From positions 1-64,000 of the forward strand of contig CALSRA010000042.1 of NCBI GenBank assembly GCA_943788635.1: a stretch of DNA of 64,000 nucleotides, read 5' to 3'. The notes beneath the pieces are model-generated. The model was not told the DNA's origin, made no database searches, and was given only the letters and a program-made list of their open reading frames with translations. This document shows, one piece after another, positions 1 through 64,000 of this stretch (within the stretch, counting starts at the first letter, position 1; the number at the start of each line of letters is the position of its first letter). Source of the stretch: an uncultured Alphaproteobacteria bacterium. Its GTDB lineage: Bacteria > Pseudomonadota > Alphaproteobacteria > UBA8366 > GCA-2717185. The position numbers were made by a program, and so were the translations under genes.

Positions 1-50
1 TCCGCGTCAGTCGTCGTCAATTGCCGTGTCAGCCATTCGGGGTCCGCTCC

Positions 51-917
51 CTATCGTTCGAGTTTTTTCGCCAGACGGGCAAGCCATTCGTGCACAGCCG
101 CAACATCTGCCAGCCGGTACCGGGCATCGCTTTCGCGCTCCAGTCCGACACAATATCCGTACCCGCCAAGGGCCCGCACCGCCGTAAAACCGTATTCGTC
201 CGTTGTATCGTCCCCCAGGAAAACCGGGACACGTCCACTGAATGGCGCTTCCTCCATGAAGGCGCGTATCGCCGCCCCCTTGTCAGCACCTTCGGGCTTA
301 ATCTCGAACACCATCTTGCCATGCAGCAGGGCAAGGCCGGTCCGTCCGAAAAGCTGCTCCAGTATGAATGCGTGGACTTCGGATTCCAGTGCCGGCGCAG
401 CGCGATAATGAAGGGCAATGGTTCGCCCCTTGTCTTCCAGCAGCAAGCCCGGTCGGTCAGAAACAAACCCGGCCAGCACATCACGCAATGCTGTCAGGTC
501 ATACGCCAGGCCCGCACTCTCAATCGCCCCCTGGTACGAACGCCGTTCCATCCCATGCACCGCACCCACCGGCAGTGACAATCCCGAAAACAGGGAATCG
601 GCATTCGCCAGCGTTCGCCCCGTCACCAGCGCCAACGCCCCCCCAAGCTGCCCCGCGAGACGTTCGAGGGATTGCAGCAGCGCCGGCGGGACAGTGACAA
701 GTTCCGGCCGCTCGACGATTTCAAGCAACGTTCCGTCGATATCGAGAAATAATGCAAGGTTTTTCGGATTGTCCGGGACAGGCGCCGGCTGTTCGAATTG
801 CCGCCCATCATTCCCACGGGATACATCGGTTTTAGACTGGCACTGAATCGGCATCATCAGACAGCGAGACTTCCCGTTTGGATTCACATTGCGATGTATC
901 TCTCGGCAAAATGTCAC
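51..917 (-). CDS. otsB: Trehalose-phosphatase
   Basis: This HAD-superfamily phosphatase removes the phosphate from trehalose-6-phosphate, the last step of the OtsAB osmoprotectant route in the cytoplasm. The HAD nucleophile motif DIDGT lies near residues 59-63 (Asp59, Asp61), followed by the family's VTGR segment and a late GDD-TDE acid-loop motif. The longest frame begins with GTG at 917 behind an AGGAA box. It gives 288 aa, slightly longer than the usual 250-270, so the internal ATG at 857 is an alternative start. The expected partner otsA is not in the window; bases 1-50 hold no supportable gene. A divergent MFS gene starts 150 bp away. Confidence 0.9.
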   Translation of the reverse strand: MTFCREIHRNVNPNGKSRCLMMPIQCQSKTDVSRGNDGRQFEQPAPVPDNPKNLALFLDIDGTLLEIVERPELVTVPPALLQSLERLAGQLGGALALVTGRTLANADSLFSGLSLPVGAVHGMERRSYQGAIESAGLAYDLTALRDVLAGFVSDRPGLLLEDKGRTIALHYRAAPALESEVHAFILEQLFGRTGLALLHGKMVFEIKPEGADKGAAIRAFMEEAPFSGRVPVFLGDDTTDEYGFTAVRALGGYGYCVGLERESDARYRLADVAAVHEWLARLAKKLER

Positions 918-1067
918 GTTAATTCCTGCAAATCCAGTCGATTAGGAATTTTCATGCGCACTGGCATATAGTTCCGGTCCGCACGCCGGTCTCTAGCGAC
1001 ACTTTTCCGGTGGCATCCTTACATTGGCACCGGTATTCCCGGTGCCCTTTCATCCAGGAACTCGCAC

Positions 1068-2291
1068 ATGCTGGCCGCCTTCAGAGTCAGAAGTTTCCGC
1101 TTCCAGTGGCCGGCCGATCTGCTGACGTCCTGGGCGTTCGAAATGGAAACGCTCATCCTCGGCTGGTACGTCCTGGTTGAAACAGATTCCGTCGTATCGC
1201 TGGCACTGATCGGATCATTGCATTTCCTTGGCACGCTCGTCGCCCCCCTGATCGGCGTCGCCGGCGACAGGATCGGTCGGCGTGCCGTGATGTGCATGAT
1301 GCGAACGACTTATGCCGGTCTTGCTGTCGCAATGATGGTTTTCGGCCTGACGGATACGCTGACCCCCAACCATGTCTTCGCCATCGCCTTCCTGGCCGGA
1401 CTGGTGCGGCCATCCGACATTTCCATGCGGAATGCGCTGATTGGTGATTCCATGCCGCCGGGTGGCCTGACAAATGCCATGGGCCTGTCCCGCACAACGC
1501 AGGATTCCGCGCGCGTTGCCGGCGCACTGCTTGGCGCCGGGCTGCTATCGACCCTGGGTATCGGCCCGTCTTATATCGCGATCGCCGGGTTTTACGCCGC
1601 CAGCCTGGCACTCACCTTTGGCGTGACCCGGTACCGTCCCGGTGCGGAGCCGAACGAGGCGGATGGATCACCTGCCAAACCGGTGATGTCGCCCTGGCGC
1701 GACCTGCTGGACGGCATCGTCTATTGCTGGCAAACGCCGAAAGTCCTGGCGCTGATGATTCTGGCGTTTCTGGTCAATCTGTGCGGTTACCCGGTAACGC
1801 ACGGACTGCTGGGCTATGTCGCCCGGGACATCTATCAGCTCGACGCAAACGGCTTTGGACGCATTGTCGCGTATTTCGCTGTCGGCGCCCTGGCCGGGTC
1901 CCTGACGATGGCCTGGCTGGGCACCCCGCGGCGCCCGGAACGATTCACCCTGATGAACATTTTCGCCTGGTTCGCACTGGTTATCGTGTTCGGCTTCGTC
2001 ACCGACGAGGCCATCGGCTGCGCCGTCCTGGTCCTCATCGGGGTGACCCAGGGCGTCTCGATGATTTCACTTGCAGTCACGCTCCTGACGACGGTCGCCC
2101 CCCGCTTCCGGGGCTGCATCATGGGGGTGCGAATGCTCGTCGTTTACGGGCTGCCGGTCGGGCTGATGGCATCGGGAAGCATCATCGAGGCAATCGGCTT
2201 TCCGGCAACGCTGACCATCTATGGCGTTACCGGTATCGTGTTGAGTATGCTGGTTGCCATTTATTACCGGGCGTCCCTCTGGCATCAGTAA
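1068..2291 (+). CDS. MFS transporter
   Basis: A major facilitator superfamily permease of 407 aa with about twelve hydrophobic segments and the loop 2-3 signature GDRIGRR near residues 65-71. MFS proteins move small solutes by ion symport or antiport across the inner membrane; the substrate cannot be read from the sequence. It has the look of the MFS_3 (enterobactin exporter/EntS-like) subgroup, but this is weak. The start follows an AGGAA box 9 nt upstream. The next gene, a quinone oxidoreductase, lies 30 bp downstream on the same strand, so co-transcription is possible. Confidence 0.8.
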   Translation: MLAAFRVRSFRFQWPADLLTSWAFEMETLILGWYVLVETDSVVSLALIGSLHFLGTLVAPLIGVAGDRIGRRAVMCMMRTTYAGLAVAMMVFGLTDTLTPNHVFAIAFLAGLVRPSDISMRNALIGDSMPPGGLTNAMGLSRTTQDSARVAGALLGAGLLSTLGIGPSYIAIAGFYAASLALTFGVTRYRPGAEPNEADGSPAKPVMSPWRDLLDGIVYCWQTPKVLALMILAFLVNLCGYPVTHGLLGYVARDIYQLDANGFGRIVAYFAVGALAGSLTMAWLGTPRRPERFTLMNIFAWFALVIVFGFVTDEAIGCAVLVLIGVTQGVSMISLAVTLLTTVAPRFRGCIMGVRMLVVYGLPVGLMASGSIIEAIGFPATLTIYGVTGIVLSMLVAIYYRASLWHQ

Positions 2292-2321
2292 AAGCCGCCC
2301 GCACAATCAGGAGACTGCTGA

Positions 2322-3293
2322 ATGCGTGCCATGATTTGCAAGGACTGGGGTTCCGTTGAGGATCTGACCCTGGAGGATGTCCCGCCGCCGGTTCCCGGAG
2401 ACGACGACATCCTGATCGAGATCGCTGCCGTGGCAGCCAATTTCGCGGATGCAATCATGATTTCCGGCAAGTACCAGACCAAGCCGGAGCGGCCCTTCAG
2501 CCCCGGACTGGAAGCTTCCGGCACCGTTCTGGCCTGCGGCAAGGACGTCACCAACTGCAAGCCCGGTGACCGGGTCATGGCAATGCTCGCCTATGGCGGC
2601 TATGCGGAACAGGCGCTGGCCAAACCCGGCGACACCTTTGTCATCCCCGACGCGATGTCGTTCGAGGACGCGGCGACTTTCCCGGTCGCCTATATGTCCA
2701 GCCATGTGGCAATTCGCTGGGAAGGCCGCCTGCAACCCGGCGAAACCATGCTGGTTCTGGGCGCCGCCGGCGGCGTCGGCCTGACCGCGGTGGAAATCGG
2801 CAAGGCGATGGGTGCACGCGTTATCGCTGGTGCGAGTTCGCCGGAAAAACTGGCAGCCGCCGCAGAACACGGCGCCGATGACGGTATCGATTACAGCAAG
2901 AAATCCCTGAAAGACCGGGTTATGGAACTGACGGACGGCAAGGGCGTCGATGTCTGTTTCGACCCCATCGGTGGCGACCTGTTCGATTCCGCCCTGTCGT
3001 CGCTCGGTTGGGGCGGTCGTATACTGCTGGTCGGTTTCGTCGGCGGCATCCCGCAAATTCCCGCCAACCGCTTGCTGGTCAAAAATCGGGCCGCGCATGG
3101 CAGTTCGCTGCGCCATTTTCGCTGGAACCAGCCGGACAAACTACGCCAGAGTGTCGATGAGCTGTTCGGCTGGTATGAAGAAGGCAAGCTGCACCCGTTG
3201 GTCACCCATCGCCTGCCACTGGAAAAGACCGTCGAGGCAATCGGGATGCTGACCGGCCGCAAGGCGCATGGCAAAATCATCGTGACGCCCTGA
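2322..3293 (+). CDS. NADPH:quinone oxidoreductase family protein (zinc-independent MDR)
   Basis: A medium-chain dehydrogenase/reductase of 323 aa. The N-terminal GroES-like half carries the GDRVMAM region near residues 82-88. The Rossmann half shows the nucleotide-binding run GAAGGVGLTAVE around residues 147-158, typical of quinone oxidoreductases and enoyl reductases. The structural cysteine cluster of zinc alcohol dehydrogenases is absent, so NADPH-dependent reduction of a quinone or alpha,beta-unsaturated carbonyl is likely. The start has an AGGAG box. It precedes a crotonase by 22 bp, suggesting a short catabolic operon with it. Confidence 0.85.
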   Translation: MRAMICKDWGSVEDLTLEDVPPPVPGDDDILIEIAAVAANFADAIMISGKYQTKPERPFSPGLEASGTVLACGKDVTNCKPGDRVMAMLAYGGYAEQALAKPGDTFVIPDAMSFEDAATFPVAYMSSHVAIRWEGRLQPGETMLVLGAAGGVGLTAVEIGKAMGARVIAGASSPEKLAAAAEHGADDGIDYSKKSLKDRVMELTDGKGVDVCFDPIGGDLFDSALSSLGWGGRILLVGFVGGIPQIPANRLLVKNRAAHGSSLRHFRWNQPDKLRQSVDELFGWYEEGKLHPLVTHRLPLEKTVEAIGMLTGRKAHGKIIVTP

Positions 3294-3315
3294 CACAGCG
3301 GCAAGGAACCAGCCT

Positions 3316-4071
3316 ATGGAAATCCGACTGACCGAGCACGGCGATCATATCGCCATCATCACGATCGATAACCAGCCACGCCGCAATGCCATGACACGGG
3401 ATATGATCGGGGATCTGGCCAACCTGTGGGACCGGCTGGAAACGTCCCATCACCGCTGCATCATCCTTACCGGTGCCGGGGACCGCGCCTTCAGTTCCGG
3501 TGCTGACCTTGGCGGCGACCTCAGTGCCTCGCCCGAACTGGCGCGGGCGATCAATCGCGGGCTGCTGAAAACCCACCCCTACCGGAAGCCCATTGTCGCC
3601 GCCGTCAATGGCGACTGTGTCGCCGGCGGGCTGGAACTGCTGCTGTCGACCGATATTCGCGCCGCCTCGCCCAACGCCCGGTTTGGTTTACCGGAGGTGA
3701 AATGGTCGATTTATCCTTTTGGCGGGTCAACATCGAAACTGGCACAGCAGATCGGCTATGTGCACGCCATGGATTTGCTGCTGACGGCAGAATTGATCTC
3801 CGCTGAAACAGCAACCGAACGGGGCCTGGTCAACCAGGTCGTTCCCGCGGACCAGTTGATGGACTGGGCCATCGCCAAGGCGGAAACCATCGCCGCAAAC
3901 AGCCCGTCCGCGGTGCAGGCCGTAAAATGGCAGATGAGCTCAACCGTCGCCGATCACGCCATATCGCGCGAGACGATGGACCAGGAACTGGGCGACGACG
4001 TCCGCGGCGGACCGCATTTCGACGAAGGCGTTGCGGCGTTTCTGGAAAAACGCCAGCCACGCTACGAATAA
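3316..4071 (+). CDS. Enoyl-CoA hydratase/isomerase family protein
   Basis: A crotonase-fold protein of 251 aa. The first oxyanion-hole region (SSGADLGG, near residues 56-63) and the second (NGDCVAGGLEL, near 97-107) are both present. Of the two hydratase glutamates, the first is kept in FGLPEVKW, while the second position appears to be Asp (AMDLLL). Activity could therefore be hydratase, isomerase or another crotonase reaction on an acyl-CoA. It follows the quinone oxidoreductase closely and converges on an acyl-CoA synthetase gene only 6 bp away, so a shared acyl-CoA pathway is plausible but not proven. Confidence 0.85.
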   Translation: MEIRLTEHGDHIAIITIDNQPRRNAMTRDMIGDLANLWDRLETSHHRCIILTGAGDRAFSSGADLGGDLSASPELARAINRGLLKTHPYRKPIVAAVNGDCVAGGLELLLSTDIRAASPNARFGLPEVKWSIYPFGGSTSKLAQQIGYVHAMDLLLTAELISAETATERGLVNQVVPADQLMDWAIAKAETIAANSPSAVQAVKWQMSSTVADHAISRETMDQELGDDVRGGPHFDEGVAAFLEKRQPRYE

Positions 4072-4077
4072 CGCCGC

Positions 4078-5655
4078 TCAGTCTTCCTGAAAAAACGCGC
4101 CCAGTCGGTTCTTCTGCAGCTTTCCGGTAGACGTCAGCGGCAATTCGGCCACGGAAACGAACCGGTAGTGGCGCGGCACCTTGTAGGCGGCCAGCGTCTT
4201 GCGGCACCAGGCAATCAGGTCATCCGGGTCCGGCGGCGCACCATTTTTCAATACAATGACCGCCGCTACGGCTTCATCCAGTCGTGTATCGGGAATCCCG
4301 GTCACCCAGGCCTGTTCGATGGAATCATGCTGTATCAGAACCTTCTCGACCTCCGCGGGAGCCACGTTGATGCCGCCTGTCTTGACCAGTTCCTTGATCC
4401 GGCCGTGGAAGGTCAGATAACCATCCGCGTCCATCGCCCCCAGATCACCGCTATGCATCCAGCCTTCCGCATCGAAGGTTTCGGCAGTGCGTACAGGGTC
4501 GTTGAGGTAACCGGGCGTCACATTGCCCCGAATCACGATTTCACCCAGTTCATCCGCCGGCAGCACAATCCCGCTTTCAGGATCGACAATCCGGATTACC
4601 GATCCAACCAGCGCCTGACCGGAACAGCGCAACCGCCGTTCCAACGGGTCATGCGCGTCGATCACCGCTGAATTGCCATAGCCTTCGGTCAAACCGTACA
4701 CGTTGCAGATTTCACGGACCCCAAGATCGACAATCCGCTGGATCTGTTCCGGTGTGCCGATCGTGGCCCCCGTGCGCAAGGACCCCAGGTCGCGATTTTT
4801 CCTGTCCGGGTGAGCTTCCATCGCCAGCGCCATTGTCGGCATGCCGTAAAAAACCGAGCAGCGCTCGGTCTCGATCAACCGCAATGCTTCCCCCGCATCG
4901 AAATGGTGTTGCAACACAACGGTGCCGCCATGGGTCATCACCGTGAACAGTGCGTTGACGCAGGAAAACGACCAGAACAGCGAGACCGCAAGCCATAGCC
5001 GATCCTCCGGCGTCAGATGCATGCGCTCGCCGATTGACCACATGTTGTCGATCAGCCCGCAATGCAGCAGCGGCACGCCTTTCGGCGTCGAGGTCGAACC
5101 GGACGTATAAAGAATACAAGCCGTATCCCCTGTTTCCGGAACATTGGCTGCCAGCGCCGCATTGGAGACATCGGCACCCAGCGACGGCAACGCTGCAAGG
5201 CAGATCCTGCTGTCCGATTCAGCGCCATCGGCGGTAATCACCCGCGACAGGCAATCAATTCCCTGATCGGCGCTTGCGATACCGGCCAGCACGTCGTCCA
5301 GCGCCTTATCGCGGATACGCTCTTCGGCCACCAGCAAGGCGACATCGGCGTGCCTGATCTGATAGGCCAGTTCCGGTGGCGTGGCCCAGGTATTCAACGC
5401 CACGACCTCGGCCCCCAGAGACATTGCGGCGAAATAGGCAATCAACCATTCATGCCGGTTGTCCATCAGGATCGCCATACGGCTGCCACGGCGCATCCCC
5501 AGCGCATACAGGCCCTTGGCATGCCCAAGAACAGTTTGCTGGAATTCTGAGTAGGTGAAACGGAATTCGCCATCGATAACGAATTCCCGATCCGGGTACC
5601 GACCGGCCATTTCGGCCAGCAGGTCAGGCGTTGTGCGACTTACAGGTTTGTCCAT
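4078..5655 (-). CDS. AMP-binding acyl-CoA synthetase
   Basis: A 525-aa adenylate-forming enzyme that activates a carboxylic acid to its acyl-CoA via an acyl-AMP. Visible motifs in order are the P-loop YTSGSTSTPKG (near residue 205), the GLTEGYGN A5 motif, the HSGDLG ATP-ribose motif, the hinge region HGRIKELVKTGG, and the C-terminal catalytic lysine in TSTGKLQKN. Length and order match fatty- or aryl-acid CoA ligases. The substrate is not readable. It is convergent with the crotonase and precedes a dienelactone hydrolase gene 80 bp upstream on the same strand. Confidence 0.9.
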   Translation of the reverse strand: MDKPVSRTTPDLLAEMAGRYPDREFVIDGEFRFTYSEFQQTVLGHAKGLYALGMRRGSRMAILMDNRHEWLIAYFAAMSLGAEVVALNTWATPPELAYQIRHADVALLVAEERIRDKALDDVLAGIASADQGIDCLSRVITADGAESDSRICLAALPSLGADVSNAALAANVPETGDTACILYTSGSTSTPKGVPLLHCGLIDNMWSIGERMHLTPEDRLWLAVSLFWSFSCVNALFTVMTHGGTVVLQHHFDAGEALRLIETERCSVFYGMPTMALAMEAHPDRKNRDLGSLRTGATIGTPEQIQRIVDLGVREICNVYGLTEGYGNSAVIDAHDPLERRLRCSGQALVGSVIRIVDPESGIVLPADELGEIVIRGNVTPGYLNDPVRTAETFDAEGWMHSGDLGAMDADGYLTFHGRIKELVKTGGINVAPAEVEKVLIQHDSIEQAWVTGIPDTRLDEAVAAVIVLKNGAPPDPDDLIAWCRKTLAAYKVPRHYRFVSVAELPLTSTGKLQKNRLGAFFQED

Positions 5656-5735
5656 TTAATATGTGGTCCGCTTATAGAAAACCCATCACTTCAGCGCGAA
5701 CATGCATCCGCCCCTGTCGTGACCGACGTAACAGG

Positions 5736-6434
5736 CTAACCCAGTTCCTTTGCCAGAAAGGCCAGCGTGCGTTCCCGGGCTATATGGGCGCATTCTTCGT
5801 GGAACGGCGGGTAGCCGAACCGGTTGAACCCGTGATCCGCGCCTTCGTATTCATGAATGGTCACATTCGGCTTGCCGTCCAGATGCGTATGGATATCGCG
5901 CAGCATGTCAGGCGGAATCCGCGTATCCAGTTCGCCGAAATGCAGCAACAGCGGACCGGTAATGTTATCCGCCTCGTCATAGTGATTGTTCAACTGAACT
6001 GAATAATACCCGACCCCGGCATCCAGAACCTTGCGGGACATCCCCAGATAGACAAGCTTGCCCCCCAGACAGAAACCAACCGACCCGACGCGGCCAGCGC
6101 AGTTTTCCTGCCCCCGCAGCCAGTCGACGCAACAACCCAGATCCTCCATCGATTTGTCCAGGTCGAGCGAAAAGCCCATTTCACGCCCCTGCTGCTGCCC
6201 TTCCGGTGTGTAGTCCAGATAGGTCCCCGGCGCTTCACGCCAGTAAATATCCGGCGCGATACAAACGTAACCGTCTTCGGCATAGCCATCCGCAACGGCC
6301 CGAACCCAGTGATTGGAATTATAGATTTCCGGCAGGATAACGAGGCCTGGTCCCGCACCGCTTGCCGGGCTGGCCAGATAGGCCTCGAACTGCCCACCAT
6401 CCTTCGAATCGATTTGAACCATCTCTCCTGACAT
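5736..6434 (-). CDS. Dienelactone hydrolase family protein
   Basis: An alpha/beta hydrolase of 232 aa in the carboxymethylenebutenolidase family. The nucleophile elbow reads GFCLGG with cysteine, as in true dienelactone hydrolases, and the catalytic histidine lies in GADHGFNRF near the C-terminus. An aspartate is available in ELDTRIPP. Family members hydrolyse dienelactones in chloroaromatic degradation or related esters. A GGGAG box precedes the ATG by about 10 nt. The gene lies upstream of and in line with the acyl-CoA synthetase, so they may share a transcript. Confidence 0.88.
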   Translation of the reverse strand: MSGEMVQIDSKDGGQFEAYLASPASGAGPGLVILPEIYNSNHWVRAVADGYAEDGYVCIAPDIYWREAPGTYLDYTPEGQQQGREMGFSLDLDKSMEDLGCCVDWLRGQENCAGRVGSVGFCLGGKLVYLGMSRKVLDAGVGYYSVQLNNHYDEADNITGPLLLHFGELDTRIPPDMLRDIHTHLDGKPNVTIHEYEGADHGFNRFGYPPFHEECAHIARERTLAFLAKELG

Positions 6435-6763
6435 TGCCGAATTCTCCCTGAACGACCTTCACATACCCCATCGTGCCCGTTCCGAAACGATGGGGCAACT
6501 CCACCACTTCCAGACCGGCATGAAGGGATATATCCTGCCACCGCCTGAACAAGCCCTCGTAAATTCCGGATTGTGAGACCACGTAAAGTAAATGAAAAGG
6601 GATTGACCCTATAGTGCGGTCCCCGCCAACCACTGCTGCTGGCGAGACATTGCACTGACCGGGGATATTGCCCTTGCACCGCCAGCAAAAAATAAGCAGA
6701 CATAATCAAACCGGAAGCCTTCCGGTTACGAAGATGTCGCCAATTGAAGGTACGATCTGAAAA
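6435..6763 (+). other. Intergenic region with stem-loops upstream of the TerC-type gene
   Basis: This 329-bp divergent spacer carries no gene I can support. It contains a perfect 9-bp stem (CCCCATCGT at 6466-6474, ACGATGGGG at 6487-6495), a weaker TCCCCG/CGGGGA pairing (6620-6625 with 6660-6665), and a perfect 8-bp hairpin AACCGGAA-GCC-TTCCGGTT (6709-6727) about 36 bp before the downstream ATG. None is followed by a T-run, so a terminator is unlikely. TerC/YjbE-family genes are often under the manganese-sensing yybP-ykoY riboswitch, but its conserved GGGGAGUAG core is not seen here. Confidence 0.4.
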
Positions 6764-7402
6764 ATGAATGTCGACTCGTTGCTTGATCTTTTACTGACCT
6801 TCGACATCCATGCGTTCACAAAGATCGTATTTATCGATCTGGTCATGTCTGGCGACAATGCGATTATCATTGGCTTGGCCGCCGCCGGGCTGCCGCCTGA
6901 ATTGCGACGGCGCGCCATCTTCTTCGGCATCATCGTGGCAACTGTCCTGCGGATATTCTTCTCCGCAATCACCTATCAGCTTCTCAGTATTATCGGCCTG
7001 ACCCTGGCCGGCGGGCTTCTGCTGCTATGGGTCGCATATAAGATGTGGCAGGAACTTAGGTCCATACAGCACGAAGAGAGCCTGCCCGAAGGTGCGGAAA
7101 ACCCGGCACCAAAGACAATCCGCAGCGCGATGATCAGCATTATTATCGCCGACGTATCCATGTCGCTGGACAACGTTCTTGCGGTCGCGGGCGCCGCGCA
7201 TGGAGCACCGGGAATGCTGATTTTCGGGCTGGTGCTGTCGGTTGCGCTCATGGCATTCGCCGCGAATTACATCGCTGTCCTTCTCGAAAAGCATCGCTGG
7301 CTGGCCTATACCGGCCTCGCCGTTGTCGGCTACGTCGCCCTGGAAATGATCTGGCGTGGCTCGCACGAAGTGTATGGTGCAACCGCCGGAGTGCTTTTCT
7401 GA
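6764..7402 (+). CDS. TerC/YjbE family integral membrane protein
   Basis: A 212-aa polytopic membrane protein with about six to seven hydrophobic segments. The paired acidic motifs of the TerC family are present: SGDNAII near residues 29-35 and SLDNVLA in the second half. The family includes manganese exporters such as MntP-like Alx/TerC proteins, and YjbE members are commonly linked to metal riboswitches, so divalent-metal (manganese) export across the inner membrane is the best guess. The leader contains several stem-loops but no clear known riboswitch. The protein resembles the short, single-domain YjbE type. Confidence 0.82.
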   Translation: MNVDSLLDLLLTFDIHAFTKIVFIDLVMSGDNAIIIGLAAAGLPPELRRRAIFFGIIVATVLRIFFSAITYQLLSIIGLTLAGGLLLLWVAYKMWQELRSIQHEESLPEGAENPAPKTIRSAMISIIIADVSMSLDNVLAVAGAAHGAPGMLIFGLVLSVALMAFAANYIAVLLEKHRWLAYTGLAVVGYVALEMIWRGSHEVYGATAGVLF

Positions 7403-7457
7403 CGCCGAATAATCCGGCAGGATTGGCACCGGACCAAACCATTACTGCGAGGCCGCC

Positions 7458-8798
7458 ATGCCGATGATTACCGACCAGTCCCCAATTACCTTTTCCGACC
7501 CCTTGCCGGAAGAAGTCGACGTACTGGTTATTGGCGCCGGGGTCGCAGGGACCGCCACCGCATTTTTCCTCGCTGAACGTGGCATGAAGGTTCTGCTTTG
7601 CGACAAAGGCCGTGTCGCGGGCGAACAATCGAGCCGCAACTGGGGCTGGATCCGCCAACAGGGCAGAGACGCCGCCGAACTGCCGATCATGATGGAATCA
7701 AACCGTATCTGGCGGGGACTGGCAGAAAAAACCGGCGAACCTGATCTTGCCTTCACCCAGGGCGGCACGGTGCACCTGGCCGACAACGCCGCCAGTCTGG
7801 CGAAGCTGGAAACATTCTATGACGTCGCGAAGCAGCACCAGCTCGACACGAAAATGCTGACCCCGGCGGATATTCAGGAGCGCTACCCGAATATCGGCGG
7901 CGACTGGGTCGGCGGCATGATTACCGAAAGCGATGGCCGCGGCGAACCCTTCGTCGCCATTCCGGCACTGGCCCGGGCCGCGAAACGTCTGGGCGTGAAT
8001 ATTATCGAAGCCTGCGCGGTCCGCACCCTGGATATCGAAGGTGGCAGGGTCACCGGTGCTGTCACCGAAAAAGGCCGCGTGCGCTGCAGTCAGGTGGTAC
8101 TGGCCGGCGGTGCCTGGTCAACGCATTTCGCCGCGAATGCCGGCATCAACCTGCCCCAGCTCGCCATACGATCCACCGTCGCCCGGACAGAGCCCGGGCC
8201 GGAACTTTACACAAGCAACTTCCGCACCCCCGGACTTTGTGTACGCCGACGCGCGGATGGCGGCTACACGGTTACCAGCGGCGACCTGATCGAGCATTAT
8301 CTTTCGCCGAAGTCCTTCAAGTATTTCACCAAATATTTCAACCTCCTCAAAGTTTCCGCTTCCGATGTCCGCATTCGGCTGGGCGCCCCCAAAGGTTATC
8401 CGGGGGCATGGGGCATGCCAACCCGCTGGACGGCGGAAGAAATCAGCCCCTTCGAAAGAATGCGGGTCGTCAATCCGGAACCATCGCCGGTTGTCATGCG
8501 CCGTATCCGGGAACGGATGCCCGTGCGCTTCCCCGAACTGAAAGACCTGAAAATCGCCGAATCCTGGGCCGGGATGATTGATGTGACACCCGATGCTGTC
8601 CCCACCCTGGGCGAAGACAGCACAACAAAGGGGCTGTTCATCGCAACCGGGTTGAGCGGGCATGGATTCGGCATCGGCCCGGCTATCGGCCGGATTATGG
8701 CCGACCTCGTTTCCGGGCGCGATCCGGGACATGACCTCACCCGGTTCCGGGCCGGGCGTTTCTTCGACGGCAGTCAGATCGTGCCGGGGCCATATTGA
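7458..8798 (+). CDS. FAD-dependent oxidoreductase (DAO family)
   Basis: A 446-aa flavoprotein of the glycine/D-amino-acid oxidase type. The FAD-binding dinucleotide motif GAGVAGTATAFFLAERG lies near residues 23-39 and the C-terminal FAD contact GLSGHGFGIGP near 398-408. Such enzymes oxidise secondary or tertiary amines or D-amino acids; the exact substrate is not readable. Two ATG codons (7458 and 7464) are possible starts. The DUF952 gene starts 10 bp downstream on the same strand. Confidence 0.85.
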   Translation: MPMITDQSPITFSDPLPEEVDVLVIGAGVAGTATAFFLAERGMKVLLCDKGRVAGEQSSRNWGWIRQQGRDAAELPIMMESNRIWRGLAEKTGEPDLAFTQGGTVHLADNAASLAKLETFYDVAKQHQLDTKMLTPADIQERYPNIGGDWVGGMITESDGRGEPFVAIPALARAAKRLGVNIIEACAVRTLDIEGGRVTGAVTEKGRVRCSQVVLAGGAWSTHFAANAGINLPQLAIRSTVARTEPGPELYTSNFRTPGLCVRRRADGGYTVTSGDLIEHYLSPKSFKYFTKYFNLLKVSASDVRIRLGAPKGYPGAWGMPTRWTAEEISPFERMRVVNPEPSPVVMRRIRERMPVRFPELKDLKIAESWAGMIDVTPDAVPTLGEDSTTKGLFIATGLSGHGFGIGPAIGRIMADLVSGRDPGHDLTRFRAGRFFDGSQIVPGPY

Positions 8799-8808
8799 AG
8801 GACCACAA

Positions 8809-9156
8809 ATGACCGATACGATTATCTACAAGATCTGCACGGCCGAGGAATGGGCGGATGCCGAACGTCAGGGCACGTTCACCGGCAGCCCCGTCGATAT
8901 CGCCGATGGGTTCATCCATTTTTCCACGGCGCAACAAGCCCGGGAAACGGCGCGGCGACACTTTGCCGGCAAGACCGGGCTGGTTCTGGTGGCAATCGAC
9001 ACACAAAAACTGTCGGCGGAAATTCGCTGGGAGGAATCACGGGGCGGCGACCTGTTTCCCCATCTCTATACGCCTCTCCCAACGGCGGCGGCGATAGAGG
9101 TCATCCCGCTACCACTGGAAAACGGCGTTCACGTCTTCCCCGATTCCCTGCGCTGA
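8809..9156 (+). CDS. DUF952 domain protein
   Basis: A 115-aa soluble protein matching the DUF952 pattern: an N-terminal YKICTAEEW segment, the conserved DGFIHFSTAQQ stretch near residues 29-39, and a late RWEES plus FPHLYTPLP. The biochemical role of the family is not established. The longer frame that overlaps the preceding oxidoreductase was rejected in favour of the ATG at 8809, which gives the canonical DUF952 N-terminus and lies 10 bp after the oxidoreductase stop. It is probably the second gene of that transcript. Confidence 0.85.
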   Translation: MTDTIIYKICTAEEWADAERQGTFTGSPVDIADGFIHFSTAQQARETARRHFAGKTGLVLVAIDTQKLSAEIRWEESRGGDLFPHLYTPLPTAAAIEVIPLPLENGVHVFPDSLR

Positions 9157-9181
9157 ACATTAACGGAGCAAGCAGATCATC

Positions 9182-9517
9182 ATGTTCAAAACCATGAAGC
9201 AGATACTCCCCATCGCGGCATTCGCGCTGTGCACCTATGGCACCGCGCATGCCGACGTGCAGAAGGGCATGCATATCTTCTCCGCCTGCCGCGGCGTAAA
9301 CGTGCATTTTTGCCAGGGCTATATCACGGCCATCGCCGACGAACTGAGTGACGGGGTCGAATTCCGCGGCTATCGCGCCTGCGTTCCCAAAGACGTCACC
9401 ATCGGACAATTACGGCTGATCATAAGCAAATGGCTTAGCGAGCATCAGCAGTACAGGCAGGAACCCGGCGCGGGCCTCGTCGCCGAGGCGCTGGCGGAAA
9501 CGTTTCCCTGCTCGTAA
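9182..9517 (+). CDS. Rap1a/Tai-like secreted protein
   Basis: A 111-aa protein with a signal peptide ending near AHA-D (about residue 24). The mature part has paired cysteines, FCQGYITAIAD in the middle and RACVPKDVT further on, then a final FPC. This pattern resembles the Rap1a/Tai family, whose founding members are periplasmic immunity proteins against type VI amidase effectors. Many family members occur without a toxin partner, and none is visible here, so the role may be general periplasmic. It lies 25 bp after the DUF952 gene. Confidence 0.6.
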   Translation: MFKTMKQILPIAAFALCTYGTAHADVQKGMHIFSACRGVNVHFCQGYITAIADELSDGVEFRGYRACVPKDVTIGQLRLIISKWLSEHQQYRQEPGAGLVAEALAETFPCS

Positions 9518-9526
9518 CCAAGACTG

Positions 9527-10216
9527 CTAATCAAGAAAACGGACCTTGTCGGAGTCCAGCAGCGGGCGCAGCCAGTCGGGTTTGGGCAAGCCGTCCCTGA
9601 CCCGTTTTTCCATGACCGTTTCAGCGGTACGGATTTCCGCGAGTCTGGCGATAACCGCCGTCAGCTGCGCCTGTGGCACGACCACGACACCGTCCGGATC
9701 GCCGACCAGCACATCACCCGATTGCACCTGAACATTACCCAGTACAATGGGCAGCCCCACCGTACCCGGCCCGTTTTTCACCGGTGAATTGGGCGTGATC
9801 CCTGCGCAGAAAAGCGGAATACCAACCGCCCTGCACCCGGCGCTGTCACGAGCCAGTCCATCGGTGACGAAAGCGGCGACGCCACAATTCTTCGCCATGC
9901 CCAGTAACAGGTCGCCGGTAACACAGCTGGTTGTGAAGCCTTCCGCCGCCGCGACGATCACATCACCGTCCTGCACAACGTCCAGCGCCGCGAAAACCGA
10001 CAGGTTCTCATCCGGCCCGGCATGGCAAGTGACAGCCACGGCCACAAAGGAAGCCCGCTGTGGATCGAGCGGCTTGATCCGGTAATCCAGCGCACCGCGA
10101 CCGCCCATGCAGTCGACCAGATGACCGGTTTGCGCACCCTGAAGCTTGGCGACGAGCGCGGTGTCCGGACGGGGAAAATTTCGCCTGATCGTCAGAAGCG
10201 GGGGATCTTCAATCAT
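9527..10216 (-). CDS. RraA family protein (HMG/CHA aldolase-like)
   Basis: A 229-aa RraA-fold protein. The family contains the 4-hydroxy-4-methyl-2-oxoglutarate/oxaloacetate aldolases and the RNase E regulator RraA. The conserved GDLLLGMAKNCGV segment and the substrate- and metal-contacting VTDGLARD motif are visible, followed by PNSPVKNGPGTV and GDVLVGDPDGVVVVP. In a catabolic operon with two alpha/beta-hydrolase-fold proteins and a dioxygenase, an aldolase or decarboxylase role is more likely than RNase regulation. It is the last gene of that minus-strand run. Confidence 0.82.
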   Translation of the reverse strand: MIEDPPLLTIRRNFPRPDTALVAKLQGAQTGHLVDCMGGRGALDYRIKPLDPQRASFVAVAVTCHAGPDENLSVFAALDVVQDGDVIVAAAEGFTTSCVTGDLLLGMAKNCGVAAFVTDGLARDSAGCRAVGIPLFCAGITPNSPVKNGPGTVGLPIVLGNVQVQSGDVLVGDPDGVVVVPQAQLTAVIARLAEIRTAETVMEKRVRDGLPKPDWLRPLLDSDKVRFLD

Positions 10217-10240
10217 GTCTGTCTCCGTCGCTGAAAAAAA

Positions 10241-11068
10241 TTAAACCCGGGCAAGAAAATCGAGCAGCGCCTGGTTGAACAGGTCCGGCTGTTCCCAGTA
10301 TGCGGAATGGCCCGCGCCTGGAACGACGCATGTCTCGTGGTTCGGAATGCGGGCGGCCAGCATTTCCAGCACCGCCGGCGGGGTATAAAGATCGGCATCC
10401 CCCGTCAGCATCAACACCGGCATGGCAAGGTTTTCCAGCGTCTGCCAGGTGATCTTCTCAAGGTCCGGTTGCCGACTGGGGCGGACACCATGGAACGCCT
10501 TGTCTTCCAAATCGAGCCAGGCACGGACGCCTTCCGGATTCGCCGCCCGGTAGGATGGTCCCAACTCGCGAAAATCGGGCGGCATGCCGTCGAAACCTGC
10601 GGGTCGCAATCCCTTCGATATCGCCTGATAATCGCTGTCGCTGACGCCTACCAGCGTGCAGGCAAGGATCAGGCTGCACAGCCGGTCCGGCCAGGCCTGC
10701 GCAAAATCGGTCGCAACGATACCGCCCAGCGCCGTGCCAAGCAGGTGGAACCGGTCAAGTTCAAGAAAGTCAACGAGCACCTTCAGGTCGCCCGTTCCCG
10801 TACCCCGGTCCTCGGGCGGTCCGGCCTCCGACCCATGATGCCCACGCCGCGAATAGCCGATAACCCGGTATCCGGCGGCGGCAAGCACCGGCTGCTGATA
10901 ACCCCAAACAAGGCCGCTCCCCGTATTGGAATGGCCCAGCACGACCGGAACGCCGTCGCCCCCCGTGTCCCAGTACCAAAGCTTTGCACCCGGCGCAGCC
11001 GCCAGGCCTTCGGTGACAGGCACTTGTGCGGGTATTGGCCGGGGCGTGAAATCTGGAATGCCGGACAT
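10241..11068 (-). CDS. Alpha/beta-hydrolase-fold protein with Ala at the nucleophile position
   Basis: A 275-aa alpha/beta-hydrolase-fold protein. The nucleophile elbow reads GTALGG, with Ala113 where a catalytic serine normally stands. Candidate acid (GDADLYTPP) and histidine (GAGHSAYW) residues are kept. The Ala codon is unambiguous. The aminoacrylate-processing RutD family also has GxALG, so the protein may still act, or may use a non-serine mechanism. It lies 2 bp after the next alpha/beta-fold gene, which has the same substitution, and 24 bp before the RraA-like gene. Confidence 0.8.
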   Translation of the reverse strand: MSGIPDFTPRPIPAQVPVTEGLAAAPGAKLWYWDTGGDGVPVVLGHSNTGSGLVWGYQQPVLAAAGYRVIGYSRRGHHGSEAGPPEDRGTGTGDLKVLVDFLELDRFHLLGTALGGIVATDFAQAWPDRLCSLILACTLVGVSDSDYQAISKGLRPAGFDGMPPDFRELGPSYRAANPEGVRAWLDLEDKAFHGVRPSRQPDLEKITWQTLENLAMPVLMLTGDADLYTPPAVLEMLAARIPNHETCVVPGAGHSAYWEQPDLFNQALLDFLARV

Positions 11069-11070
11069 GG

Positions 11071-11856
11071 TCAGGCGCTCAGGAACGGTAGCACGGAATC
11101 AAGAAACAGTTCCGGCGTCTGGACATGCATGAAGTGACCGGTATCCAGTTCCTGATACACCGCACCGGGAATGGCCGCCGCGACGGGTTCGATCACCTTC
11201 GGCGGCAGGATGAAATCACGCTGGCCGCCGATCACCAGTGTCGGACTGGTAATACGACCAAGGTCGCCTTCCAGTTCCATACCCGCCAGCATTCGGTTGA
11301 TCGCCGCGAAGCCATACGGATCATTGGTCATCCAGCGCTGCCGATAGGCCGGGAAACGGACAACGGCGCTGCGGATTTCCTCCGGGAAAGAACGGTCCAG
11401 ACTGCTATCGACAACCGCGCGCATGCCTTCACGTTCAACGGTTTCCGCCCGCTTCATCAAACCGGCATGAACCTCGGGGGCATTCCGGCCGATGGCCGGG
11501 CTGGTGGCGACAAGGCGTTTCACGCGTTCCGGATGCCCAATCCCGAACCCCAGGGCGATCCCGCCCCCCAGCGCGATGCCGACAACATGACAGGGCCCTT
11601 CGATACCCAGCGCATCCAGCAGTGCGACGAGGTCCCCGTTCAGGATATCGATGGACAGCGCGCCACGCGTTTTCTCCGACATCCCGAAACCGCGCAGGTC
11701 ATAGCGCAGCACCCGAAACCGGTCCTGGAATGCCGGCAACGTCAGGTCCCAACTGTCGAGCGATCCACCCAGTTCATGAATCAGCACCACCGTTTCCTTG
11801 CCGGCACCACTGACCTCGCAGCGCAGACTCGCGCCGTTCGCTTCCACCCATTGCAT
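11071..11856 (-). CDS. Alpha/beta-hydrolase-fold protein, second serine-less paralogue
   Basis: A 261-aa alpha/beta-hydrolase-fold protein resembling 3-oxoadipate enol-lactonases in layout: oxyanion region LIHELGG (residues 25-31), strand RYDLRGFGMS, nucleophile elbow GIALGG with Ala95 instead of Ser, acid GQRDFILP, and histidine DTGHFMH. It is collinear and nearly contiguous with the other serine-less gene and follows the TauD dioxygenase by 21 bp, so the four genes form one catabolic operon. A lyase, decyclising or RutD-like role is possible; ordinary serine hydrolysis is not expected. Confidence 0.8.
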   Translation of the reverse strand: MQWVEANGASLRCEVSGAGKETVVLIHELGGSLDSWDLTLPAFQDRFRVLRYDLRGFGMSEKTRGALSIDILNGDLVALLDALGIEGPCHVVGIALGGGIALGFGIGHPERVKRLVATSPAIGRNAPEVHAGLMKRAETVEREGMRAVVDSSLDRSFPEEIRSAVVRFPAYRQRWMTNDPYGFAAINRMLAGMELEGDLGRITSPTLVIGGQRDFILPPKVIEPVAAAIPGAVYQELDTGHFMHVQTPELFLDSVLPFLSA

Positions 11857-11877
11857 ACTTTGATTTCCTTTTTAGGT

Positions 11878-12876
11878 TCAGGCCTGTACGCCGCCACGCA
11901 ACCCGCCGGCATCGACATTGCCCCACAATACAGCATGGCTTTCCGGAAGGGGGCGGCTGTTCGGCATCGACAGCCACAGCCGGTACAGCAACCGGTCCTC
12001 CCCCGCGCCCGCATTATCGGTAAACGGGGTACGGCCATGATAGACGATATGATTGTTCAGGAATTGCATGTCGCCCGGCGCCAGCGGCATTTCAAACCCC
12101 AGTTCCTCCGCAACATCGATCAGCATGTCCAGCCCTTCGCGCTGCAGATCCGTCAGCGGCGGAACGCCCGGCAGTTCCAGCGCCTGATCGATATAGGTCC
12201 GGGAATAATGGCTGGTAAAATAGCCGTCGCGCATACCGAAGACCGACAGCGGATAACTTCCGGATTCCGCCCCGACCTCATCACCCGGCGAAAACCGCTG
12301 AAAGTCGCCAAACAGAATCTCGACCAGGTCCGGTCGGCGGGCCAGCATGACATCATGGATCGCCGTCGCACTGACAATACGACTGACCCCGCCGTTATGG
12401 GCACGCCGGACACAAAGCAGCCCCACCACATCGGCGCGATCATTATGCCAGCCCAGCCCTTCGGCGGAATCAACCCGTTTGCCGCCATTGCGGCTGTCGT
12501 CGCGGATATCGCGCATCAGCCCGCGGCCGCCATTCTGCTGCACCGGAATGCCCAGATGGGCCCCGATGGCGAAAAACACCGCGCGCAATTCCGCTTCCGA
12601 ATAGCGTTCCACCGGCAAGCCGGTCACTTTCATCACCCCGCAGCCGTCTTCCAGTTCGCGGGCAATATCCTGCAATTCGGGGCCAAGGCCCGGAAGCGGA
12701 AAATCCGCGGCCGTCAATGTGTCCCAGGGGCGGCCATGCAGGCTGGCCAATGCGGTATCGATCTCCGCGATGGCAGCGGTGGATAACGGATGAATCCAAT
12801 GCGTCGATGCGGAAAGATCTGATCCGCGCCATGTCGCGGCACCACCAATCGGTTGTCTCGATCCGGTCAAATCCAT
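11878..12876 (-). CDS. TauD/TfdA family dioxygenase
   Basis: A 332-aa non-haem Fe(II)/2-oxoglutarate-dependent oxygenase. The HxD iron ligands are in LGWHNDRAD, the distal histidine in YHGRTPF, and an arginine for 2-oxoglutarate in the RLLYRLWLS segment. Family members hydroxylate sulfonates, aryloxyalkanoates, betaines and similar small molecules; the substrate is not readable. It is the first gene of a minus-strand operon with two alpha/beta-fold proteins and an RraA-like protein. A divergent SDR gene begins 140 bp away, so the space between probably holds both promoters. Confidence 0.85.
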   Translation of the reverse strand: MDLTGSRQPIGGAATWRGSDLSASTHWIHPLSTAAIAEIDTALASLHGRPWDTLTAADFPLPGLGPELQDIARELEDGCGVMKVTGLPVERYSEAELRAVFFAIGAHLGIPVQQNGGRGLMRDIRDDSRNGGKRVDSAEGLGWHNDRADVVGLLCVRRAHNGGVSRIVSATAIHDVMLARRPDLVEILFGDFQRFSPGDEVGAESGSYPLSVFGMRDGYFTSHYSRTYIDQALELPGVPPLTDLQREGLDMLIDVAEELGFEMPLAPGDMQFLNNHIVYHGRTPFTDNAGAGEDRLLYRLWLSMPNSRPLPESHAVLWGNVDAGGLRGGVQA

Positions 12877-13016
12877 TGTCTCGGGCTTCCAAAATTATCG
12901 TGTGTCTGAATGGTAACGAATCCCGCGCCGTGATCCAACCGCCCCCCTTTGTGGTTTCGGAATTCGGTTGAAGCGGCGTAACCTGTCCGCGGACAGATAA
13001 ATCGGGGAGAATCGTC

Positions 13017-13802
13017 ATGAGTGGATTGAAGGATGGGCTCACAGGCAAGGTCGCGGTAATAACCGGGGCATCGACGCCGAAAGGAATCGGCCTCGCCATC
13101 GCGCGGCGCTATGCGGCAGAAGGCGCATCTCTGTTTCTCGCCGCCGAGGGCACGCCCGAACAGCTCGACGCTGCGGCGGCAGAATGCCGGGGGTTGGTGC
13201 AGCCGGGTGCGACGGTCGAATACGGCCAGTTCGACCTGGGCGTGCCGGACCAGCCGGAAGCCATGATCGCGGCCGCGCTGAAGGCCTTTGGCCAGGTGGA
13301 TGTGCTGGTCAACAATGCCGGCATCCGCGACAACAAGGATTTCGGCACCTTCACCCGCGAAGAATTCGACCGCATCGTTTCGGTCAATCTGACCGCCGCG
13401 TTTTTCACCAGCCAGGCCGTCGTGCCGGCCATGCGTAAACAGGGCAGCGGACGCATTATTCATATCGCCAGCCAGATGGGCCATGTCGCCGCCGACAAGC
13501 GCGCGGTTTACGGCCTGACCAAGGCGGCGCTGATCCACCTGACCAAATCCATGGCCTATGAGCTTGGCGCCGAGGGCATCATCGTCAATGCCATCAGCCC
13601 CGGTCCTATCCGCACCCAGCCGGTTCTCGATCGTATCGCCGCCGATCCGGAATACGAAGCGGAACGCAAGCATTACGTCCGCGCCGGGCGCTTGGGCGAA
13701 CCGACCGAAATCGCCGAACTGGCCTATTACCTTGCGGCCACCGACGCGACATTCATGCAGGGCACCGACCTGGTTATCGACGGCGGCTATATCAGCCACT
13801 AA
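13017..13802 (+). CDS. SDR family oxidoreductase
   Basis: A classical short-chain dehydrogenase of 261 aa. The cofactor motif is TGASTPKGIGLA near residues 18-29, NNAG follows near 98-101, and the catalytic S-Y-K appears as IASQMG then YGLTKAA. It should oxidise or reduce a hydroxyl/keto group with NAD(P). The inserted residues between the first and second glycines (TPKG) resemble enoyl-reductase-like or atypical SDRs. It diverges from the dioxygenase operon, and its stop codon overlaps the convergent MFS gene by 4 bp. Confidence 0.87.
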   Translation: MSGLKDGLTGKVAVITGASTPKGIGLAIARRYAAEGASLFLAAEGTPEQLDAAAAECRGLVQPGATVEYGQFDLGVPDQPEAMIAAALKAFGQVDVLVNNAGIRDNKDFGTFTREEFDRIVSVNLTAAFFTSQAVVPAMRKQGSGRIIHIASQMGHVAADKRAVYGLTKAALIHLTKSMAYELGAEGIIVNAISPGPIRTQPVLDRIAADPEYEAERKHYVRAGRLGEPTEIAELAYYLAATDATFMQGTDLVIDGGYISH

Positions 13803-15175
13803 ACGTGTCGGGCAAACCACAGCCGGGGGCGCAGGCAACTAGCCAGCAGGAACGCGACCAGCAACCCGCCGATATAGCGGAAGGTCATCTGGAAACCGGT
13901 CAGGAACGTGTTCGCCGCCCCCGCAGCCGACGCGTCCTGTTCCATCGCGACGAACAGCAGTGTCAGCAAGCTTGCCCCCAGCATGACACCAACGGTGCGG
14001 GTCACCATGACCAGGCTACCCGCGACGCCACGGTCAGCGCGGGGCAGCACTGCTGTGACCAGGTCCAGACAGGATACCTGAAACAGGCCGAGCCCGATTC
14101 CGTTCAACAGCAGCGACGCGACCATTACCGGAATCGGCGCATCTACGGGCCAGAACCCGATACTGAAAACGCCCAGCGCAACGCATAGCCCGCCCGCGAG
14201 GGCGATGCGGCTGGCGCCGATCCGCTGCGCCAGGTTCCCGCCGAGCTGCGCCGCCAGAATGGTGCCGAACCCGCCGCAGGCGAGGATCAAGCCCGACGCT
14301 GTAATCGGCAGGCTGGTCGCGCGGGTCAGGTAATACGGGACCAGCAGCATGATCGAGAACCCGGTCAGGTTGACCGCGATATTGGTGAGATTCACCAGCG
14401 AGAAGTCGATGTTCCGAAACACACCCAGCGCGATAATCGGCGCAGCAACCCGGCGTTCATGCATTACGAACCAGACAAATGCCGCAATCGTCACCGCCCC
14501 CAGCAAGGACAGCGCCGTGACCGACAGGCCGGTCCCGCGCAACTGGCTGAGCAGGAAGAGCAACAGCGCCAGTGACAACACCAGCAGGACCGCCCCCATG
14601 AAGTCGAACGCGCCCGCGGCACGTTCCCGGACCGGCATGTGCAGGAAAAAGGACAGTACCAGCACCGTCGCGGCAATCGGGGCGCGAAACCAGAACACAG
14701 CAGGCCAGCCCCAGGTTTCAACCAGCAACCCGCCCAGGGATGGCCCGATGGCCGCGCCCAGCCCGAAGACGACGGTATAGGCGCCCAGCATGCGCGGGCG
14801 CATGGCTTCGTCGAACAGGCCGGTCGCCAGCGCGGGGCCGCAACTGATCACCATCGCCGTCCCCACCCCCTGCAGGATACGCGCGACCAGCAACCATTCA
14901 AGTTCGGGCGCCCAACCACAGAAAAGGAATGCAACGACACTGAGCGCAAGGCCGAAACGGAAGACCCGCTGATGACCGAACAGATCGCCCAGCCGCCCGA
15001 AGACCAGCAGAAGGCTGGCATAGGTCAGCACATAGCAGATGACGACCCACTGGATCGATTGTAACGGAATGCCAAGGTCGCTCGTAATATCCGGAAAGGC
15101 GATATTGACCGCGCTATCGAGCGGCCCGACCAGTGTCCCGAACCCGATAACGCCGAATTTGAGCCACTGCCGCAT
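13799..15175 (-). CDS. MFS transporter, DHA2-like
   Basis: A 458-aa permease with about fourteen hydrophobic stretches and the MFS loop signature GRLGDLFGHQR near residues 60-70. Its length and the extra central segments fit the EmrB/QacA (DHA2) drug-proton antiporter type, though several members export metabolites. It is followed upstream on the same strand by a second MFS gene 9 bp away; two different permeases in tandem are unusual but not rare. Its 3' end overlaps the convergent SDR stop. Confidence 0.82.
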   Translation of the reverse strand: MRQWLKFGVIGFGTLVGPLDSAVNIAFPDITSDLGIPLQSIQWVVICYVLTYASLLLVFGRLGDLFGHQRVFRFGLALSVVAFLFCGWAPELEWLLVARILQGVGTAMVISCGPALATGLFDEAMRPRMLGAYTVVFGLGAAIGPSLGGLLVETWGWPAVFWFRAPIAATVLVLSFFLHMPVRERAAGAFDFMGAVLLVLSLALLLFLLSQLRGTGLSVTALSLLGAVTIAAFVWFVMHERRVAAPIIALGVFRNIDFSLVNLTNIAVNLTGFSIMLLVPYYLTRATSLPITASGLILACGGFGTILAAQLGGNLAQRIGASRIALAGGLCVALGVFSIGFWPVDAPIPVMVASLLLNGIGLGLFQVSCLDLVTAVLPRADRGVAGSLVMVTRTVGVMLGASLLTLLFVAMEQDASAAGAANTFLTGFQMTFRYIGGLLVAFLLASCLRPRLWFARHV

Positions 15176-15184
15176 CGCCGTCCG

Positions 15185-16414
15185 TCACGCCCTGCCGAAC
15201 GACAGCAGATGCACTGACGCCCGGCGCACCAGCATGCCCGCAATCAGCAGATTCAGGATATTGAACCCGATCGCATTGATGAACGCCGCGTCGTATGAAC
15301 CGGTCAGGTCGTAAATCGCACCGGCCATCCAGCCGCCCACGGCCATGCCTATGAGCGTAAACAACAGCACCACGCCGGTACGGCTACCGGCATCACCCGC
15401 CGGGAAATACGTTCGCACGATCATCGCGTAGGACGGCACGATCCCCCCCTGGGTCAACCCGAAGAACGCGGCGACGACATACATCATCTCCAGGCTGCTG
15501 ACGGGGATGAATGCCGCCAGGGCAATCATCTGCAGGAAGGAGCCCAGCATCAGGGTTTTCAGCCCGCCGATCCGGTCGGAAATCCAGCCGGATGTCAGGC
15601 GGCTGATGATGCCACAGGTCAGCATCAGCGATAGCATCTGCGCACCATCCGCCGCCGTGAACCCTAGATCGCCCGCGTAGACGATAAGATGCACCTGCGG
15701 CATCGCCATGGCGGCACAACAGGCGATACCGGCGATACAGAGCAGGCACTGGAACTGCCCCGGTCCGAAACCCAGCGGCCGAACCGGCAATGCCACCTTG
15801 TCTTCATGTGTTTCTTCAGAGGCGCGGAACTTCGGATACAGGAACGGCACAGCCACCGCCGTCAGCACCAGACAGAATACCCCCAAACCGAAATACGTGT
15901 CGCGCCAGCCATGCAGGTCGATAAAATGCTGCAGCACCGGTGGCCAGATCGCACCGGCGAAATAGCTGCCGCTGATCACGATCCCCACGGCCAGCCCGCG
16001 CCGCGCCACGAACCAGTGCGAGATATCGGCCACCAGCGGAGCAAAGAAAGCCGACGCGCCCAGAAAGCCAATAATCAGGCCATGAATCAGGCCGAAGGTC
16101 AGCAGCGATTCCGCCTGTACCGCCAGCAGATAGCCCCCGCCAAGACAGACACCACCAAACAGCGCCGGAACCATGATCCCGGACCGGTCGGACCAGCGCC
16201 CCATGACAACACCGCCCAACCCGAATCCCATCATGGTCAGGAAATAGGGCGTGGAGGCGCCGGACCGCGACGCGCCGAATTCCAGCGCGATCGGTTGCAG
16301 CGTGACGATAGCGGCGTACATGCCGGACCCGCCCATCGTCAGTAGTACCATCGACAGAACGAGGCGGATCCAGGCATAGCCCGCCACCCGCTCAGGAGTA
16401 GACAATTCGGACAA
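15185..16414 (-). CDS. MFS transporter
   Basis: A 409-aa twelve-segment permease with the loop signature GRWSDRSG near residues 76-83 and a matching SGWISDRIGG in the second half. The layout resembles oxalate/formate or monocarboxylate antiporter-like MFS proteins, so an organic-acid substrate is a reasonable guess. The reading frame starts with TTG at 16414; an AGGA box 7-8 nt upstream supports it, and the residues that follow lead directly into the first membrane segment. It ends 9 bp before the DHA2-like gene and may be co-transcribed with it. Confidence 0.8.
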   Translation of the reverse strand: MSELSTPERVAGYAWIRLVLSMVLLTMGGSGMYAAIVTLQPIALEFGASRSGASTPYFLTMMGFGLGGVVMGRWSDRSGIMVPALFGGVCLGGGYLLAVQAESLLTFGLIHGLIIGFLGASAFFAPLVADISHWFVARRGLAVGIVISGSYFAGAIWPPVLQHFIDLHGWRDTYFGLGVFCLVLTAVAVPFLYPKFRASEETHEDKVALPVRPLGFGPGQFQCLLCIAGIACCAAMAMPQVHLIVYAGDLGFTAADGAQMLSLMLTCGIISRLTSGWISDRIGGLKTLMLGSFLQMIALAAFIPVSSLEMMYVVAAFFGLTQGGIVPSYAMIVRTYFPAGDAGSRTGVVLLFTLIGMAVGGWMAGAIYDLTGSYDAAFINAIGFNILNLLIAGMLVRRASVHLLSFGRA

Positions 16415-16460
16415 TGCGAATTCCTGATTCAGGAGGGACTGACCGCCCCCCTATTGTTTG

Positions 16461-16868
16461 TTACATGGCGCTTTCGGGAACACCCCAGGCCTTGGCGGCG
16501 TATTTCTCGCTGACGATATCGAAGACCACGCCGTTCGGGTCGCGGAATTTCACTTCGGTCGCGTCGCGCGGCGCGCCGGGCACCAGCATGTGATACTTGC
16601 CGCCGTTTTCCTCGATCGTCTTCTGGTACTTGTCCAGATCGTCGACGACGAAACCCATGTGATGCAATCCATGGAAATCCTTGCCGCGTTCATCGCCCGC
16701 CTGCTCATCCGTCTTGAACTTCAGGATTGCCATGCTGACGATGCCATCGGACAACATGATGACAATGTCGGATTCGAATACGCGCTGCATCTCGAACGTT
16801 TTTTCGTAAAACTGTGCCGCCGCTTCCATGTCGGGAACGGTGATGCCGATGTGCCGGAGCTTCGCCAT
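16461..16868 (-). CDS. VOC family (glyoxalase/dioxygenase fold) protein
   Basis: A 135-aa vicinal-oxygen-chelate protein. It starts KLRHIGITVPDMEAAAQFY, has a central HHMGFVVDDLDKY, and ends with FRDPNGVVFDIVSE, which is the standard two-module VOC pattern with likely metal ligands His7, a central His and the late Glu/Asp. Such proteins act as lyases, isomerases or dioxygenases. The substrate is not readable. Its good GGGAGG box lies just upstream of the ATG. It sits 46 bp upstream of the MFS gene on the same strand. Confidence 0.82.
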   Translation of the reverse strand: MAKLRHIGITVPDMEAAAQFYEKTFEMQRVFESDIVIMLSDGIVSMAILKFKTDEQAGDERGKDFHGLHHMGFVVDDLDKYQKTIEENGGKYHMLVPGAPRDATEVKFRDPNGVVFDIVSEKYAAKAWGVPESAM

Positions 16869-16955
16869 GATGTCCTCCCTCTCGCACGGACCATCCCGTG
16901 GATTCCCGCAAATTGTATCTCAAGGCGGGGCGGACCGGCAATGCTCACAAGCGGT

Positions 16956-17156
16956 CTAACGCCAGAAGGGCTTCGCCGCCTCCCGCGCCGCCTCGCCGCG
17001 CGTCACGCCGATATCGTCGCGCAGGCGGGCATCCAGCCGCGCCAGCGCACGGCGCTGCTGATAGCGTGATTGCCAATGCGCCACCAGACGCAGCCAGCGG
17101 GGCAGATTCAGGCGCAGATGCCGCGCCGAAAACAGCAGTTGCAAATTCATAAGCAT
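16956..17156 (-). CDS. DUF1127 domain protein
   Basis: A 66-aa basic protein with the DUF1127 signature: a RALARLDARLRDDIGV core followed by TRGEAAREAAKPFWR. DUF1127 proteins are widespread in Alphaproteobacteria, and a few arginine-rich members affect phosphate and carbon metabolism or RNA turnover; the role here is unknown. The ATG at 17156 was chosen over a longer frame because a GGAG box lies about 8 nt upstream; ATG 17150 is an alternative. It diverges from the broken LysR gene 134 bp away. Confidence 0.8.
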   Translation of the reverse strand: MLMNLQLLFSARHLRLNLPRWLRLVAHWQSRYQQRRALARLDARLRDDIGVTRGEAAREAAKPFWR

Positions 17157-17290
17157 ATCTAGGGCTCCACGATAATGCCCGGACGTCGCGTCAGGGCGGG
17201 AGCATCTCAATAATCCGCTATACCGCTTGTGGACAAAGCATCATTTCTCTAGCATGACCTAGAATTTCTAAGCCTCAGGAACACCGAAGC

Positions 17291-18215
17291 ATGGCCCGCC
17301 GCCTGCCGCCGCTGAATGCATTACGCGCCTTCGAAGCCGCCGCCCGGCATGAAAGCTTCACCCGCGCCGCCGAAGACCTGCGCGTCACGCAAGGGGGCGA
17401 TCAGCCAGCAGGTCAAGGCGCTGGAAGCGGAACTCGGCCTCAAACTGTTCCACCGCGAACCCCGGCGGCTGGTCATCACCACAGCCGGGCGCGACTACCT
17501 TATCGTGATCCGCGACGCCGCTGGACCGTATCGCGGCCGGAACCGACCGGTTGCTGCAACGCCAGAACACCGGCGTGCTGACGGTCAGCACCTCGCCCAA
17601 TTTCGCCGCGAAATGGCTTGTTCACCGGCTTGGCCGATTTGCCGAATCCCATCCCGCCATCGACCTGCGGGTCAGCGCGGCCCTGCACCATATCGACTTC
17701 GCCCGCGAGGATGTGGATATCGCCGTCCGTCACGGGGACGGCAGCGATATCGGGCTGGACATGACCCGGCTTTATACCGAGGAACTGTTTCCCCTGTGCA
17801 GCCCGTCCCTGCTGCGGGACCAACCACCGCTGCGCGGACGCCATCGACCTCGCCCGCCTGCCGCTGTTGCATCTCGACAACCGGCAGGACTGGGCCAAAT
17901 TGGTTCGATGCCGCCGGCGCGCCGAAGGCCGACCTGAGCGGCGGCCCCATCCTCAACCAGGCCAGCATGGTGATCGACGCCGCCGTCGATGGCCAGGGGC
18001 GTGGCGCTGGCGGCGGGACCGGGCTGGCGGCACGGGACCTGATCGCCGGCCGCCTCGTCCGCCCCTTCCCGCTGGCGCTGGCCGTGCCCTATGCCTATTG
18101 GATCGTCTGCCCCAAAGCGACGGCAAACCTGCCCAAGATCGTGACCTTCCGGAACTGGCTGGTCGCCGAGGCAGCGGAAGATACACGGCTGTTGGGTGAG
18201 ATGGTCGCGACTTAG
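17291..18215 (+). pseudogene. LysR family transcriptional regulator, frameshifted several times
   Basis: The pieces reassemble into a GcvA-like LysR regulator: the HTH begins RRLPPLNALRAFEAAARH and continues GAISQQVKALEAELG, followed by the co-inducer domain pieces VSTSPNFAAKWLVHRLGRF, DIAVRHGDGSDIG, LARLPLLHLDNR and LIAGRLVRPFPLAL. Each join needs removal of one base: in GGGGG at 17393-17397, near 17520, near 17836, and near 17900. A further three-base net insertion lies near 17996-18025. All are insertions. It converges on queC, and the stop codons overlap. Either a true pseudogene or a stretch of uncorrected sequence. Confidence 0.8.
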
Positions 18216-18926
18216 CCGCCCCGATAGGCGGCATAGCCTTTCGCCCGCAAATCGCAGGCCGGACAGGTGCCGCAGCCATAGCCCCAGTCATGCAGGACAT
18301 CGCGCACGCCCAGGTAACAGGTATGGGTGCGCTCGCGAACCAGATCGACCAACGGCGCGCCGCCCAGGTCTTCCGCCATCGCCCAGGTTTCCGCCTTGTC
18401 GATCCACATCAACGGGGTATGCAGGACAAACCGCCGGTCCATGCCGAGATTGAGCGCAAGTTTGCATCGCCTTCACCGTGTCGTCGCGGCAATCGGGATA
18501 GCCCGAATAATCCGTTTCGCACATGCCGGCGACGATGTGGCGGGCATCCCGGCGATAGGCAATGGCGGCGGCAATCGTCAGGAACACCAGGTTGCGGCCC
18601 GGCACGAAGGTATTCGGCAGCCCGTCCGCCCCCATGGCGATTTCCGCTTCCCGGGTCAGCGCCGTATCGCCCAGTGTGGCCAGCACCGACAGGTCAGTCA
18701 GATGGTCCGCGCCCAGCCGGTCCGCCCAGCCGGGAAATTCCGCCCGCAATGCCGCCGTGACGTCATGGCGGCATTCCAGTTCCACCGCGTGGCGCTGCCC
18801 GTAATCGAAACCGACGGTTTCCACCGACCCGAACCGCTCCAGCGCCCAGGCGAGACAGACGGTCGAATCCTGCCCGCCGGAAAACAGGACGAGGGCCTTT
18901 TCGGTCGATTCAGCAACAGGGGGCAT
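18212..18926 (-). pseudogene. queC: 7-cyano-7-deazaguanine synthase, frameshifted
   Basis: QueC makes preQ0, the precursor of queuosine, from 7-carboxy-7-deazaguanine with ATP and ammonia. The N-terminal two thirds carry the PP-loop motif FSGGQDST (near residues 15-22) and PGRNLVFLT; the C-terminal third, in another frame, carries [18 protein letters not shown] and the zinc site with cysteines in [14 protein letters not shown]. One extra base near 18461-18463 separates them. After correction the protein is about 237 aa, the usual length. As read, the zinc-binding end is lost. No other que gene is in the window. Confidence 0.88.
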
Positions 18927-19047
18927 TGGGGCTCCGTTTCAGACAAAAATGCACGGTTTCGGGACAGTTTTTGACAGGAAAAATGCAAAAAACAACGGAA
19001 AACAGTCGATTGAAACAGATTAACCGATTGATAAATAACAATAACAG

Positions 19048-19092
19048 CCCTGAAACGCGGTAAAATGACTACAAATGTCTACATTTTCAGGG
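19048..19092. other. Hairpin in AT-rich spacer upstream of queC
   Basis: CCCTGAAA (19048-19055) pairs with TTTCAGGG (19085-19092) across a 29-nt loop, in the 264-bp AT-rich spacer between queC and the nrtS-like gene. A second AT-rich stem, AAAATAG/CTATTTT, is near 19144-19167. No preQ1-type aptamer was recognised. These may be leader structure for queC or a transcription end for nrtS. Confidence 0.3.
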
Positions 19093-19190
19093 TTCGGCAG
19101 CGCGAAGACCACCACCGTCGGCATCGCCCTGACCCTAACTCAAAATAGGACTATAAATCTATTTTAGTGAATATTACAAGCCGAATCATC

Positions 19191-19396
19191 TCATCCCCGC
19201 CGGCGCAGCGCCATATGTGCCCCGAACAGCGACACACAAAATGGCACGCAATAGGTCAGCCCCGCCTTGAACGCATTCAGTTCCGCCTCACCCCAGACGA
19301 CATCGCCCTGATTGATCAGGTTTCAGAATGGTACCGACGACGACCGCGACCTTCAGCGCGCACCTGACCTCGACCCCGGACAGACCCCTGCCCCAT
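19191..19396 (-). pseudogene. nrtS: NrtS-like nitrate/nitrite transporter, frameshifted twice
   Basis: No intact open frame exists here, but removing two single bases (in CCCC at 19374-19377 and TTT at 19321-19323) yields a 67-aa protein. It contains ALKVAVVVGTILNLINQGD in the first half, then AFKAGLTYCVPFCVS and a basic end MALRRRG. This matches the small two-segment membrane proteins of the NrtS family, some of which transport nitrate and nitrite in cyanobacteria. A GGGAG box sits 8 nt before the ATG at 19396. It lies between the broken queC and lipoprotein A genes, on the same strand. Confidence 0.7.
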
Positions 19397-19430
19397 ACCC
19401 GGCGCTCCCGTGTTGTTTCACGTTTATTGT

Positions 19431-19440
19431 GTAACGTTAC
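19431..19440. promoter_or_regulatory. Perfect 10-bp palindrome upstream of nrtS-like gene
   Basis: GTAACGTTAC is its own reverse complement and lies 35 bp upstream of the nrtS-like ATG, between the lipoprotein A stop and that start. It could be an operator half or a chance palindrome; there is no recognised regulator for it here. Confidence 0.25.
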
Positions 19441-19496
19441 CAACGGCGGGAGTCACCCGAGCGGCAAGCCATCTGCGCGAAGGGCCAGCGGCCTGA

Positions 19497-20639
19497 TCAG
19501 CCCGTTTTCTGCCGCAATTCCGCGCAGGATGGGACGTCCACGTCTTTTGCCGCATTACCGTTTTCCAGGCGGGCCGCCTCGCATTGCAGTACCAGCCGAT
19601 TCAGGTCCAGTTGCAGGTTTGCTTCTGCTTCGGCCTTCATCGCACGGCATTCATCGAATGTGCCGAGTTCGCCGCATGTGCGGATTGATGGCAAAGATAT
19701 TGGCGGGCCATTTCGCCGACACCGCCTTCATCGTATCAAGGTACCAGTCATTGCGCGCCGTCGCAGGTAGCAAAAAGGTTATCGGTTTTCCGATCCGCGG
19801 CGGATGTCGACGGCCGCGATACGGTCGCCGCGCTTAGCGTCGCCGCCGGGTCGGTCAGTTCCGCATACAGGTCTGCCGCCAGATACTGCAGCGCCGAACG
19901 CAACGCCGCCTTGACCTTGGCACCGTCATCATCCGACCAGTACGCCATGTTCTCATCACGCTTGAATGCCTTTTCTTCGGGGATCTCCACTTTCCAGGTC
20001 TTCTCTGTCCGGAAGAATGCCTGCGGTGTGTTGGCATTGGCATCGGCATCAAGCACCCGCCGCATTTCTGGCGAGGTGGCAAATTTCACATAGTCCAGCG
20101 TGACGGTCAGCGTCGTGAATGGCGGGTTAAACTCGTAAAGCGGTGTCAGCACGGCGATAGCATCCGCCGTGCTCTTCTCCCGCGCGTCTTCCGCCGCCAG
20201 GTCATCCTTGCCGTAATCATGCGTGATCGGGCGCGCATGGAACCAGGCCAGGTCGTTGTAATTTTCCTGGATAATCCGCCCCAGCACCCGCTCGACACTA
20301 TGTTCGTCAAGATCCGCCTGCAGGGCGAAGGATTGCAGCCGCAATTTGTGCGACCGCACCCCATCCTGATACCCCTGAACCGCGCCGACAATCATCCCGC
20401 CGACAAGCGCGCCAATCAAACCACCACCTGTCGGATAATAGGCGCCCCTGTGCTGGTTCGCCGGCGCCAGGCCGAACCGGTTCGATTTTTCCAGCACGAC
20501 GACGTCCACCGTCTTCAACAGCTGTGCCGCTTCCGGCGTCGCATCAAGCGTCGCGGTCGGCGGCGCAGGCGGCGCTGTACAGCGACAATGTAGCCAGCGC
20601 GATTAAACGCAGGGCGCGGCGGGGATCAAACATGTGCAT
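19497..20639 (-). pseudogene. Hypothetical lipoprotein A, frameshifted three times
   Basis: Not assigned to a named family. The gene begins MHMFDPRRALRLIALATL with a lipobox-like YSAAC, then a segment LLKTVDVVVLEKSN, a glycine-rich membrane stretch (GGGLIGALVGGMIVGAV), and a mixed body ending ELRQKTG. Three +1 shifts (near 20558-20566, AAAAA at 19772-19776, and near 19680) break the frame; the corrected product is about 380 aa. It is paralogous to lipoprotein B: both have VDVVVL/VDIVVL, LAWF/LEWF, a TW-VEIPEEK/TWVVPVPEEK stretch, RND(E)WY, and a DECR motif with cysteines. Start is ATG 20639 or 20633. Confidence 0.6.
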
Positions 20640-20808
20640 ACCTGAATAGTGATTTCCGTTGCATGGTTTATGGCGCAACATAGGCACGAACCGAAGAATT
20701 ATTTTGCAACGATGTAAACATTCGCTCGGGTAATGCCATGCGATGCCGCAGCAAGAGGGGCACGGTGACGTCAATCGCTGCAAGAGGCCGACGGTGTTCG
20801 CGCCGTGG

Positions 20809-20831
20809 ATGCTCGGATCAAACCCGAGCAT
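20809..20831. repeat. Dispersed palindromic repeat, copy 1
   Basis: ATGCTCGG-ATCAAAC-CCGAGCAT is an 8-bp stem with a 7-nt loop. The same unit (stem xTxCTCGG around ATCAAGT/ACTTGAT) recurs three times at 51958-52186 in this window. Such REP-like elements are common between alphaproteobacterial genes. Confidence 0.7.
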
Positions 20832-20856
20832 GACGATGCTAGTAAGGTATGGGAGA

Positions 20857-21006
20857 GGGCTTCCCCCTAACCCGCATTCCTCCCAGCGTCATGCGGGCCG
20901 CCTTATTCGCCGATCATGATCGACGGGGCGTTGGTGTTGCCTGACGTGAGCGTCGGCATGATCGAGGCGTCCGCCACGCGCCAACCCCTCGATCCCGCGC
21001 ACCCGC
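20857..21006 (-). pseudogene. Fragment of the GMC oxidoreductase 3' end
   Basis: This stretch copies 22877-23022, which is the last part of the adjacent GMC oxidoreductase gene plus 10 bp beyond its stop. The copy is 150 bp against 146 bp in the original: four extra single bases (two in 20876-20884, one near 20914, one near 20990) and few substitutions. It encodes the broken end corresponding to VADASIMPTLTSGNTNAPS. It lies directly after the lipoprotein B stop, so lipoprotein B is flanked by direct repeats of this segment. Confidence 0.85.
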
Positions 21007-21015
21007 CTGGCGAAC

Positions 21016-22744
21016 TTAATGGGTTGCCGCTGCGGCCGTCTTGTCCTGAGCGGCGAAGCGTTCCTGTGCCTGTTTCTCCAGACCCTCCCGATCCGCAGCC
21101 GAAAGCTGATACGTCATACGAAAAGACAGGTCGGGCTGGTCGGTATAGATTTGGTAATTGTTGTAGCCACGCTCGGTCGTCACGGTGAATTGCGGAAAAG
21201 ATCCGACCAGGGCCCGCGGCCCCAGTTGAATACCGATACAATCCGCGAGAACCTTCCGGCTATCGGTCCAGTAGGACACACCGGTACATTGCACCGTTTC
21301 GTGTCCGCTTGCGGCACCACCTTTCAAGGTCGCCTCGTAGTGACGGTCAAACGCCCGAAACACCAGGGAATTATCGCCGACTACACCGATGAAGACTCCG
21401 CCATCCGCCGGAGTTCTTGACCTCACGAATTCCCGCTCGAGTTCGGCCAGGATTTTCTCATAGGTGCGCTCGTCGCTGCAATTGCCGCAGGTATTGGCGG
21501 ATTCCCTCGCCTTTCCGTCCACACTATCCCGCGGGGATGGGGTATCGACCGGCGTTTCGGACGTAGCCGCGACCTGTGTTGCGGTATCGGCGCCGTCCAG
21601 ATTACTGCAGGACGCGGTTTCCGTGGACGCCCCGACCCCGGAAATAGTTTTGATCCGTGCCGCTTCGCATAGGGTAAACAGGCGTTCCCGTTTCTGTTTC
21701 AGCGTGGCCTTGGCCCCAGCCATCATTTCGCGGCACTCGTCAACCAGGTCAATATCTTCGCAGGTCCGTACAATGCCGAAGACACCGACAGGCCAGGTCA
21801 GGTTCGCCGCACCGATTTTTTCCCGGTACCACTCGTTCCGCGCGTCAATGGATGGAAAAACATTTTCCTTTTGCTGCGTTGCCTTTGCGGAGACCGAAAC
21901 CGTTTTTGCCTGCAGGTCGTTCTGTGGATCGGTCAGCGCCGCAAAAAGCTTCGCCGTGGCCAACATTACGGCGGTATCGAGTGCTTCATGCGCCGCCTTG
22001 CGGTTGTCAGCCTTCCAGTATTCGAGGTTCGCTTCCGCCGGTCCGCGCTTTTCTTCCGGGACGGGCACCACCCATGTCGCTTCCTCGCGAAAAAATGGCG
22101 TCTGAACGCCGGGTTCCATCCCTTGCGCCAGACGCAACCTGGAAGAAACCGGATACAGGGCGACGTCGAGAAAAACTGTCATATTCTCGAAATCGCTGCC
22201 GAATACATAGCGTGATTTAAGTACAGCCAGAGCATCCGAAGACGAGTTACCAGACGCGTGCTCGACGACTTCCGCCTCATATCCGTATTCCTGCGAAAAC
22301 CTTCGGTTCGCGAAACCATTCCAGCTCGGTAAAATTCGCCCGGACCGACCGCTCCATCGCGGCTTCGATATCCAGTGCATCCAGGTTGGCACTAATCAGC
22401 GTTGATTCACGGCGTTGTTCCCGCTGCCGCTTGATTGCTTGCGCCACCACGATGATGCCAATAATCCCCAAGCCTATCGCGGCGCCGGCAAGGGCTGCAC
22501 CGGAATTTCCGCTGGACGACGGGTAATGGGTATAGCCGGAAGAACCACCACCGCCATACGACCTTGGCGCCCCCGCCGAAGGCTGTGCCTCCTTCAGCAC
22601 GACAATATCGACCGACCTGAGCGCCTGCGATGTCGCCGGGGTAATTGGGGTCAGCGAACCACTGGATGTCGTATTGCAGCCAACAAGGTAAAGCGGGAGA
22701 AGAACAAGGGCGACAAGCCGTCGCGAATGGCGAAACTGAAACAT
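21016..22744 (-). pseudogene. Hypothetical lipoprotein B, one frameshift
   Basis: Function unknown. The N-terminus is a lipoprotein signal (LVALVLLPLYLVGC, Cys near 23), then a stretch LRSVDIVVLKEAQ, a Gly/Ser linker, a membrane segment (ALAGAAIGLGIIGIIVVAQ) and basic RQREQRR. One extra base in AAAA at 22296-22299 separates this from the long C-terminal part, which has paired-cysteine motifs (RTCEDIDLVDECRE; CGNCSDERTYE) and a final domain of about 150 residues absent from paralogue A. Corrected length is about 575 aa. It lies just downstream of the GMC gene on the same strand. Confidence 0.6.
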
Positions 22745-22886
22745 AACGATCCTGAATGGTTGTAAGCCTTTTGCTTCCTATACCTCAAGCAAGGGCGGGG
22801 TCGAAACTGTTTTCTCCGCCAGGTCCTGTTCAGATCGCAATCGTCTCATTCATATACTCGATGCAAAAAACCGGGGGGGCTTCCCC

Positions 22887-24494
22887 CTAACCCGCATCCT
22901 CCAGCGTCATGCGGGCCGCCTTTTCGCCGATCATGATCGACGGGGCGTTGGTGTTGCCTGACGTGAGCGTCGGCATGATCGAGGCATCCGCCACGCGCAA
23001 GCCCTCGATCCCGCGCACCCGCAGCCGTTCGTCGACCACGGCCATGGGGTCAGTGTCCGTGCCCATCTTGCAGGTGCCGACCGGGTGATAGGTTGTCTCC
23101 CCGTTTTCGCGGGTCCAGTCCAGCAACTCGTCGTCGGACTGAAGGTCGATGCCCGGAGTGATTTCGTCGGTGGCGATGCCCTGCAGCGGCGGGGCGGTCA
23201 TCAGCGCGCGGACGAACCGCATCGCTTCCACCGTGACATCGCGGTCAAGTTGCGCGGAGAGGAAGTTGAACAGGATTTTCGGTGCCTGCTTCGCATCGTT
23301 CGAGGATACATGGATGCTGCCAGTGGATTCCGAACGCAGGATATGGGTGAACGCGGTGACGCCCGATTCCCGCGCCAGCGTGTAATTGTCGCCGACCAGA
23401 AACGGCATCCAGCCGATCACTGCGTTCGGCGCTTCCAGGCCCGGCCGGGTGCGGATGAAGGCGCGCAGCGACGCCGCCGACATGCCCAGCAGCCCCTTGT
23501 CGGTGAAAGCATATTTCAGCGCCTGATAGACTAGGCCCAACCCGCGCGCCTTGTCGTTATAGGTCAGGCCGAGTGATGCCGGCACCTTCCAGCGCATGCG
23601 CGGGGCGTAATGTTCGCGCAGGTTTTCGCCGACGCCCTTGAGTTCGTGCTTTACCTCGATGCCCAGCCCCTTGAGCAATTCCGGCTGGCCGATGCCGGAC
23701 AGTTCCAGCAGTTGCGGCGAATTGATCGTGCCGCCGCTGATCACCACCTCGCGGTTGACCCGTGCTTCGTGCTGCTGGCCGTTCACCGTGTAACGCACGC
23801 CGACGCATTTCTTGCCTTCGAGCAACACGCATTCGGTCAGGGCATTGGCCTGGATTGTCAGGTTCGGCCATTTGCGTGCTGGGTCCAGATAGCAATGCGC
23901 CGTGCTCATCCGGCGGCCCTTGCGGATCGTCGTCTGCGACATGACGATACCGTCCTGGCTGGAGCCGTTGTAATCCTTGGGTGAGTCGAGCCCGACATGC
24001 TTGCCGGCGGCGATTATCGCGTCGTAGATCGGGCCGGTTTCCAGGCTTTCGCTGACCTTCAGCGGGCCGTCCTTGCCGCGATAGCCTTCCTCGCCATCGC
24101 CTTCATAGCTTTCCATCGCGCGAAACACCGGCAGCACGTCGTCATAGCTCCAGCCGCGATTGCCGAGCTGCGCCCAGATGTCGAAATCCTGCGCCTGCCC
24201 ACGCACGAAGACCATGCCGTTGATCGAACTGGACCCGCCCAGCAGCTTGCCGCGCGGGACCGGAATCCGCCGCCCACCGGTGCCGCCATCGGGTTCGGAT
24301 GAATACAGCCAGTTGGCCGCCGGGTTCTGGATCAGCTTGGCAAAGCCGACCGGGATGCGCGACCAGGGATGGCTTTCGCGGCCGGCTTCCAGCACCAGCA
24401 CCGAATGTTTTCCGCTTTCGCTCAACCGGTAGGCAACGGCGGCGCCTGCCGAACCGGCGCCGACCACGATGTAATCGAAGGTTCTGGTTTCCAT
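22887..24494 (-). CDS. GMC family oxidoreductase (choline dehydrogenase-like)
   Basis: A 535-aa FAD-dependent alcohol dehydrogenase. The FAD motif GAGSAGAAVAYRLSESG lies near residues 12-28; the GMC signatures GGSSSINGMVFVRGQ (near 85-99) and GGTINSPQLLELSGIGQ (near 254-270) follow. The catalytic end has YHPVGTCKMG and NTNAPSIMIGE. The gene is 2 bp from a highly similar gene upstream, a clear tandem duplication. Substrate may be choline or another primary alcohol; no betaine aldehyde dehydrogenase or BetI is next to it. Its last bases are copied at 20857-21006. Confidence 0.88.
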   Translation of the reverse strand: METRTFDYIVVGAGSAGAAVAYRLSESGKHSVLVLEAGRESHPWSRIPVGFAKLIQNPAANWLYSSEPDGGTGGRRIPVPRGKLLGGSSSINGMVFVRGQAQDFDIWAQLGNRGWSYDDVLPVFRAMESYEGDGEEGYRGKDGPLKVSESLETGPIYDAIIAAGKHVGLDSPKDYNGSSQDGIVMSQTTIRKGRRMSTAHCYLDPARKWPNLTIQANALTECVLLEGKKCVGVRYTVNGQQHEARVNREVVISGGTINSPQLLELSGIGQPELLKGLGIEVKHELKGVGENLREHYAPRMRWKVPASLGLTYNDKARGLGLVYQALKYAFTDKGLLGMSAASLRAFIRTRPGLEAPNAVIGWMPFLVGDNYTLARESGVTAFTHILRSESTGSIHVSSNDAKQAPKILFNFLSAQLDRDVTVEAMRFVRALMTAPPLQGIATDEITPGIDLQSDDELLDWTRENGETTYHPVGTCKMGTDTDPMAVVDERLRVRGIEGLRVADASIMPTLTSGNTNAPSIMIGEKAARMTLEDAG

Positions 24495-24496
24495 TA

Positions 24497-26098
24497 TTAA
24501 GCCGCTGCCTCCAGGATCATGCGCGATGCCTTCTCGCCGATCATGATCGACGGCGCGTTGGTATTGCCGGATGTGAGCGTCGGCATGATCGAGGCATCGG
24601 CGACCCGCAGCCCTTCCATGCCATGCACGCGCAGATGATCGTCGACCACCGCCATCGGATCGCTGCCCATCTTGCAGGTCCCAACCGGGTGATAGGTGGT
24701 TTCGGCGTTATTGCGGACCCATTCGAGCAATTCATCATCCGCATCGATGTTCACGCCGGGCGCGATTTCATCGGTGGCAATCCCCTGCATCGCCGGCGCG
24801 GTCATGATCCGCCGGGTGATGCGCATCGCCTCCAGCGTCACATCCCGGTCCAGTTGCGCGGTCATGAAGTTGAAGTTGATCGCCGGCGCCTGCTTCGCAT
24901 CGGTCGAGGATACATGGATGCTGCCGGTGCTTTCCGACCGCAGGATGTTCATGATCGCGGTCACACCAGACTGCTTGGAAAGCTGGAAATTCTCGCCGAT
25001 CAGGAAGGGGACCCAGGAGATCGCCGCATCGGGCGAATCCAGCCCTTCGCGGGTGCGGATATAGGCGCGGATCGGCGCTGCCGGCAGGCCCAGCAGCCCC
25101 TTGTTCGTCAGCGCGTATTTCAGCGCCTGGAAGACGAGGCCAAGCCCCTTCGCCTTGTCGTTATAGGTCATGCCCAGCGCGGGCGGCACGGTCCACTTCA
25201 TGCGCGGCGAGTAATGGTCGCGCAGGTTCTCGCCAACGCCCTTGAGTTCGTGCTGCACCTCGATGCCGAGGCCCTTCAGCAGTTCCGGCTGGCCAATGCC
25301 GGACAGTTCCAGAAGCTGCGGCGAATTGATCGAGCCACCGCTGACGATGACCTCACGATTGGCGCGGGCCTCCACGACCTGACCGTTCAGGGTGTAGCGC
25401 ACGCCAACGCATTTCTTGCCGTCGAGCAACAGGCATTCGGTCAGGGCATTGGCCTGGATCGTCAGGTTTTCACGGCCGCGCGCGGGGTCGAGATAGCAAT
25501 AGGCGGTGCTCATCCGGCGGCCCTTGCGGATCGTCGCCTGGGTCATGCCGATGCCGTCCTGCGACGCGCCGTTATAATCCTTGGTGTATTCGATCCCGTT
25601 CTCGGCCGCGCCCGCGATGATTGCGTCGTAGATCGCGCCGGTTTCGAAATTCTCGTTGACCTTCAGCAGCCCGCCCTGGCCGCGATACTCGGCGTCGCCA
25701 TCGCCCTGATAGTCTTCCATTTCCTTGAAGATCGGCAGAACCTCGCGGTAGCTCCAGCCGCGATTACCAAGCTGCGCCCAGGTATCGTAATCGTTCGACT
25801 GACCGCGCACGAAAACCATGCCGTTGATCGACGAGGACCCGCCCAGCAGCTTGCCGCGCGGAATGGGAATACGGCGCCCGCCGGACCCTTCATCCGGTTC
25901 CGATGAATACAACCAATTGGCGGCGGGGTTCTCGATCAGCTTGGCGAAGCCGACCGGAACCCGCGACCAGGGATGGCTTTCACGGCCCGCTTCCAGCACC
26001 AGCACCTTGTGCTTGCCATTGGCGCTCAGCCGGTTGGCGACGACCGATCCGGCTGATCCCGCACCGACGATAATGTAATCGAATGTCTGGTTTTCCAT
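24497..26098 (-). CDS. GMC family oxidoreductase, tandem paralogue
   Basis: A 533-aa GMC flavoprotein, highly similar along its length to the following gene. It has GAGSAGSVVANRLSANG (FAD), GGSSSINGMVFVRGQ, GGSINSPQLLELSGIGQ and the active-site stretch YHPVGTCKMG. The ATG at 26098 was chosen rather than a longer frame because it gives the family N-terminus ENQTFDYIIVGAG and has an AGGA box 5 nt upstream. Differences from the paralogue are spread throughout, so the duplication is not recent; the two may have different alcohol substrates. Both are probably transcribed together. Confidence 0.88.
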   Translation of the reverse strand: MENQTFDYIIVGAGSAGSVVANRLSANGKHKVLVLEAGRESHPWSRVPVGFAKLIENPAANWLYSSEPDEGSGGRRIPIPRGKLLGGSSSINGMVFVRGQSNDYDTWAQLGNRGWSYREVLPIFKEMEDYQGDGDAEYRGQGGLLKVNENFETGAIYDAIIAGAAENGIEYTKDYNGASQDGIGMTQATIRKGRRMSTAYCYLDPARGRENLTIQANALTECLLLDGKKCVGVRYTLNGQVVEARANREVIVSGGSINSPQLLELSGIGQPELLKGLGIEVQHELKGVGENLRDHYSPRMKWTVPPALGMTYNDKAKGLGLVFQALKYALTNKGLLGLPAAPIRAYIRTREGLDSPDAAISWVPFLIGENFQLSKQSGVTAIMNILRSESTGSIHVSSTDAKQAPAINFNFMTAQLDRDVTLEAMRITRRIMTAPAMQGIATDEIAPGVNIDADDELLEWVRNNAETTYHPVGTCKMGSDPMAVVDDHLRVHGMEGLRVADASIMPTLTSGNTNAPSIMIGEKASRMILEAAA

Positions 26099-26260
26099 TG
26101 GTCCTGTTCCCCCGTATTGCATCTGCGCCCAATGTTGGCCGTTAACGTGCCAAATAATTGAGCAGACAGCAATCGGCGTGGACACCTAATCCGGCAGGCG
26201 CCACGACGAATGAGGGAAATGTTGCATCGCCCCGAGAGGCACAGGCGGCGTACCAGGCGG

Positions 26261-26986
26261 TCAGACGACCTTGCGGCGACGCACCAGACCAAGCCCGATC
26301 AACCCCATCGCAAACAGTGCGATTGCCGCTGGTTCCGGCACGTCGAATTCGCCCGGCTGCTGCTGCGAGACAGCAGAATTGAGGAAAAATGCGCCGCCGG
26401 TTCCGGCGTCGGCGCTTGGAAACAGGAGTATATCACCGCCGGACAGAGCCATTCTCCAGTCGCCCGGTGCTTCGGCGCTTGTCTCGAATGTAAATTCATA
26501 AGTAACCGCGTCGTCGAATGTGAACGACTCAGATAATATTTCACCATCCAACTGGTCGATCGTGCCCAACAGCCCCGTTACCGTACCGGAGATAATAACG
26601 TCTGCGGGACTCGCCGCGCCCGGAACTCCGAAAAAGACAGGATTAGCCAACAGCGGAATACTGCCGGAAGCGGCCGTCACGACATAATTCGGCGCCGGCA
26701 CCGTAATAGGGTAGAGCGACGCGTTAAAAGGACCGAACTGGGACTGATATCGAAACGACCCAACGTCACTGAGCGCCAGCGCATCACCGAACAAATAATC
26801 GGTACTGATGCCAAGCTCCGCCTCCCCTACCGCACCGGTAAAAACATCACAGTCAACCGTACAGGCACCTCGGAAATTGATCACAAAATTCGTGCTCTCT
26901 CCGATGCCCCCGCCAATGGTGATCGCCTTGGCCTGAACCGAAACGACTGAAATGGCCAACCCGACCAGCAACGCTAGCGTGCGCAT
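26261..26986 (-). CDS. PEP-CTERM sorting domain protein
   Basis: A 241-aa exported protein with a signal peptide (LALLVGLAISVVSVQA) and a C-terminal sorting signal: VPEPAAIALFAMGLIGLGL followed by RRRK. This tripartite tail is recognised by exosortase in the inner membrane and the protein is moved to the cell surface or exopolysaccharide. The mature part is mostly beta-type and low in lysine, with two cysteines near the start (GACTVDC). No exosortase or exopolysaccharide operon is next to it, so it is an orphan substrate in this window. Confidence 0.82.
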   Translation of the reverse strand: MRTLALLVGLAISVVSVQAKAITIGGGIGESTNFVINFRGACTVDCDVFTGAVGEAELGISTDYLFGDALALSDVGSFRYQSQFGPFNASLYPITVPAPNYVVTAASGSIPLLANPVFFGVPGAASPADVIISGTVTGLLGTIDQLDGEILSESFTFDDAVTYEFTFETSAEAPGDWRMALSGGDILLFPSADAGTGGAFFLNSAVSQQQPGEFDVPEPAAIALFAMGLIGLGLVRRRKVV

Positions 26987-27215
26987 GATACCGTATTCCT
27001 CTGCCCCGATTCCTGCCGCCCGAATATATCGTTACGGCATCACTGGCCATTTTCCTTAATGGAATTTGCGGCCATATTATTCACCTCGCCTGTATTCTAA
27101 CGATTATACAAGCAAATACAATGCAGTAACATGATACCGCACGGTCACCAGCAAGCGCCCGCAGACGATCAAAACGTCAGTACCGAAAAACGCTATCCAG
27201 ACGCCGCGTTTCGGG

Positions 27216-27686
27216 TCAGGCGATCATTTGTTCCTGACGCCAGCCCCAGACCACGGCCCAGCGGGCCCCGCTGCCTTCCAGACAAAAAATCGTACCGGTT
27301 CCCGGCTTGAACTCGACGCCCATGCGCGATTCATCCCCGCCGACCAATCGCGCAGCGGCGCGGGTCAGGTGGTCGACATGCCCGGCGATCAACAGATCGC
27401 CGCCATGTTCGATGTCCTCCATAAAGGTATGCAGGTCATCGCCCTCACCGGTGCCGTATTTCGCCTGGGCAACATTCGCATCCAGCCCGAGTATCGCGGC
27501 GATGCGTTCCGCCGTTTCCTGGGTCCGCAGCTTGTCGCTGTGCAGGAAACGCTCGGGCGCCGCGCCGACCGCTTTCATCAGCGTCCCCACGCGGTCGGCT
27601 TCGGCCCGTCCCTGCTCGCTCAGCGGCCGCTTGGGATCTTCTTTTACCGTCAGGGCATGCGCATGATGCACAAGATAGAGTTTCAT
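27216..27686 (-). CDS. SixA-like histidine phosphatase superfamily protein
   Basis: A 156-aa phosphoglycerate-mutase-fold protein close to the SixA phosphohistidine phosphatases. The second histidine motif is AGHVDHLTRAAARL near residues 99-112, and a SDKLRTQETAERI segment supplies the arginine. The start motif, however, reads LVHHAHAL: the arginine of the usual RHG/RHA motif is replaced by His7, while the phospho-accepting His8 remains. Activity might be altered. SixA proteins act on histidine phosphotransfer domains, but none is in the neighbourhood. Confidence 0.78.
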   Translation of the reverse strand: MKLYLVHHAHALTVKEDPKRPLSEQGRAEADRVGTLMKAVGAAPERFLHSDKLRTQETAERIAAILGLDANVAQAKYGTGEGDDLHTFMEDIEHGGDLLIAGHVDHLTRAAARLVGGDESRMGVEFKPGTGTIFCLEGSGARWAVVWGWRQEQMIA

Positions 27687-27699
27687 CTAGTTATTCCTT

Positions 27700-27945
27700 T
27701 TAATGGCCGAACTGTTTGGCGTATTCGGCTTCCTGATCATGGATTTTCATCGCCGCCGCGATGATTTCGTCCTTCAATTCCGGCGCTACGATGATGCCGG
27801 TTTCCTCACCGAAGACGATATCGCCCCTGCACAAAAACCTGCCGAAACACTCTCTTTCCCACCGGGGCGCGACCATACGGCGAAATGGGTTTCGCCCCGC
27901 CACCCGGACATTCGTCAGGGTACGTGTATATACCATATTGTTCAT
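27700..27945 (-). pseudogene. RraA-family C-terminal fragment
   Basis: The 81-residue frame ends GDIVFGEETGIIVAPELKDE and a helix reaching AEYAKQFGH. This resembles the last third of RraA-fold proteins (GDIVxGDxDGVVVVP). The N-terminal two thirds, including the conserved DGxxRD motif, cannot be found upstream in any frame. It is probably a remnant, 13 bp upstream of the SixA-like gene. It could also be a short independent gene; I give the fragment reading moderate weight only. Confidence 0.4.
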
Positions 27946-28108
27946 ATTACCGTATTGTTCGTACGTTGGTCGGGATATCTGCGATGGAATTCGACCGCTG
28001 GTTTTGCGACAAACGCATCATGAACACGATGTCACAACTTCAGCATTCGCAAACAGAATCGGCGCCTGAAAAAGCAGCCGCGATTCGCAACTGGCGCGGC
28101 AAAATTTC

Positions 28109-29089
28109 ATGAAACTGGCTCCCTTACCCGAAAACGAAGCGGCACGCATTCGCGTGCTCGAACGATACGATGTGCTGGACACGCCGCGAGAAGAGGTCTT
28201 CGACCGGATCACGCGCATTGCCAGTCTGGTGACCGGGGCACCGATTTCATTGGTCAGCCTGGTCGATGATGAACGCCAGTGGTTCAAGTCGCGGGTCGGC
28301 CTTGAAGCGTCCCAAACGCCGCGCGGCATTTCCTTCTGTGGACATGCCCTGGAAAGCAATGTCCCGCTGGTTATACCGGATGCGAGCAAGGATGAACGTT
28401 TTGCCGACAATCCTCTGGTTATCGGTGGGTTGGGCATCCGGCTGTATGTCGGGATACCGCTTAAAGTCTCTGAAAACGTGACGTTGGGAACGCTTTGCGT
28501 CATCGACCAGCAGGCGCACGAACTGGATGAAGACCAGGTCACCGCATTGAAGGATCTGGCTTCCATGGTGGTCCGCGAACTGGAATTGCGCAAAGTCGCC
28601 CTGACGGACCCGCTGACCGGCGCGTTCAACCGGCGCATGTTCGAGAAACTCGGCGCCAAGGAAATGTCCCGTGCCAACCGCCAGGGCCAGCCGTTCTGTT
28701 TCGCCATGCTCGACCTCGACCGATTCAAGCAGGTCAATGACGACCTAGGGCACGATGTCGGTGACGCCGTTTTGATGCATGTAGCACAGCTTTGCCAGGA
28801 AACCCTGCGGACCGAGGATTCGCTGTTCCGTCTGGGCGGCGAGGAATTTGGTGTCATTTTGGGCAATACAGATATCGACGCCGCGACAGAGGTCATCGAA
28901 CGGCTGCGCCGGAAAGTTGCCGCGGCCATGACGACGGTCCGGGACAAAACCGTTTCCGTCACTCTCAGCGCAGGTATTTCGGTGTCCGGTCCTGCCGACA
29001 GGACAATCGATGAAATTGTGCGGCGCGCCGATGTCGCGCTCTATCAAGCCAAGGATATCGGGCGGAATTCCGTGAAGGTTTATCAGTGA
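28109..29089 (+). CDS. GAF-GGDEF diguanylate cyclase, intact motifs
   Basis: A 326-aa cytosolic sensor: a GAF domain (about residues 25-155, with FCGHAL and GTLCVIDQ) followed by a GGDEF domain (about 165-325). The catalytic loop is GGEEF (243-247), the metal-binding DLD is at 202-204, and the inhibitory site RTED (234-237) is five residues ahead of GGEEF. It should make cyclic di-GMP from GTP with product inhibition. It converges on a paralogue in which these active-site residues are changed. A weak ribosome site precedes the ATG. Confidence 0.88.
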   Translation: MKLAPLPENEAARIRVLERYDVLDTPREEVFDRITRIASLVTGAPISLVSLVDDERQWFKSRVGLEASQTPRGISFCGHALESNVPLVIPDASKDERFADNPLVIGGLGIRLYVGIPLKVSENVTLGTLCVIDQQAHELDEDQVTALKDLASMVVRELELRKVALTDPLTGAFNRRMFEKLGAKEMSRANRQGQPFCFAMLDLDRFKQVNDDLGHDVGDAVLMHVAQLCQETLRTEDSLFRLGGEEFGVILGNTDIDAATEVIERLRRKVAAAMTTVRDKTVSVTLSAGISVSGPADRTIDEIVRRADVALYQAKDIGRNSVKVYQ

Positions 29090-29143
29090 CCGGCTTTCGC
29101 GTTCCTGCGTCCTGAAGGCGCCCGGTTATCGGTTAACGCGGTT

Positions 29144-30121
29144 TCAGTTGATTTCGACGCGATTGCAGCCCAGTTTGCGAGCCACATCCAGCGCAACATC
29201 CGCCCGCTGGACCATTGTATCCAGCGACATATCCGCCGGTCCCATTGCCGCAACGCCGGCGCTGACCGTAAGGACAATTGAATTGTCGTCGTGATCGACC
29301 GGAATGACCTCCACCATTTGCCGCAACCGGTTCATCGCATCGATTGCAGCATCGGGCATCGTATTGCCCAGCAATATGCCGAACTCGGCACCACCCAGGC
29401 GGAAAAACACATCCTCATTGCGCAGGAAATCTTCGCAAACCCTCGCGAACGCCACCAGAACCGTGTCGCCGGCATCCCTGCCGAACGTGTCATTGATCCG
29501 GTCCAGGTCGTCGACACCAAGTATCGCGAAACAGAAATGTTCCTTGTTGCGGCGGGCACGGGAAAATTCCAGCGCACCCAGCTTTTCGAACATCCGCCGG
29601 TTGAACGTGCCGGTCAGCGTATCGCTGAGCGAAACCCGGCGAAGTTCCAGTTCACGCACGGCAATCCCCGCCAGATCCGACAGGATCGCGATTTCACCGG
29701 CACTAAACTGCCTTGGCTTCTGATCGATGATGCAGAGCGTGCCCAGCCTGGCACCATCGGCAATCCGCAGCGGCACACCGGCGTAGAAGCGCAGCCCCAA
29801 CTCCCCGGTGACCAGGGGATTATCGGCGAAGCGGTCATCCTTGGTAGCGTCCGGAACAATCAACGGCACATCGGTATGGATAGCATGCCCGCAAAACGAA
29901 ATATTGCGCGGTGTTTCGGTTGCATCCAGCCCAACCCGCGACTTGAACCACTGACGTTCTTCATCGATCAGGCTGACGAGCGAAATCGGCATGCCGAATA
30001 CCGCGCTGGCAATGCGGGTAATCCGGTCGAAGACTTCCTCCTCCGGCGTATCAAGAACGTCAAGACGCCGTAGCGAGCGCAGACGCTCCTCTTCGTTTTC
30101 AGGTATTTCTGCTTCTTTCAT
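29144..30121 (-). CDS. GAF-GGDEF protein with degenerate active site
   Basis: A 325-aa paralogue of the convergent gene, alignable residue for residue over the GAF and GGDEF domains. The catalytic motif is GGAEF (243-247), and the metal-binding first Asp is Gly202 (LGVDDLD where the neighbour has LDLDRFK). The inhibitory RNED (234-237) is kept. From this it probably makes little or no cyclic di-GMP but may still bind it, acting as an effector or partner. The two genes face each other with 54 bp between their stops, suggesting an inverted duplication. Confidence 0.85.
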   Translation of the reverse strand: MKEAEIPENEEERLRSLRRLDVLDTPEEEVFDRITRIASAVFGMPISLVSLIDEERQWFKSRVGLDATETPRNISFCGHAIHTDVPLIVPDATKDDRFADNPLVTGELGLRFYAGVPLRIADGARLGTLCIIDQKPRQFSAGEIAILSDLAGIAVRELELRRVSLSDTLTGTFNRRMFEKLGALEFSRARRNKEHFCFAILGVDDLDRINDTFGRDAGDTVLVAFARVCEDFLRNEDVFFRLGGAEFGILLGNTMPDAAIDAMNRLRQMVEVIPVDHDDNSIVLTVSAGVAAMGPADMSLDTMVQRADVALDVARKLGCNRVEIN

Positions 30122-30223
30122 GTGCCGGACATCCCAATTTCGGCAAAATTTAGCAGATTATCGTCCATGAAGATTAACAAAATCCAGCCGAACACCATGG
30201 AAACGAATACTTCCGGGATGGCA

Positions 30224-30961
30224 TTATGCCGTTTTTTTCGTTTCCCGTACCAGTAGTGCCGCTTCCCGCGCTGCTGCCAATGCCTGTGAGAGCGTAAGTT
30301 CCGTCGATTTCCGGAACACCCGTTTCGTCATCAGCAAGGCTTCACGGTCAAACCCCTCCAGGATTCGCGCCATGGCGAAGGCTTCATCCAGAACCGCATC
30401 ATCGGCCACAACCCGATTGATCATCCCCAGAGCCAGTGCACGGGGTGCCGGTACGTTATCGCTCAGCGTCAGCAGTTCGAAGGCCGCCTTGGGGGCGATC
30501 CGATGCACCAGCGCCGGTGTCACGGCCGTTGCGGCGATACCGCGTTTCACCTCCGGATACCCGAAGATCGCGCTTTCCCCGGCGACGACCATATCGGCGG
30601 AAATCGCGAGGTTGCAGCCACCGCCCAGTGCATAGCCGCGCACGGCCGCGATGATCGGTTTGTCGGTCCGTGACCCGATTTCATACAGCTGTCCCGATGC
30701 ATCGCCATGACGGCGCGCGGCCGCCGGCCCCATTCCCTTGTTCGCTTCCGCTTCCTTCAGGTCGGCCCCGGCGGAAAAGGCGCGGTCATTGCCTGCCATG
30801 ACGATCACGGCGACATTGTCATCGGCCTCTGCGGCATCAACTGCCGCAAGAATTTCCGCCGTCAGTGCGGCGCTCAACGCGTTCATCTGGCGCGGGCGGT
30901 TCAGGGTCAGCAGGCGGATTCCGCCGGTATCTTCACACAGCAGGATTGGTTCGTCAGTCAT
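30224..30961 (-). CDS. Enoyl-CoA hydratase/isomerase family protein
   Basis: A 245-aa crotonase-family enzyme. The oxyanion regions SAGADLKE and YALGGGCNLA are present, and both hydratase glutamates can be placed (FGYPEVKRG and AFELLTL). Its expected reaction is hydration of a trans-2-enoyl-CoA. ATG 30961 was chosen over a longer frame because a GGGAG box precedes it. It diverges from the AtuA-like gene 90 bp away, which suggests a shared control region and a link to the same branched-acyl-CoA catabolism. Confidence 0.87.
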   Translation of the reverse strand: MTDEPILLCEDTGGIRLLTLNRPRQMNALSAALTAEILAAVDAAEADDNVAVIVMAGNDRAFSAGADLKEAEANKGMGPAAARRHGDASGQLYEIGSRTDKPIIAAVRGYALGGGCNLAISADMVVAGESAIFGYPEVKRGIAATAVTPALVHRIAPKAAFELLTLSDNVPAPRALALGMINRVVADDAVLDEAFAMARILEGFDREALLMTKRVFRKSTELTLSQALAAAREAALLVRETKKTA

Positions 30962-31051
30962 TCCGGTTCTCCCTTGTCGCATTATGACCACCGCTGGCCA
31001 GCGCATATTTCCCGCGCTACTCTACCCGGACGATATCCTAGGAGGGAAGCG

Positions 31052-32416
31052 ATGCAGCCACTGCGCATGATGGCCACCACCGGCATGCTGGGCTACGGCT
31101 ATACGGAAGAAGCCTTCCGGCGCGGCATCGCGCAGGGGCTGGACTTCATTGCCGCCGACGGAGGGTCGATGGATCCGGGCCCGCATTACCTGGGCGAGGG
31201 CATCCCTTTCGTATCCCGGCAGGCGATGAAACGGGATATCTCGCTGATGCTGGAAGCCGCCATCGATCAGGGCATTCCGATGCTGATCGGTTCCTGCGGC
31301 GGCGGTGGCAGCGAACCGCAGCTCGCGCTGGTCCGGGAACTGGTGGAAGAAGTTGCCGCCGAAAAAGACCTGCACTTCAAGATGGCGATCATCCATTCCG
31401 AACAATCCCGCGAATCGCTCAAAGCCCGGCGCGCCGACGGCAAGATCGAATCCCTGGGACCCATCGCCGAACTGACCGATGACGTTATCGATGCCAGCCA
31501 CCGGATCGTCGGCATGATGGGCGTCGAGCCGTTTCAGCAAGCCTTGCGCGACGGCGCGCAGGTCGTGCTGGCCGGGCGGGCCACCGATGCCTCGATTTTC
31601 TCCGCCATCCCGCTGATGCGCGGATACGACCCCGGCCTGTGCTGGCACCTGTCCAAGATCATCGAATGCGCCGGGCAGGTCGTCACCCCGCGCACCGGGC
31701 AGGACTGCGTGCTGGGCACGATTCACGACGATCATTTCCTGGTCGAACCGGGCCATCCGGACAAGATCTGCACGCGGATGAAAATCGCCGCACATACCCT
31801 GTACGAAAACCCCAGCCCCTACCATCTGGAAGAACCGGACGGCACGCTGGTCACCACCCATGCGCAATATGAACAAATCAGCGAGCGGGTCGTGAAGGTC
31901 AGCGGCAGCCGCTTCGAGCCCACCAACCGCTACACGGTGAAGCTGGAAGGTGTGAAACAATCCGGCTACCGCACGGTGTTCATGGCCGGGGTGCGTGACC
32001 CGATCCTGATTTCGGTGATCGACGAATTCATCGCCGCCTGCCACACCCGCGTCGCGGGCGAGGCCGCCAGCCTGGGCATTGCGCCAAACGATTACCGGCT
32101 GAACATCCGGGTCTATGGCAAGAACGCGACGATGGGCCCGCGCGAACCGCTGGCGGATCAGGTCGGGCATGAGGTCGGGTTACTGGTCGATACGCTGGCG
32201 GATGACCCGGAGATCAGCAAAGCGGTCCTGGCAAAGGCGCGCTACGCGCTGCTGCACACCGACTTCCCGGGCCGCAAATGCATTTCCGGCAACCTCGCCA
32301 TCCCCTTCTCGCCCTCGGACATGCCCGTTGGCATGACCTATGAATTCAGCGTCTGGCACCGGATGGAAATCAAGGACCCGCTGGAACCCTTCCCCATCGA
32401 AATGATCGAGGTCTGA
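31052..32416 (+). CDS. AtuA-like (DUF1446) acyclic terpene utilisation family protein
   Basis: A 454-aa protein of the AtuA/DUF1446 family, named after the acyclic terpene (citronellol, geraniol) utilisation cluster of Pseudomonas. Recognisable parts are ADGGSMDPGP near residues 34-43, GSCGGGGSEPQ near 82-92 and the repeated Ala/Gly-rich VLAGRATDASIF. The catalytic role of the family is unclear. An AGGAGGGAAG box lies directly before the ATG. The DUF4387 gene follows with 2 bp between, and a crotonase gene is divergent; this three-gene arrangement is typical of acyl-CoA catabolic clusters. Confidence 0.83.
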   Translation: MQPLRMMATTGMLGYGYTEEAFRRGIAQGLDFIAADGGSMDPGPHYLGEGIPFVSRQAMKRDISLMLEAAIDQGIPMLIGSCGGGGSEPQLALVRELVEEVAAEKDLHFKMAIIHSEQSRESLKARRADGKIESLGPIAELTDDVIDASHRIVGMMGVEPFQQALRDGAQVVLAGRATDASIFSAIPLMRGYDPGLCWHLSKIIECAGQVVTPRTGQDCVLGTIHDDHFLVEPGHPDKICTRMKIAAHTLYENPSPYHLEEPDGTLVTTHAQYEQISERVVKVSGSRFEPTNRYTVKLEGVKQSGYRTVFMAGVRDPILISVIDEFIAACHTRVAGEAASLGIAPNDYRLNIRVYGKNATMGPREPLADQVGHEVGLLVDTLADDPEISKAVLAKARYALLHTDFPGRKCISGNLAIPFSPSDMPVGMTYEFSVWHRMEIKDPLEPFPIEMIEV

Positions 32417-32418
32417 CC

Positions 32419-32730
32419 ATGGCACGGCTGATCGACCTGGCAAATGTATTACGGTCCAAGAATGCAGGCGCATTGCTGTGCACGCTGGACATCATGTTCG
32501 AGGAAGAAGCGGTTTACAAAAAGGTATGCGACAGCGGCGTGCTGGAACCGGGGCTGATCGCGAAACTGTACGGGATATCGGACAACGAAGTATCGATCAT
32601 CCCCTATGACGTCGCCTACGCCATCAAGATCACCATTCCGCGCCTGCACAAATCCGGCGACCCGGACGATTCCGACATCTACGGCGCCCAACAGCACGCG
32701 CCGCTGCTCGACATCGAAATCCCGGATTGA
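32419..32730 (+). CDS. DUF4387 domain protein
   Basis: A 103-aa small protein that fits DUF4387: ANVLRSKNAGALLCTLDIMF near the start and a DVAYAIKITIPR segment before a Gly/Asp-rich end (DIYGAQQHAP). DUF4387 is often encoded right after AtuA-like proteins or fused to their C-terminus, so it is likely a subunit or accessory of that enzyme. Function is otherwise unknown. It begins 2 bp after the AtuA-like stop, so they should be translated together. It converges on the OsmC gene. Confidence 0.83.
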   Translation: MARLIDLANVLRSKNAGALLCTLDIMFEEEAVYKKVCDSGVLEPGLIAKLYGISDNEVSIIPYDVAYAIKITIPRLHKSGDPDDSDIYGAQQHAPLLDIEIPD

Positions 32731-32733
32731 TCC

Positions 32734-33171
32734 TCAGTCCCGCAGCGTCGTGACCACCTGGATTTCCGAATGCAGTGTGCGATGGACCGGGCACATATCG
32801 GCGATCTTCAGCAGGCGGCTTCGCTGCTCTTCGTCGAGATTGCCGTCCAGCACGATCTCCCGTTCGATGCGGTCAATCTTGCCGGTCCGGGTTTCGCATT
32901 CGGCGCAATCATCCGCATGCACCTTGCTGTGCCGCAGCGTCACCGTGACATGTTCCAGCGGCCACTGCTTGCGCCCCGCGTAAACCCGCAACGTCATCAC
33001 CGTGCAGGAACCGAGCGCGCCCAGCAACAGATCATAGGGGGGCGGGCCGGTATTCGTGCCGCCAAGCGGGCCGGGTTCATCGGTCAGAACATGATGCGGG
33101 CCGGCCACCATTTCGGTCTGGAAGGTGCCGGGGCCCGCATCCCGGACAATGACTGGATCATGATTGGACAC
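32734..33171 (-). CDS. OsmC family peroxiredoxin-like protein
   Basis: A 145-aa protein of the OsmC/Ohr fold, which reduces organic hydroperoxides with a cysteine pair. The two cysteines are visible as [13 protein letters not shown] (near residue 56) and DMCPVHRTL (near 125). It begins [11 protein letters not shown] and has a typical YDLLLGALG core. A third pair in [10 protein letters not shown] is an extra. Its start codon abuts the stop of the RND pump gene, so it is the last gene of the RND operon and probably co-transcribed. The reductant partner is not in the window. Confidence 0.86.
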
Positions 33172-36100
33172 TCAACCGGCCCCGCTCGGTTGCCGTGGAT
33201 CGGGTTCGCCCAGTTCGGACGACAGTTGCTTTTCCACCGCACCGCGCGGCCGCGTGAAGCGGGCCATCAGGTCATACAGCACCGGGGTCAGGAACAGTGT
33301 CAGGATGCTGGCAAAGAATAACCCGCCGATGATCACCGTGCCGATTGCCTGCCGGCTTTCCGCCCCCGCGCCCGACGCGATCACCAGCGGTACCGCGCCC
33401 AGCACCGTGGAAATCATCGTCATCAGGATCGGCCGCAGCCGCAGCACCGACGCCTCGATGACAGCGTCGCGAACCGCATAGCCATCGTCACGAAGCTGGT
33501 TGGCGAATTCGACGATCAGGATGCCGTTCTTTGCCATCAGGCCGATCAGCAGGATGATGCCGATCTGACTGTAGATGTTGAGCGACAGCCCCCCGGCCCA
33601 AAGCGAATAGATCGCGCCGGCCAGCGCCAGCGGCACGCTGAGCATGATGATCAGCGGATGCACGAAGCTTTCGAACTGCCCCGCCAGCACCAGGAAGACG
33701 ATCAGGATCGCCAGCCCGAACGTAACGGCGACGCCACTGGAGGTTTCCAGATACTGCTGCGACTGGCCGGCGAAGCTCAGCCCCGCTTCTGGCGGCAGGG
33801 TGTCATCCGCGATGTCGCGGATATATTCGATGGCATCGCCCAGCGCGTAGCCGTCATTCAGCGCCGCCGACAGCGTGATCGTTGGCAGCCGGTTGTACCG
33901 TCGCAGGGCGGGTGCTTCCGCTGATTCCGCAATCGTCAGCAGCGCCGATAGCGGCACCAGCGATGTGCCGTCCCCGGCCCGGATAAAGATGCCCGAGATG
34001 TCCTTCGGCGTCTGACGGTCGCTGTCACCGGCCTGCAGCAAAACCGGATATTCCCGGCCCCGGTCGATGAAGGTCGTGACCTCGCGCGAGGCCAGCAGGG
34101 TCTGCAGTGTTTCGGCGATGGTTTCCACGCTGATGCCCAGATCGTCCGCCTTCGCCCGGTTCACCGACAGATTGAATTGCGGCTGGTTCTGTTCGAAGTC
34201 GATATCGACATTAGTCAGCCCGGGATTGGTTTCCGCCTTTTCCAGCAGCGCTTCGGCCCAGACCTTGACGCTTTCATAATCGGGGCCACCAATGACCGCG
34301 CGCAGCGGTGTGCTGTTGCCGCGCAGGCCAAGCCCGGACGGGCTGACGGGGAAGCCCCGCGCCCCGGTCAGGTTCCGGGCAATCGGCCGCAGCTTCGCCA
34401 TGACCTCCGTATGCTTCAATGCCCGCTTTTCCCAGGGCTCCAGCCGCAGCACGACGAAGGAGCGATAGGCCCGCCCCCGGCTGCCGGTGAAGGAAAAGAT
34501 CGTGTTGATGCCCAGATCTTCCTTTACCGCGACGATCTGGTCTTCCAGTTTTTGCGCTTCGGTATCGGTAAAGGCGAGGTTGCTGCCCTGCTGCGCCGTC
34601 AGCGGAATAAACAGCACGCTGCGATCCTCCTTGGGCGTCAGTTCGCGTGGCAGGGTTTCATAGACAAACCAGCTCGCCCCGGAAAAAGCCATGGCGATGG
34701 CGATGACCACGAGCGGCATGCCGATTGCCTTGCGGATTGCCGCGCGGTACCAGCGGTTCATCCGGCTCTCCACCGGCGGCGTATCCGACGTGCCGGCTGC
34801 GCGCGGTTTCAGGATGATCGAGGCCAGTGCGGGACAGGCGCTGAGCGCGACGAAGGTGGAAATCACCACGGCACTGGCCATGACGAAACCGAATTCGGTG
34901 AACAGCCGTCCCGCTGCCCCTTTCAGGAACGAGATCGGCACGAATACCGCGATCAGGGTTACCGAGGTCGCGAGGATCGCGAAGGTCACCTGGCGCGCGC
35001 CGAACACGGCGGCCTGCAGCCTGGTTTCGCCCAGCGACAACCGCCGCTCGATATTTTCCAGCATGACGATGGCGTCGTCTACCACCAGCCCGATGGCGAG
35101 AAGCAAGGCCAGCAGGGTCAGCACGTTGAGCGAAAAGCCCAGCACGTAGATCAGGAAGAAGCAGCCGACCAGCGACACCGGGATGGTAATCGCGGGGATC
35201 AATGTCGCCCGCCACGACCGCAGGAACAGCAACATGACCAGCACCACCAGCCCCAGCGACAGGCCCAACGCGATAGAGACTTCGCGGATCGACGCGCCGA
35301 CGAATATCGCATCGTCCGAGCCGACATGGATCGCCATGCCTTCCGGCAGCACCGTGTTCAGCCGGTCAATTTCGCTCCGCACCGCCTTGGAGATCGCAAT
35401 GGTATTGGCCTGCGATTGGCGAATAACCGCGATGCCAATCGCGGGCTCACCGTTGTTGCGCACGATGGTGGAGTCGTTCTCCACCCCTTTTTCAATACGT
35501 GCAATCGCGCCGAGACGCAGCGGAAACCCGTCATCCTGCCGCAGGACAATATTGCGGAACTGCTCCTCATTGGTAAGACGGCTGTTCAGCCGCACCGCAA
35601 ACTGGCGGGTGCGCGATTCGATTTCGCCCGCCGGCAATTCGACATTGTTTCGCTGCAGGGCGGCCGACACGTCGGCGACGGTCAGGTTGCGCGCGGCCAT
35701 CGCGCGGCGGTCAAGCCAGATACGCATCGCGGCGCGCCGTTCGCCATAGATATCGACCGTCGCCACCCCGTCGATCGTCGTGATCCGGTCCTTGATGAAG
35801 CGCTCGATATAATCGGTCATTTCCGAGCCGTTCATACGGTCGCTGGTCACGGCCAGCCGCATGACGGGATCGGCGTCGCTGTCGTTCTTGATCACCCGCG
35901 GGTCGTCCGCTTCATCGGGCAGCCGGTTTGCGACCCGCCCGACCGCATCGCGCACATCATTGGCCGCCTGATCGATATCGCGGCCCAGTTCGAATTCGAT
36001 GACCGTCCGGCTGCGTCCCCGGCTGGACTGGGAGGTAATCGTCTTCACGCCGCTGATCCCGGCAATGGCGCTGTCGATAATTTCGGTTATATCGGTATCG

Positions 36101-36276
36101 ACAATTTCCGGACCCGCCCCGGTATAATTGGTCGCGACCGTCACCACGGCGGCATCGACATCGGGGAGTTCCCGGACCGAAATCTGCATCGCGCCCGCGA
36201 CCCCGAAGACGATGATCATCAGGCTGAAGACAGCGGCCAGAACCGGGCGGCGTACCGATAGATCGGAAAGGGTCAT
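33172..36276 (-). CDS. RND efflux transporter permease (HAE1 family)
   Basis: A 1034-aa inner-membrane pump of the AcrB type with the usual twelve transmembrane segments and two large periplasmic loops. The N-terminus SDLSVRRPVLAAVFSLMI and the proton-relay aspartates in LVVDDAIVMLENIERR (segment 4) are clear. It exports toxic compounds driven by protons together with a periplasmic adaptor and an outer-membrane channel. The adaptor gene is directly upstream with a 4-bp overlap; no outer-membrane factor gene follows. A regulator is not adjacent. Confidence 0.9.
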   Translation of the reverse strand: MTLSDLSVRRPVLAAVFSLMIIVFGVAGAMQISVRELPDVDAAVVTVATNYTGAGPEIVDTDITEIIDSAIAGISGVKTITSQSSRGRSRTVIEFELGRDIDQAANDVRDAVGRVANRLPDEADDPRVIKNDSDADPVMRLAVTSDRMNGSEMTDYIERFIKDRITTIDGVATVDIYGERRAAMRIWLDRRAMAARNLTVADVSAALQRNNVELPAGEIESRTRQFAVRLNSRLTNEEQFRNIVLRQDDGFPLRLGAIARIEKGVENDSTIVRNNGEPAIGIAVIRQSQANTIAISKAVRSEIDRLNTVLPEGMAIHVGSDDAIFVGASIREVSIALGLSLGLVVLVMLLFLRSWRATLIPAITIPVSLVGCFFLIYVLGFSLNVLTLLALLLAIGLVVDDAIVMLENIERRLSLGETRLQAAVFGARQVTFAILATSVTLIAVFVPISFLKGAAGRLFTEFGFVMASAVVISTFVALSACPALASIILKPRAAGTSDTPPVESRMNRWYRAAIRKAIGMPLVVIAIAMAFSGASWFVYETLPRELTPKEDRSVLFIPLTAQQGSNLAFTDTEAQKLEDQIVAVKEDLGINTIFSFTGSRGRAYRSFVVLRLEPWEKRALKHTEVMAKLRPIARNLTGARGFPVSPSGLGLRGNSTPLRAVIGGPDYESVKVWAEALLEKAETNPGLTNVDIDFEQNQPQFNLSVNRAKADDLGISVETIAETLQTLLASREVTTFIDRGREYPVLLQAGDSDRQTPKDISGIFIRAGDGTSLVPLSALLTIAESAEAPALRRYNRLPTITLSAALNDGYALGDAIEYIRDIADDTLPPEAGLSFAGQSQQYLETSSGVAVTFGLAILIVFLVLAGQFESFVHPLIIMLSVPLALAGAIYSLWAGGLSLNIYSQIGIILLIGLMAKNGILIVEFANQLRDDGYAVRDAVIEASVLRLRPILMTMISTVLGAVPLVIASGAGAESRQAIGTVIIGGLFFASILTLFLTPVLYDLMARFTRPRGAVEKQLSSELGEPDPRQPSGAG

Positions 36277-37388
36277 TTCGGTGCTCCCTTCCCTGCGCCC
36301 GGCTTGCCCTTCTTCGCGCCGCCGCCCGCGCCCGCCAGCTTGACGGTCGAACCATTCCGCAGCTTGTTCGTGCCGCGCGTGACGACCACCGTGCCGGGCG
36401 ACAGCCCGTCGGTTATTTCAGCGATGCCGAATTCGCGCCGGCCGACCGTAACCGCGCGGCGGCGTGCCTTGTTGTCCTCGATGACGAACACGAAGGACGC
36501 CCCGGCCTCGGCGATAATTGCTTCCTCCGGCACGACAAGAACATTCGAGGACGACAGCAGCATCCGCAAATACATGAACATGCCCGCCGGCAATGCACCG
36601 TCGGCATTCTGTACTTCGGCGCGCACCTTGAAGGAGCGGCTGACCGGGTCGACGCGGCTGCCGATTTTCGTCACCACCCCGGTAAAGACTCGCCCCGGAT
36701 ACGCCGCCGTCGTCGCCTCTACCGTCTGCGCCTGCCTGGTTTTGCTGAACAGCTGCTCGGCGACGGAAAATTCGATCTCGACCGTCGACAGGTCATCCAG
36801 CGTGGTGATCACCGTCGAATCCGTAACCCGCGCGCCCTTGTAGTAACGGCTGATTCCCAGGGTGCCGGCGAACGGGGCGCGGATCGTACGGTCGGCCAGC
36901 TTGCGGCGGGCCCGGGATTCCGACGCCTCGGCCGCAACAAGGTTCGAGGCGAGTTCATCTACCGTTGCCTTGGTGGCCACGTTCTTCTGCCGCAATACGG
37001 TGATACGATCCAGTTCCAGCATCGCCCGGCCCCGCGCGGCTTCCGCCTGCTTCAGGTCCGCTCGCTCGATATCGCTGTCGAGACGCACCAGGACGTGCCC
37101 CGCCTTTACCTGCTGTCCCGCATCAAAGGCAATCGCCTCGATACGCCCGTCGGACAAGGGGGTGATTTCAATCGACTGCCGCGCGACCGTCGTACCGACG
37201 GCTTCGGCGACAACCGGCATGGATTCGATCCGGGCCGTGTCGGCTTCAACCGGCACAGCACCCCCACGACGACGTTTTTCCGCGGTACTCCCCGCACTAT
37301 CGGCGGCATACCATTCCCAGCCAAGGTATCCGCCATAAACCAGACCGCCCAGAAGGACGACGAATACAAGCTGCTTAATTATGGACAT
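36273..37388 (-). CDS. RND efflux periplasmic adaptor (HlyD/AcrA-type)
   Basis: A 371-aa membrane-fusion protein. It starts with one membrane anchor (VFVVLLGGLVYGGYLGW), then a lipoyl region (IEAIAFDAGQQVKAGHVLVRLD), a short coiled-coil hairpin (ADLKQAEAARGRAMLE), a second lipoyl half (IRAPFAGTLG) and beta-barrel domains with RVDPVSRSFKVRAEV. The C-terminus is Gly/Lys-rich. It couples the RND pump to an outer-membrane channel. The 4-bp ATGA overlap with the pump gene indicates translational coupling. The 220-bp spacer upstream probably holds the promoter. Confidence 0.88.
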   Translation of the reverse strand: MSIIKQLVFVVLLGGLVYGGYLGWEWYAADSAGSTAEKRRRGGAVPVEADTARIESMPVVAEAVGTTVARQSIEITPLSDGRIEAIAFDAGQQVKAGHVLVRLDSDIERADLKQAEAARGRAMLELDRITVLRQKNVATKATVDELASNLVAAEASESRARRKLADRTIRAPFAGTLGISRYYKGARVTDSTVITTLDDLSTVEIEFSVAEQLFSKTRQAQTVEATTAAYPGRVFTGVVTKIGSRVDPVSRSFKVRAEVQNADGALPAGMFMYLRMLLSSSNVLVVPEEAIIAEAGASFVFVIEDNKARRRAVTVGRREFGIAEITDGLSPGTVVVTRGTNKLRNGSTVKLAGAGGGAKKGKPGAGKGAPK

Positions 37389-37608
37389 TGCTGCATTCCA
37401 TCAGAGTTTGCGCGGACGCCACCCACGGCAACAAGCGTCCAGTAGGTGGCGAGACATTGTCTGCGATTCAATCGCAACGCAATCGATATGGCCCGAATAT
37501 CGATTCCCGGCAAGGTCAATTTTAGTGCGGCCGGCTTTTCCCGCGTTCACAGCAGAAAACTGCTATAGTCGCTGACGAAAACTTCGTAGGGAAGCGGAAC
37601 CGGCGGTC

Positions 37609-38502
37609 ATGTTTCAGGTTTCTACCACGTCCGATACATCAATTCTGGCGATATGCGGCGGTGTGCTGGCAGATTTGTGGGCGGCAAGCGGCAGCTATCC
37701 ATGGCTGACTGCGGGCTACCTGCTGGGTCCGCTGCTGCTGGGTGGACTGGCCATCCTGATCATGGATTTCCAGCCGAAACCGGGCGGCCTGCCAGACCGG
37801 GCACTCAAAGGATTGCGTAAATCCCTGGCCGCAACCGGAATCACCCGTGCCTATGGCTGGATGCGGCAGTTATGGCTGTTCCGCCGGGCCGACCGTGCAT
37901 TGATGGCGTTTGCCGTGCTGGGCTTCGTTGCCGCAGGGTCATTCCTTGGCTGGAAGATATCGACCGGCAACGGCCCGCAGCCCAGCCGCGTAGCCGACAC
38001 CGGATCGGTGATCGCGCTGGCCCTCACCGATCACCTGGGCCAGCCCGTGACCGCGGAGACCTTCCAGGGAAAATACGCGCTGGTATCCTTCGGCTATACC
38101 TTTTGCCCCGATGTCTGCCCGACCACGCTGAACACCCTGTCCGAGGCACTGGACATACTTGGCGGTGATGCGCCCAACCTGCTGACGCTGTTCGTCACCA
38201 TCGATCCGGAACGCGATACGGTCGAAATACTTCGGGCTTATATCGAAAACTTCAATCCGAATATCCGCGGCATTACCGGCACTCCGGAGAATATCCGTAT
38301 CCTCGCCAAGGCCTTTCGCATCTATTACGCCCGTGCGCCAGGCAGCGACGCAGACGACCCCGACTATCTGATGGAACATTCGGCCGGGCTCAGCTTCGTC
38401 AGCCCGGATGGCGAATTGCTGCAGACCTTCAAGCATACTGCAACAGCGGAAGAGATCGCGGCGGCCCTTAAACCCATCCTGGCCGCCACGCCGGTTTCCT
38501 GA
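37609..38502 (+). CDS. SCO1/SenC family protein with N-terminal membrane extension
   Basis: A 297-aa protein whose last 170 residues form the thioredoxin-like SCO domain: copper-binding cysteines in FCPDVCP (166 and 170), TIDPERDT, and the partner histidine in MEHSAG (257). SCO proteins assist CuA assembly of cytochrome c oxidase or thiol redox in the periplasm. The N-terminus is about 120 residues longer than usual and holds two likely membrane segments (near 36-52 and 98-115). A start at the internal ATG before RQLWLFRR would give a normal length, so the extension may be partly over-called. Confidence 0.82.
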   Translation: MFQVSTTSDTSILAICGGVLADLWAASGSYPWLTAGYLLGPLLLGGLAILIMDFQPKPGGLPDRALKGLRKSLAATGITRAYGWMRQLWLFRRADRALMAFAVLGFVAAGSFLGWKISTGNGPQPSRVADTGSVIALALTDHLGQPVTAETFQGKYALVSFGYTFCPDVCPTTLNTLSEALDILGGDAPNLLTLFVTIDPERDTVEILRAYIENFNPNIRGITGTPENIRILAKAFRIYYARAPGSDADDPDYLMEHSAGLSFVSPDGELLQTFKHTATAEEIAAALKPILAATPVS

Positions 38503-38513
38503 ACGGGTTCAGG
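38498..38513. terminator. Palindrome holding both convergent stop codons
   Basis: CCTGAAC-GG-GTTCAGG forms a 7-bp stem with a 2-nt loop. The + strand TGA of the SCO gene (38500-38502) and the TGA of the minus-strand enolase-superfamily gene (38509-38511) lie in the two arms. It could act as a bidirectional terminator, but no T-run follows on either side. Confidence 0.3.
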
Positions 38514-39714
38514 TCTTCCGCATCGCCCAGTCCGAATTACCGGTGGCCCCGGTCGGCGGATGCGCATCAAGCGCCTCTTCGATGGGGTCGCAACCCCAGC
38601 CGGGCCGGTCGGGAACGATGATATGGCCATCCTCGAATTCAGGCTGGTGACTGAACAGTTCATTGTCCCAGGGAATCCGGTCGACATCGACTTCCATGAT
38701 GCGCAGGTTCGGCACCGCGGCGGAGAAATGCACGTTCATCATCGAACACAGATGACCATAGAAATTATGCGGCGCGACATTGACCTCATACGCTTCCGCC
38801 GCATTGGCGATCTTCATGGACTGCCAGACCCCGTTCCAGACCGCATCCACGATGGCGACATCCATCGATTGCGCCTTGAAATAGGGCAGAAATTCGCGAA
38901 GCCCCAACAGTGTCTCGCACGAGCTGATCGGATGTGAACTCTGCTGCCGGACATAGGCCAGCGCATCCGCGTTGTAGCTGTCGATTTCGATCCAGAACAT
39001 GTCCATATCGGCGATTTCGCGCAGGATCTTCACATAGCCTTCCGTCTTGGCGTTGAAATTCAGGTCGAGCAGAATATCCATATCCGGTCCGGCCCCGTCG
39101 CGGAACGCTTCCAGATGGGTGCGCAGGTTCCGCAGCACCTTCCGGTCGACATTCAGTTCCGGATAGAAGGGCGAGGCAAACCCTGGTCGCCAGCCGGCTG
39201 GCTTGTCCTGGTCATGCAGAAATATATTGGTCTTCAGCGCGGTGAAGCCTTTCTCACGCACTTCCGCCCCCATCGCCTTCACCCCGTCCAGATCGGTGAT
39301 CTGCGGCGGGTAATATTTCGGATGATTGATGCGCCAGGTGCCGCAATGCGACCAGTAAACGCGAATGCGGTCGCGCATCTTGCCGCCCAGCAACTGATAG
39401 CAGGGCACCCCCATGCCCTTCGCCTTGGCATCAAGCATCGCATTTTCGATCGCCCCCAGGCCTTCCGCGACCACGCCGCCGGCCGCCGGGCGGGTCAGCG
39501 CGTACATCAGCGCGAAAAGCCGTTCATGGTCGTTCGCCGACTGACCAATGATCTTCGAGCCCATCGCCTCGACCACCTGCGACACGCCGGGCGAGCCGAA
39601 CCCTTCGTCAAATTCGCTCCAGCCAACAATCCCGCTTTCCGTTGTCACCTTGACGAAGTGATAGTTCCGCCAGCCCGCATCGCAATGCCGCGTTTCAACT
39701 TTTGCGATTTTCAT
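38509..39714 (-). CDS. Mandelate racemase/muconate lactonizing enzyme family protein
   Basis: A 401-aa enolase-superfamily enzyme. Magnesium ligands are visible in order as LLDLNFN, FWIEID and SCETLLG, and a catalytic histidine occurs in APHNFYGH. The lysine side reads ALKTN. Family members dehydrate sugar acids or racemise/cycloisomerise carboxylates; the subfamily is not readable. ATG 39714 was chosen over a longer frame because a GGAGG box precedes it by 7 nt and the product begins with the family's KIAKVET. It converges on the SCO gene. Confidence 0.85.
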   Translation of the reverse strand: MKIAKVETRHCDAGWRNYHFVKVTTESGIVGWSEFDEGFGSPGVSQVVEAMGSKIIGQSANDHERLFALMYALTRPAAGGVVAEGLGAIENAMLDAKAKGMGVPCYQLLGGKMRDRIRVYWSHCGTWRINHPKYYPPQITDLDGVKAMGAEVREKGFTALKTNIFLHDQDKPAGWRPGFASPFYPELNVDRKVLRNLRTHLEAFRDGAGPDMDILLDLNFNAKTEGYVKILREIADMDMFWIEIDSYNADALAYVRQQSSHPISSCETLLGLREFLPYFKAQSMDVAIVDAVWNGVWQSMKIANAAEAYEVNVAPHNFYGHLCSMMNVHFSAAVPNLRIMEVDVDRIPWDNELFSHQPEFEDGHIIVPDRPGWGCDPIEEALDAHPPTGATGNSDWAMRKT

Positions 39715-39879
39715 GCCGCATCCTCCCCCGACAAATTCATCCAATACGGTCATTTTCACCGGTCACATCCGCCCTGTCGATAGAGCGCACGGTCCAGTGC
39801 CATGTACCGGGGCCATGCTTTTGTCTGACAGCGGCCCGACGCGGCGATATATTGCCGGGAATTCGGAGTTGGAAAGGTT

Positions 39880-40815
39880 TTGCGTGTGAGTGAGTCCGGG
39901 GTGTCGTTCCTGTCACCGGTTTACAACAAGGCGTCGCATCTTGAGACGGTCCTGGGGCAGATCAGGCGCCAGACCGGCGATTATCCGCGCCAGTACGTTT
40001 TTGTCGATGACGGCTCGACCGACGACTCACTGGCCATGCTGCGTGACATCACGGCGGGCTGGGACAACGTCGTCATCGAAAGCCAGGAAAACAGGGGCTC
40101 CGCTGGCGCAACAAACCGCTGTATCGCGCTGGCCGACCAGCCCTTCATCAAGTTTGTCGATGCGGACGACCTGATTTGCGACCACGCGACCGAAACATTG
40201 CTGCACGCGCTGCAGGGCAGCGAAGCCTGCCTCGCCTTCGGCCGCCAGCAGCAATATGGCAACCTGTCCGAACTCGACCTCGCCAAACCGCTCGGCACCC
40301 CGGCAACGACATTGCTGACGGACGGGCTGCGGATGGCGATGAAGAATTCGCTGTTCAACCCAACCCAGTTTCTGGCGCGGACCGCGGCGGTGAAACAGGT
40401 CGGCGGCTGCGACGAACGGATCGTGCATTCACAGGAATATTCGCTCACCCTGCGGCTCGCCCGGCATTGGCCGATGCTGGAAGTGGACACGACACTGGCC
40501 TTCATTCCCCACGAATCGAAAGACCGCCTGTCGACCAACGAAGCCCGCCAGTTGCAACGCGTCACCCGCGCACTGGCAAACTTCCTGCGCGACTATCCCG
40601 ACACGCCAGCAGCCCTAAGGCGCTTCGCCTGTCGCCGGGCCGCCGGACGCGCCTGGAAATATGCCCGCCGCCGCCAGCACGCGTCGATTTTTTCATCGAC
40701 CTTCCTGCGTTACGCTGCGAGTCTGTCCCCTTTCCTGCACGCTGATGCAGGCTTTATCGATGCATGCTGCGCGGCGTTCGACACTGCCGCGCACAGCGCA
40801 CCGGCAACCGGATAA
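39880..40815 (+). CDS. Family 2 glycosyltransferase
   Basis: A 311-aa GT-A fold glycosyltransferase. It starts VSFLSPVYNKASHLETVLGQ, has the nucleotide-sugar DDGSTDDS motif (near residues 46-53) and the metal-binding FVDADD (near 91-96). It should add a sugar to a surface polysaccharide or lipid. The frame can start at TTG 39880 or GTG 39886; the GGAAAGG box is closer to optimal for the GTG. The methyltransferase gene follows 4 bp downstream and asparagine synthase after it, so the three form one operon. Confidence 0.83.
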   Translation: MRVSESGVSFLSPVYNKASHLETVLGQIRRQTGDYPRQYVFVDDGSTDDSLAMLRDITAGWDNVVIESQENRGSAGATNRCIALADQPFIKFVDADDLICDHATETLLHALQGSEACLAFGRQQQYGNLSELDLAKPLGTPATTLLTDGLRMAMKNSLFNPTQFLARTAAVKQVGGCDERIVHSQEYSLTLRLARHWPMLEVDTTLAFIPHESKDRLSTNEARQLQRVTRALANFLRDYPDTPAALRRFACRRAAGRAWKYARRRQHASIFSSTFLRYAASLSPFLHADAGFIDACCAAFDTAAHSAPATG

Positions 40816-40819
40816 CCCG

Positions 40820-41560
40820 ATGGCGAATTACGACAACCAGTTTTACAGCGACCTCGACGATACAGCGGTTCCCTCCGCGCGCCGGGTCGTCCCCCTGATC
40901 ATGGACCTGACGCCGGTGACGAGCGTCATCGATATCGGCTGCGGCGACGGTTCCTGGCTGACGATCTTTGCCGAGAACGGCGTCTCAACAATTCGGGGGG
41001 TCGACGGTCACTGGATCGACGATTCCACCATCAAGATCCCGTTGGAGAATTTCGAGCGCCGCAAGCTCGACCAGGAACTGGATATCGAGGGCCGTTTCGA
41101 CCTGGCGATGAGCGTCGAGGTCGCCGAGCATATGCCGCCGGAAGCCGCGCCGGATTTTGTTGCGGCGCTGTGCCGGCTGGCGCCGGTGGTGCTGTTTTCC
41201 GCCGCCATTCCGCATCAGGGTGGTGTCGGCCATTACAATGAACAATGGCCCGATTACTGGGCCGAACTGTTTGCAGCCCACGGGTATCGCCCGATTGACG
41301 TGCTGCGCGACGACATCTGGGACGATCCTGCCGTAACCTGGTGGTACAAGCAGAACCTCGTGCTCTATGCCAGCGACGACGCCCTGGCCGGAAACGAAAA
41401 ACTCGCCGCGGCGCGGGCCCGGGCACCGGAAATCCCGCGCGCGCTGGTCCATCCCGAAAAATACCTGCATACGGTGAAACAGGCGAATCCCTCGTTCGGC
41501 CGCGCCCTGCGGATGGCCGGTGCCGCGCTGAAGCGCGCCCTGTCGAACCGGCGCGGGTAG
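40820..41560 (+). CDS. Class I SAM-dependent methyltransferase
   Basis: A 246-aa methyltransferase with the SAM-binding motif VIDIGCGDGSW near residues 35-45, an acidic post-motif GVDGHW, and a motif II-like SVEVAEHMPPE. Substrate unknown; in a glycan operon, O- or N-methylation of a sugar is reasonable. ATG 40820 lies 4 bp after the glycosyltransferase stop. A longer frame over that gene's 3' end was rejected. The asparagine synthase starts 6 bp after its stop. Confidence 0.82.
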   Translation: MANYDNQFYSDLDDTAVPSARRVVPLIMDLTPVTSVIDIGCGDGSWLTIFAENGVSTIRGVDGHWIDDSTIKIPLENFERRKLDQELDIEGRFDLAMSVEVAEHMPPEAAPDFVAALCRLAPVVLFSAAIPHQGGVGHYNEQWPDYWAELFAAHGYRPIDVLRDDIWDDPAVTWWYKQNLVLYASDDALAGNEKLAAARARAPEIPRALVHPEKYLHTVKQANPSFGRALRMAGAALKRALSNRRG

Positions 41561-41566
41561 CAAGCC

Positions 41567-43486
41567 ATGTGCGGCATCGCCGGTTTCATCGACTCCCGGC
41601 GGGCAACCGGACAGCAGGCCCTGGAAAGCCGCGTGACGGCGATGGCAGCGGCGCTGACGCATCGCGGCCCGGATGCCGATGGCTGTTTCGCTGCCCCTGA
41701 ATCCGGGCTCGCCCTCGGCTTTCGCCGGCTTTCGATTCAGGATCTCAGCGCCGCCGGCGATCAGCCCATGCATTCCGCCGATGGCCGTTTCGTCATCATC
41801 TTCAACGGTGAGATCTACAATTTTCGCGAACTGCGCCAGGAACTCGATGCGCAGCAACCCGGCCAATGGCGCGGCGGATCGGATACCGAAGTCCTGCTGG
41901 CGGCAATATCCCGCGACGGGCTGGCCCGGACCCTGCCAAGGCTGGACGGCATGTTCGCCTTCGCCCTGTGGGACCGGCAGGTACGGACCCTCACGCTCGC
42001 CCGCGACCCCGTCGGTGAAAAACCGCTGTATTACGGCTGGTCCGGCGCGACCTTCCTGTTCGGATCGGAACTGAAGGCATTGACCTGCCACCCCGACTGG
42101 CGCGCCGACATCGATTCCGACGCCGTCGCCGCCTATCTGCAGTATTCCTATATCCCGGCACCGCATTCGATCTACACCGGGATATCCAAACTGCCGCCCG
42201 GGCATTGCCTGACCCTGCCGGTTGACGGATTGCAGCCCGGTAGCCTGCCCGTGCCCGAACCATTCTGGAACGCGCGCGCGGCAGCGGAAGTTGCCGCCCG
42301 GAACCCGTTCACCGGTGACGACCGGGAAGCAGCCGATGAACTGGAGCGGCTGCTGCAACGTTCCGTGGCCCGCCGGATGATCGCCGACGTCCCCATTGGT
42401 GCCTATCTTTCTGGCGGCATTGATTCACCGCTCATCGCCGCGCTGGCGCAGGCCGTCTCCGACCACCCGCTTCAAACCTTCACCATCGGCTTCGACGATC
42501 CCCGCCTGGATGAATCGGAACACGCCGCGCGCATTGCAGCGCATCTCGGCACCGAGCACACCGAACTGCGCGCCGAAACCGGTTCCGTGCTGGAACTCGT
42601 CGAGCGGATGCCCGTGATGTTCGATGAACCCTTCGGCGATGTCAGCCAATTGCCGACCCTGTTGCTGGCGACCCTGGCGCGGCAGCATGTTACCACGGTC
42701 CTGACCGGCGATGGCGGCGACGAGCTGTTCGCCGGCTATCCCCGCTACCAGTCGGTCGCCCGGCACTGGCCGAAGAATGCCCTGTCGCAATCCCTGTCGG
42801 GGGCAATCCGCGACTGGGCGCCCTGTGCCGCCCTGAACCGGATCGGTGCGTCCTCAAACCGGCCACCGCGCCTGGGCGACAAGCTGTACCGCATGCTGGA
42901 AGACGCAGCGGCGGCATCGCCGGAACGGATACATGAGGCCCATATGTCCCGCTGGCGGACAGCCCGGAAACCCGCAACCGGCAATCGTATCGGTTATTTC
43001 GCCGATCCGAATGCGGCACCAGTGCTCGACGATACGGTCGACCGCGCCGGGTTTGCCGATTTCATGACCTACCTGCCGGACGACCTGCTGGTAAAGGTTG
43101 ATCGGACGACAATGGGGGTCAGCCTGGAAAGCCGTATTCCGATCCTGGCGCCGGACGTGGTCCGTTTCGCCTGGTCGCTGCCGCCCACCATGAAAATTCG
43201 CAACGGTCAGACAAAATGGCTGCTGCGGCAGGTCCTGCACCGCCATGTCCCCGAAAGCCTGGTCGACCGCCCGAAGCAGGGGTTCGAGCCGCCGGTTGGC
43301 GAATGGCTGCGCGGCCCGCTGCGCGACTGGGCCGAAGACCTGCTCACCCCGGCCCGGCTGGAAGAATCCGGGCTGGACCCTGCCCCGGTCACCGCCGCCT
43401 GGCGCGAGCACTCGAATGGCGCCCGCGACTGGCGTTTCGCCCTGTGGAACGTGTTGATGTTGCAGGCATGGCGCGCGGCGTCTTAG
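41567..43486 (+). CDS. asnB: Asparagine synthase (glutamine-hydrolysing)
   Basis: A 639-aa amidotransferase. The N-terminal Ntn glutaminase starts with the nucleophile Cys2 in MCGIAGF and has RGPDADG and FNGEIYN; the C-terminal synthetase has the PP-loop LSGGIDSP near residue 284 and the DGGDELFAGYPRY motif. It uses glutamine and ATP to amidate aspartate, or in polysaccharide clusters a sugar acid. Being third after a glycosyltransferase and a methyltransferase, a glycan amidation role is possible. It is longer than E. coli AsnB and closer to the AsnO length. Confidence 0.87.
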   Translation: MCGIAGFIDSRRATGQQALESRVTAMAAALTHRGPDADGCFAAPESGLALGFRRLSIQDLSAAGDQPMHSADGRFVIIFNGEIYNFRELRQELDAQQPGQWRGGSDTEVLLAAISRDGLARTLPRLDGMFAFALWDRQVRTLTLARDPVGEKPLYYGWSGATFLFGSELKALTCHPDWRADIDSDAVAAYLQYSYIPAPHSIYTGISKLPPGHCLTLPVDGLQPGSLPVPEPFWNARAAAEVAARNPFTGDDREAADELERLLQRSVARRMIADVPIGAYLSGGIDSPLIAALAQAVSDHPLQTFTIGFDDPRLDESEHAARIAAHLGTEHTELRAETGSVLELVERMPVMFDEPFGDVSQLPTLLLATLARQHVTTVLTGDGGDELFAGYPRYQSVARHWPKNALSQSLSGAIRDWAPCAALNRIGASSNRPPRLGDKLYRMLEDAAAASPERIHEAHMSRWRTARKPATGNRIGYFADPNAAPVLDDTVDRAGFADFMTYLPDDLLVKVDRTTMGVSLESRIPILAPDVVRFAWSLPPTMKIRNGQTKWLLRQVLHRHVPESLVDRPKQGFEPPVGEWLRGPLRDWAEDLLTPARLEESGLDPAPVTAAWREHSNGARDWRFALWNVLMLQAWRAAS

Positions 43487-43585
43487 GCGCGTCAGCCGCC
43501 ACAACCAAAAGACGGCGTATTTACGGACGGGCCCGGAATCTGTAGCAATTGGGGTCAGTATAATGCGTCAGGTAAAGGAATCCCC

Positions 43586-44812
43586 ATGAGCACATCGCCC
43601 GTACCCGGTCAGAACCTCGCCCTTTCCGGAATCCGGATTGTCGATTTCAGCCGCTTGCTGCCCGGCCCCTGGGCCACGCAGTTGCTGGCCGATATGGGCG
43701 CTGACGTGATCAAGGTGGAACAGCCCGGCAGTGGCGATTACAGCCGCCACAACCCGCCGAATTTCGAAACCAGCGGTGTCTATTTCAACAGCGTCAATGC
43801 CGGCAAGCGGTCCATCGCGCTGGATCTGCGGCAGGAATCGGGTCGCGCCGTTGCGCATAAACTGATCACCGGGGCCGACGTGGTCGTGGAATCCTTTCGC
43901 ACCGGGGTGCCAAAGAATCTGGACGTGCATTACGAACGCGCCCGGCAGTTGCACGAGAAGATCGTCTATTGCTCGATCACCGGCTACGGACAGGATGGGG
44001 TCATGGCAACCGTGCCGGGGCACGATCTTGTCATCCAGTCGATGACCGGGTTGATGGGCATGACCCTGGACCGCGACCCTCACCCTCCTGTTCCCGGCTT
44101 CCAGGCGGCGGATTACGCGGCGGGCGCGGTGGCGCCGACGGCAATCCTGGCCGCGCTGATGCGTCGGGATAAGACCGGCGAAGGCGCCTATATCGACCTG
44201 TCGATGTTCGACTGCCTGTTCTACATGTGCAACATCGTCCTCACCGGCGCGATGTCCCGCCTGGCCGGCAAGGACGGTCTGCCTGGCATGCAAAGCTGGG
44301 GCGGCAATCCCCGCTACAGCACCTATGTCGCGGGCGACGGCAAACCGGTGGCGGTATCGCTGCTGGAAGCCAAGGCATGGAAACAGTTCTGCGATTTCAT
44401 CGAGAGACCGGAACTGGTCGACCCGAATGAATCGCCGGCCGACCGGCACTCGACCCATGGCGACCGCGAAAGCATCTATCGCGACACCATTGCCGGCTAT
44501 ATCAGCGCCCATACGCGGGATTCGCTGCTGGCCAAGATGGAAGCCGAACAGATTCCGATCTGCGCCGTTTATACCCCGGACGAAGCCGCCAGATCCGCCC
44601 CCGTGGAGGATCGCGGGTTAATCGCCTATAGTGATCATCCGACAGAGGGGCGCATTCCCCATCTCGTCAACCCGCTGGCACGTAGCGGGCTCGCTAACGC
44701 CCCCTATCGGGAAGCCCCCGAACTGGGCGCGGATAGCGACGACGTACTCAGTGAACTCGGTTATTCCGAGAGCGAGCAGGAGTTATTGCGGAAATCAGGA
44801 GCGGTAACATGA
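43586..44812 (+). CDS. CaiB/BaiF family CoA-transferase
   Basis: A 408-aa class III CoA-transferase that moves CoA between acids through an aspartyl intermediate. It starts ALSGIRIVDFSRLLPGPWATQ, has ADMGADVIKVEQPGSGDYSR and the catalytic-Asp region AYIDLSMFD (near 195-203), and ends with GELGxxx-like end ELGYSESE. The stop overlaps the start of an MmgE/PrpD gene by 4 bp (ATGA), a sign of coupling. It probably activates a carboxylate for the catabolic genes that follow; the substrate is not readable. Confidence 0.88.
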   Translation: MSTSPVPGQNLALSGIRIVDFSRLLPGPWATQLLADMGADVIKVEQPGSGDYSRHNPPNFETSGVYFNSVNAGKRSIALDLRQESGRAVAHKLITGADVVVESFRTGVPKNLDVHYERARQLHEKIVYCSITGYGQDGVMATVPGHDLVIQSMTGLMGMTLDRDPHPPVPGFQAADYAAGAVAPTAILAALMRRDKTGEGAYIDLSMFDCLFYMCNIVLTGAMSRLAGKDGLPGMQSWGGNPRYSTYVAGDGKPVAVSLLEAKAWKQFCDFIERPELVDPNESPADRHSTHGDRESIYRDTIAGYISAHTRDSLLAKMEAEQIPICAVYTPDEAARSAPVEDRGLIAYSDHPTEGRIPHLVNPLARSGLANAPYREAPELGADSDDVLSELGYSESEQELLRKSGAVT

Positions 44813-46155
44813 CAGCAACAGCCCAGACACCCAATGCAGACATCGCGGCCCGGTTCATCGCCGCATCCCCCGGCCGAAACGATCCAATGGACGTGATCGA
44901 CGCCGCCCGCATGGCGCTGGTCGACACAATCGGCGTCGCCATCGGCGCCTGCGGCCTGAAGGAAGACGCCGGCGAAACCGTACGACGTACCGCCGCGGCA
45001 TGGCAGTCGGGCGGCGAGGCGCAAATGCTGGGCGGCACCAAAGGCGCCCCCGCTATCGCGGCGATGGTCAACGCCACCTATGGCCATTGTCTCGATTATG
45101 ACGACACCCATGTCGGCGCCGTGGCTCATCTGGGCAACCCGACCTGGGCCGCAGCCCTGGCGGTGGGCCAGCATCTGGGCGCCAGCGACCGGGAGGTCCT
45201 CAACGCCTTCATCACCGGGTTCGAGGTCGGGGCCAAGCTGGGCTATGATTTCGGCGGCATCGCCAATGAACACGGCTTCCATTCCACCGGTATCTTCGGT
45301 TGCCTGGCCGCCACGGCGGCCGCCGCCGTGCTGATGGGGCTGGACGAAGACGGCATCCGCAATGCGCTGGGCGCGGCGGCCACACAGGCCGCGGGACTGA
45401 CCGAAAGCTTCGGCACCATGTCCAAGCCCTTCCATGCGGGCAAGGCGGCGATGAATGGCGTGCTGTCGGCGGAACTCGCAGCCCAGGGCTTCGTTGCCAA
45501 ACAGTCGCTGCTGGAGACCGAAGGCGGGTTCGGCGATTCCGTCGTCCAGGACGGCACGGCGAAAATCGCCGCGATCGATTTCAACGGTCCGCTGGAAATC
45601 ACCCGCAACACGCTGAAGCCTTATGCGTCCTGCCTGCTGACCCATCCGGTGATTGATGCGGCGCGCAGCCTGTCGGACGCGGCGCAGGGCCGCGCCATCG
45701 CCGGGATCGAGGTCGAGGTAAACCCGGCCTGCATCCAGCTGGCCGGAAAACCCGACCCGCAGACGGGGCTGGAAGGCAAGTTCAGCACCGCCTATTGCAC
45801 AGCGCTCAGCCTGCACGGCTATCCGGTATCGGCACAGGATTTCACTGAAACCCGGGTTTCGGACAAGACTTTGCGTGAAACCCTGCGACTGGTGACCCTG
45901 TCCCCCGCGCCGGACCGGGTCATGACCTCGGCGAAAATGCGGATGACCTTTGCCGATGGAGAGGTCCTGGATACGGAAACCGCGCTGGCCCGCGGCAATC
46001 CCGACAACCCGATGACATGGGACGACATGCGGGCGAAGTTCATGCCCCTGGTCGAACCGGTGCTGGGCGAGCGCAGCGAGGAACTCTACGACATGCTGCG
46101 CAATTTCGGCGACGGCGACACGATGGACTCCATCGCAACGCTGATGAAGCTGTAG
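44809..46155 (+). CDS. MmgE/PrpD family protein
   Basis: A 448-aa protein in the family that includes 2-methylcitrate dehydratase, cis-aconitate decarboxylase and iminodisuccinate epimerase. The family landmarks are ALVDTIGVAIGACG near residues 35-48, HCLDYDDTHVGAVAHLGNP near 86-104, and FGTMSKPFHAGKAA near 202-215. It likely eliminates water or carbon dioxide from, or isomerises, a tri- or dicarboxylate. The 4-bp ATGA overlap with the CoA-transferase suggests that both act on the same small acid pathway. It converges on a cytochrome c gene 3 bp away. Confidence 0.86.
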   Translation: MTATAQTPNADIAARFIAASPGRNDPMDVIDAARMALVDTIGVAIGACGLKEDAGETVRRTAAAWQSGGEAQMLGGTKGAPAIAAMVNATYGHCLDYDDTHVGAVAHLGNPTWAAALAVGQHLGASDREVLNAFITGFEVGAKLGYDFGGIANEHGFHSTGIFGCLAATAAAAVLMGLDEDGIRNALGAAATQAAGLTESFGTMSKPFHAGKAAMNGVLSAELAAQGFVAKQSLLETEGGFGDSVVQDGTAKIAAIDFNGPLEITRNTLKPYASCLLTHPVIDAARSLSDAAQGRAIAGIEVEVNPACIQLAGKPDPQTGLEGKFSTAYCTALSLHGYPVSAQDFTETRVSDKTLRETLRLVTLSPAPDRVMTSAKMRMTFADGEVLDTETALARGNPDNPMTWDDMRAKFMPLVEPVLGERSEELYDMLRNFGDGDTMDSIATLMKL

Positions 46156-46158
46156 CGG

Positions 46159-46551
46159 TTACCGAGACGCGCGGCGCTTCATATAGACGATGATGTTCGC
46201 GCGGTCCTGTGCGTCGGACAGGCCCGGGAACTTCATCTTTGTTTTCGGAATAAACGCTTTCGGTTTGGTCAGGAACGCGTCCATCGTTTCATCGGACCAG
46301 ACCAGCCCCGCCGCGTTTTTGGCCTGCATCGCACCCGAATAGGAATAGCCCGGCGCGGTTCCCGCCTTGCGGTCAAAAACGCCGGCCAGCGAGGGACCGA
46401 ACAGGGTTTTCCCCTCGGCAAAGCTGTGACAGGTCTTGCATTTGGCGAATACCTTGCGGCCGTCCCGCCAATTGCCTTCCTGCGCAACGGCATGCCCCGC
46501 ATACAGGGATGCGACGGCCAGTACCACCAATCCGATTTTCCGGTTCGACAT
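46159..46551 (-). CDS. Cytochrome c family protein
   Basis: A 130-aa periplasmic class I c-type cytochrome. A signal peptide (IGLVVLAVASLYAGHAVA) precedes the haem motif CKTCH near residues 40-44, and the distal methionine ligand is in KTKMKFPGL. It is soluble after cleavage and should carry electrons between periplasmic or membrane enzymes. The ATG at 46551 gives a proper signal peptide; a longer frame adds 12 residues. It is a single gene between two catabolic operons, and the 210-bp region beyond its start separates it from the divergent SDR gene. Confidence 0.88.
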   Translation of the reverse strand: MSNRKIGLVVLAVASLYAGHAVAQEGNWRDGRKVFAKCKTCHSFAEGKTLFGPSLAGVFDRKAGTAPGYSYSGAMQAKNAAGLVWSDETMDAFLTKPKAFIPKTKMKFPGLSDAQDRANIIVYMKRRASR

Positions 46552-46760
46552 ATACACCTGCCTCCACTGTCTAAAAGGCCCCGACACAATATCGTTGCGA
46601 CGTCTTGTCGGTTCAACCCCGGCCCCGCAACCGGCAAAAAATACTGGCGCAGCACGGCGTGCCCCGGCATGCTCCTTAGTTCAAACCTGTCCGGGCAGGA
46701 ACAAATTGTTCACGGCCTGACAGTGAGTTCAATGGTTTAAACGGCGGGGAGACTACGATT

Positions 46761-47552
46761 ATGGACCTGAAACTGGGTGGCAAAACGGTGCTGATTACCG
46801 GCGCCGGGTCCGGCATGGGCCAGCACATGGCTGTGGGTTTTGCCAGCGAAGGCGCAAAGATCGCGGTCAATGATATCGATCCCAAGGGCGTCGCCGAAAC
46901 CATCGCACAGGTCAAAGCCGCAGGGGGACAGGCATATGACGCCACGGCGGATATTACCGACCTGGGCAACGTCAAGGACATGATCGCCGCGACGGAATCC
47001 GCACTGGGCGGGATCGATATCCTGATCAACAATGCCGCCCTTCTGACCGAGCACACGCTGTATCTGGAAACCGACCCGGAAGCCTGTGCGCGGGAAATCG
47101 CCGTCATCCTGTTCGGGACCATGCATTGTTCCCGTGCGGTGCTGCCCGGTATGATCGAACGCGGCGCCGGCAAGATCATCAATATCGCCACCGACGCCGC
47201 ACGCGTCGGACAGGAACGCGAGGCCAATTATTCGGCGGCGAAGGGCGGGGTGATTTCCTTCACCAAGTCACTGGCCAAGGAAGTCGGCCGACACAATGTG
47301 AACGTCAATGTCGTCTCTCCCGGCGCGACCAATTCGCCGATGCGGATCGGGCTGCAGGAGGAAATGCGCAAGAAACTCGGCGACGAACGCTGGAAGGAAC
47401 GCGAACAGAAGGTCATGCGCATGTACCCGCTGCGCCGTATCGGCGAGATGGAGGACATCACCAATACGGTCATGTTCATCGCGTCCGACGCCGCGCGCCA
47501 GATCACCGGACAGGTGCTCAGCGTCAATGGCGGTTTCGCGATGGTCGGCTAA
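46761..47552 (+). CDS. SDR oxidoreductase, BadH-like (2-hydroxycyclohexanecarboxyl-CoA dehydrogenase-like)
   Basis: A 263-aa classical SDR: cofactor motif TGAGSGMGQHMA near residues 13-24, NNAA in place of NNAG near 92-95, the catalytic Y-x-x-x-K in NYSAAKGG and an ITGQVLSVNGG end. Its VLPGMIERGAG and IINIATDAARVG segments closely resemble BadH of Rhodopseudomonas, as I recall that sequence. BadH oxidises a hydroxyacyl-CoA ring alcohol to the ketone. It is first in a run with a crotonase and a BadI-like hydrolase, which supports that reading; generic 3-hydroxyacyl-CoA dehydrogenase is the alternative. Confidence 0.75.
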   Translation: MDLKLGGKTVLITGAGSGMGQHMAVGFASEGAKIAVNDIDPKGVAETIAQVKAAGGQAYDATADITDLGNVKDMIAATESALGGIDILINNAALLTEHTLYLETDPEACAREIAVILFGTMHCSRAVLPGMIERGAGKIINIATDAARVGQEREANYSAAKGGVISFTKSLAKEVGRHNVNVNVVSPGATNSPMRIGLQEEMRKKLGDERWKEREQKVMRMYPLRRIGEMEDITNTVMFIASDAARQITGQVLSVNGGFAMVG

Positions 47553-47567
47553 GGGAGGAGACAATCG

Positions 47568-48347
47568 ATGAGTGAGGTACTTCTGACGGAAATCCGGGGC
47601 CCGGCCGCGATCCTGACCATGAACCGGCCCGAAAAATACAACGCGCTGAGCGACGAGCTGCTGCGCGCCATCGGCGACAAGGTCCGCGAGTTGGACGAGG
47701 ACTGGAGCGTCCGCGGCATCGTGCTGGCCGGCGCGGAAAAGTATTTCTCCACCGGCGCCGACCTGGGCGGTGCGCTGGACGCGCAGAACCTGCCCGCGAC
47801 CCATTCCATGCTGGATTGTTTCGATTACTGTAACCGGGCTATCGAGCGATCCCGCAAACCGGTGGTCGCGGCAATAAACGGCTACTGCCTGACCGGTGGG
47901 CTTGAAGTGGCGCTTGCCTGCGACATCCGTGTCGCCGGTTCGGGCTCGAAATTCGGCATTACCAGTTCCAAGATCGGTTCCGTCGCGGGCGCGGGCGGCA
48001 CGCAACGCCTGCCCCGAACCGTCGGCGCCGAATGGGCCAAGGACCTGCTGTTCAGTGCGGACTTCATCGATGCCGATACGGCAATGCGGATCGGGCTGGT
48101 CAGCCGCGTCGTCGCCCCGGAAGAGGTCATGAATACCGCCCTCGCCCGGGTTGATGCCTATGCGGCGCGCGCGCCGTTGAGTGTCTGGTACGCCAAGATC
48201 GCGGTGAACAAGGGCATGCAGATGGACCTGGACCCGGCGTTGGAATTCGAACGGCACCTGACCGCCAGCCTGTTCACCACCGAGGACCGGACGGAAGGCA
48301 TGTCAGCCTTCCTGGAAAAACGCGACGCCGAATTCAAGGGCCGGTAA
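47568..48347 (+). CDS. Enoyl-CoA hydratase/isomerase family protein, both catalytic Glu positions changed
   Basis: A 259-aa crotonase-fold protein starting SEVLLTEIRGPAAILTMNRP, with STGADLGG and GYCLTGGLEVALACD oxyanion regions and the GAGGTQRLPR signature. At the two hydratase glutamate positions it has Ser133 (FGITSSKIG where hydratases have PE) and Asp159 (AKDLLF where hydratases have Glu). It therefore may not hydrate enoyl-CoA in the classical way. It sits between the BadH-like and BadI-like genes, the place of BadK, with a GGGAGGAG box. Role in ring-CoA metabolism is inferred from context. Confidence 0.8.
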   Translation: MSEVLLTEIRGPAAILTMNRPEKYNALSDELLRAIGDKVRELDEDWSVRGIVLAGAEKYFSTGADLGGALDAQNLPATHSMLDCFDYCNRAIERSRKPVVAAINGYCLTGGLEVALACDIRVAGSGSKFGITSSKIGSVAGAGGTQRLPRTVGAEWAKDLLFSADFIDADTAMRIGLVSRVVAPEEVMNTALARVDAYAARAPLSVWYAKIAVNKGMQMDLDPALEFERHLTASLFTTEDRTEGMSAFLEKRDAEFKGR

Positions 48348-48361
48348 GGGAGAAGACGACC

Positions 48362-49165
48362 ATGAGCGACAATGATAGCGAGACCACCTACCGTGACGTC
48401 CTCTACGAGGAAAAGAACAACGTCGCGACCATCACCTTCAACCGGCCGGACCGGCTGAATGCATTCCGCGAGGGCATGTACGAGGAAGTAACCGACGCCA
48501 TCGTGCGCGCGTCCTGGAACCGGCAGATTGCGGCCATCGTACTGACCGGCGCCGGCACCCGCGCCTTCGGGGTCGGCGGCGACCTTCAGGACAAGAAGAA
48601 GGGCCGCCACGGCAAAGGCACCATTGGCATCCCGATCGAGGACCTGCACAGCGCCATCCGCGACGCGCCGCAGCCGGTCATCGCCAAGGTGCGCGGCTAC
48701 GCTATCGGTGGCGGCAATGTCATCGCCACGGTCTGCGACATGACCATCGCGGCGGAGAACGCGATCTTCGGTCAGGTCGGCCCGAAGATGGGCTCTGTCG
48801 ATCCGGGCTTCGGCACCGCCTATCTCGCCCGTATCGTCGGCGAGAAGAAGGCGCGGGAAATCTGGTACATGTGCCGACGCTATTCGGCCCAGGAAGCGCT
48901 CGCCATGGGTCTGATCAATGCGGTCGTACCCGACGATGAACTGGATGCCGAGGTCGACCGCTGGTGCGCCGAACTGGTGTTGCGCAGCCCGACCGCCATC
49001 GCCGTGGCCAAGCGCACCTTCAACGCCGATACCGAAAGCATTCGCGGCATCAGCCGGCTGGGCTTCGAGGCGGTGCGGATGATGTACGATACGGATGAAT
49101 CCAAGGAAGGCGGCAACGCGATGCGCGAAAAACGCGATCCCGATTTCCGGTCCCATTTGAAGTAG
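48362..49165 (+). CDS. badI: BadI-like 2-ketocyclohexanecarboxyl-CoA hydrolase
   Basis: A 267-aa crotonase. It matches my recollection of R. palustris BadI closely along its length: an EDLHSAIRDAPQPVIAKV stretch, YAIGGGNVIATVCD, FGQVGPKMGSVDPGFGTAY, GEKKAREIWYM and MYDTDESKEGG. BadI opens the ring of 2-ketocyclohexanecarboxyl-CoA with water to pimelyl-CoA. MenB (dihydroxynaphthoyl-CoA synthase) is the nearest alternative but has GPKVGSFD instead of GPKMGSVD. It follows the crotonase by 14 bp; no other menaquinone gene is adjacent. The symbol is by similarity only. Confidence 0.72.
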   Translation: MSDNDSETTYRDVLYEEKNNVATITFNRPDRLNAFREGMYEEVTDAIVRASWNRQIAAIVLTGAGTRAFGVGGDLQDKKKGRHGKGTIGIPIEDLHSAIRDAPQPVIAKVRGYAIGGGNVIATVCDMTIAAENAIFGQVGPKMGSVDPGFGTAYLARIVGEKKAREIWYMCRRYSAQEALAMGLINAVVPDDELDAEVDRWCAELVLRSPTAIAVAKRTFNADTESIRGISRLGFEAVRMMYDTDESKEGGNAMREKRDPDFRSHLK

Positions 49166-49279
49166 ATATCAACCCGGAAGCCTGTACCCCGGTACACCGG
49201 CCGCGATGCCGGTTCCGGTTGGCGACGGCGCCGTGTAAGCTTCCGGTTCGCATTGCTGTCATGTTCGGGAGGAAAACGC

Positions 49280-50149
49280 ATGGCCCATCTGACCATTGAA
49301 AAACTGCACGATGATTTCGGCGCACGGATCACCGGGATCAACCTGCGCGCACCCTTGTCGGCGGCAGTACTGGCCGAAATACACGCCGCCATCGACGAAT
49401 ATTCCTTCCTGCATTTCCCGAACCAGCCCTTCGACGATGACCACCAGCTTGCCTTCACACGGGCGCTGGGCGAGCCCGAGGAAAACCATGTCTCCCTGGG
49501 GGAGAGCGGCAAGGTTGTCTATTTCGGCACCATCGGCAATGTGCAGGCGGATGGCACGAAACTGGGCAACCAGGACCGCAAGACCATCTTCCTGACCGGC
49601 AATAACATGTGGCACACGGACTCATCGTTTCGACAGGTGCCGGCGCTGGTATCGATCATGTGCGCCTATGAGGTCCCCGACGAAGGCGGGATCACCGAAT
49701 ATGTCAGCGCCCGCGCCGCCTATAACCGGCTGCCCGACGCGAAAAAGGCCGAGATCGACCCGCTGACGGTCGTGCATGACTATGTTTTCTCGCGGTCCAA
49801 GGTCGCGCCGGACGCGGTCTCGCCGTCACTCGCCAAGTCCCTGCCGCCGATCCCGCAGAAGCTGGTGCGCGCCAACCCCAATACCGGCGCGAAGAACTAT
49901 TACGTCGGCTCGCACGCCAAGGCCATCGAGGGCTGGAGCGAGGCGGACAGCCGCGCCTTGATCGACGACCTGCAGGACCGCGCGACACAGCCGGAACACG
50001 CCTACGCCCATCGCTGGCAACCGGAAGACCTTGTCATCTGGGACAATCGCTGCCTGCTGCACCGGGGTAGCGGATACGACGCGGACAAATATCGCCGCTA
50101 CATGCGCCAGACCCGGGTGCGCGGCGCGGGGCCAACGCTTCAGGAATAG
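49280..50149 (+). CDS. TauD/TfdA family dioxygenase
   Basis: A 289-aa Fe(II)/2-oxoglutarate oxygenase of the TfdA/TauD type. Iron ligands are visible as MWHTDSSF and the distal histidine in CLLHRGSGYD; the 2-oxoglutarate arginine is in RRYMRQTRVRG. ATG 49280 was chosen because a GGGAGG box precedes it by about 9 nt. Family members cleave aryloxyacids, taurine or similar. It follows the BadI-like gene after 114 bp and may belong to the same catabolic island, acting first on the substrate. Confidence 0.85.
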   Translation: MAHLTIEKLHDDFGARITGINLRAPLSAAVLAEIHAAIDEYSFLHFPNQPFDDDHQLAFTRALGEPEENHVSLGESGKVVYFGTIGNVQADGTKLGNQDRKTIFLTGNNMWHTDSSFRQVPALVSIMCAYEVPDEGGITEYVSARAAYNRLPDAKKAEIDPLTVVHDYVFSRSKVAPDAVSPSLAKSLPPIPQKLVRANPNTGAKNYYVGSHAKAIEGWSEADSRALIDDLQDRATQPEHAYAHRWQPEDLVIWDNRCLLHRGSGYDADKYRRYMRQTRVRGAGPTLQE

Positions 50150-50156
50150 CCTGTTT

Positions 50157-50771
50157 TTACTGCCACACAATTTTGCGTTTGATCGCATATAACCGGCAGT
50201 CCAGCCCGGCGCTTGCCTCTACACAGGACGATATGGCGAATTCCTTCAGACCTGGATGCAAACAGGGTTGAATGCGGCATGCCGCTCCACCAGAAAACCG
50301 ACCATCCAACGATACGGCAAAGTACTCCGGATTTTCTAGTTCGAGATACAATTCAAAGCGGCGCTGGGTACGTTCGGAAAGATCAATCGAGCCGCGACCA
50401 ACCTCGACAGGAACCTTTTCAGCCAATTTTCCTGTTACAGACAAATCCCGCCATACGATCCTGTCGCCCACCGCATAAACCTTGCACGGTACGCCGTCGC
50501 TGCCTTGCTCGCACGCTTTTATCGCAAGCGCGCCACCGGATTCCTCACAGCCAAACCGACCTTCCGCACATATACTGGCCCCAACAGTCTTACCATCCGT
50601 CGAGACCGCAAAATACTCGCCCCGGGGATCCCCCAGATAAGCTTGCAGCGTGGCACTCGACCTTTTGGAAAGGTAGACATGACCGCTACCCACATACTCT
50701 TGAGTGCTTTGACACCCCACGAGGACCAGTGCTCCCGCCAAAAGAACGAACCCCAATATTCTGCTATGCAT
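50157..50771 (-). CDS. Hypothetical lipoprotein with internal duplication
   Basis: A 204-aa predicted lipoprotein (signal FVLLAGALVLVGCQ, Cys20). The mature part consists of two homologous copies of about 80 residues: each has a short S-x-(R/T) helix, a (E)YFAVS-DG motif (EYFAVSTDG, then EYFAVSLDG), two or three cysteines in an ACxQxxxxxxCK/RxYA pattern, and ends RIVW or KIVW. No function is recognised. The duplicated cysteines could be disulfide pairs, so periplasmic. It converges on the dioxygenase gene and is separated from the 2-hydroxyacid dehydrogenase gene by 188 bp. Confidence 0.65.
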   Translation of the reverse strand: MHSRILGFVLLAGALVLVGCQSTQEYVGSGHVYLSKRSSATLQAYLGDPRGEYFAVSTDGKTVGASICAEGRFGCEESGGALAIKACEQGSDGVPCKVYAVGDRIVWRDLSVTGKLAEKVPVEVGRGSIDLSERTQRRFELYLELENPEYFAVSLDGRFSGGAACRIQPCLHPGLKEFAISSCVEASAGLDCRLYAIKRKIVWQ

Positions 50772-50959
50772 CGTGCATCATCTCTCTTTCAGCGCTATCC
50801 CTTATGGTAGCATAGCACCCCTCTTACAAAATCTGAACAATAACGGAGGACGCACCAAGCCCCGGATATCGTCAGCATTCTCGGCATTCAGGATTGCGCC
50901 AGCTCTCCGTATGGTTAACCTGTACATATTCGACAACACGCCAAGCTGGAGCCGCTGTC

Positions 50960-51913
50960 ATGACGAAATCAAGACTTCTGATCAAGGTCCCCTTTCGGGA
51001 CAACGAAATCGAAGACTTCTCCCAAACCTACGATGTCCAGCTGCATACCGAGGACGCGCCGCGTGCCGCCTATCTGGCGCAGCACGGCGGCACGATTGAT
51101 GCGGTGCTGACCAATGGCAGCCTCGGCGTATCGCGCGACGAAATGGACGCGATGACCGGGCTGAAGCTCATCTGCTGCCTTGGCGCGGGCTATGAAACGA
51201 TTGACCTGGAGCTGTGCCGGAAGCGCGGCATCATGGTCACGCATGGGCCAGGCACCAACGACACCGCCGTCGCCGATCATACCCTGGCGCTGCTGTTCGC
51301 CATCATCCGCGATATCCCGCATTTTGACGCGCTGGTGAAATCCGGCGGCTGGAAGACGGTCAACACCGCGCGTCCGATGATCAACGGCAAGACGCTGGGC
51401 ATATACGCCATGGGGCGGATCGGGTTGCATGTCGCCAAACGGGCCCGGGCCTTCGACATGCCGGTGCATTACCACAACCGCAAAAAGCGCGACGATGTCG
51501 ACTATGTCTATGAAGACTCGCTGATGGACCTGGCGACAGTGTCGGATTACCTGATCGTCATCGCGCCGGGCGGGGAGTCGACCTTCCACACCGTCAACGC
51601 CGACGTGCTGAAAGCATTGGGGCCGACCGGCTACGTGATCAGCATGGGCCGCGGCAGTGTCGTCGATACCAACGCATTGGTCGACGCCCTGAACGACGGC
51701 ACCATCGCCGGCGCCGGGCTGGACGTATATGAAAACGAACCCGATGTGCCGCAGAACCTGCGCGCGGCAAAGAACATCGTCTTCACCCCGCATATTGCCG
51801 GGCGCGCACCGGAAACACGGGCCATCATGATCGACCTGCTCAAAAACAACATCAAGAGCGTGCTGGCCGGCGATCCGCCGGTAACCCCTGTCGCGGAACT
51901 CGCCGGCGGCTGA
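50960..51913 (+). CDS. D-isomer specific 2-hydroxyacid dehydrogenase
   Basis: A 317-aa NAD-dependent dehydrogenase acting between a 2-hydroxyacid and its 2-ketoacid. The substrate-side GAGYETID (near residues 75-82), the Rossmann entry GKTLGIYAMGRIGLHVAK (143-160), the catalytic arginine in GRGSVVDT and the catalytic histidine in FTPHIAGRA are present. The usual first Gly of GxGxxG is Ala150 (AMGRIG), a tolerated change in some members. Glyoxylate/hydroxypyruvate reductase is a plausible role. ATG 50960 has a GGAG box; a longer frame was not used. Confidence 0.85.
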   Translation: MTKSRLLIKVPFRDNEIEDFSQTYDVQLHTEDAPRAAYLAQHGGTIDAVLTNGSLGVSRDEMDAMTGLKLICCLGAGYETIDLELCRKRGIMVTHGPGTNDTAVADHTLALLFAIIRDIPHFDALVKSGGWKTVNTARPMINGKTLGIYAMGRIGLHVAKRARAFDMPVHYHNRKKRDDVDYVYEDSLMDLATVSDYLIVIAPGGESTFHTVNADVLKALGPTGYVISMGRGSVVDTNALVDALNDGTIAGAGLDVYENEPDVPQNLRAAKNIVFTPHIAGRAPETRAIMIDLLKNNIKSVLAGDPPVTPVAELAGG

Positions 51914-51954
51914 ATGGGATCGGGGCGGTTCAGAGCGTTATCGACGCAGCGGTA

Positions 51955-52038
51955 TGGATCCTCGGATCAAGTCCGAGGATGACAAGGGCGGGATGCATTA
52001 AAGTTGGCGGTCATCCTCGGACTTGATCCGAGTATCCA
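51955..52038. repeat. Inverted repeat of the palindromic element
   Basis: A 29-bp arm (51955-51983) and its reverse complement (52010-52038, one mismatch) are 26 bp apart. Each arm is itself the small palindrome ATCCTCGG-loop-CCGAGGAT type (51958-51980, 52013-52035). It lies between convergent genes, so it could also act as a bidirectional transcription end. It is REP-like and related to the copy at 20809. Confidence 0.75.
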
Positions 52039-52210
52039 CCCGCGCAACGCTCAATCCGCTGGCTGGTTCGTGCCGAATATTTGCGACAAATTCGACGCAG
52101 AAACCTGCACCCCAGGGTCAGGCCCAAGAATGACAAGGGCGGGATGCGTTAAAGTTGGCGGTCATACTCGGACTTGATCCGAGTATCCACCCGCGCGACG
52201 CTCAATCCGC
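51979..52210. repeat. 81-bp direct repeat, two copies 151 bp apart
   Basis: 51979-52059 and 52130-52210 are identical except three positions. Each holds one palindrome (52013-52035 and 52164-52186) and ends with CTCAATCCGC. The second copy overlaps the last codons and stop of the LLM oxidoreductase gene at 52202, so the repeat carries a piece of that gene's 3' end; the first copy thus holds a relic of it. A local duplication is the simplest explanation. Confidence 0.75.
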
Positions 52211-53305
52211 CGCCTGCGCCTGTCCCTTACCGAAATCTTCATCGAAACGCGGCGCCACATCGGCGGCGAAACGGCGATACATTTCGCGGCGCACTTCCTT
52301 GGGCACGCCCGGTGTCGAGGTCGAGACCAGGAAATAGTTGAAGCCCAGATCGTTCATCGCCTGTACCCGGCGGGCAATCGTATCCGGGCTGCCGACGAAA
52401 TTCTGGTCCATCAGCGGGCCCAGATTATCCGGGTCCGTCATTGCCTTCATGTTCCCAAACATCTTCGAGAAGACGGCGTAATCCTCAATCCCCTCCCAGT
52501 GGTTGGCATCGACCTCGTAATGCTTCGCCTGCACCTCGAAATTACGCGGCAGGTATTTGCGCGCCAGGTCGCGGGCCTCTTCATCCGTATCGGCGATGAA
52601 GCATTTGATCTGGATTGGCGTCGTGACATTGGTCTCGTGGCCTTCTTCCACCGCTGCGGCCTTCCAGTTGGCGAGGATCTTCGCCAGCAGCGAATCCGGA
52701 AACTGCGCCAGGCACAGCGGTGGCAGGCCGAGCTTGCCCATGATCGTGCCACTGCCGGGGCTGCCGATGGCGCCGTAGAAATTGACCTTCTTGCCGGTCG
52801 GCGCGGGGCGGATGCGGATCTCGCGCGGGATGTCGTAATACTGGCCCTTGAAGGTAAAGGGCTCGCCGGTCAGCCCGGTCTCGACGATCCGGTAGATTTC
52901 ATCGAACCGGCCCCTTGCCTCGCGCATATCCACGCCATAGGCGTCGTATTCCGACTTCGCCGTGCCCCGCCCGATGCCGAGATGCAGCGTGCCCCGGGTC
53001 AGCGTGTTGACCATCGAGATTTCCTCGGCGATCCGCAGCGGGTGGTACCAGGGCAGGACCAGCACCGATGTCCCGAGGCTCAGATCCGGGCATGCGGCCG
53101 CGATATGCGCCATGAACAGCAGCGGGCTGGGTGTCGGGTAGTAATCGCTGAAGTGATGTTCCAGCAGCCAGGCGGCCTCGTACCCCATCGCCTGCCCCAG
53201 TTTGCAATCCTCGATCACGTCCTGATACAGGTCGTGGTCGGAAGCCGGCCCCTCGCTGGAGGGCGCGACCTGAAAGCCAAAGGTGATCTTGCCGTTGCCG
53301 CTCAT
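52202..53305 (-). CDS. LLM class flavin-dependent oxidoreductase (luciferase-like)
   Basis: A 367-aa TIM-barrel protein of the bacterial luciferase-like monooxygenase family. The N-terminal KITFGFQVAP, the WLLEHHFSDYYPTPSP stretch, SVLVLPWYHPLRIAEE and GIGRGTAKSEYDAYG are characteristic. It uses FMNH2 or F420 to oxidise an organic substrate. ATG 53305 was chosen because a GGGAG box lies 9 nt upstream; the longer upstream frame has no signal. It is divergent from the 3-hydroxyisobutyrate dehydrogenase-like gene with 113 bp between. Its 3' end lies in the direct repeat. Confidence 0.85.
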   Translation of the reverse strand: MSGNGKITFGFQVAPSSEGPASDHDLYQDVIEDCKLGQAMGYEAAWLLEHHFSDYYPTPSPLLFMAHIAAACPDLSLGTSVLVLPWYHPLRIAEEISMVNTLTRGTLHLGIGRGTAKSEYDAYGVDMREARGRFDEIYRIVETGLTGEPFTFKGQYYDIPREIRIRPAPTGKKVNFYGAIGSPGSGTIMGKLGLPPLCLAQFPDSLLAKILANWKAAAVEEGHETNVTTPIQIKCFIADTDEEARDLARKYLPRNFEVQAKHYEVDANHWEGIEDYAVFSKMFGNMKAMTDPDNLGPLMDQNFVGSPDTIARRVQAMNDLGFNYFLVSTSTPGVPKEVRREMYRRFAADVAPRFDEDFGKGQAQAAD

Positions 53306-53418
53306 TCCCAAACTCCCGAATTTCCTGCACACTTGCCATAGAACGATAGAACGATAGGACGCTCCTTCCGCGCGATCAATCACGCCAGAGTGGAGCAACA
53401 ACATTCCAACAGGGAGCA

Positions 53419-54339
53419 ATGGTGGAAATGGCTGACAAATCACTTGGTTTCATAGGCTTGGGCGATATGGGCGGACCGATGGCAGGGCGCCTGCTCGATG
53501 CGGGCTACACACTGAGCGTCTACGACGTGCGCGAAGACGTGATGGCGGCGGCAGTGGCGAAGGGCGCGCATGCCTGCAGCAGCCCCGCCGATGTCGCCAA
53601 TCGCGAGGCCACGGTGATGGTCAGCCTGCCGACCCCGGATGTGGTGCGCGCCGTGGCGCTGGGCCCGGACGGAATAGCCGAAGGCAGTGCGGTGAAGACC
53701 TATATCGACCTGTCGACCAGCGGCGCGATTACCGCCAAGGCCGTATCGGAAGGGCTGGGCGCGAAGGGTATCCAGGCGCTCGACTGCCCGGTCAGCGGCG
53801 GCATCCGGGGGGCCGAAGCGGGCACGCTGTCGCTCATGCTGTCAGGCCCGGAAGCGCTGATCGACGCCAACCGCCCGGCGCTGGAGGTGATCGGCGACAA
53901 TTTGTTCTTCATCGGGGCGGAGCCGGGGCTGGGCCAGACCATGAAGCTGGTGAACAACTTCCTGTCGGCCGCCAACAACATCGCCGCCGCCGAAGCCTGC
54001 GTGATGGGCGCCAAGGCCGGGATCGATTCAAAGGTGCTGCTGGACGTGGTCAATGCCAGCAGCGGCTACAATTCCGCCACAAGGGACAAATACCCCTTCG
54101 CGGTCCTGACCCGCACCTTCGCCAAGAGCATGAAACAGAAACTGCTGCTCAAGGATGTGGCGCTGTGCATGCGCGAAGCCGAGGCGATGAAGGTGCCGAT
54201 GTGGCTGGGCAACACGGTCCGCCAGTTCCTAAGCTATGCCGTCAGCCAGGGCACGGGCGAGGACACCTCCGTATCGCTGATCAAGCATGTCGAAGGCTGG
54301 GCGGGGACGGAATTCGGCGGGGAGAAGTATCGGAAGTGA
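53419..54339 (+). CDS. NAD(P)-dependent oxidoreductase, 3-hydroxyisobutyrate dehydrogenase family
   Basis: A 306-aa beta-hydroxyacid dehydrogenase. The Rossmann motif GFIGLGDMGGPMAGRLL lies near residues 9-25, the substrate motif CPVSGGIRGAEAGTLS near 122-137, and the catalytic lysine in KLVNNFLSAANN. Members reduce or oxidise 3-hydroxyisobutyrate, tartronate semialdehyde and similar acids. A GGGAG box precedes the ATG at 53419. It is divergent from the LLM oxidoreductase gene, and the two may share a control region for one catabolic route. Confidence 0.87.
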   Translation: MVEMADKSLGFIGLGDMGGPMAGRLLDAGYTLSVYDVREDVMAAAVAKGAHACSSPADVANREATVMVSLPTPDVVRAVALGPDGIAEGSAVKTYIDLSTSGAITAKAVSEGLGAKGIQALDCPVSGGIRGAEAGTLSLMLSGPEALIDANRPALEVIGDNLFFIGAEPGLGQTMKLVNNFLSAANNIAAAEACVMGAKAGIDSKVLLDVVNASSGYNSATRDKYPFAVLTRTFAKSMKQKLLLKDVALCMREAEAMKVPMWLGNTVRQFLSYAVSQGTGEDTSVSLIKHVEGWAGTEFGGEKYRK

Positions 54340-54454
54340 CGGGATTGGGGCGCGGCGGTCGGGAGGGCTGCCGCGTCAGCCACCATAATAACCTTTCATT
54401 GCCTTCTCGTATTTTTTGGCCTCCCATCAAGGACATGCAGACGAGTATCTAACA

Positions 54455-54844
54455 ATGCGAATATTTAAACCCATACTGATACTGTTGTTGATTGCCCCTA
54501 ATGTGACGATGGCGGCTGACTATCGTTGCGATGTAAAGTCGAAATACGATTCCGAGCACATCTACTCTCATGAACACATAGAACGCTCCCAGTTCTCGGT
54601 CTTGATTCGGGACCGGGGATCGACAGCGACCATTTCCAGATGCTCATTTTCGCACAGTGCCCAGAAAGTCACGTGCGACAGTTATAAAGTGGACAAAATT
54701 CTTTCTGACCAAAACGTCTTCATCAAGAAATTCTACGTATTTACATCTCAGTACGATGTACAGGTTTTCAAGAATCTAACCTTTGTCGAAAATAATGGCC
54801 GTGGCAGCATTGCTTACGGAAAATGCATCCTGACGGCTCCATAA
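54455..54844 (+). CDS. Hypothetical secreted protein
   Basis: A 129-aa protein with a signal peptide (FKPILILLLIAPNVTMAA) and three to four cysteines in the mature part (YRCDVKS, SRCSFS, VTCDSYK, KCILT). No family recognised. Its codons are AT-richer than those of the neighbours, with Asn/Lys/Phe/Tyr-rich stretches, which suggests recent acquisition. It sits at the start of a small accessory block before a toxin-antitoxin pair. The ATG at 54455 was chosen for the signal peptide. Confidence 0.6.
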   Translation: MRIFKPILILLLIAPNVTMAADYRCDVKSKYDSEHIYSHEHIERSQFSVLIRDRGSTATISRCSFSHSAQKVTCDSYKVDKILSDQNVFIKKFYVFTSQYDVQVFKNLTFVENNGRGSIAYGKCILTAP

Positions 54845-54910
54845 ATACAAAGGGGCACTCTCTTTAATATTTTTATGAAATCGTCCGGAACCACTAAAAT
54901 TTAAGCCCCC

Positions 54911-55192
54911 CTACGCCGCCACAGTCATCTTCAAACCAAGGGCCCGCACAACCTTCAGCACCGTGGCGAATTCCGGATTTCCATCGCCGGACAACGCCTT
55001 GTAGAGGCTCGCACGGGTCAGGCCGGCCTGTTTCGCCACCTCGCTCATACCTTCGGCGCGCGCAACGACGCCCAGTGCATGGGTAATGAGCGCGGCATCC
55101 CCGTCTTCGAACACCGCTTCCAGATAGGCGGCGATATCCTCTTTGGTATCGAGGTGATCCGCTGTGTCCCATTTCGTCAGTTCAACCGTCAT
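54911..55192 (-). CDS. Addiction module antitoxin (HigA-like, probable antidote family)
   Basis: A 93-aa protein of the addiction-module antidote type. It starts MTVELTKWDTADHLDTKEDI and has a helix-turn-helix: SEVAKQAGLTRASLYKALSG near residues 50-69. It should neutralise the RelE/ParE-family toxin encoded just upstream and repress the operon. The ATG overlaps the toxin stop by 4 bp, so translation is coupled. Order toxin-first is usual for HigBA. A perfect palindrome upstream of the toxin is a likely binding site. Confidence 0.85.
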   Translation of the reverse strand: MTVELTKWDTADHLDTKEDIAAYLEAVFEDGDAALITHALGVVARAEGMSEVAKQAGLTRASLYKALSGDGNPEFATVLKVVRALGLKMTVAA

Positions 55193-55488
55193 GACCCGTT
55201 CTCCAGTTCCTGCGCCAGAGCCCTGGCCGCAACAATATCGCGGCGCTGGCTTCCCTTGTCGCCGCCGCATAACAGAATGATCAACGTATCGCCCTTGCGG
55301 GCATAATACAGGCGGTAGCCGGGCCCGTATGGAATCCGGAGCTCGCTAATGCCGCCGCCGACCGGCCTGACATCACCGGGATTACCCAGCATCAACCGGT
55401 CAATCCGGACGGCGATACGCGCCTTGGCCCGCGCATCCCGCAAGCTCTTGAACCATTCGGCAAACCGGTCTGTCTGACGAATTTCCAT
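55189..55488 (-). CDS. RelE/ParE family toxin (HigB-like killer protein)
   Basis: A 99-aa toxin beginning MEIRQTDRFAEWFKSLRDAR with the family core VGGGISELRIPYGPGYRLYYARKGD and the end LLCGGDKGSQRRDI. Members of this addiction-module killer family cut ribosome-bound mRNA or act on gyrase; which is not readable. ATG 55488 was chosen rather than the ATG three codons upstream (55497), because the longer version would start inside the operator palindrome. It is followed by the antitoxin with 4 bp overlap. Confidence 0.85.
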   Translation of the reverse strand: MEIRQTDRFAEWFKSLRDARAKARIAVRIDRLMLGNPGDVRPVGGGISELRIPYGPGYRLYYARKGDTLIILLCGGDKGSQRRDIVAARALAQELENGS

Positions 55489-55493
55489 CACGC

Positions 55494-55525
55494 GCAATAC
55501 TGTATCCTACAAGATACAGTATTGC
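55494..55525 (-). promoter_or_regulatory. Toxin-antitoxin operator palindrome
   Basis: GCAATACTGTATC (55494-55506) and its exact reverse complement GATACAGTATTGC (55513-55525) are separated by 6 bp. The site ends 6 bp upstream of the toxin ATG at 55488. Such perfect symmetric sites are typical of antitoxin HTH binding, so autorepression is likely. Confidence 0.7.
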
Positions 55526-55559
55526 AAGAATTCGGTATCCGCAGCACAGGCAAAGAAAC

Positions 55560-55700
55560 GCCAGCGACAGCAGGCCGCGGCAATTAACTGGCTGGGTGCA
55601 ATGGACCTTGCCTACAACCGAGGGGTGCCGGCATGGCGATAGTGAGGGCGTGTAAAACTTCCGCCTCTAAAATCACACCGTATCGACGAAACCCTGCCCT
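55560..55700 (-). pseudogene. Amidase gene remnant
   Basis: Two stretches here are diverged copies of the intact amidase gene: 55560-55602 matches 56747-56791, and 55618-55700 matches 56850-56932, with the intervening 60 bp of the intact gene deleted. Several bases differ and the frame is destroyed. The remnant lies between the toxin-antitoxin promoter and the FkbM gene. It points to an ancestral second amidase or a duplication that was broken when the neighbouring genes arrived. Confidence 0.65.
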
Positions 55701-55742
55701 AGACGAGAACAGGTTTACGGTGCCTGTCAGTACGCAAGGGTT

Positions 55743-56483
55743 CTAAAGGAGATCGGACCGGACCATCAGGACATCCATTTCGACCAGCGAGGGGAAGTGG
55801 ATGTCGTGAATGGGGACCAACTGGCTCAATGAAAACCCGGATGCTTCGTAAAAAGCGATGGCAGCCCGATAATCCGGGGAATCCTCGTACAGGTTTTGAA
55901 AAGAGATCTCGCTTTGCAGACCCGAAAATTCGCGGATACGGGAACCTGCACCTTTCGCCGCTTCAAGGTCATGCCCCTGTGTATCCATTTTCAGGAAGGG
56001 ACGTTGAAAGCCCCACTGTTCGGCGGCAATCGGAAAATAGGTTTCAATCGTTTCAACACGGACACTGATTGTTTTTCCAGCATCCCCTTTGGGTGTAAAT
56101 GGGGAATCCTTAAGAGCGTGAAGAGACCCCAATAGCGACTCATCATACGCGTGGAATTCCAGCGACCCGGCCTCACTGCCCAGCGCAAAATTTTCGCATG
56201 TCCATAAATCATCCTTCGCAACCAGTGCCTGTAACTTCTTGAAGGCGACCGGATTGGGTTCGAAGGAAATTATCCTGCCCTCATACCCCACGTACTTCCT
56301 GAGCATCTGCCCGTATTGTCCGACATTTGCGCCAACGTCGAAGACGCAATCAACATCGAACGTCTCAAACAGCCGTCTCAAGTGGCGTTCTTCCGTCAAT
56401 CGGATGACGCGCCATTCCGGGACGACCGTCAATCCGAAAGTTTTTCCGATACATTCAAAAGAACGACGGATGATGTTTTTCAT
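55743..56483 (-). CDS. FkbM family methyltransferase
   Basis: A 246-aa SAM-dependent methyltransferase. The SAM-binding motif VFDVGANVGQYGQML lies near residues 37-51, followed by ISFEPNPVAF; the conserved LKMDTQGHDLE occurs in the second half. FkbM-type enzymes methylate hydroxyl groups of sugars, polyketides or surface glycans. ATG 56483 was preferred to an upstream TTG start. Codon usage is AT-richer than the flanking amidase and panB genes, so it may be acquired. It is flanked by a remnant and the intact amidase. Confidence 0.82.
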   Translation of the reverse strand: MKNIIRRSFECIGKTFGLTVVPEWRVIRLTEERHLRRLFETFDVDCVFDVGANVGQYGQMLRKYVGYEGRIISFEPNPVAFKKLQALVAKDDLWTCENFALGSEAGSLEFHAYDESLLGSLHALKDSPFTPKGDAGKTISVRVETIETYFPIAAEQWGFQRPFLKMDTQGHDLEAAKGAGSRIREFSGLQSEISFQNLYEDSPDYRAAIAFYEASGFSLSQLVPIHDIHFPSLVEMDVLMVRSDLL

Positions 56484-56607
56484 ATGGGGTAAGCCCGATC
56501 CGAATTTGGACAAGAGTACACATTAATCCGCAAAGAATAATATTGAGTTGACGTCGCATGCCGAGGAAAATTGCGAATTGGAGATGTACGCCCTATCCAG
56601 CGCATCC

Positions 56608-58017
56608 TCAACCCGGCGCCGCCTCCGAAAATTTTGTCTCAACTTCATAGGCCGCCGCCGCGCGGTACAGCGCCGCTTCCGCAAATGGCCGCCCAACGAG
56701 TTGGAACGACGCCGGCAACCCGTTCGCCGTGAACCCGGCCGGGACCGCCAGCGAGGGCAGGCCCAGGTAGTTGATCGGCTGGGTACAATTGGTCATGCCC
56801 GCGACCAGCGCCGGAAAGTCCGGGGAATCCTTTACATCCGTTTCCGCGAGCGAGGGCACCGGCATGGCGATGGTCGGGGCGTGGAAGACGTCCGCCTTGG
56901 CGAACACCGCATCAACGAAGCCCTGCGTGATCCGCGGGCGGATCTGCAGTGCCGCGAGGTATTGCGCGGCGCCGATGGCCAGGCCCGGTTCCAGCCGCGC
57001 GCGGACCTGCGGGCCGTAATCCTGCGGCCGGTCGCGCAGCCAGGCGGCGTGCAGCACCGTGCCTTCCGGGCCGCGCACGGTCACGCCGAGCTGGCGGATG
57101 TGGTGATGGTCCGGCACCTCGACCTCGACGATCTCCGCGCCCATGCCCTCGAACACCTTCAGGCTCGCCTGCATCAACGCGCGGACTTCGGGGGCGGCAT
57201 TGTCGTAATAGTAATTGGCGGGCACGGCGATGCGCAGGCCCTTGACGTCCGGCGACAGTGCGGCTGCTTCGTAATCATCCACCGGCATGGCGCTGGCGGT
57301 ATGGTCCATCGGGTCCGCCCCGGCGATCAGCCCGAGCAGGCGGGCATTGTCGCGCACCGTGCGGGTCAGCGGCCCGGCATTATCGAGCGAGAAGGACAGC
57401 CCCATCAGCCCGTAGCGGCTGACCCGGGTCTGCGTCGGCTTCATGCCGACCAGCCCGCAGCAGGCGGCGGGCAGCCGCACCGAACCACCGGTATCGGAAC
57501 CAAGCGCGCCATAGACCAACCGCCCGCCGACCGACGAGCCCGAACCGCTGGACGAGCCACCCGTGACATGGTCCGGATTCCACGGGTTGCGGCAGGAACC
57601 GTAATGGTCGTTATGGCCCATGGGGCCGACAGCGAATTCCGACATGTTCAGCCCGCCCAGATGCAACGCCCCCGCATCCGCGAGCCTGGTGATCGTCGTC
57701 GCCGTATGGTCGGGCACGAAATCCTTGCGGATTTTCGACCCGCAGGTCGATACCTTGCCCGCGCGGTAATACATGTCCTTATGCGCCAGCGGCACACCGT
57801 GCAGTGGCCCCGGTGTTTCGCCCTTTGCCAGCGCCGCATCGGCGGCATCGGCTGCCGCAAGTGCCGCATCGGCTTCCAGCGAGATAAACGCGTTCAGCGC
57901 CGGCTGCTTTGCATCGATCAGGGCGAGACAGGCTTCGGTGACGTCGCGCGCGGAGGTTTCCTTCGACGCGATCGCATCGGCGACCGCCGTAAGGCTCAGA
58001 TGGGTCAGCTCAGTCAT
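56608..58017 (-). CDS. Amidase signature family protein (AtzE/GatA-like)
   Basis: A 469-aa amidase with the Ser-cis-Ser-Lys triad: catalytic Lys80 in [11 protein letters not shown], the signature [13 protein letters not shown] near residues 153-165 and the nucleophile in [12 protein letters not shown] near 173-184. The reaction is amide hydrolysis; the substrate is not readable. Its ATG overlaps the DUF4089 gene by 8 bp. DUF4089 proteins such as AtzG are small partners for AtzE-type amidases, so the two probably form a complex. A decayed copy of part of this gene is at 55560-55700. Confidence 0.87.
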
Positions 58018-58207
58018 CGCGCTTCGCCATCGCGACAAGGGCGCGGTCGAAATGCGCGGGTTCCGTATCGAACAGTGAATCGCTGGCGAGCGCGCCAAGC
58101 GTATCGCCAAATGCCGCGGTCATGACCGCCAACCGTTCGGCCGCTGCTTCTTCCAGTTCGACCTGATGCCACTGAAGGGCCAGGTCCTTTATCTGCCGCG
58201 CATCCAT
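58010..58207 (-). CDS. DUF4089 (AtzG-like) small amidase partner
   Basis: A 65-aa helical protein beginning [20 protein letters not shown] with a C-terminal [13 protein letters not shown]. It fits DUF4089, which contains AtzG, a GatC-like partner that stabilises the AtzE amidase in cyanuric-acid degradation. The amidase ATG (58017) lies inside its last codons, so expression is coupled. In this sequence the panB frame runs on through this gene because of a missing base; with the base restored, panB ends 17 bp before this ATG. Confidence 0.72.
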
Positions 58208-58224
58208 AGTGTCTTCCTTTCGGA

Positions 58225-59048
58225 TTATTTTTTGGAACCCCCGTAGCAATGTTCCGGCCCGGAAAGTCCCGCGCCCGCACATCTGTCGCGTAAGCATCAA
58301 CGGCATCGCCGATGGTCGCCGCCAGCTCCGCATAGCGTTTTACGAATTTCGGTGTGAAGTCGCTGAACAATCCCAGCAAATCGTCGGTTACCAGGATCTG
58401 ACCATCGCAGGCCGGCGACGCGCCAATACCGATGGTCGGCACCGGCAATTCCGCCGTCAGTTTGCGCGCCAGGGCTTCCGACGTGCCCTCGATCACAATG
58501 GCAAAGGCCCCGGCATCGGCCATCGCCGCGCCGTCCGCGGCAATCTGCTCCGCTTCTTCGGGCGACAGGCCCTGCGCCCGGAAGCCGCCGATGGCATTCA
58601 CCGATTGCGGCATCAGCCCGATATGCGCCATCACCGGCACGCCCCGCTTCACCAGAAAACGCACGGTGTCGGCCATTTCCACCCCGCCTTCGAGCTTCAC
58701 CGCCTGACAGCCGGTTTCGGCCATCACCCGCGACGCGCTGCGGAAGGCCTGTTCGGGGCTTTCCTCGTAGCTGCCGAAGGGCAGGTCGACCAGCACGAAG
58801 GCATGATTCGTCGCCCGCATCACCGCCTGACCATGGGCAATCATCATATCCAGCGTCACCGCCAGCGTGCTGTCCATGCCATAGACCACCATGCCCAGCG
58901 AGTCGCCGACCAGCAGCAGATCAACCCGTTCATCCAGCACCGATGCCACAGGCGCCGTATAGGCGGTCAGACAGACCAGCGGTGTGTTGTGCTTTGCGGC
59001 GCGGATATCGCGCACGGTTTTTCTCTTCTTGCGACTGACGGCGCTCAT
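58225..59048 (-). CDS. panB: 3-methyl-2-oxobutanoate hydroxymethyltransferase, 3' frameshift
   Basis: PanB makes ketopantoate for coenzyme A from 2-oxoisovalerate and methylene-tetrahydrofolate. Visible features are [14 protein letters not shown] (near residue 27), the metal site [24 protein letters not shown]-type AHIGLMPQS, and the catalytic Glu in IVIEGTSE. The C-terminus should read [13 protein letters not shown] and stop at 58225, but one G is missing in GGG at 58258-58260 (-1), and the actual frame runs on to 58014, adding about 70 unrelated residues over the DUF4089 gene. ATG 59048 fits the family. Confidence 0.88.
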
Positions 59049-59212
59049 CGTGTTTCGTCCACCCTGACGCAGCTTTTTTGCTGCATTGCCGCAAAGCCTA
59101 CCCAGTGGCGCAGGGCACTGCAAGACAGACCAGCACCGCTCTATGAAGAACCGGTCCTTGTGGTTTACTCTATGTTCAAATCAGACATTCGAATGACAGG
59201 GGTTTGAAGATC

Positions 59213-59620
59213 ATGCAGGACGGTTTCAAGGAAGGTATCACGAGCACCCGGCGGCTCACGGTTGACCGGCCGCGCACCATCGACGTCATGGGCGAGGACC
59301 TTCGCGTCTATGCCACGCCCGAACTGGTGCGCGATATCGAACAGACCTGCAAGGGGCTGATTCTGGATTATGCGGACGTGAACGAGGATTCGGTCGGTAC
59401 CAATGTGAATATCGACCATGTCGCGCCGACCCTGCTGGGCATGTCGGTGGACATCACGGTCACGATCAAGGAAATCGATCGCCGCCGGGTTGTCTTCGAA
59501 ATCTCCGCCGATGACGACATCGAACAGATGGGCAAGGGCACGCATACGCGCTTTATCATCGACACCTCGAAATCGGCGGAACGGCTGCAGGCCAAAATGG
59601 CTAAGATCAAGAGCGGCTGA
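59213..59620 (+). CDS. Hotdog-fold thioesterase (FlK-like)
   Basis: A 135-aa hotdog protein that resembles the fluoroacetyl-CoA thioesterase FlK family: a VGTNVNIDHVAPTLLGMSVD core near residues 62-81, ISADDDIEQMGKGTHTRFII near 97-116. It should hydrolyse an acyl-CoA or stand in the related thioesterase family. ATG 59213 is used; a TTG at 59204 would add three residues. It is divergent from panB, with 164 bp between, and is followed by the histidine kinase gene on the same strand. Confidence 0.8.
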   Translation: MQDGFKEGITSTRRLTVDRPRTIDVMGEDLRVYATPELVRDIEQTCKGLILDYADVNEDSVGTNVNIDHVAPTLLGMSVDITVTIKEIDRRRVVFEISADDDIEQMGKGTHTRFIIDTSKSAERLQAKMAKIKSG

Positions 59621-59717
59621 CCCCGAAACCGGCGGGAAAGCTGGGGCATATATTAACGCTTAGCGATTCGTTAACCATTACCCGGCACATTGCGGCATCG
59701 TCATTACGAGTAGCCGC

Positions 59718-62111
59718 ATGTCCACAGTCGTCCCCGCATTGCATATCTATGGCCTGGCGTTTTTCGCCATGGGCCTGGCGATCTGGCTGAAAACCACACC
59801 GCTGATCCATTTGCCGATCAGCAGGGCATTCCGCTGGCTCGCCGTCTTCGGCATCACGAACGGAATCCATCACTGGATGCTGCTCGACTACCAGACCAGC
59901 AATTCAAGCGAGCCCTATTACCACGCCGTCACCACATTATTCGCCGTGTCCTATATGGCACTCGGCGTCTTTGCGGTCAGGATTGTCGACCCCGCGCCCG
60001 CGGGCCCGTTGCGCCGCGCCTTCCAGACCTTGCCCTTTTTCCTGTTTGGCGCATGGCTGGCCATTCATGTCGGGTGGCACTGGCTGCCAGACGCCGACAA
60101 TCTGAAAACCCTGGATATGCTCGTGCACCAATCGCCACGATACCTTCTGGCGGCGCCCAGTGCCCTATTGGCGGCGTATTGCTTCGCCCGACTGTCTCGC
60201 CTCGGCGCCTATGGAAGGCGGGGTGCGGCGGTACGCGCAGGCATCGTGTATCCTGTTCGTGAACTTCGCTGCATTATCACTGTTTACCGGCGCCGCCGAC
60301 CCGCACCCGGCATCCGTTCTGAATGATGAAAATTTTCAGGCGGTTATCGGCATCCCGGTTTACCTGTTAAGCGCCATCACCGCGGCCGGGACAGGGTTCT
60401 GTTTCGTTTCGGCCCTCACGCTGTTCGACAAGGAAGAACGCAATAAACTGAACCAGACCGTCCGCGAGGCGACGACATCCCTGGACAACAAGATCGCGGA
60501 ACTGGAAGCCGCACTGGCCGATCGCCAGGAAACGGAAGAACGGCTGGAAGAACAGGCGACCCTGTTCCAAACGGTGCTCGACAATGTTCCCGCACCGGTA
60601 ATGGTCCGCGACACAGAACTTCGCTTTACATTCCTCAACCGGCAGGCGGAAGCACATTTCAAGCGCCCCGCTGCCGAATTAATCGGCAAGACCGTCGCCG
60701 AAACGTTTCCAGCCGGCGCAGCCAAACCGTTTGAGGATTTTCTGCAGCAAGCGCTTTCCCTGCCACCTGGTCAAAACGGTTACCATTCCCGAACATCAGC
60801 CAATCCACTGGCCGGAAAAAGCGATGTGGATATGTGCCGCCCCCGTTATCAAGCTCAATGGTCAGAAACGAGGCGTGGTCACGATATCCCTGGACCTGAC
60901 TAATCTGCGAATTGCGGAGCGTAAGTTGTTCCAAAGCGAATCGTTGATTGCAATCCATGCTGGATCACATCCCCGGCACCGTCGGATTGCGGAGCCTTGA
61001 AGGCGAATACCAGGTTCTCGGCGCAGGATGCGCGGAATGGCACCAGATGGCCAAGGAAGAAATGATCGGCAAACGAGTCGACGAAATCTGGGGTCACGAA
61101 CAGGCCCAGGCCATTATGGACCGGGATCAGGAAACAGCCAGCACAGGCGTGCCGGCAACGGTCGAAAGCTTGCACACCTTTCCCAATGGCGTGGAACGCA
61201 TGATCCGGGTGCTGCGCTTCCCCGTCCGCAACGCCGACGGTTCACTGCGTGGCATCGGGTTCATGGCAAGTGACATTTCCGCCGAACGACGCGCCGAAGA
61301 CCAGTGGCGGCAAGCCCAGAAGATGGAAGCGGTCGGCCAACTGACCGGCGGTGTCGCACATGATTTCAATAATCTGCTGGGTGTCATCATCGGCAATCTG
61401 GATTTTCTGGAAGAACAACTGCGCGACAACGAAGAGCAGCATTCCCTGGTCACAGCAGCGACGAATGCGGCCCTGCATGGCGCATCACTGAACCGCCAGT
61501 TGCTTGCCTTCTCCCGCAAGCAGGCGCTGGAACCGAAGGAAATTGACCTGAACACGCAGATCCCCGGCATGGTGGAAATGTTGCGCCGCAGCCTGCCGGC
61601 AACGATCTCCGTCACGGAAGTCCAGGCACCCTATCTGTGGCACTGCATCGCCGATGCCAGCCAGGTTGAAACCGCGTTGCTGAATATGGCGCTGAATGCC
61701 CGCGATGCCATGCCGGAAGGCGGCGTGCTCACCATCGATACCGCCAATAGCCGGGTCGGCAGCGATACGACCTGTCTCGGCGAGGACCTTACGCCGGGCG
61801 ATTACGTCGTTCTGTCCGTCTCAGATACGGGAACAGGCATGTCGGCAGACGCCCTTAAACATGCCTTTGAACCGTTTTTCACGACCAAGCCTGTTGGCCA
61901 GGGTTCGGGTCTGGGTCTCAGCATGATCTATGGTTTCGCCAAACAATCCGGCGGCCATGTCACGATCAAGAGCGAGGACGGACGCGGCACCACCGTCCGC
62001 CTTTTCCTGCCGCGTCACGCCAGAATTGAAGACCCGATTACCTCCGCCCATGTAGCCGTAGACCTCGCCCCGCAAACCGGCTTCACAAATTCCACCTTAG
62101 CCACCGGTTAG
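59718..62111 (+). pseudogene. PAS sensor histidine kinase, three frameshifts
   Basis: The pieces form one kinase of about 796 aa: an N-terminal membrane part with about seven hydrophobic stretches (LHIYGLAFFAMGLAIW; FLFGAWLAIHVGWHWL), a coiled coil (LDNKIAELEAALADRQE), two PAS domains (LFQTVLDNVPAPVMVRDTE; LDHIPGTVGLRSLEGEYQV), a HisKA with VAHDFNNLLGVIIGNL, and HATPase with NMALNARDAMPEGG, DTGTGM and GQGSGLGLSMIYG. Three +1 shifts break it: near 60220-60223, near 60773-60776 and near 60950. No response regulator is adjacent. It converges with the deacetylase; stops overlap by 4 bp. Confidence 0.82.
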
Positions 62112-63027
62112 CCGGCGTTGTCACGGCAATACCGGGCAATATCGGCATGGGTCGCAAACCAGACGCCTTCATGCCCTTTCATGTACTCGATCAAGCTGTC
62201 CAGCATCGCAAGGCGTGATCGGTGACCGATAAAATGGGGATGCATGGTCAACAGGAACAAACCGCCATCCGCATAGGCACCGTCGAATTCCGCCTTGAAG
62301 ATTTCCAGCACACCGGAAGGCGGCGTGTAGGGTCGCAGTCCCGAGAACCGGTCCATGTTGAAATAGACGGCATCATCCTTGATCCACTCGACCGGCAATT
62401 CGACCACGCCGGTCGGCTTGCCATCCTCCAGCAACTCATAGGGATCGTCATCGGCCATCAGCGAGGAATCGTAGATCAATCCCATTTCCCGGGTAATGGC
62501 CAGCGTCTGCGGGCTGAAATCCCAGGACGGTGTGCGAATGCCGACGGGACGAACGCCACAGATTTTCTCCAGAACATCTGCCGCCCGCATCTGCAGGTCC
62601 CGTTCATCGGCCGCCGGAAGCTCGCTGTTGAGTTCGTGGATCCAGCCATGAATGCCGATTTCATACCCTTCCTGCGCCAGTTCGCGCTGTTCATCGGGCC
62701 ACAACATCGCCACGACCGCCGGTACAAAGAAGCTCGCCGGCACGCCGTGGCGCTGCAAAAGCTTTTCCGAATCCGCGGGACCGAGACCCGGGCGGCATAT
62801 TCCCCCTGCGACAGCTTCCCGGGCGACGATTCACCCCAGCGCAGCGTGCTCGACTCATGATCGGAGTCAAAAGACAACGCCACTGCGGCCCGCGCGCCAT
62901 TCGGCCATTGCGCCGGTTTCAGCGATCGGCCGGCACGTACCTTGTTGACGACGCCGCGCCAGCGTTCCTCGGGCCATTGCCAGGGCAAGTCTCCGGCTGC
63001 GGGTTGTCCATCTGTCCTGTCGGCCAT
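62108..63027 (-). pseudogene. Polysaccharide deacetylase family protein, frameshifted
   Basis: The N-terminal part has ARAAVALSFDSDHESSTLR, which carries the NodB metal-binding Asp, and the C-terminal part, in another frame, has RHGVPASFFVPAVVAML, GYEIGIHGWIHE and LLTMHPHFIGHRSRL. It resembles PuuE-like allantoinase/deacetylase proteins. One base appears to be missing near 62767-62769 (-1); correction gives about 306 aa. Substrate may be chitin-like, peptidoglycan-like or allantoin. It converges with the histidine kinase. Confidence 0.82.
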
Positions 63028-63167
63028 GCTTTCCTCCCAGTATCAGGACCGAAAGCGAACCATGCCGCCGTCGGCTTGTCCAGAAAACGGCGTGGCAATA
63101 TACCGCAATGGCGGCAAAGCCCGGAAAACGCTACAAGCAGACATCATTTGCCAGAGGCAGATTCGTC

Positions 63168-63549
63168 ATGATCGCCAGCACACCGAACCCCATTGTCTTC
63201 AGTCAGGCAATCAAACGAGGCTTTGCCCAGCGCTGTCCGCAATGCAACGGCAGTGCCCTGTACGGCCGGTACCTGAAAATCAGGCCAACCTGCGATGCAT
63301 GCGGTGCGGCGGTCGGTGAAATCCGGACCGACGATATCGCGCCCTATTTCACCATCATGATCGTCGGCCATATCATCGTGCCGATGGTGCTATGGCTGGA
63401 AAAATTTGCAGCCCCGCCGACATGGGTGCACTGGGATGATCTGGCCGCTGCTGACCACGGCCTGTACGTTCTGGTTCCTGCCCCGGGTAAAGGGCGCGGT
63501 CCTGGGCTGGATGCTGTGGCTGGGCATGCGCGGCGACGAACAGCACTGA
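63168..63549 (+). pseudogene. DUF983 domain protein, frameshifted
   Basis: A short inner-membrane protein. The first part has a cysteine-rich zinc-ribbon-like region (RCPQCNGSALYGRYLKI, CDACGAAVG) and the first membrane segment (FTIMIVGHIIVPMVLWLE); the second part, one frame over, has ACTFWFLPRVKGAVLGW and ends MRGDEQH. One extra G in GGG at 63433-63435 causes the shift. Corrected, it is about 126 aa, the family length. The frame as it stands would run on into unrelated residues. Function of DUF983 is unknown. Confidence 0.82.
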
Positions 63550-63583
63550 CTGTACCGCCGCCGCGGCCCGAGCGTCTTTACGG

Positions 63584-64000
63584 CTATCCGGCGACGCTGG
63601 GTCGCGCGCCGACCGCTTCATACCAGCGCTTCAGATTGGCCCGTTCTTCGGGGATATAGATTTTCGGGATCCGCCCCAGTGCGATGCCGCAGAACGCCGT
63701 AATATCCGCGACCGTAAACCTGTCGCCAGCGATAAATTCGCGGCCCGCCAGTTCACCGTCCAGCCATTCCATGCGTTCCAGCACGGTCTTGCGACACAGG
63801 TCGCCAAAATCGGCCACCTGCGTGATGCGGCCTTCCCAATAGGGATGACTGTGGCGGAAACAACCGGAAACCTGCGCCAGAATTTCGAATTCCATACGCC
63901 GGTTCCACATTTCGACATTCGCCTTGTCGCGGGCATCGACCCCGAACAGCGGCGGTTCAGGCTGGGTTTCCTCGAAATAGCGGCAGATTGCCATGGACTC
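63584..64000 (-). CDS. Glutathione S-transferase, partial
   Basis: The 3' part of a GST; the 5' end lies beyond the window. It begins mid-gene with ESMAICRYFEE, the end of the thioredoxin-like N-domain that holds glutathione, and continues with the helical C-domain including the N-capping box motif FTVADITAFCGIA near the middle. It conjugates glutathione to electrophiles in the cytoplasm. It ends PSVAG just downstream of the DUF983 gene on the opposite strand. The active-site residue is not in the window. Confidence 0.85.
   Translation of the reverse strand, partial: ESMAICRYFEETQPEPPLFGVDARDKANVEMWNRRMEFEILAQVSGCFRHSHPYWEGRITQVADFGDLCRKTVLERMEWLDGELAGREFIAGDRFTVADITAFCGIALGRIPKIYIPEERANLKRWYEAVGARPSVAG

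What the first reader, a model, noticed from the sequence alone, without database searches (positions are those of the whole stretch)
10241..11856. Two adjacent alpha/beta-hydrolase-fold proteins both have Ala for the nucleophile
The elbows read GTALGG (Ala113) and GIALGG (Ala95), with the Asp and His of the triad still available. Two serine-less proteins in one operon suggest a shared non-hydrolytic or RutD-like mechanism rather than random loss. They lie with a TauD oxygenase and an RraA-like aldolase, which may outline a route in which a ring or heteroatom compound is oxidised, then cleaved without a serine.
Basis: partly seen in the sequence, partly recalled or inferred. Interest (0 to 1): 0.65.

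Follow-up and report, generated by a model that had tools for sequence, protein, structure and literature searches.

The report
Twin serine-less hydrolase-fold enzyme families
Two neighbouring genes encode hydrolase-shaped enzymes that have permanently replaced the usual cutting serine with alanine; each belongs to its own widespread, conserved family, and the two families keep turning up together in bacterial degradation gene clusters, which points to real but still unknown non-standard chemistry.

Summary
Both adjacent alpha/beta-hydrolase-fold proteins have Ala in the nucleophile elbow (AB1 Ala113, AB2 Ala95) and keep the Asp and His. AB1 and AB2 are two separate clades (support 99 and 100). 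Neither is RutD, PcaD, a C-C hydrolase or a HOD-type dioxygenase. Both are under purifying selection, and each has its own invariant residues that Ser homologues lack.

The families travel together: AB2 occurs in 10 of 19 AB1-positive genomes, against 4 of 385 sampled. They co-cluster in Mesorhizobium and Rhizobium islands with CoA-transferase, thiolase and dienelactone hydrolase genes. AB1 is also found beside intradiol dioxygenases.

Best reading: catabolic enzymes using an Asp-His dyad for acid-base (non-acyl-enzyme) chemistry on oxygenase or ring-cleavage products. Substrate and reaction are unknown. RutD is an analogy, not membership.

The parts
10241..11068 (-). AB1, alpha/beta-hydrolase-fold protein, 275 aa, Ala113 at the nucleophile position
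   Evidence: Pfam PF00561 75.3 bits; AF2 model pLDDT 91.7; Ala invariant in relatives of 44-83% identity
10730..10732 (-). codon of Ala113 (GCG) in the elbow GTALGG
10391..10393 (-). codon of Asp226, catalytic-acid position of AB1
   Evidence: aligned with the invariant Asp of Ser homologues
10307..10309 (-). codon of His254, catalytic-base position of AB1
   Evidence: invariant
11071..11856 (-). AB2, alpha/beta-hydrolase-fold protein, 261 aa, Ala95 at the nucleophile position, HELGG motif (Glu28) at the oxyanion loop
   Evidence: Pfam PF00561 87.7 bits; Ala invariant in relatives
11572..11574 (-). codon of Ala95 (GCG) in the elbow GIALGG
11215..11217 (-). codon of Asp214, catalytic-acid position of AB2
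11134..11136 (-). codon of His241, catalytic-base position of AB2
11878..12876 (-). TauD/TfdA-family Fe(II)/2-oxoglutarate dioxygenase, first gene of the run, 21 bases before AB2
   Evidence: PF02668 90.4 bits; 84-86% identical and in the same place in G001, G002 and L033
9527..10216 (-). RraA-like aldolase, 24 bases after AB1; not conserved in sister genome G001
   Evidence: PF03737 116.7 bits; best hit in G001 34% and elsewhere
13017..13802 (+). SDR oxidoreductase, divergent from TauD, conserved in the genus
13799..16414 (-). two MFS transporters, order conserved in L033/G002
16461..16868 (-). VOC/glyoxalase-family protein, order conserved in L033/G002
   Evidence: PF00903; 95% identity

Best explanation
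AB1 and AB2 are each members of their own uncharacterised, long-established family of alpha/beta-hydrolase-fold catabolic enzymes in which Ala has replaced the nucleophilic Ser. Without an acyl-enzyme nucleophile, the retained Asp-His dyad most likely works as a general acid/base next to the oxyanion hole. It would move a proton, or activate water, on a labile oxygenase or ring-cleavage product: tautomerisation or isomerisation, non-covalent opening of an activated enol-lactone or similar, decarboxylation, or C-C cleavage. Shown: fixed Ala, kept Asp and His, family-specific invariant residues, purifying selection, co-occurrence of the two families, and catabolic neighbourhoods. Inferred: the acid-base mechanism, and that the substrate is an oxygenase or ring-cleavage product. 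Unknown: the substrate, and whether the two proteins act on consecutive steps.
For: Every protein scoring 249 bits or more to the AB1 or AB2 profile has Ala (Gly in one Mesorhizobium lineage), never Ser. Lower-scoring homologues have Ser, except one Ala protein (L007), the true RutD, a weakly scoring Ala protein (L150) and Asp types. Each family is one clade (SH-aLRT 99 and 100). AB1 has invariant residues that Ser homologues lack: Arg74 (3% in Ser homologues), Glu168 (0%) and Trp258 (1%). AB2 has Glu28 (3%), Trp3 (2%) and Pro120 (1%). Asp and His are invariant. dN/dS is 0.07-0.14. AB2 is present in 10 of 19 AB1-positive genomes against 4 of 385 sampled. They co-cluster in Mesorhizobium (about 23 kb) and in Rhizobium CF080 (AB1, AB2, AB2, AB1 within about 52 kb). 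AB1 flanks are enriched for intradiol dioxygenase, 4 of 80 genes against about 0.9 per genome. AB2 flanks carry CoA-transferase, enoyl-CoA hydratase, dienelactone hydrolase and metallo-beta-lactamase-fold genes, and the islands add thiolase and, in Rhizobium CF080, carboxymuconolactone decarboxylase. The dienelactone hydrolases there keep their Cys, so nucleophile loss is not general decay. Precedent: the His-Asp dyad alone is the base in HOD/AqdC, with natural Ser-to-Ala (PMC10548524); some carboxy-lyases work with a D/E-H dyad without serine (PMC11878206).
Against: There is no biochemical evidence and no substrate. Neighbourhoods vary widely between lineages, and the TauD context is found only in this genus, so the two families may act in several pathways. 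About half of the AB1-positive genomes lack AB2.
Confidence: 0.6

Rival explanations
1. RutD-like helpers: they speed a reaction that also runs spontaneously, such as hydrolysis of a carbamate, enamine or imine, using His-activated water.
For: E. coli RutD has Ala in the elbow (GHALGA). RutD is thought to assist a step that can run spontaneously (PMC8113886). In Bosea an AB1 homologue directly follows a RidA gene, as RutD follows RutC. An FAD amine-oxidase-type gene lies downstream of AB1 in the window, and in G001 it is separated from AB1 by only one gene.
Against: RidA adjacency was found once only. AB1/AB2 score far below the RutD cut-off. Grouping AB1 with Ala-RutD is marginally rejected (AU p = 0.0485). 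The usual partners are ortho-cleavage and CoA genes.
Confidence: 0.15
2. Pseudoenzymes: non-catalytic binding, scaffold or sensor proteins.
For: Loss of the nucleophile; some hydrolase-fold families without a catalytic triad are thought to be non-enzymatic (PMC11878206).
Against: Asp and His are invariant across distant lineages, extra charged and aromatic residues are fixed, and the genes sit in catabolic clusters.
Confidence: 0.12
3. Cofactor-free dioxygenases of the HOD/AqdC type, with Ala favouring O2 binding.
For: Natural Ser-to-Ala and Asp-His base catalysis are documented there (PMC10548524).
Against: HOD scores only 22.5 and 20.1 bits against the AB1 and AB2 profiles. HOD's acid D126 is in another place in the chain, whereas here Asp follows strand 7. 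Iron-dependent oxygenases are already beside these genes.
Confidence: 0.07
4. A different nucleophile took over, for example Glu28 of the HELGG motif in AB2, so hydrolysis stays covalent.
For: Glu28 is invariant in AB2 and nearly absent from Ser homologues.
Against: AB1 has no equivalent acid there, and L068, a Ser-type homologue, also carries HE, so HE alone is not diagnostic. Geometry was not measured.
Confidence: 0.05
5. Random point mutations or sequence errors.
For: The genome is an incomplete draft, and frameshifts are present elsewhere in the window.
Against: The same Ala is found in independent assemblies and across Alpha-, Beta- and Gammaproteobacteria and Amycolatopsis.
Confidence: 0.01

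Closest known systems
RutD (TIGR03611), E. coli putative aminoacrylate/carbamate hydrolase
   Same: Hydrolase fold, Ala at the elbow, Asp and His kept, catabolic operon
   Different: Separate clade; AB1/AB2 score 69 and 83 bits against a cut-off of 238.5; no rut-type genes beside them. The window genome's own RutD-like protein (L159) has Ser.
PcaD 3-oxoadipate enol-lactonase (TIGR02427; 2xua)
   Same: Closest named family and best solved relative of AB2 (167 bits); similar pathway setting (CoA-transferase, thiolase, CatC in Pseudomonas luteola)
   Different: Below the cut-off of 255.85; PcaD has Ser; AB2 has Glu28, Trp3 and Pro120 instead
HOD/AqdC cofactor-free dioxygenases
   Same: Asp-His base chemistry; natural Ala at the elbow in AqdC (PMC10548524)
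   Different: Profile scores of only 20-22 bits; acid in another place; different elbow sequence (SHGGW)
MhpC/BphD/DxnB2 C-C hydrolases
   Same: Fold neighbours of AB1 (one search includes DxnB2 S105A); E. coli MhpC scores 104 bits to the AB1 profile
   Different: They have Ser; TIGR03343 scores 54.5 and 33.3 against a cut-off of 462
Tomato methylketone synthase 1
   Same: Hydrolase-fold decarboxylase without the canonical triad, using His as base (PMC10548524)
   Different: Plant protein; not compared by sequence here

Membership tests
alpha/beta-hydrolase fold superfamily | Pfam Abhydrolase match above the gathering score and canonical strand-elbow-helix | tested here: met
   PF00561 75.3 and 87.7 bits, cut-off 25.8; AB1 model
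RutD (TIGR03611) | Score above the curated cut-off of 238.5 bits | tested here: not met
   69 and 83.3 bits
RutD (TIGR03611) | Ala at the elbow with Asp and His | tested here: met
   TIGR03611-like proteins with Ser also exist
RutD (TIGR03611) | Encoded in a rut operon | tested here: not met
   Neighbours are TauD, SDR, MFS, RraA
PcaD enol-lactonase (TIGR02427) | Score above 255.85 bits | tested here: not met
   88 and 167.2 bits
PcaD enol-lactonase (TIGR02427) | Ser nucleophile | tested here: not met
   Ala113/Ala95; the fetched PcaD homologues all have Ser
MCP C-C hydrolases (BphD/MhpC) | Ser nucleophile and score above the family cut-off | tested here: not met
   TIGR03343 54.5 and 33.3 bits, cut-off 462
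HOD/AqdC dioxygenases | Sequence relationship and SHGGW-type elbow | tested here: not met
   HOD 22.5 and 20.1 bits against AB1/AB2 profiles; elbows differ
HOD/AqdC dioxygenases | O2-dependent, cofactor-free ring cleavage | not testable with these tools
   Needs enzyme assay
AB1 and AB2 as one serine-less group | Single clade holding both | tested here: inconclusive
   Best tree separates them with Ser proteins between, but the AU test does not reject one clade (p = 0.245)

The most novel reading that the evidence does not exclude
AB1 and AB2 carry out two consecutive steps of an undescribed ortho-cleavage-like catabolic pathway, each catalysing a reaction not yet known for the alpha/beta-hydrolase fold by Asp-His acid-base chemistry. 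The same pair of serine-less enzymes was recruited repeatedly into different gene islands.
Probability: 0.2. Interest if true: 0.75.

Novelty: new variant of a known kind. Interest (0 to 1): 0.5.

Why it matters
Serine-less members of this fold are known only as scattered cases (RutD, AqdC, methylketone synthase, CGI-58). Here are two broad, conserved families, routinely annotated as 'alpha/beta hydrolase', that cannot use the acyl-enzyme mechanism the name implies. They co-occur and sit in definable catabolic islands, which makes their substrate searchable by genetics. Solving one would show what reaction the bare Asp-His dyad supports and would correct many automatic annotations.

Tried and rejected
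Point mutation or sequence error: rejected, since all close relatives have Ala. RutD membership: rejected by score and clade. HOD-type membership: rejected by profile score. RraA as a fixed partner: rejected, absent from the same place in G001. RidA as a general partner: one case only. General decay of nucleophiles in the islands: rejected, since the dienelactone hydrolases keep Cys. Proof of two independent Ser losses: not reached (AU p = 0.245; the AB2 + RutD test did not finish). The AB2 structure model was too poor to use. Literature searches found no paper on these two families.

Full report
OBSERVATION. The two ORFs at 10241-11068 (AB1, 275 aa) and 11071-11856 (AB2, 261 aa) are real, both on the minus strand and 2 bases apart, with TauD 21 bases upstream and an RraA-like gene 24 bases downstream. 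Both match Pfam Abhydrolase_1 well above the gathering score. Their elbows are GTALGG (Ala113) and GIALGG (Ala95), and alignments to BpoC and PcaD put Ala on the catalytic Ser. Asp226/His254 and Asp214/His241 occupy the acid and base positions. AlphaFold2 on AB1 with 19 family sequences gives pLDDT 91.7, with Ala113 between strand 107-112 and helix 114-125. The AB2 model has pLDDT 62 and is not used.

IS THE ALA RANDOM? No. A scan of genome contigs gave 22 AB1 loci of 44-83% identity in Alphaproteobacteria, Gammaproteobacteria, a Burkholderiaceae MAG, Amycolatopsis and a MAG labelled Chlamydiae. All have Ala. AB2 relatives in Aminobacter, Pseudomonas luteola, Paracoccus, Massilia and Mesorhizobium, plus paralogues of 54-60% identity in the same order, all have Ala and an H-E-[LM]-G-G signature, or a close variant, in place of the usual HG. 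Over 143 distinct proteins, scores against the two family profiles are bimodal. At 249 bits or more the residue is Ala (Gly in one); at 193 bits or less it is Ser, apart from one other Ala protein (L007), true RutD, a weakly scoring Ala protein (L150) and Asp-type enzymes. Later-found members agree: Ala, with Gly again only in the Mesorhizobium L211/L212 copies. One borderline Peristeroidobacter pair (212-215 bits) has Ala and Thr.

HISTORY. In a 108-protein tree AB1 is one clade (SH-aLRT 99) and AB2 another (100). They lie in different regions with Ser proteins between, and apart from RutD. Holding AB1 and AB2 together costs 17 log-likelihood units but is not rejected (AU p = 0.245), so two independent losses are favoured but not proven; AB1 with Ala-RutD is marginally rejected (p = 0.0485). 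Pairwise dN/dS within the genus is 0.07-0.14.

ARE THEY STILL ENZYMES? Probably. Asp and His are invariant, and each family has fixed residues that Ser relatives lack: Arg74, Glu168, Trp258, Gly180 and Trp184 in AB1; Trp3, Glu28 and Pro120 in AB2. This fits specialised active sites better than drift. Distances could not be measured.

CO-OCCURRENCE. In an even sample of 386 genomes of the class, AB1 occurs in the window genome, G117 and G225; AB2 occurs in these and in G210 and G235. In a phylum sample, AB1 occurs in G582 and G684, and AB2 in G582, G657 and G741 (the 194-bit G559 hit has Ser). Of 19 AB1-positive genomes reached through loci, 10 also carry AB2 at E <= 1e-55, against 4 of 385 (Fisher p = 3e-12; with lineages collapsed by hand to 7 of 14 against 4 of 275, p = 3e-8). 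One of the ten (Peristeroidobacter) is a borderline AB2 match. AB1-positive genomes tend to be large catabolic genomes, so the baseline is somewhat unfair. Physical clusters: M. loti LU AB2-AB2-AB1 within 23 kb; Mesorhizobium 1M-11 likewise; Rhizobium CF080 AB1-AB2-AB2-AB1 within about 52 kb.

NEIGHBOURHOODS. In the genus, the order VOC-MFS-MFS-SDR(divergent)-TauD-AB2-AB1 is conserved. RraA is missing from this place in G001, whose best RraA-like protein is 34% identical. Outside the genus TauD does not recur. AB1 flanks include PF00775 intradiol dioxygenases in 4 of 80 genes: L031, L045 (abutting AB1) and L047 were identified, and L063 has another three genes upstream. The class average is 70 matches in 76 genomes, giving p about 1e-8 to 4e-6 depending on the assumed base rate; this is a post hoc test. 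GSTs adjoin AB1 in three same-family genomes. AB2 flanks hold CoA-transferases (6 of 57), enoyl-CoA hydratases, dienelactone hydrolases and metallo-beta-lactamase-fold enzymes; in P. luteola AB2 lies among thiolase, CoA-transferase and muconolactone isomerase genes. The Mesorhizobium, Rhizobium and G210 islands share dienelactone hydrolase, thiolase, an ABC importer and CoA-transferase or enoyl-CoA hydratase genes. The dienelactone hydrolases there keep Cys. The common theme is ortho-cleavage-like or CoA-linked degradation. Gene calls on unannotated loci were made with a simple script and are approximate.

MECHANISM. A Ser-to-Ala protein cannot form the usual acyl-enzyme. Known serine-less routes on this fold use the Asp-His pair, or His alone, as general base: HOD/AqdC oxygenases, with natural Ala in AqdC (PMC10548524), methylketone synthase decarboxylation (same paper), and carboxy-lyases working with a D/E-H dyad (PMC11878206). 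RutD is thought to assist a step that can run spontaneously (PMC8113886). I therefore favour Asp-His acid-base chemistry on a labile oxygenase or ring-cleavage product. The exact reaction (isomerisation, non-covalent lactone or enol opening, decarboxylation, C-C cleavage) is open. Shown: Ala fixation, the kept dyad, specific invariants, purifying selection, co-occurrence. Inferred: catalysis and pathway type. Unknown: substrate.

VERDICT. The kind (serine-less hydrolase-fold enzyme) is known, but these two families and their association appear undescribed in the literature searched. The TauD-to-RraA route is weak and RutD is an analogy.

Noticed in passing
window 18000-18926 (-): QueC-like gene is frameshifted: the N-terminal part is in one frame and the C-terminal part continues in the next, so it is a pseudogene or an assembly error.
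   Followed up: partly
window 17200-18215 (+): LysR-family regulator split over several frames, close to the broken QueC; possibly local assembly errors.
   Followed up: partly
L159 (G000 contig C28:120459-121208): The window genome's own RutD-like protein, above the TIGR03611 cut-off (240.5 bits), has Ser (VGHSTGG), whereas E. coli RutD has Ala; the RutD model mixes both types.
   Followed up: partly
L138/L212 and L211 (Mesorhizobium second AB1 copies): Gly instead of Ala at the elbow (VGTGAGG) with Asp and His kept.
   Followed up: no
L007 (G017 C1:4296723-4297490): Another Ala-elbow protein (AGLALGG) outside both families, possibly a further serine-less lineage.
   Followed up: no
L194 (Peristeroidobacter, G781 C8:234248): Two neighbouring AB2-like proteins with Ala (LSGAFGG) and Thr (VGDTFGA) at the elbow.
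   Followed up: no
L151:2169-4580 (Mesorhizobium loti island): CofD and CofH-like F420 biosynthesis genes lie just upstream of an AB2 copy.
   Followed up: no
G000 C6:45429-46187 (L059), with copies in G001 and G002: Second, divergent AB1-family protein (about 38% identical to AB1) with Ala; in G001 it lies beside HD-domain and response-regulator genes rather than catabolic ones.
   Followed up: partly
window 22887-26185 (-): Two adjacent, closely similar GMC-type oxidoreductase ORFs (535 and 562 aa), apparently a tandem duplication.
   Followed up: no
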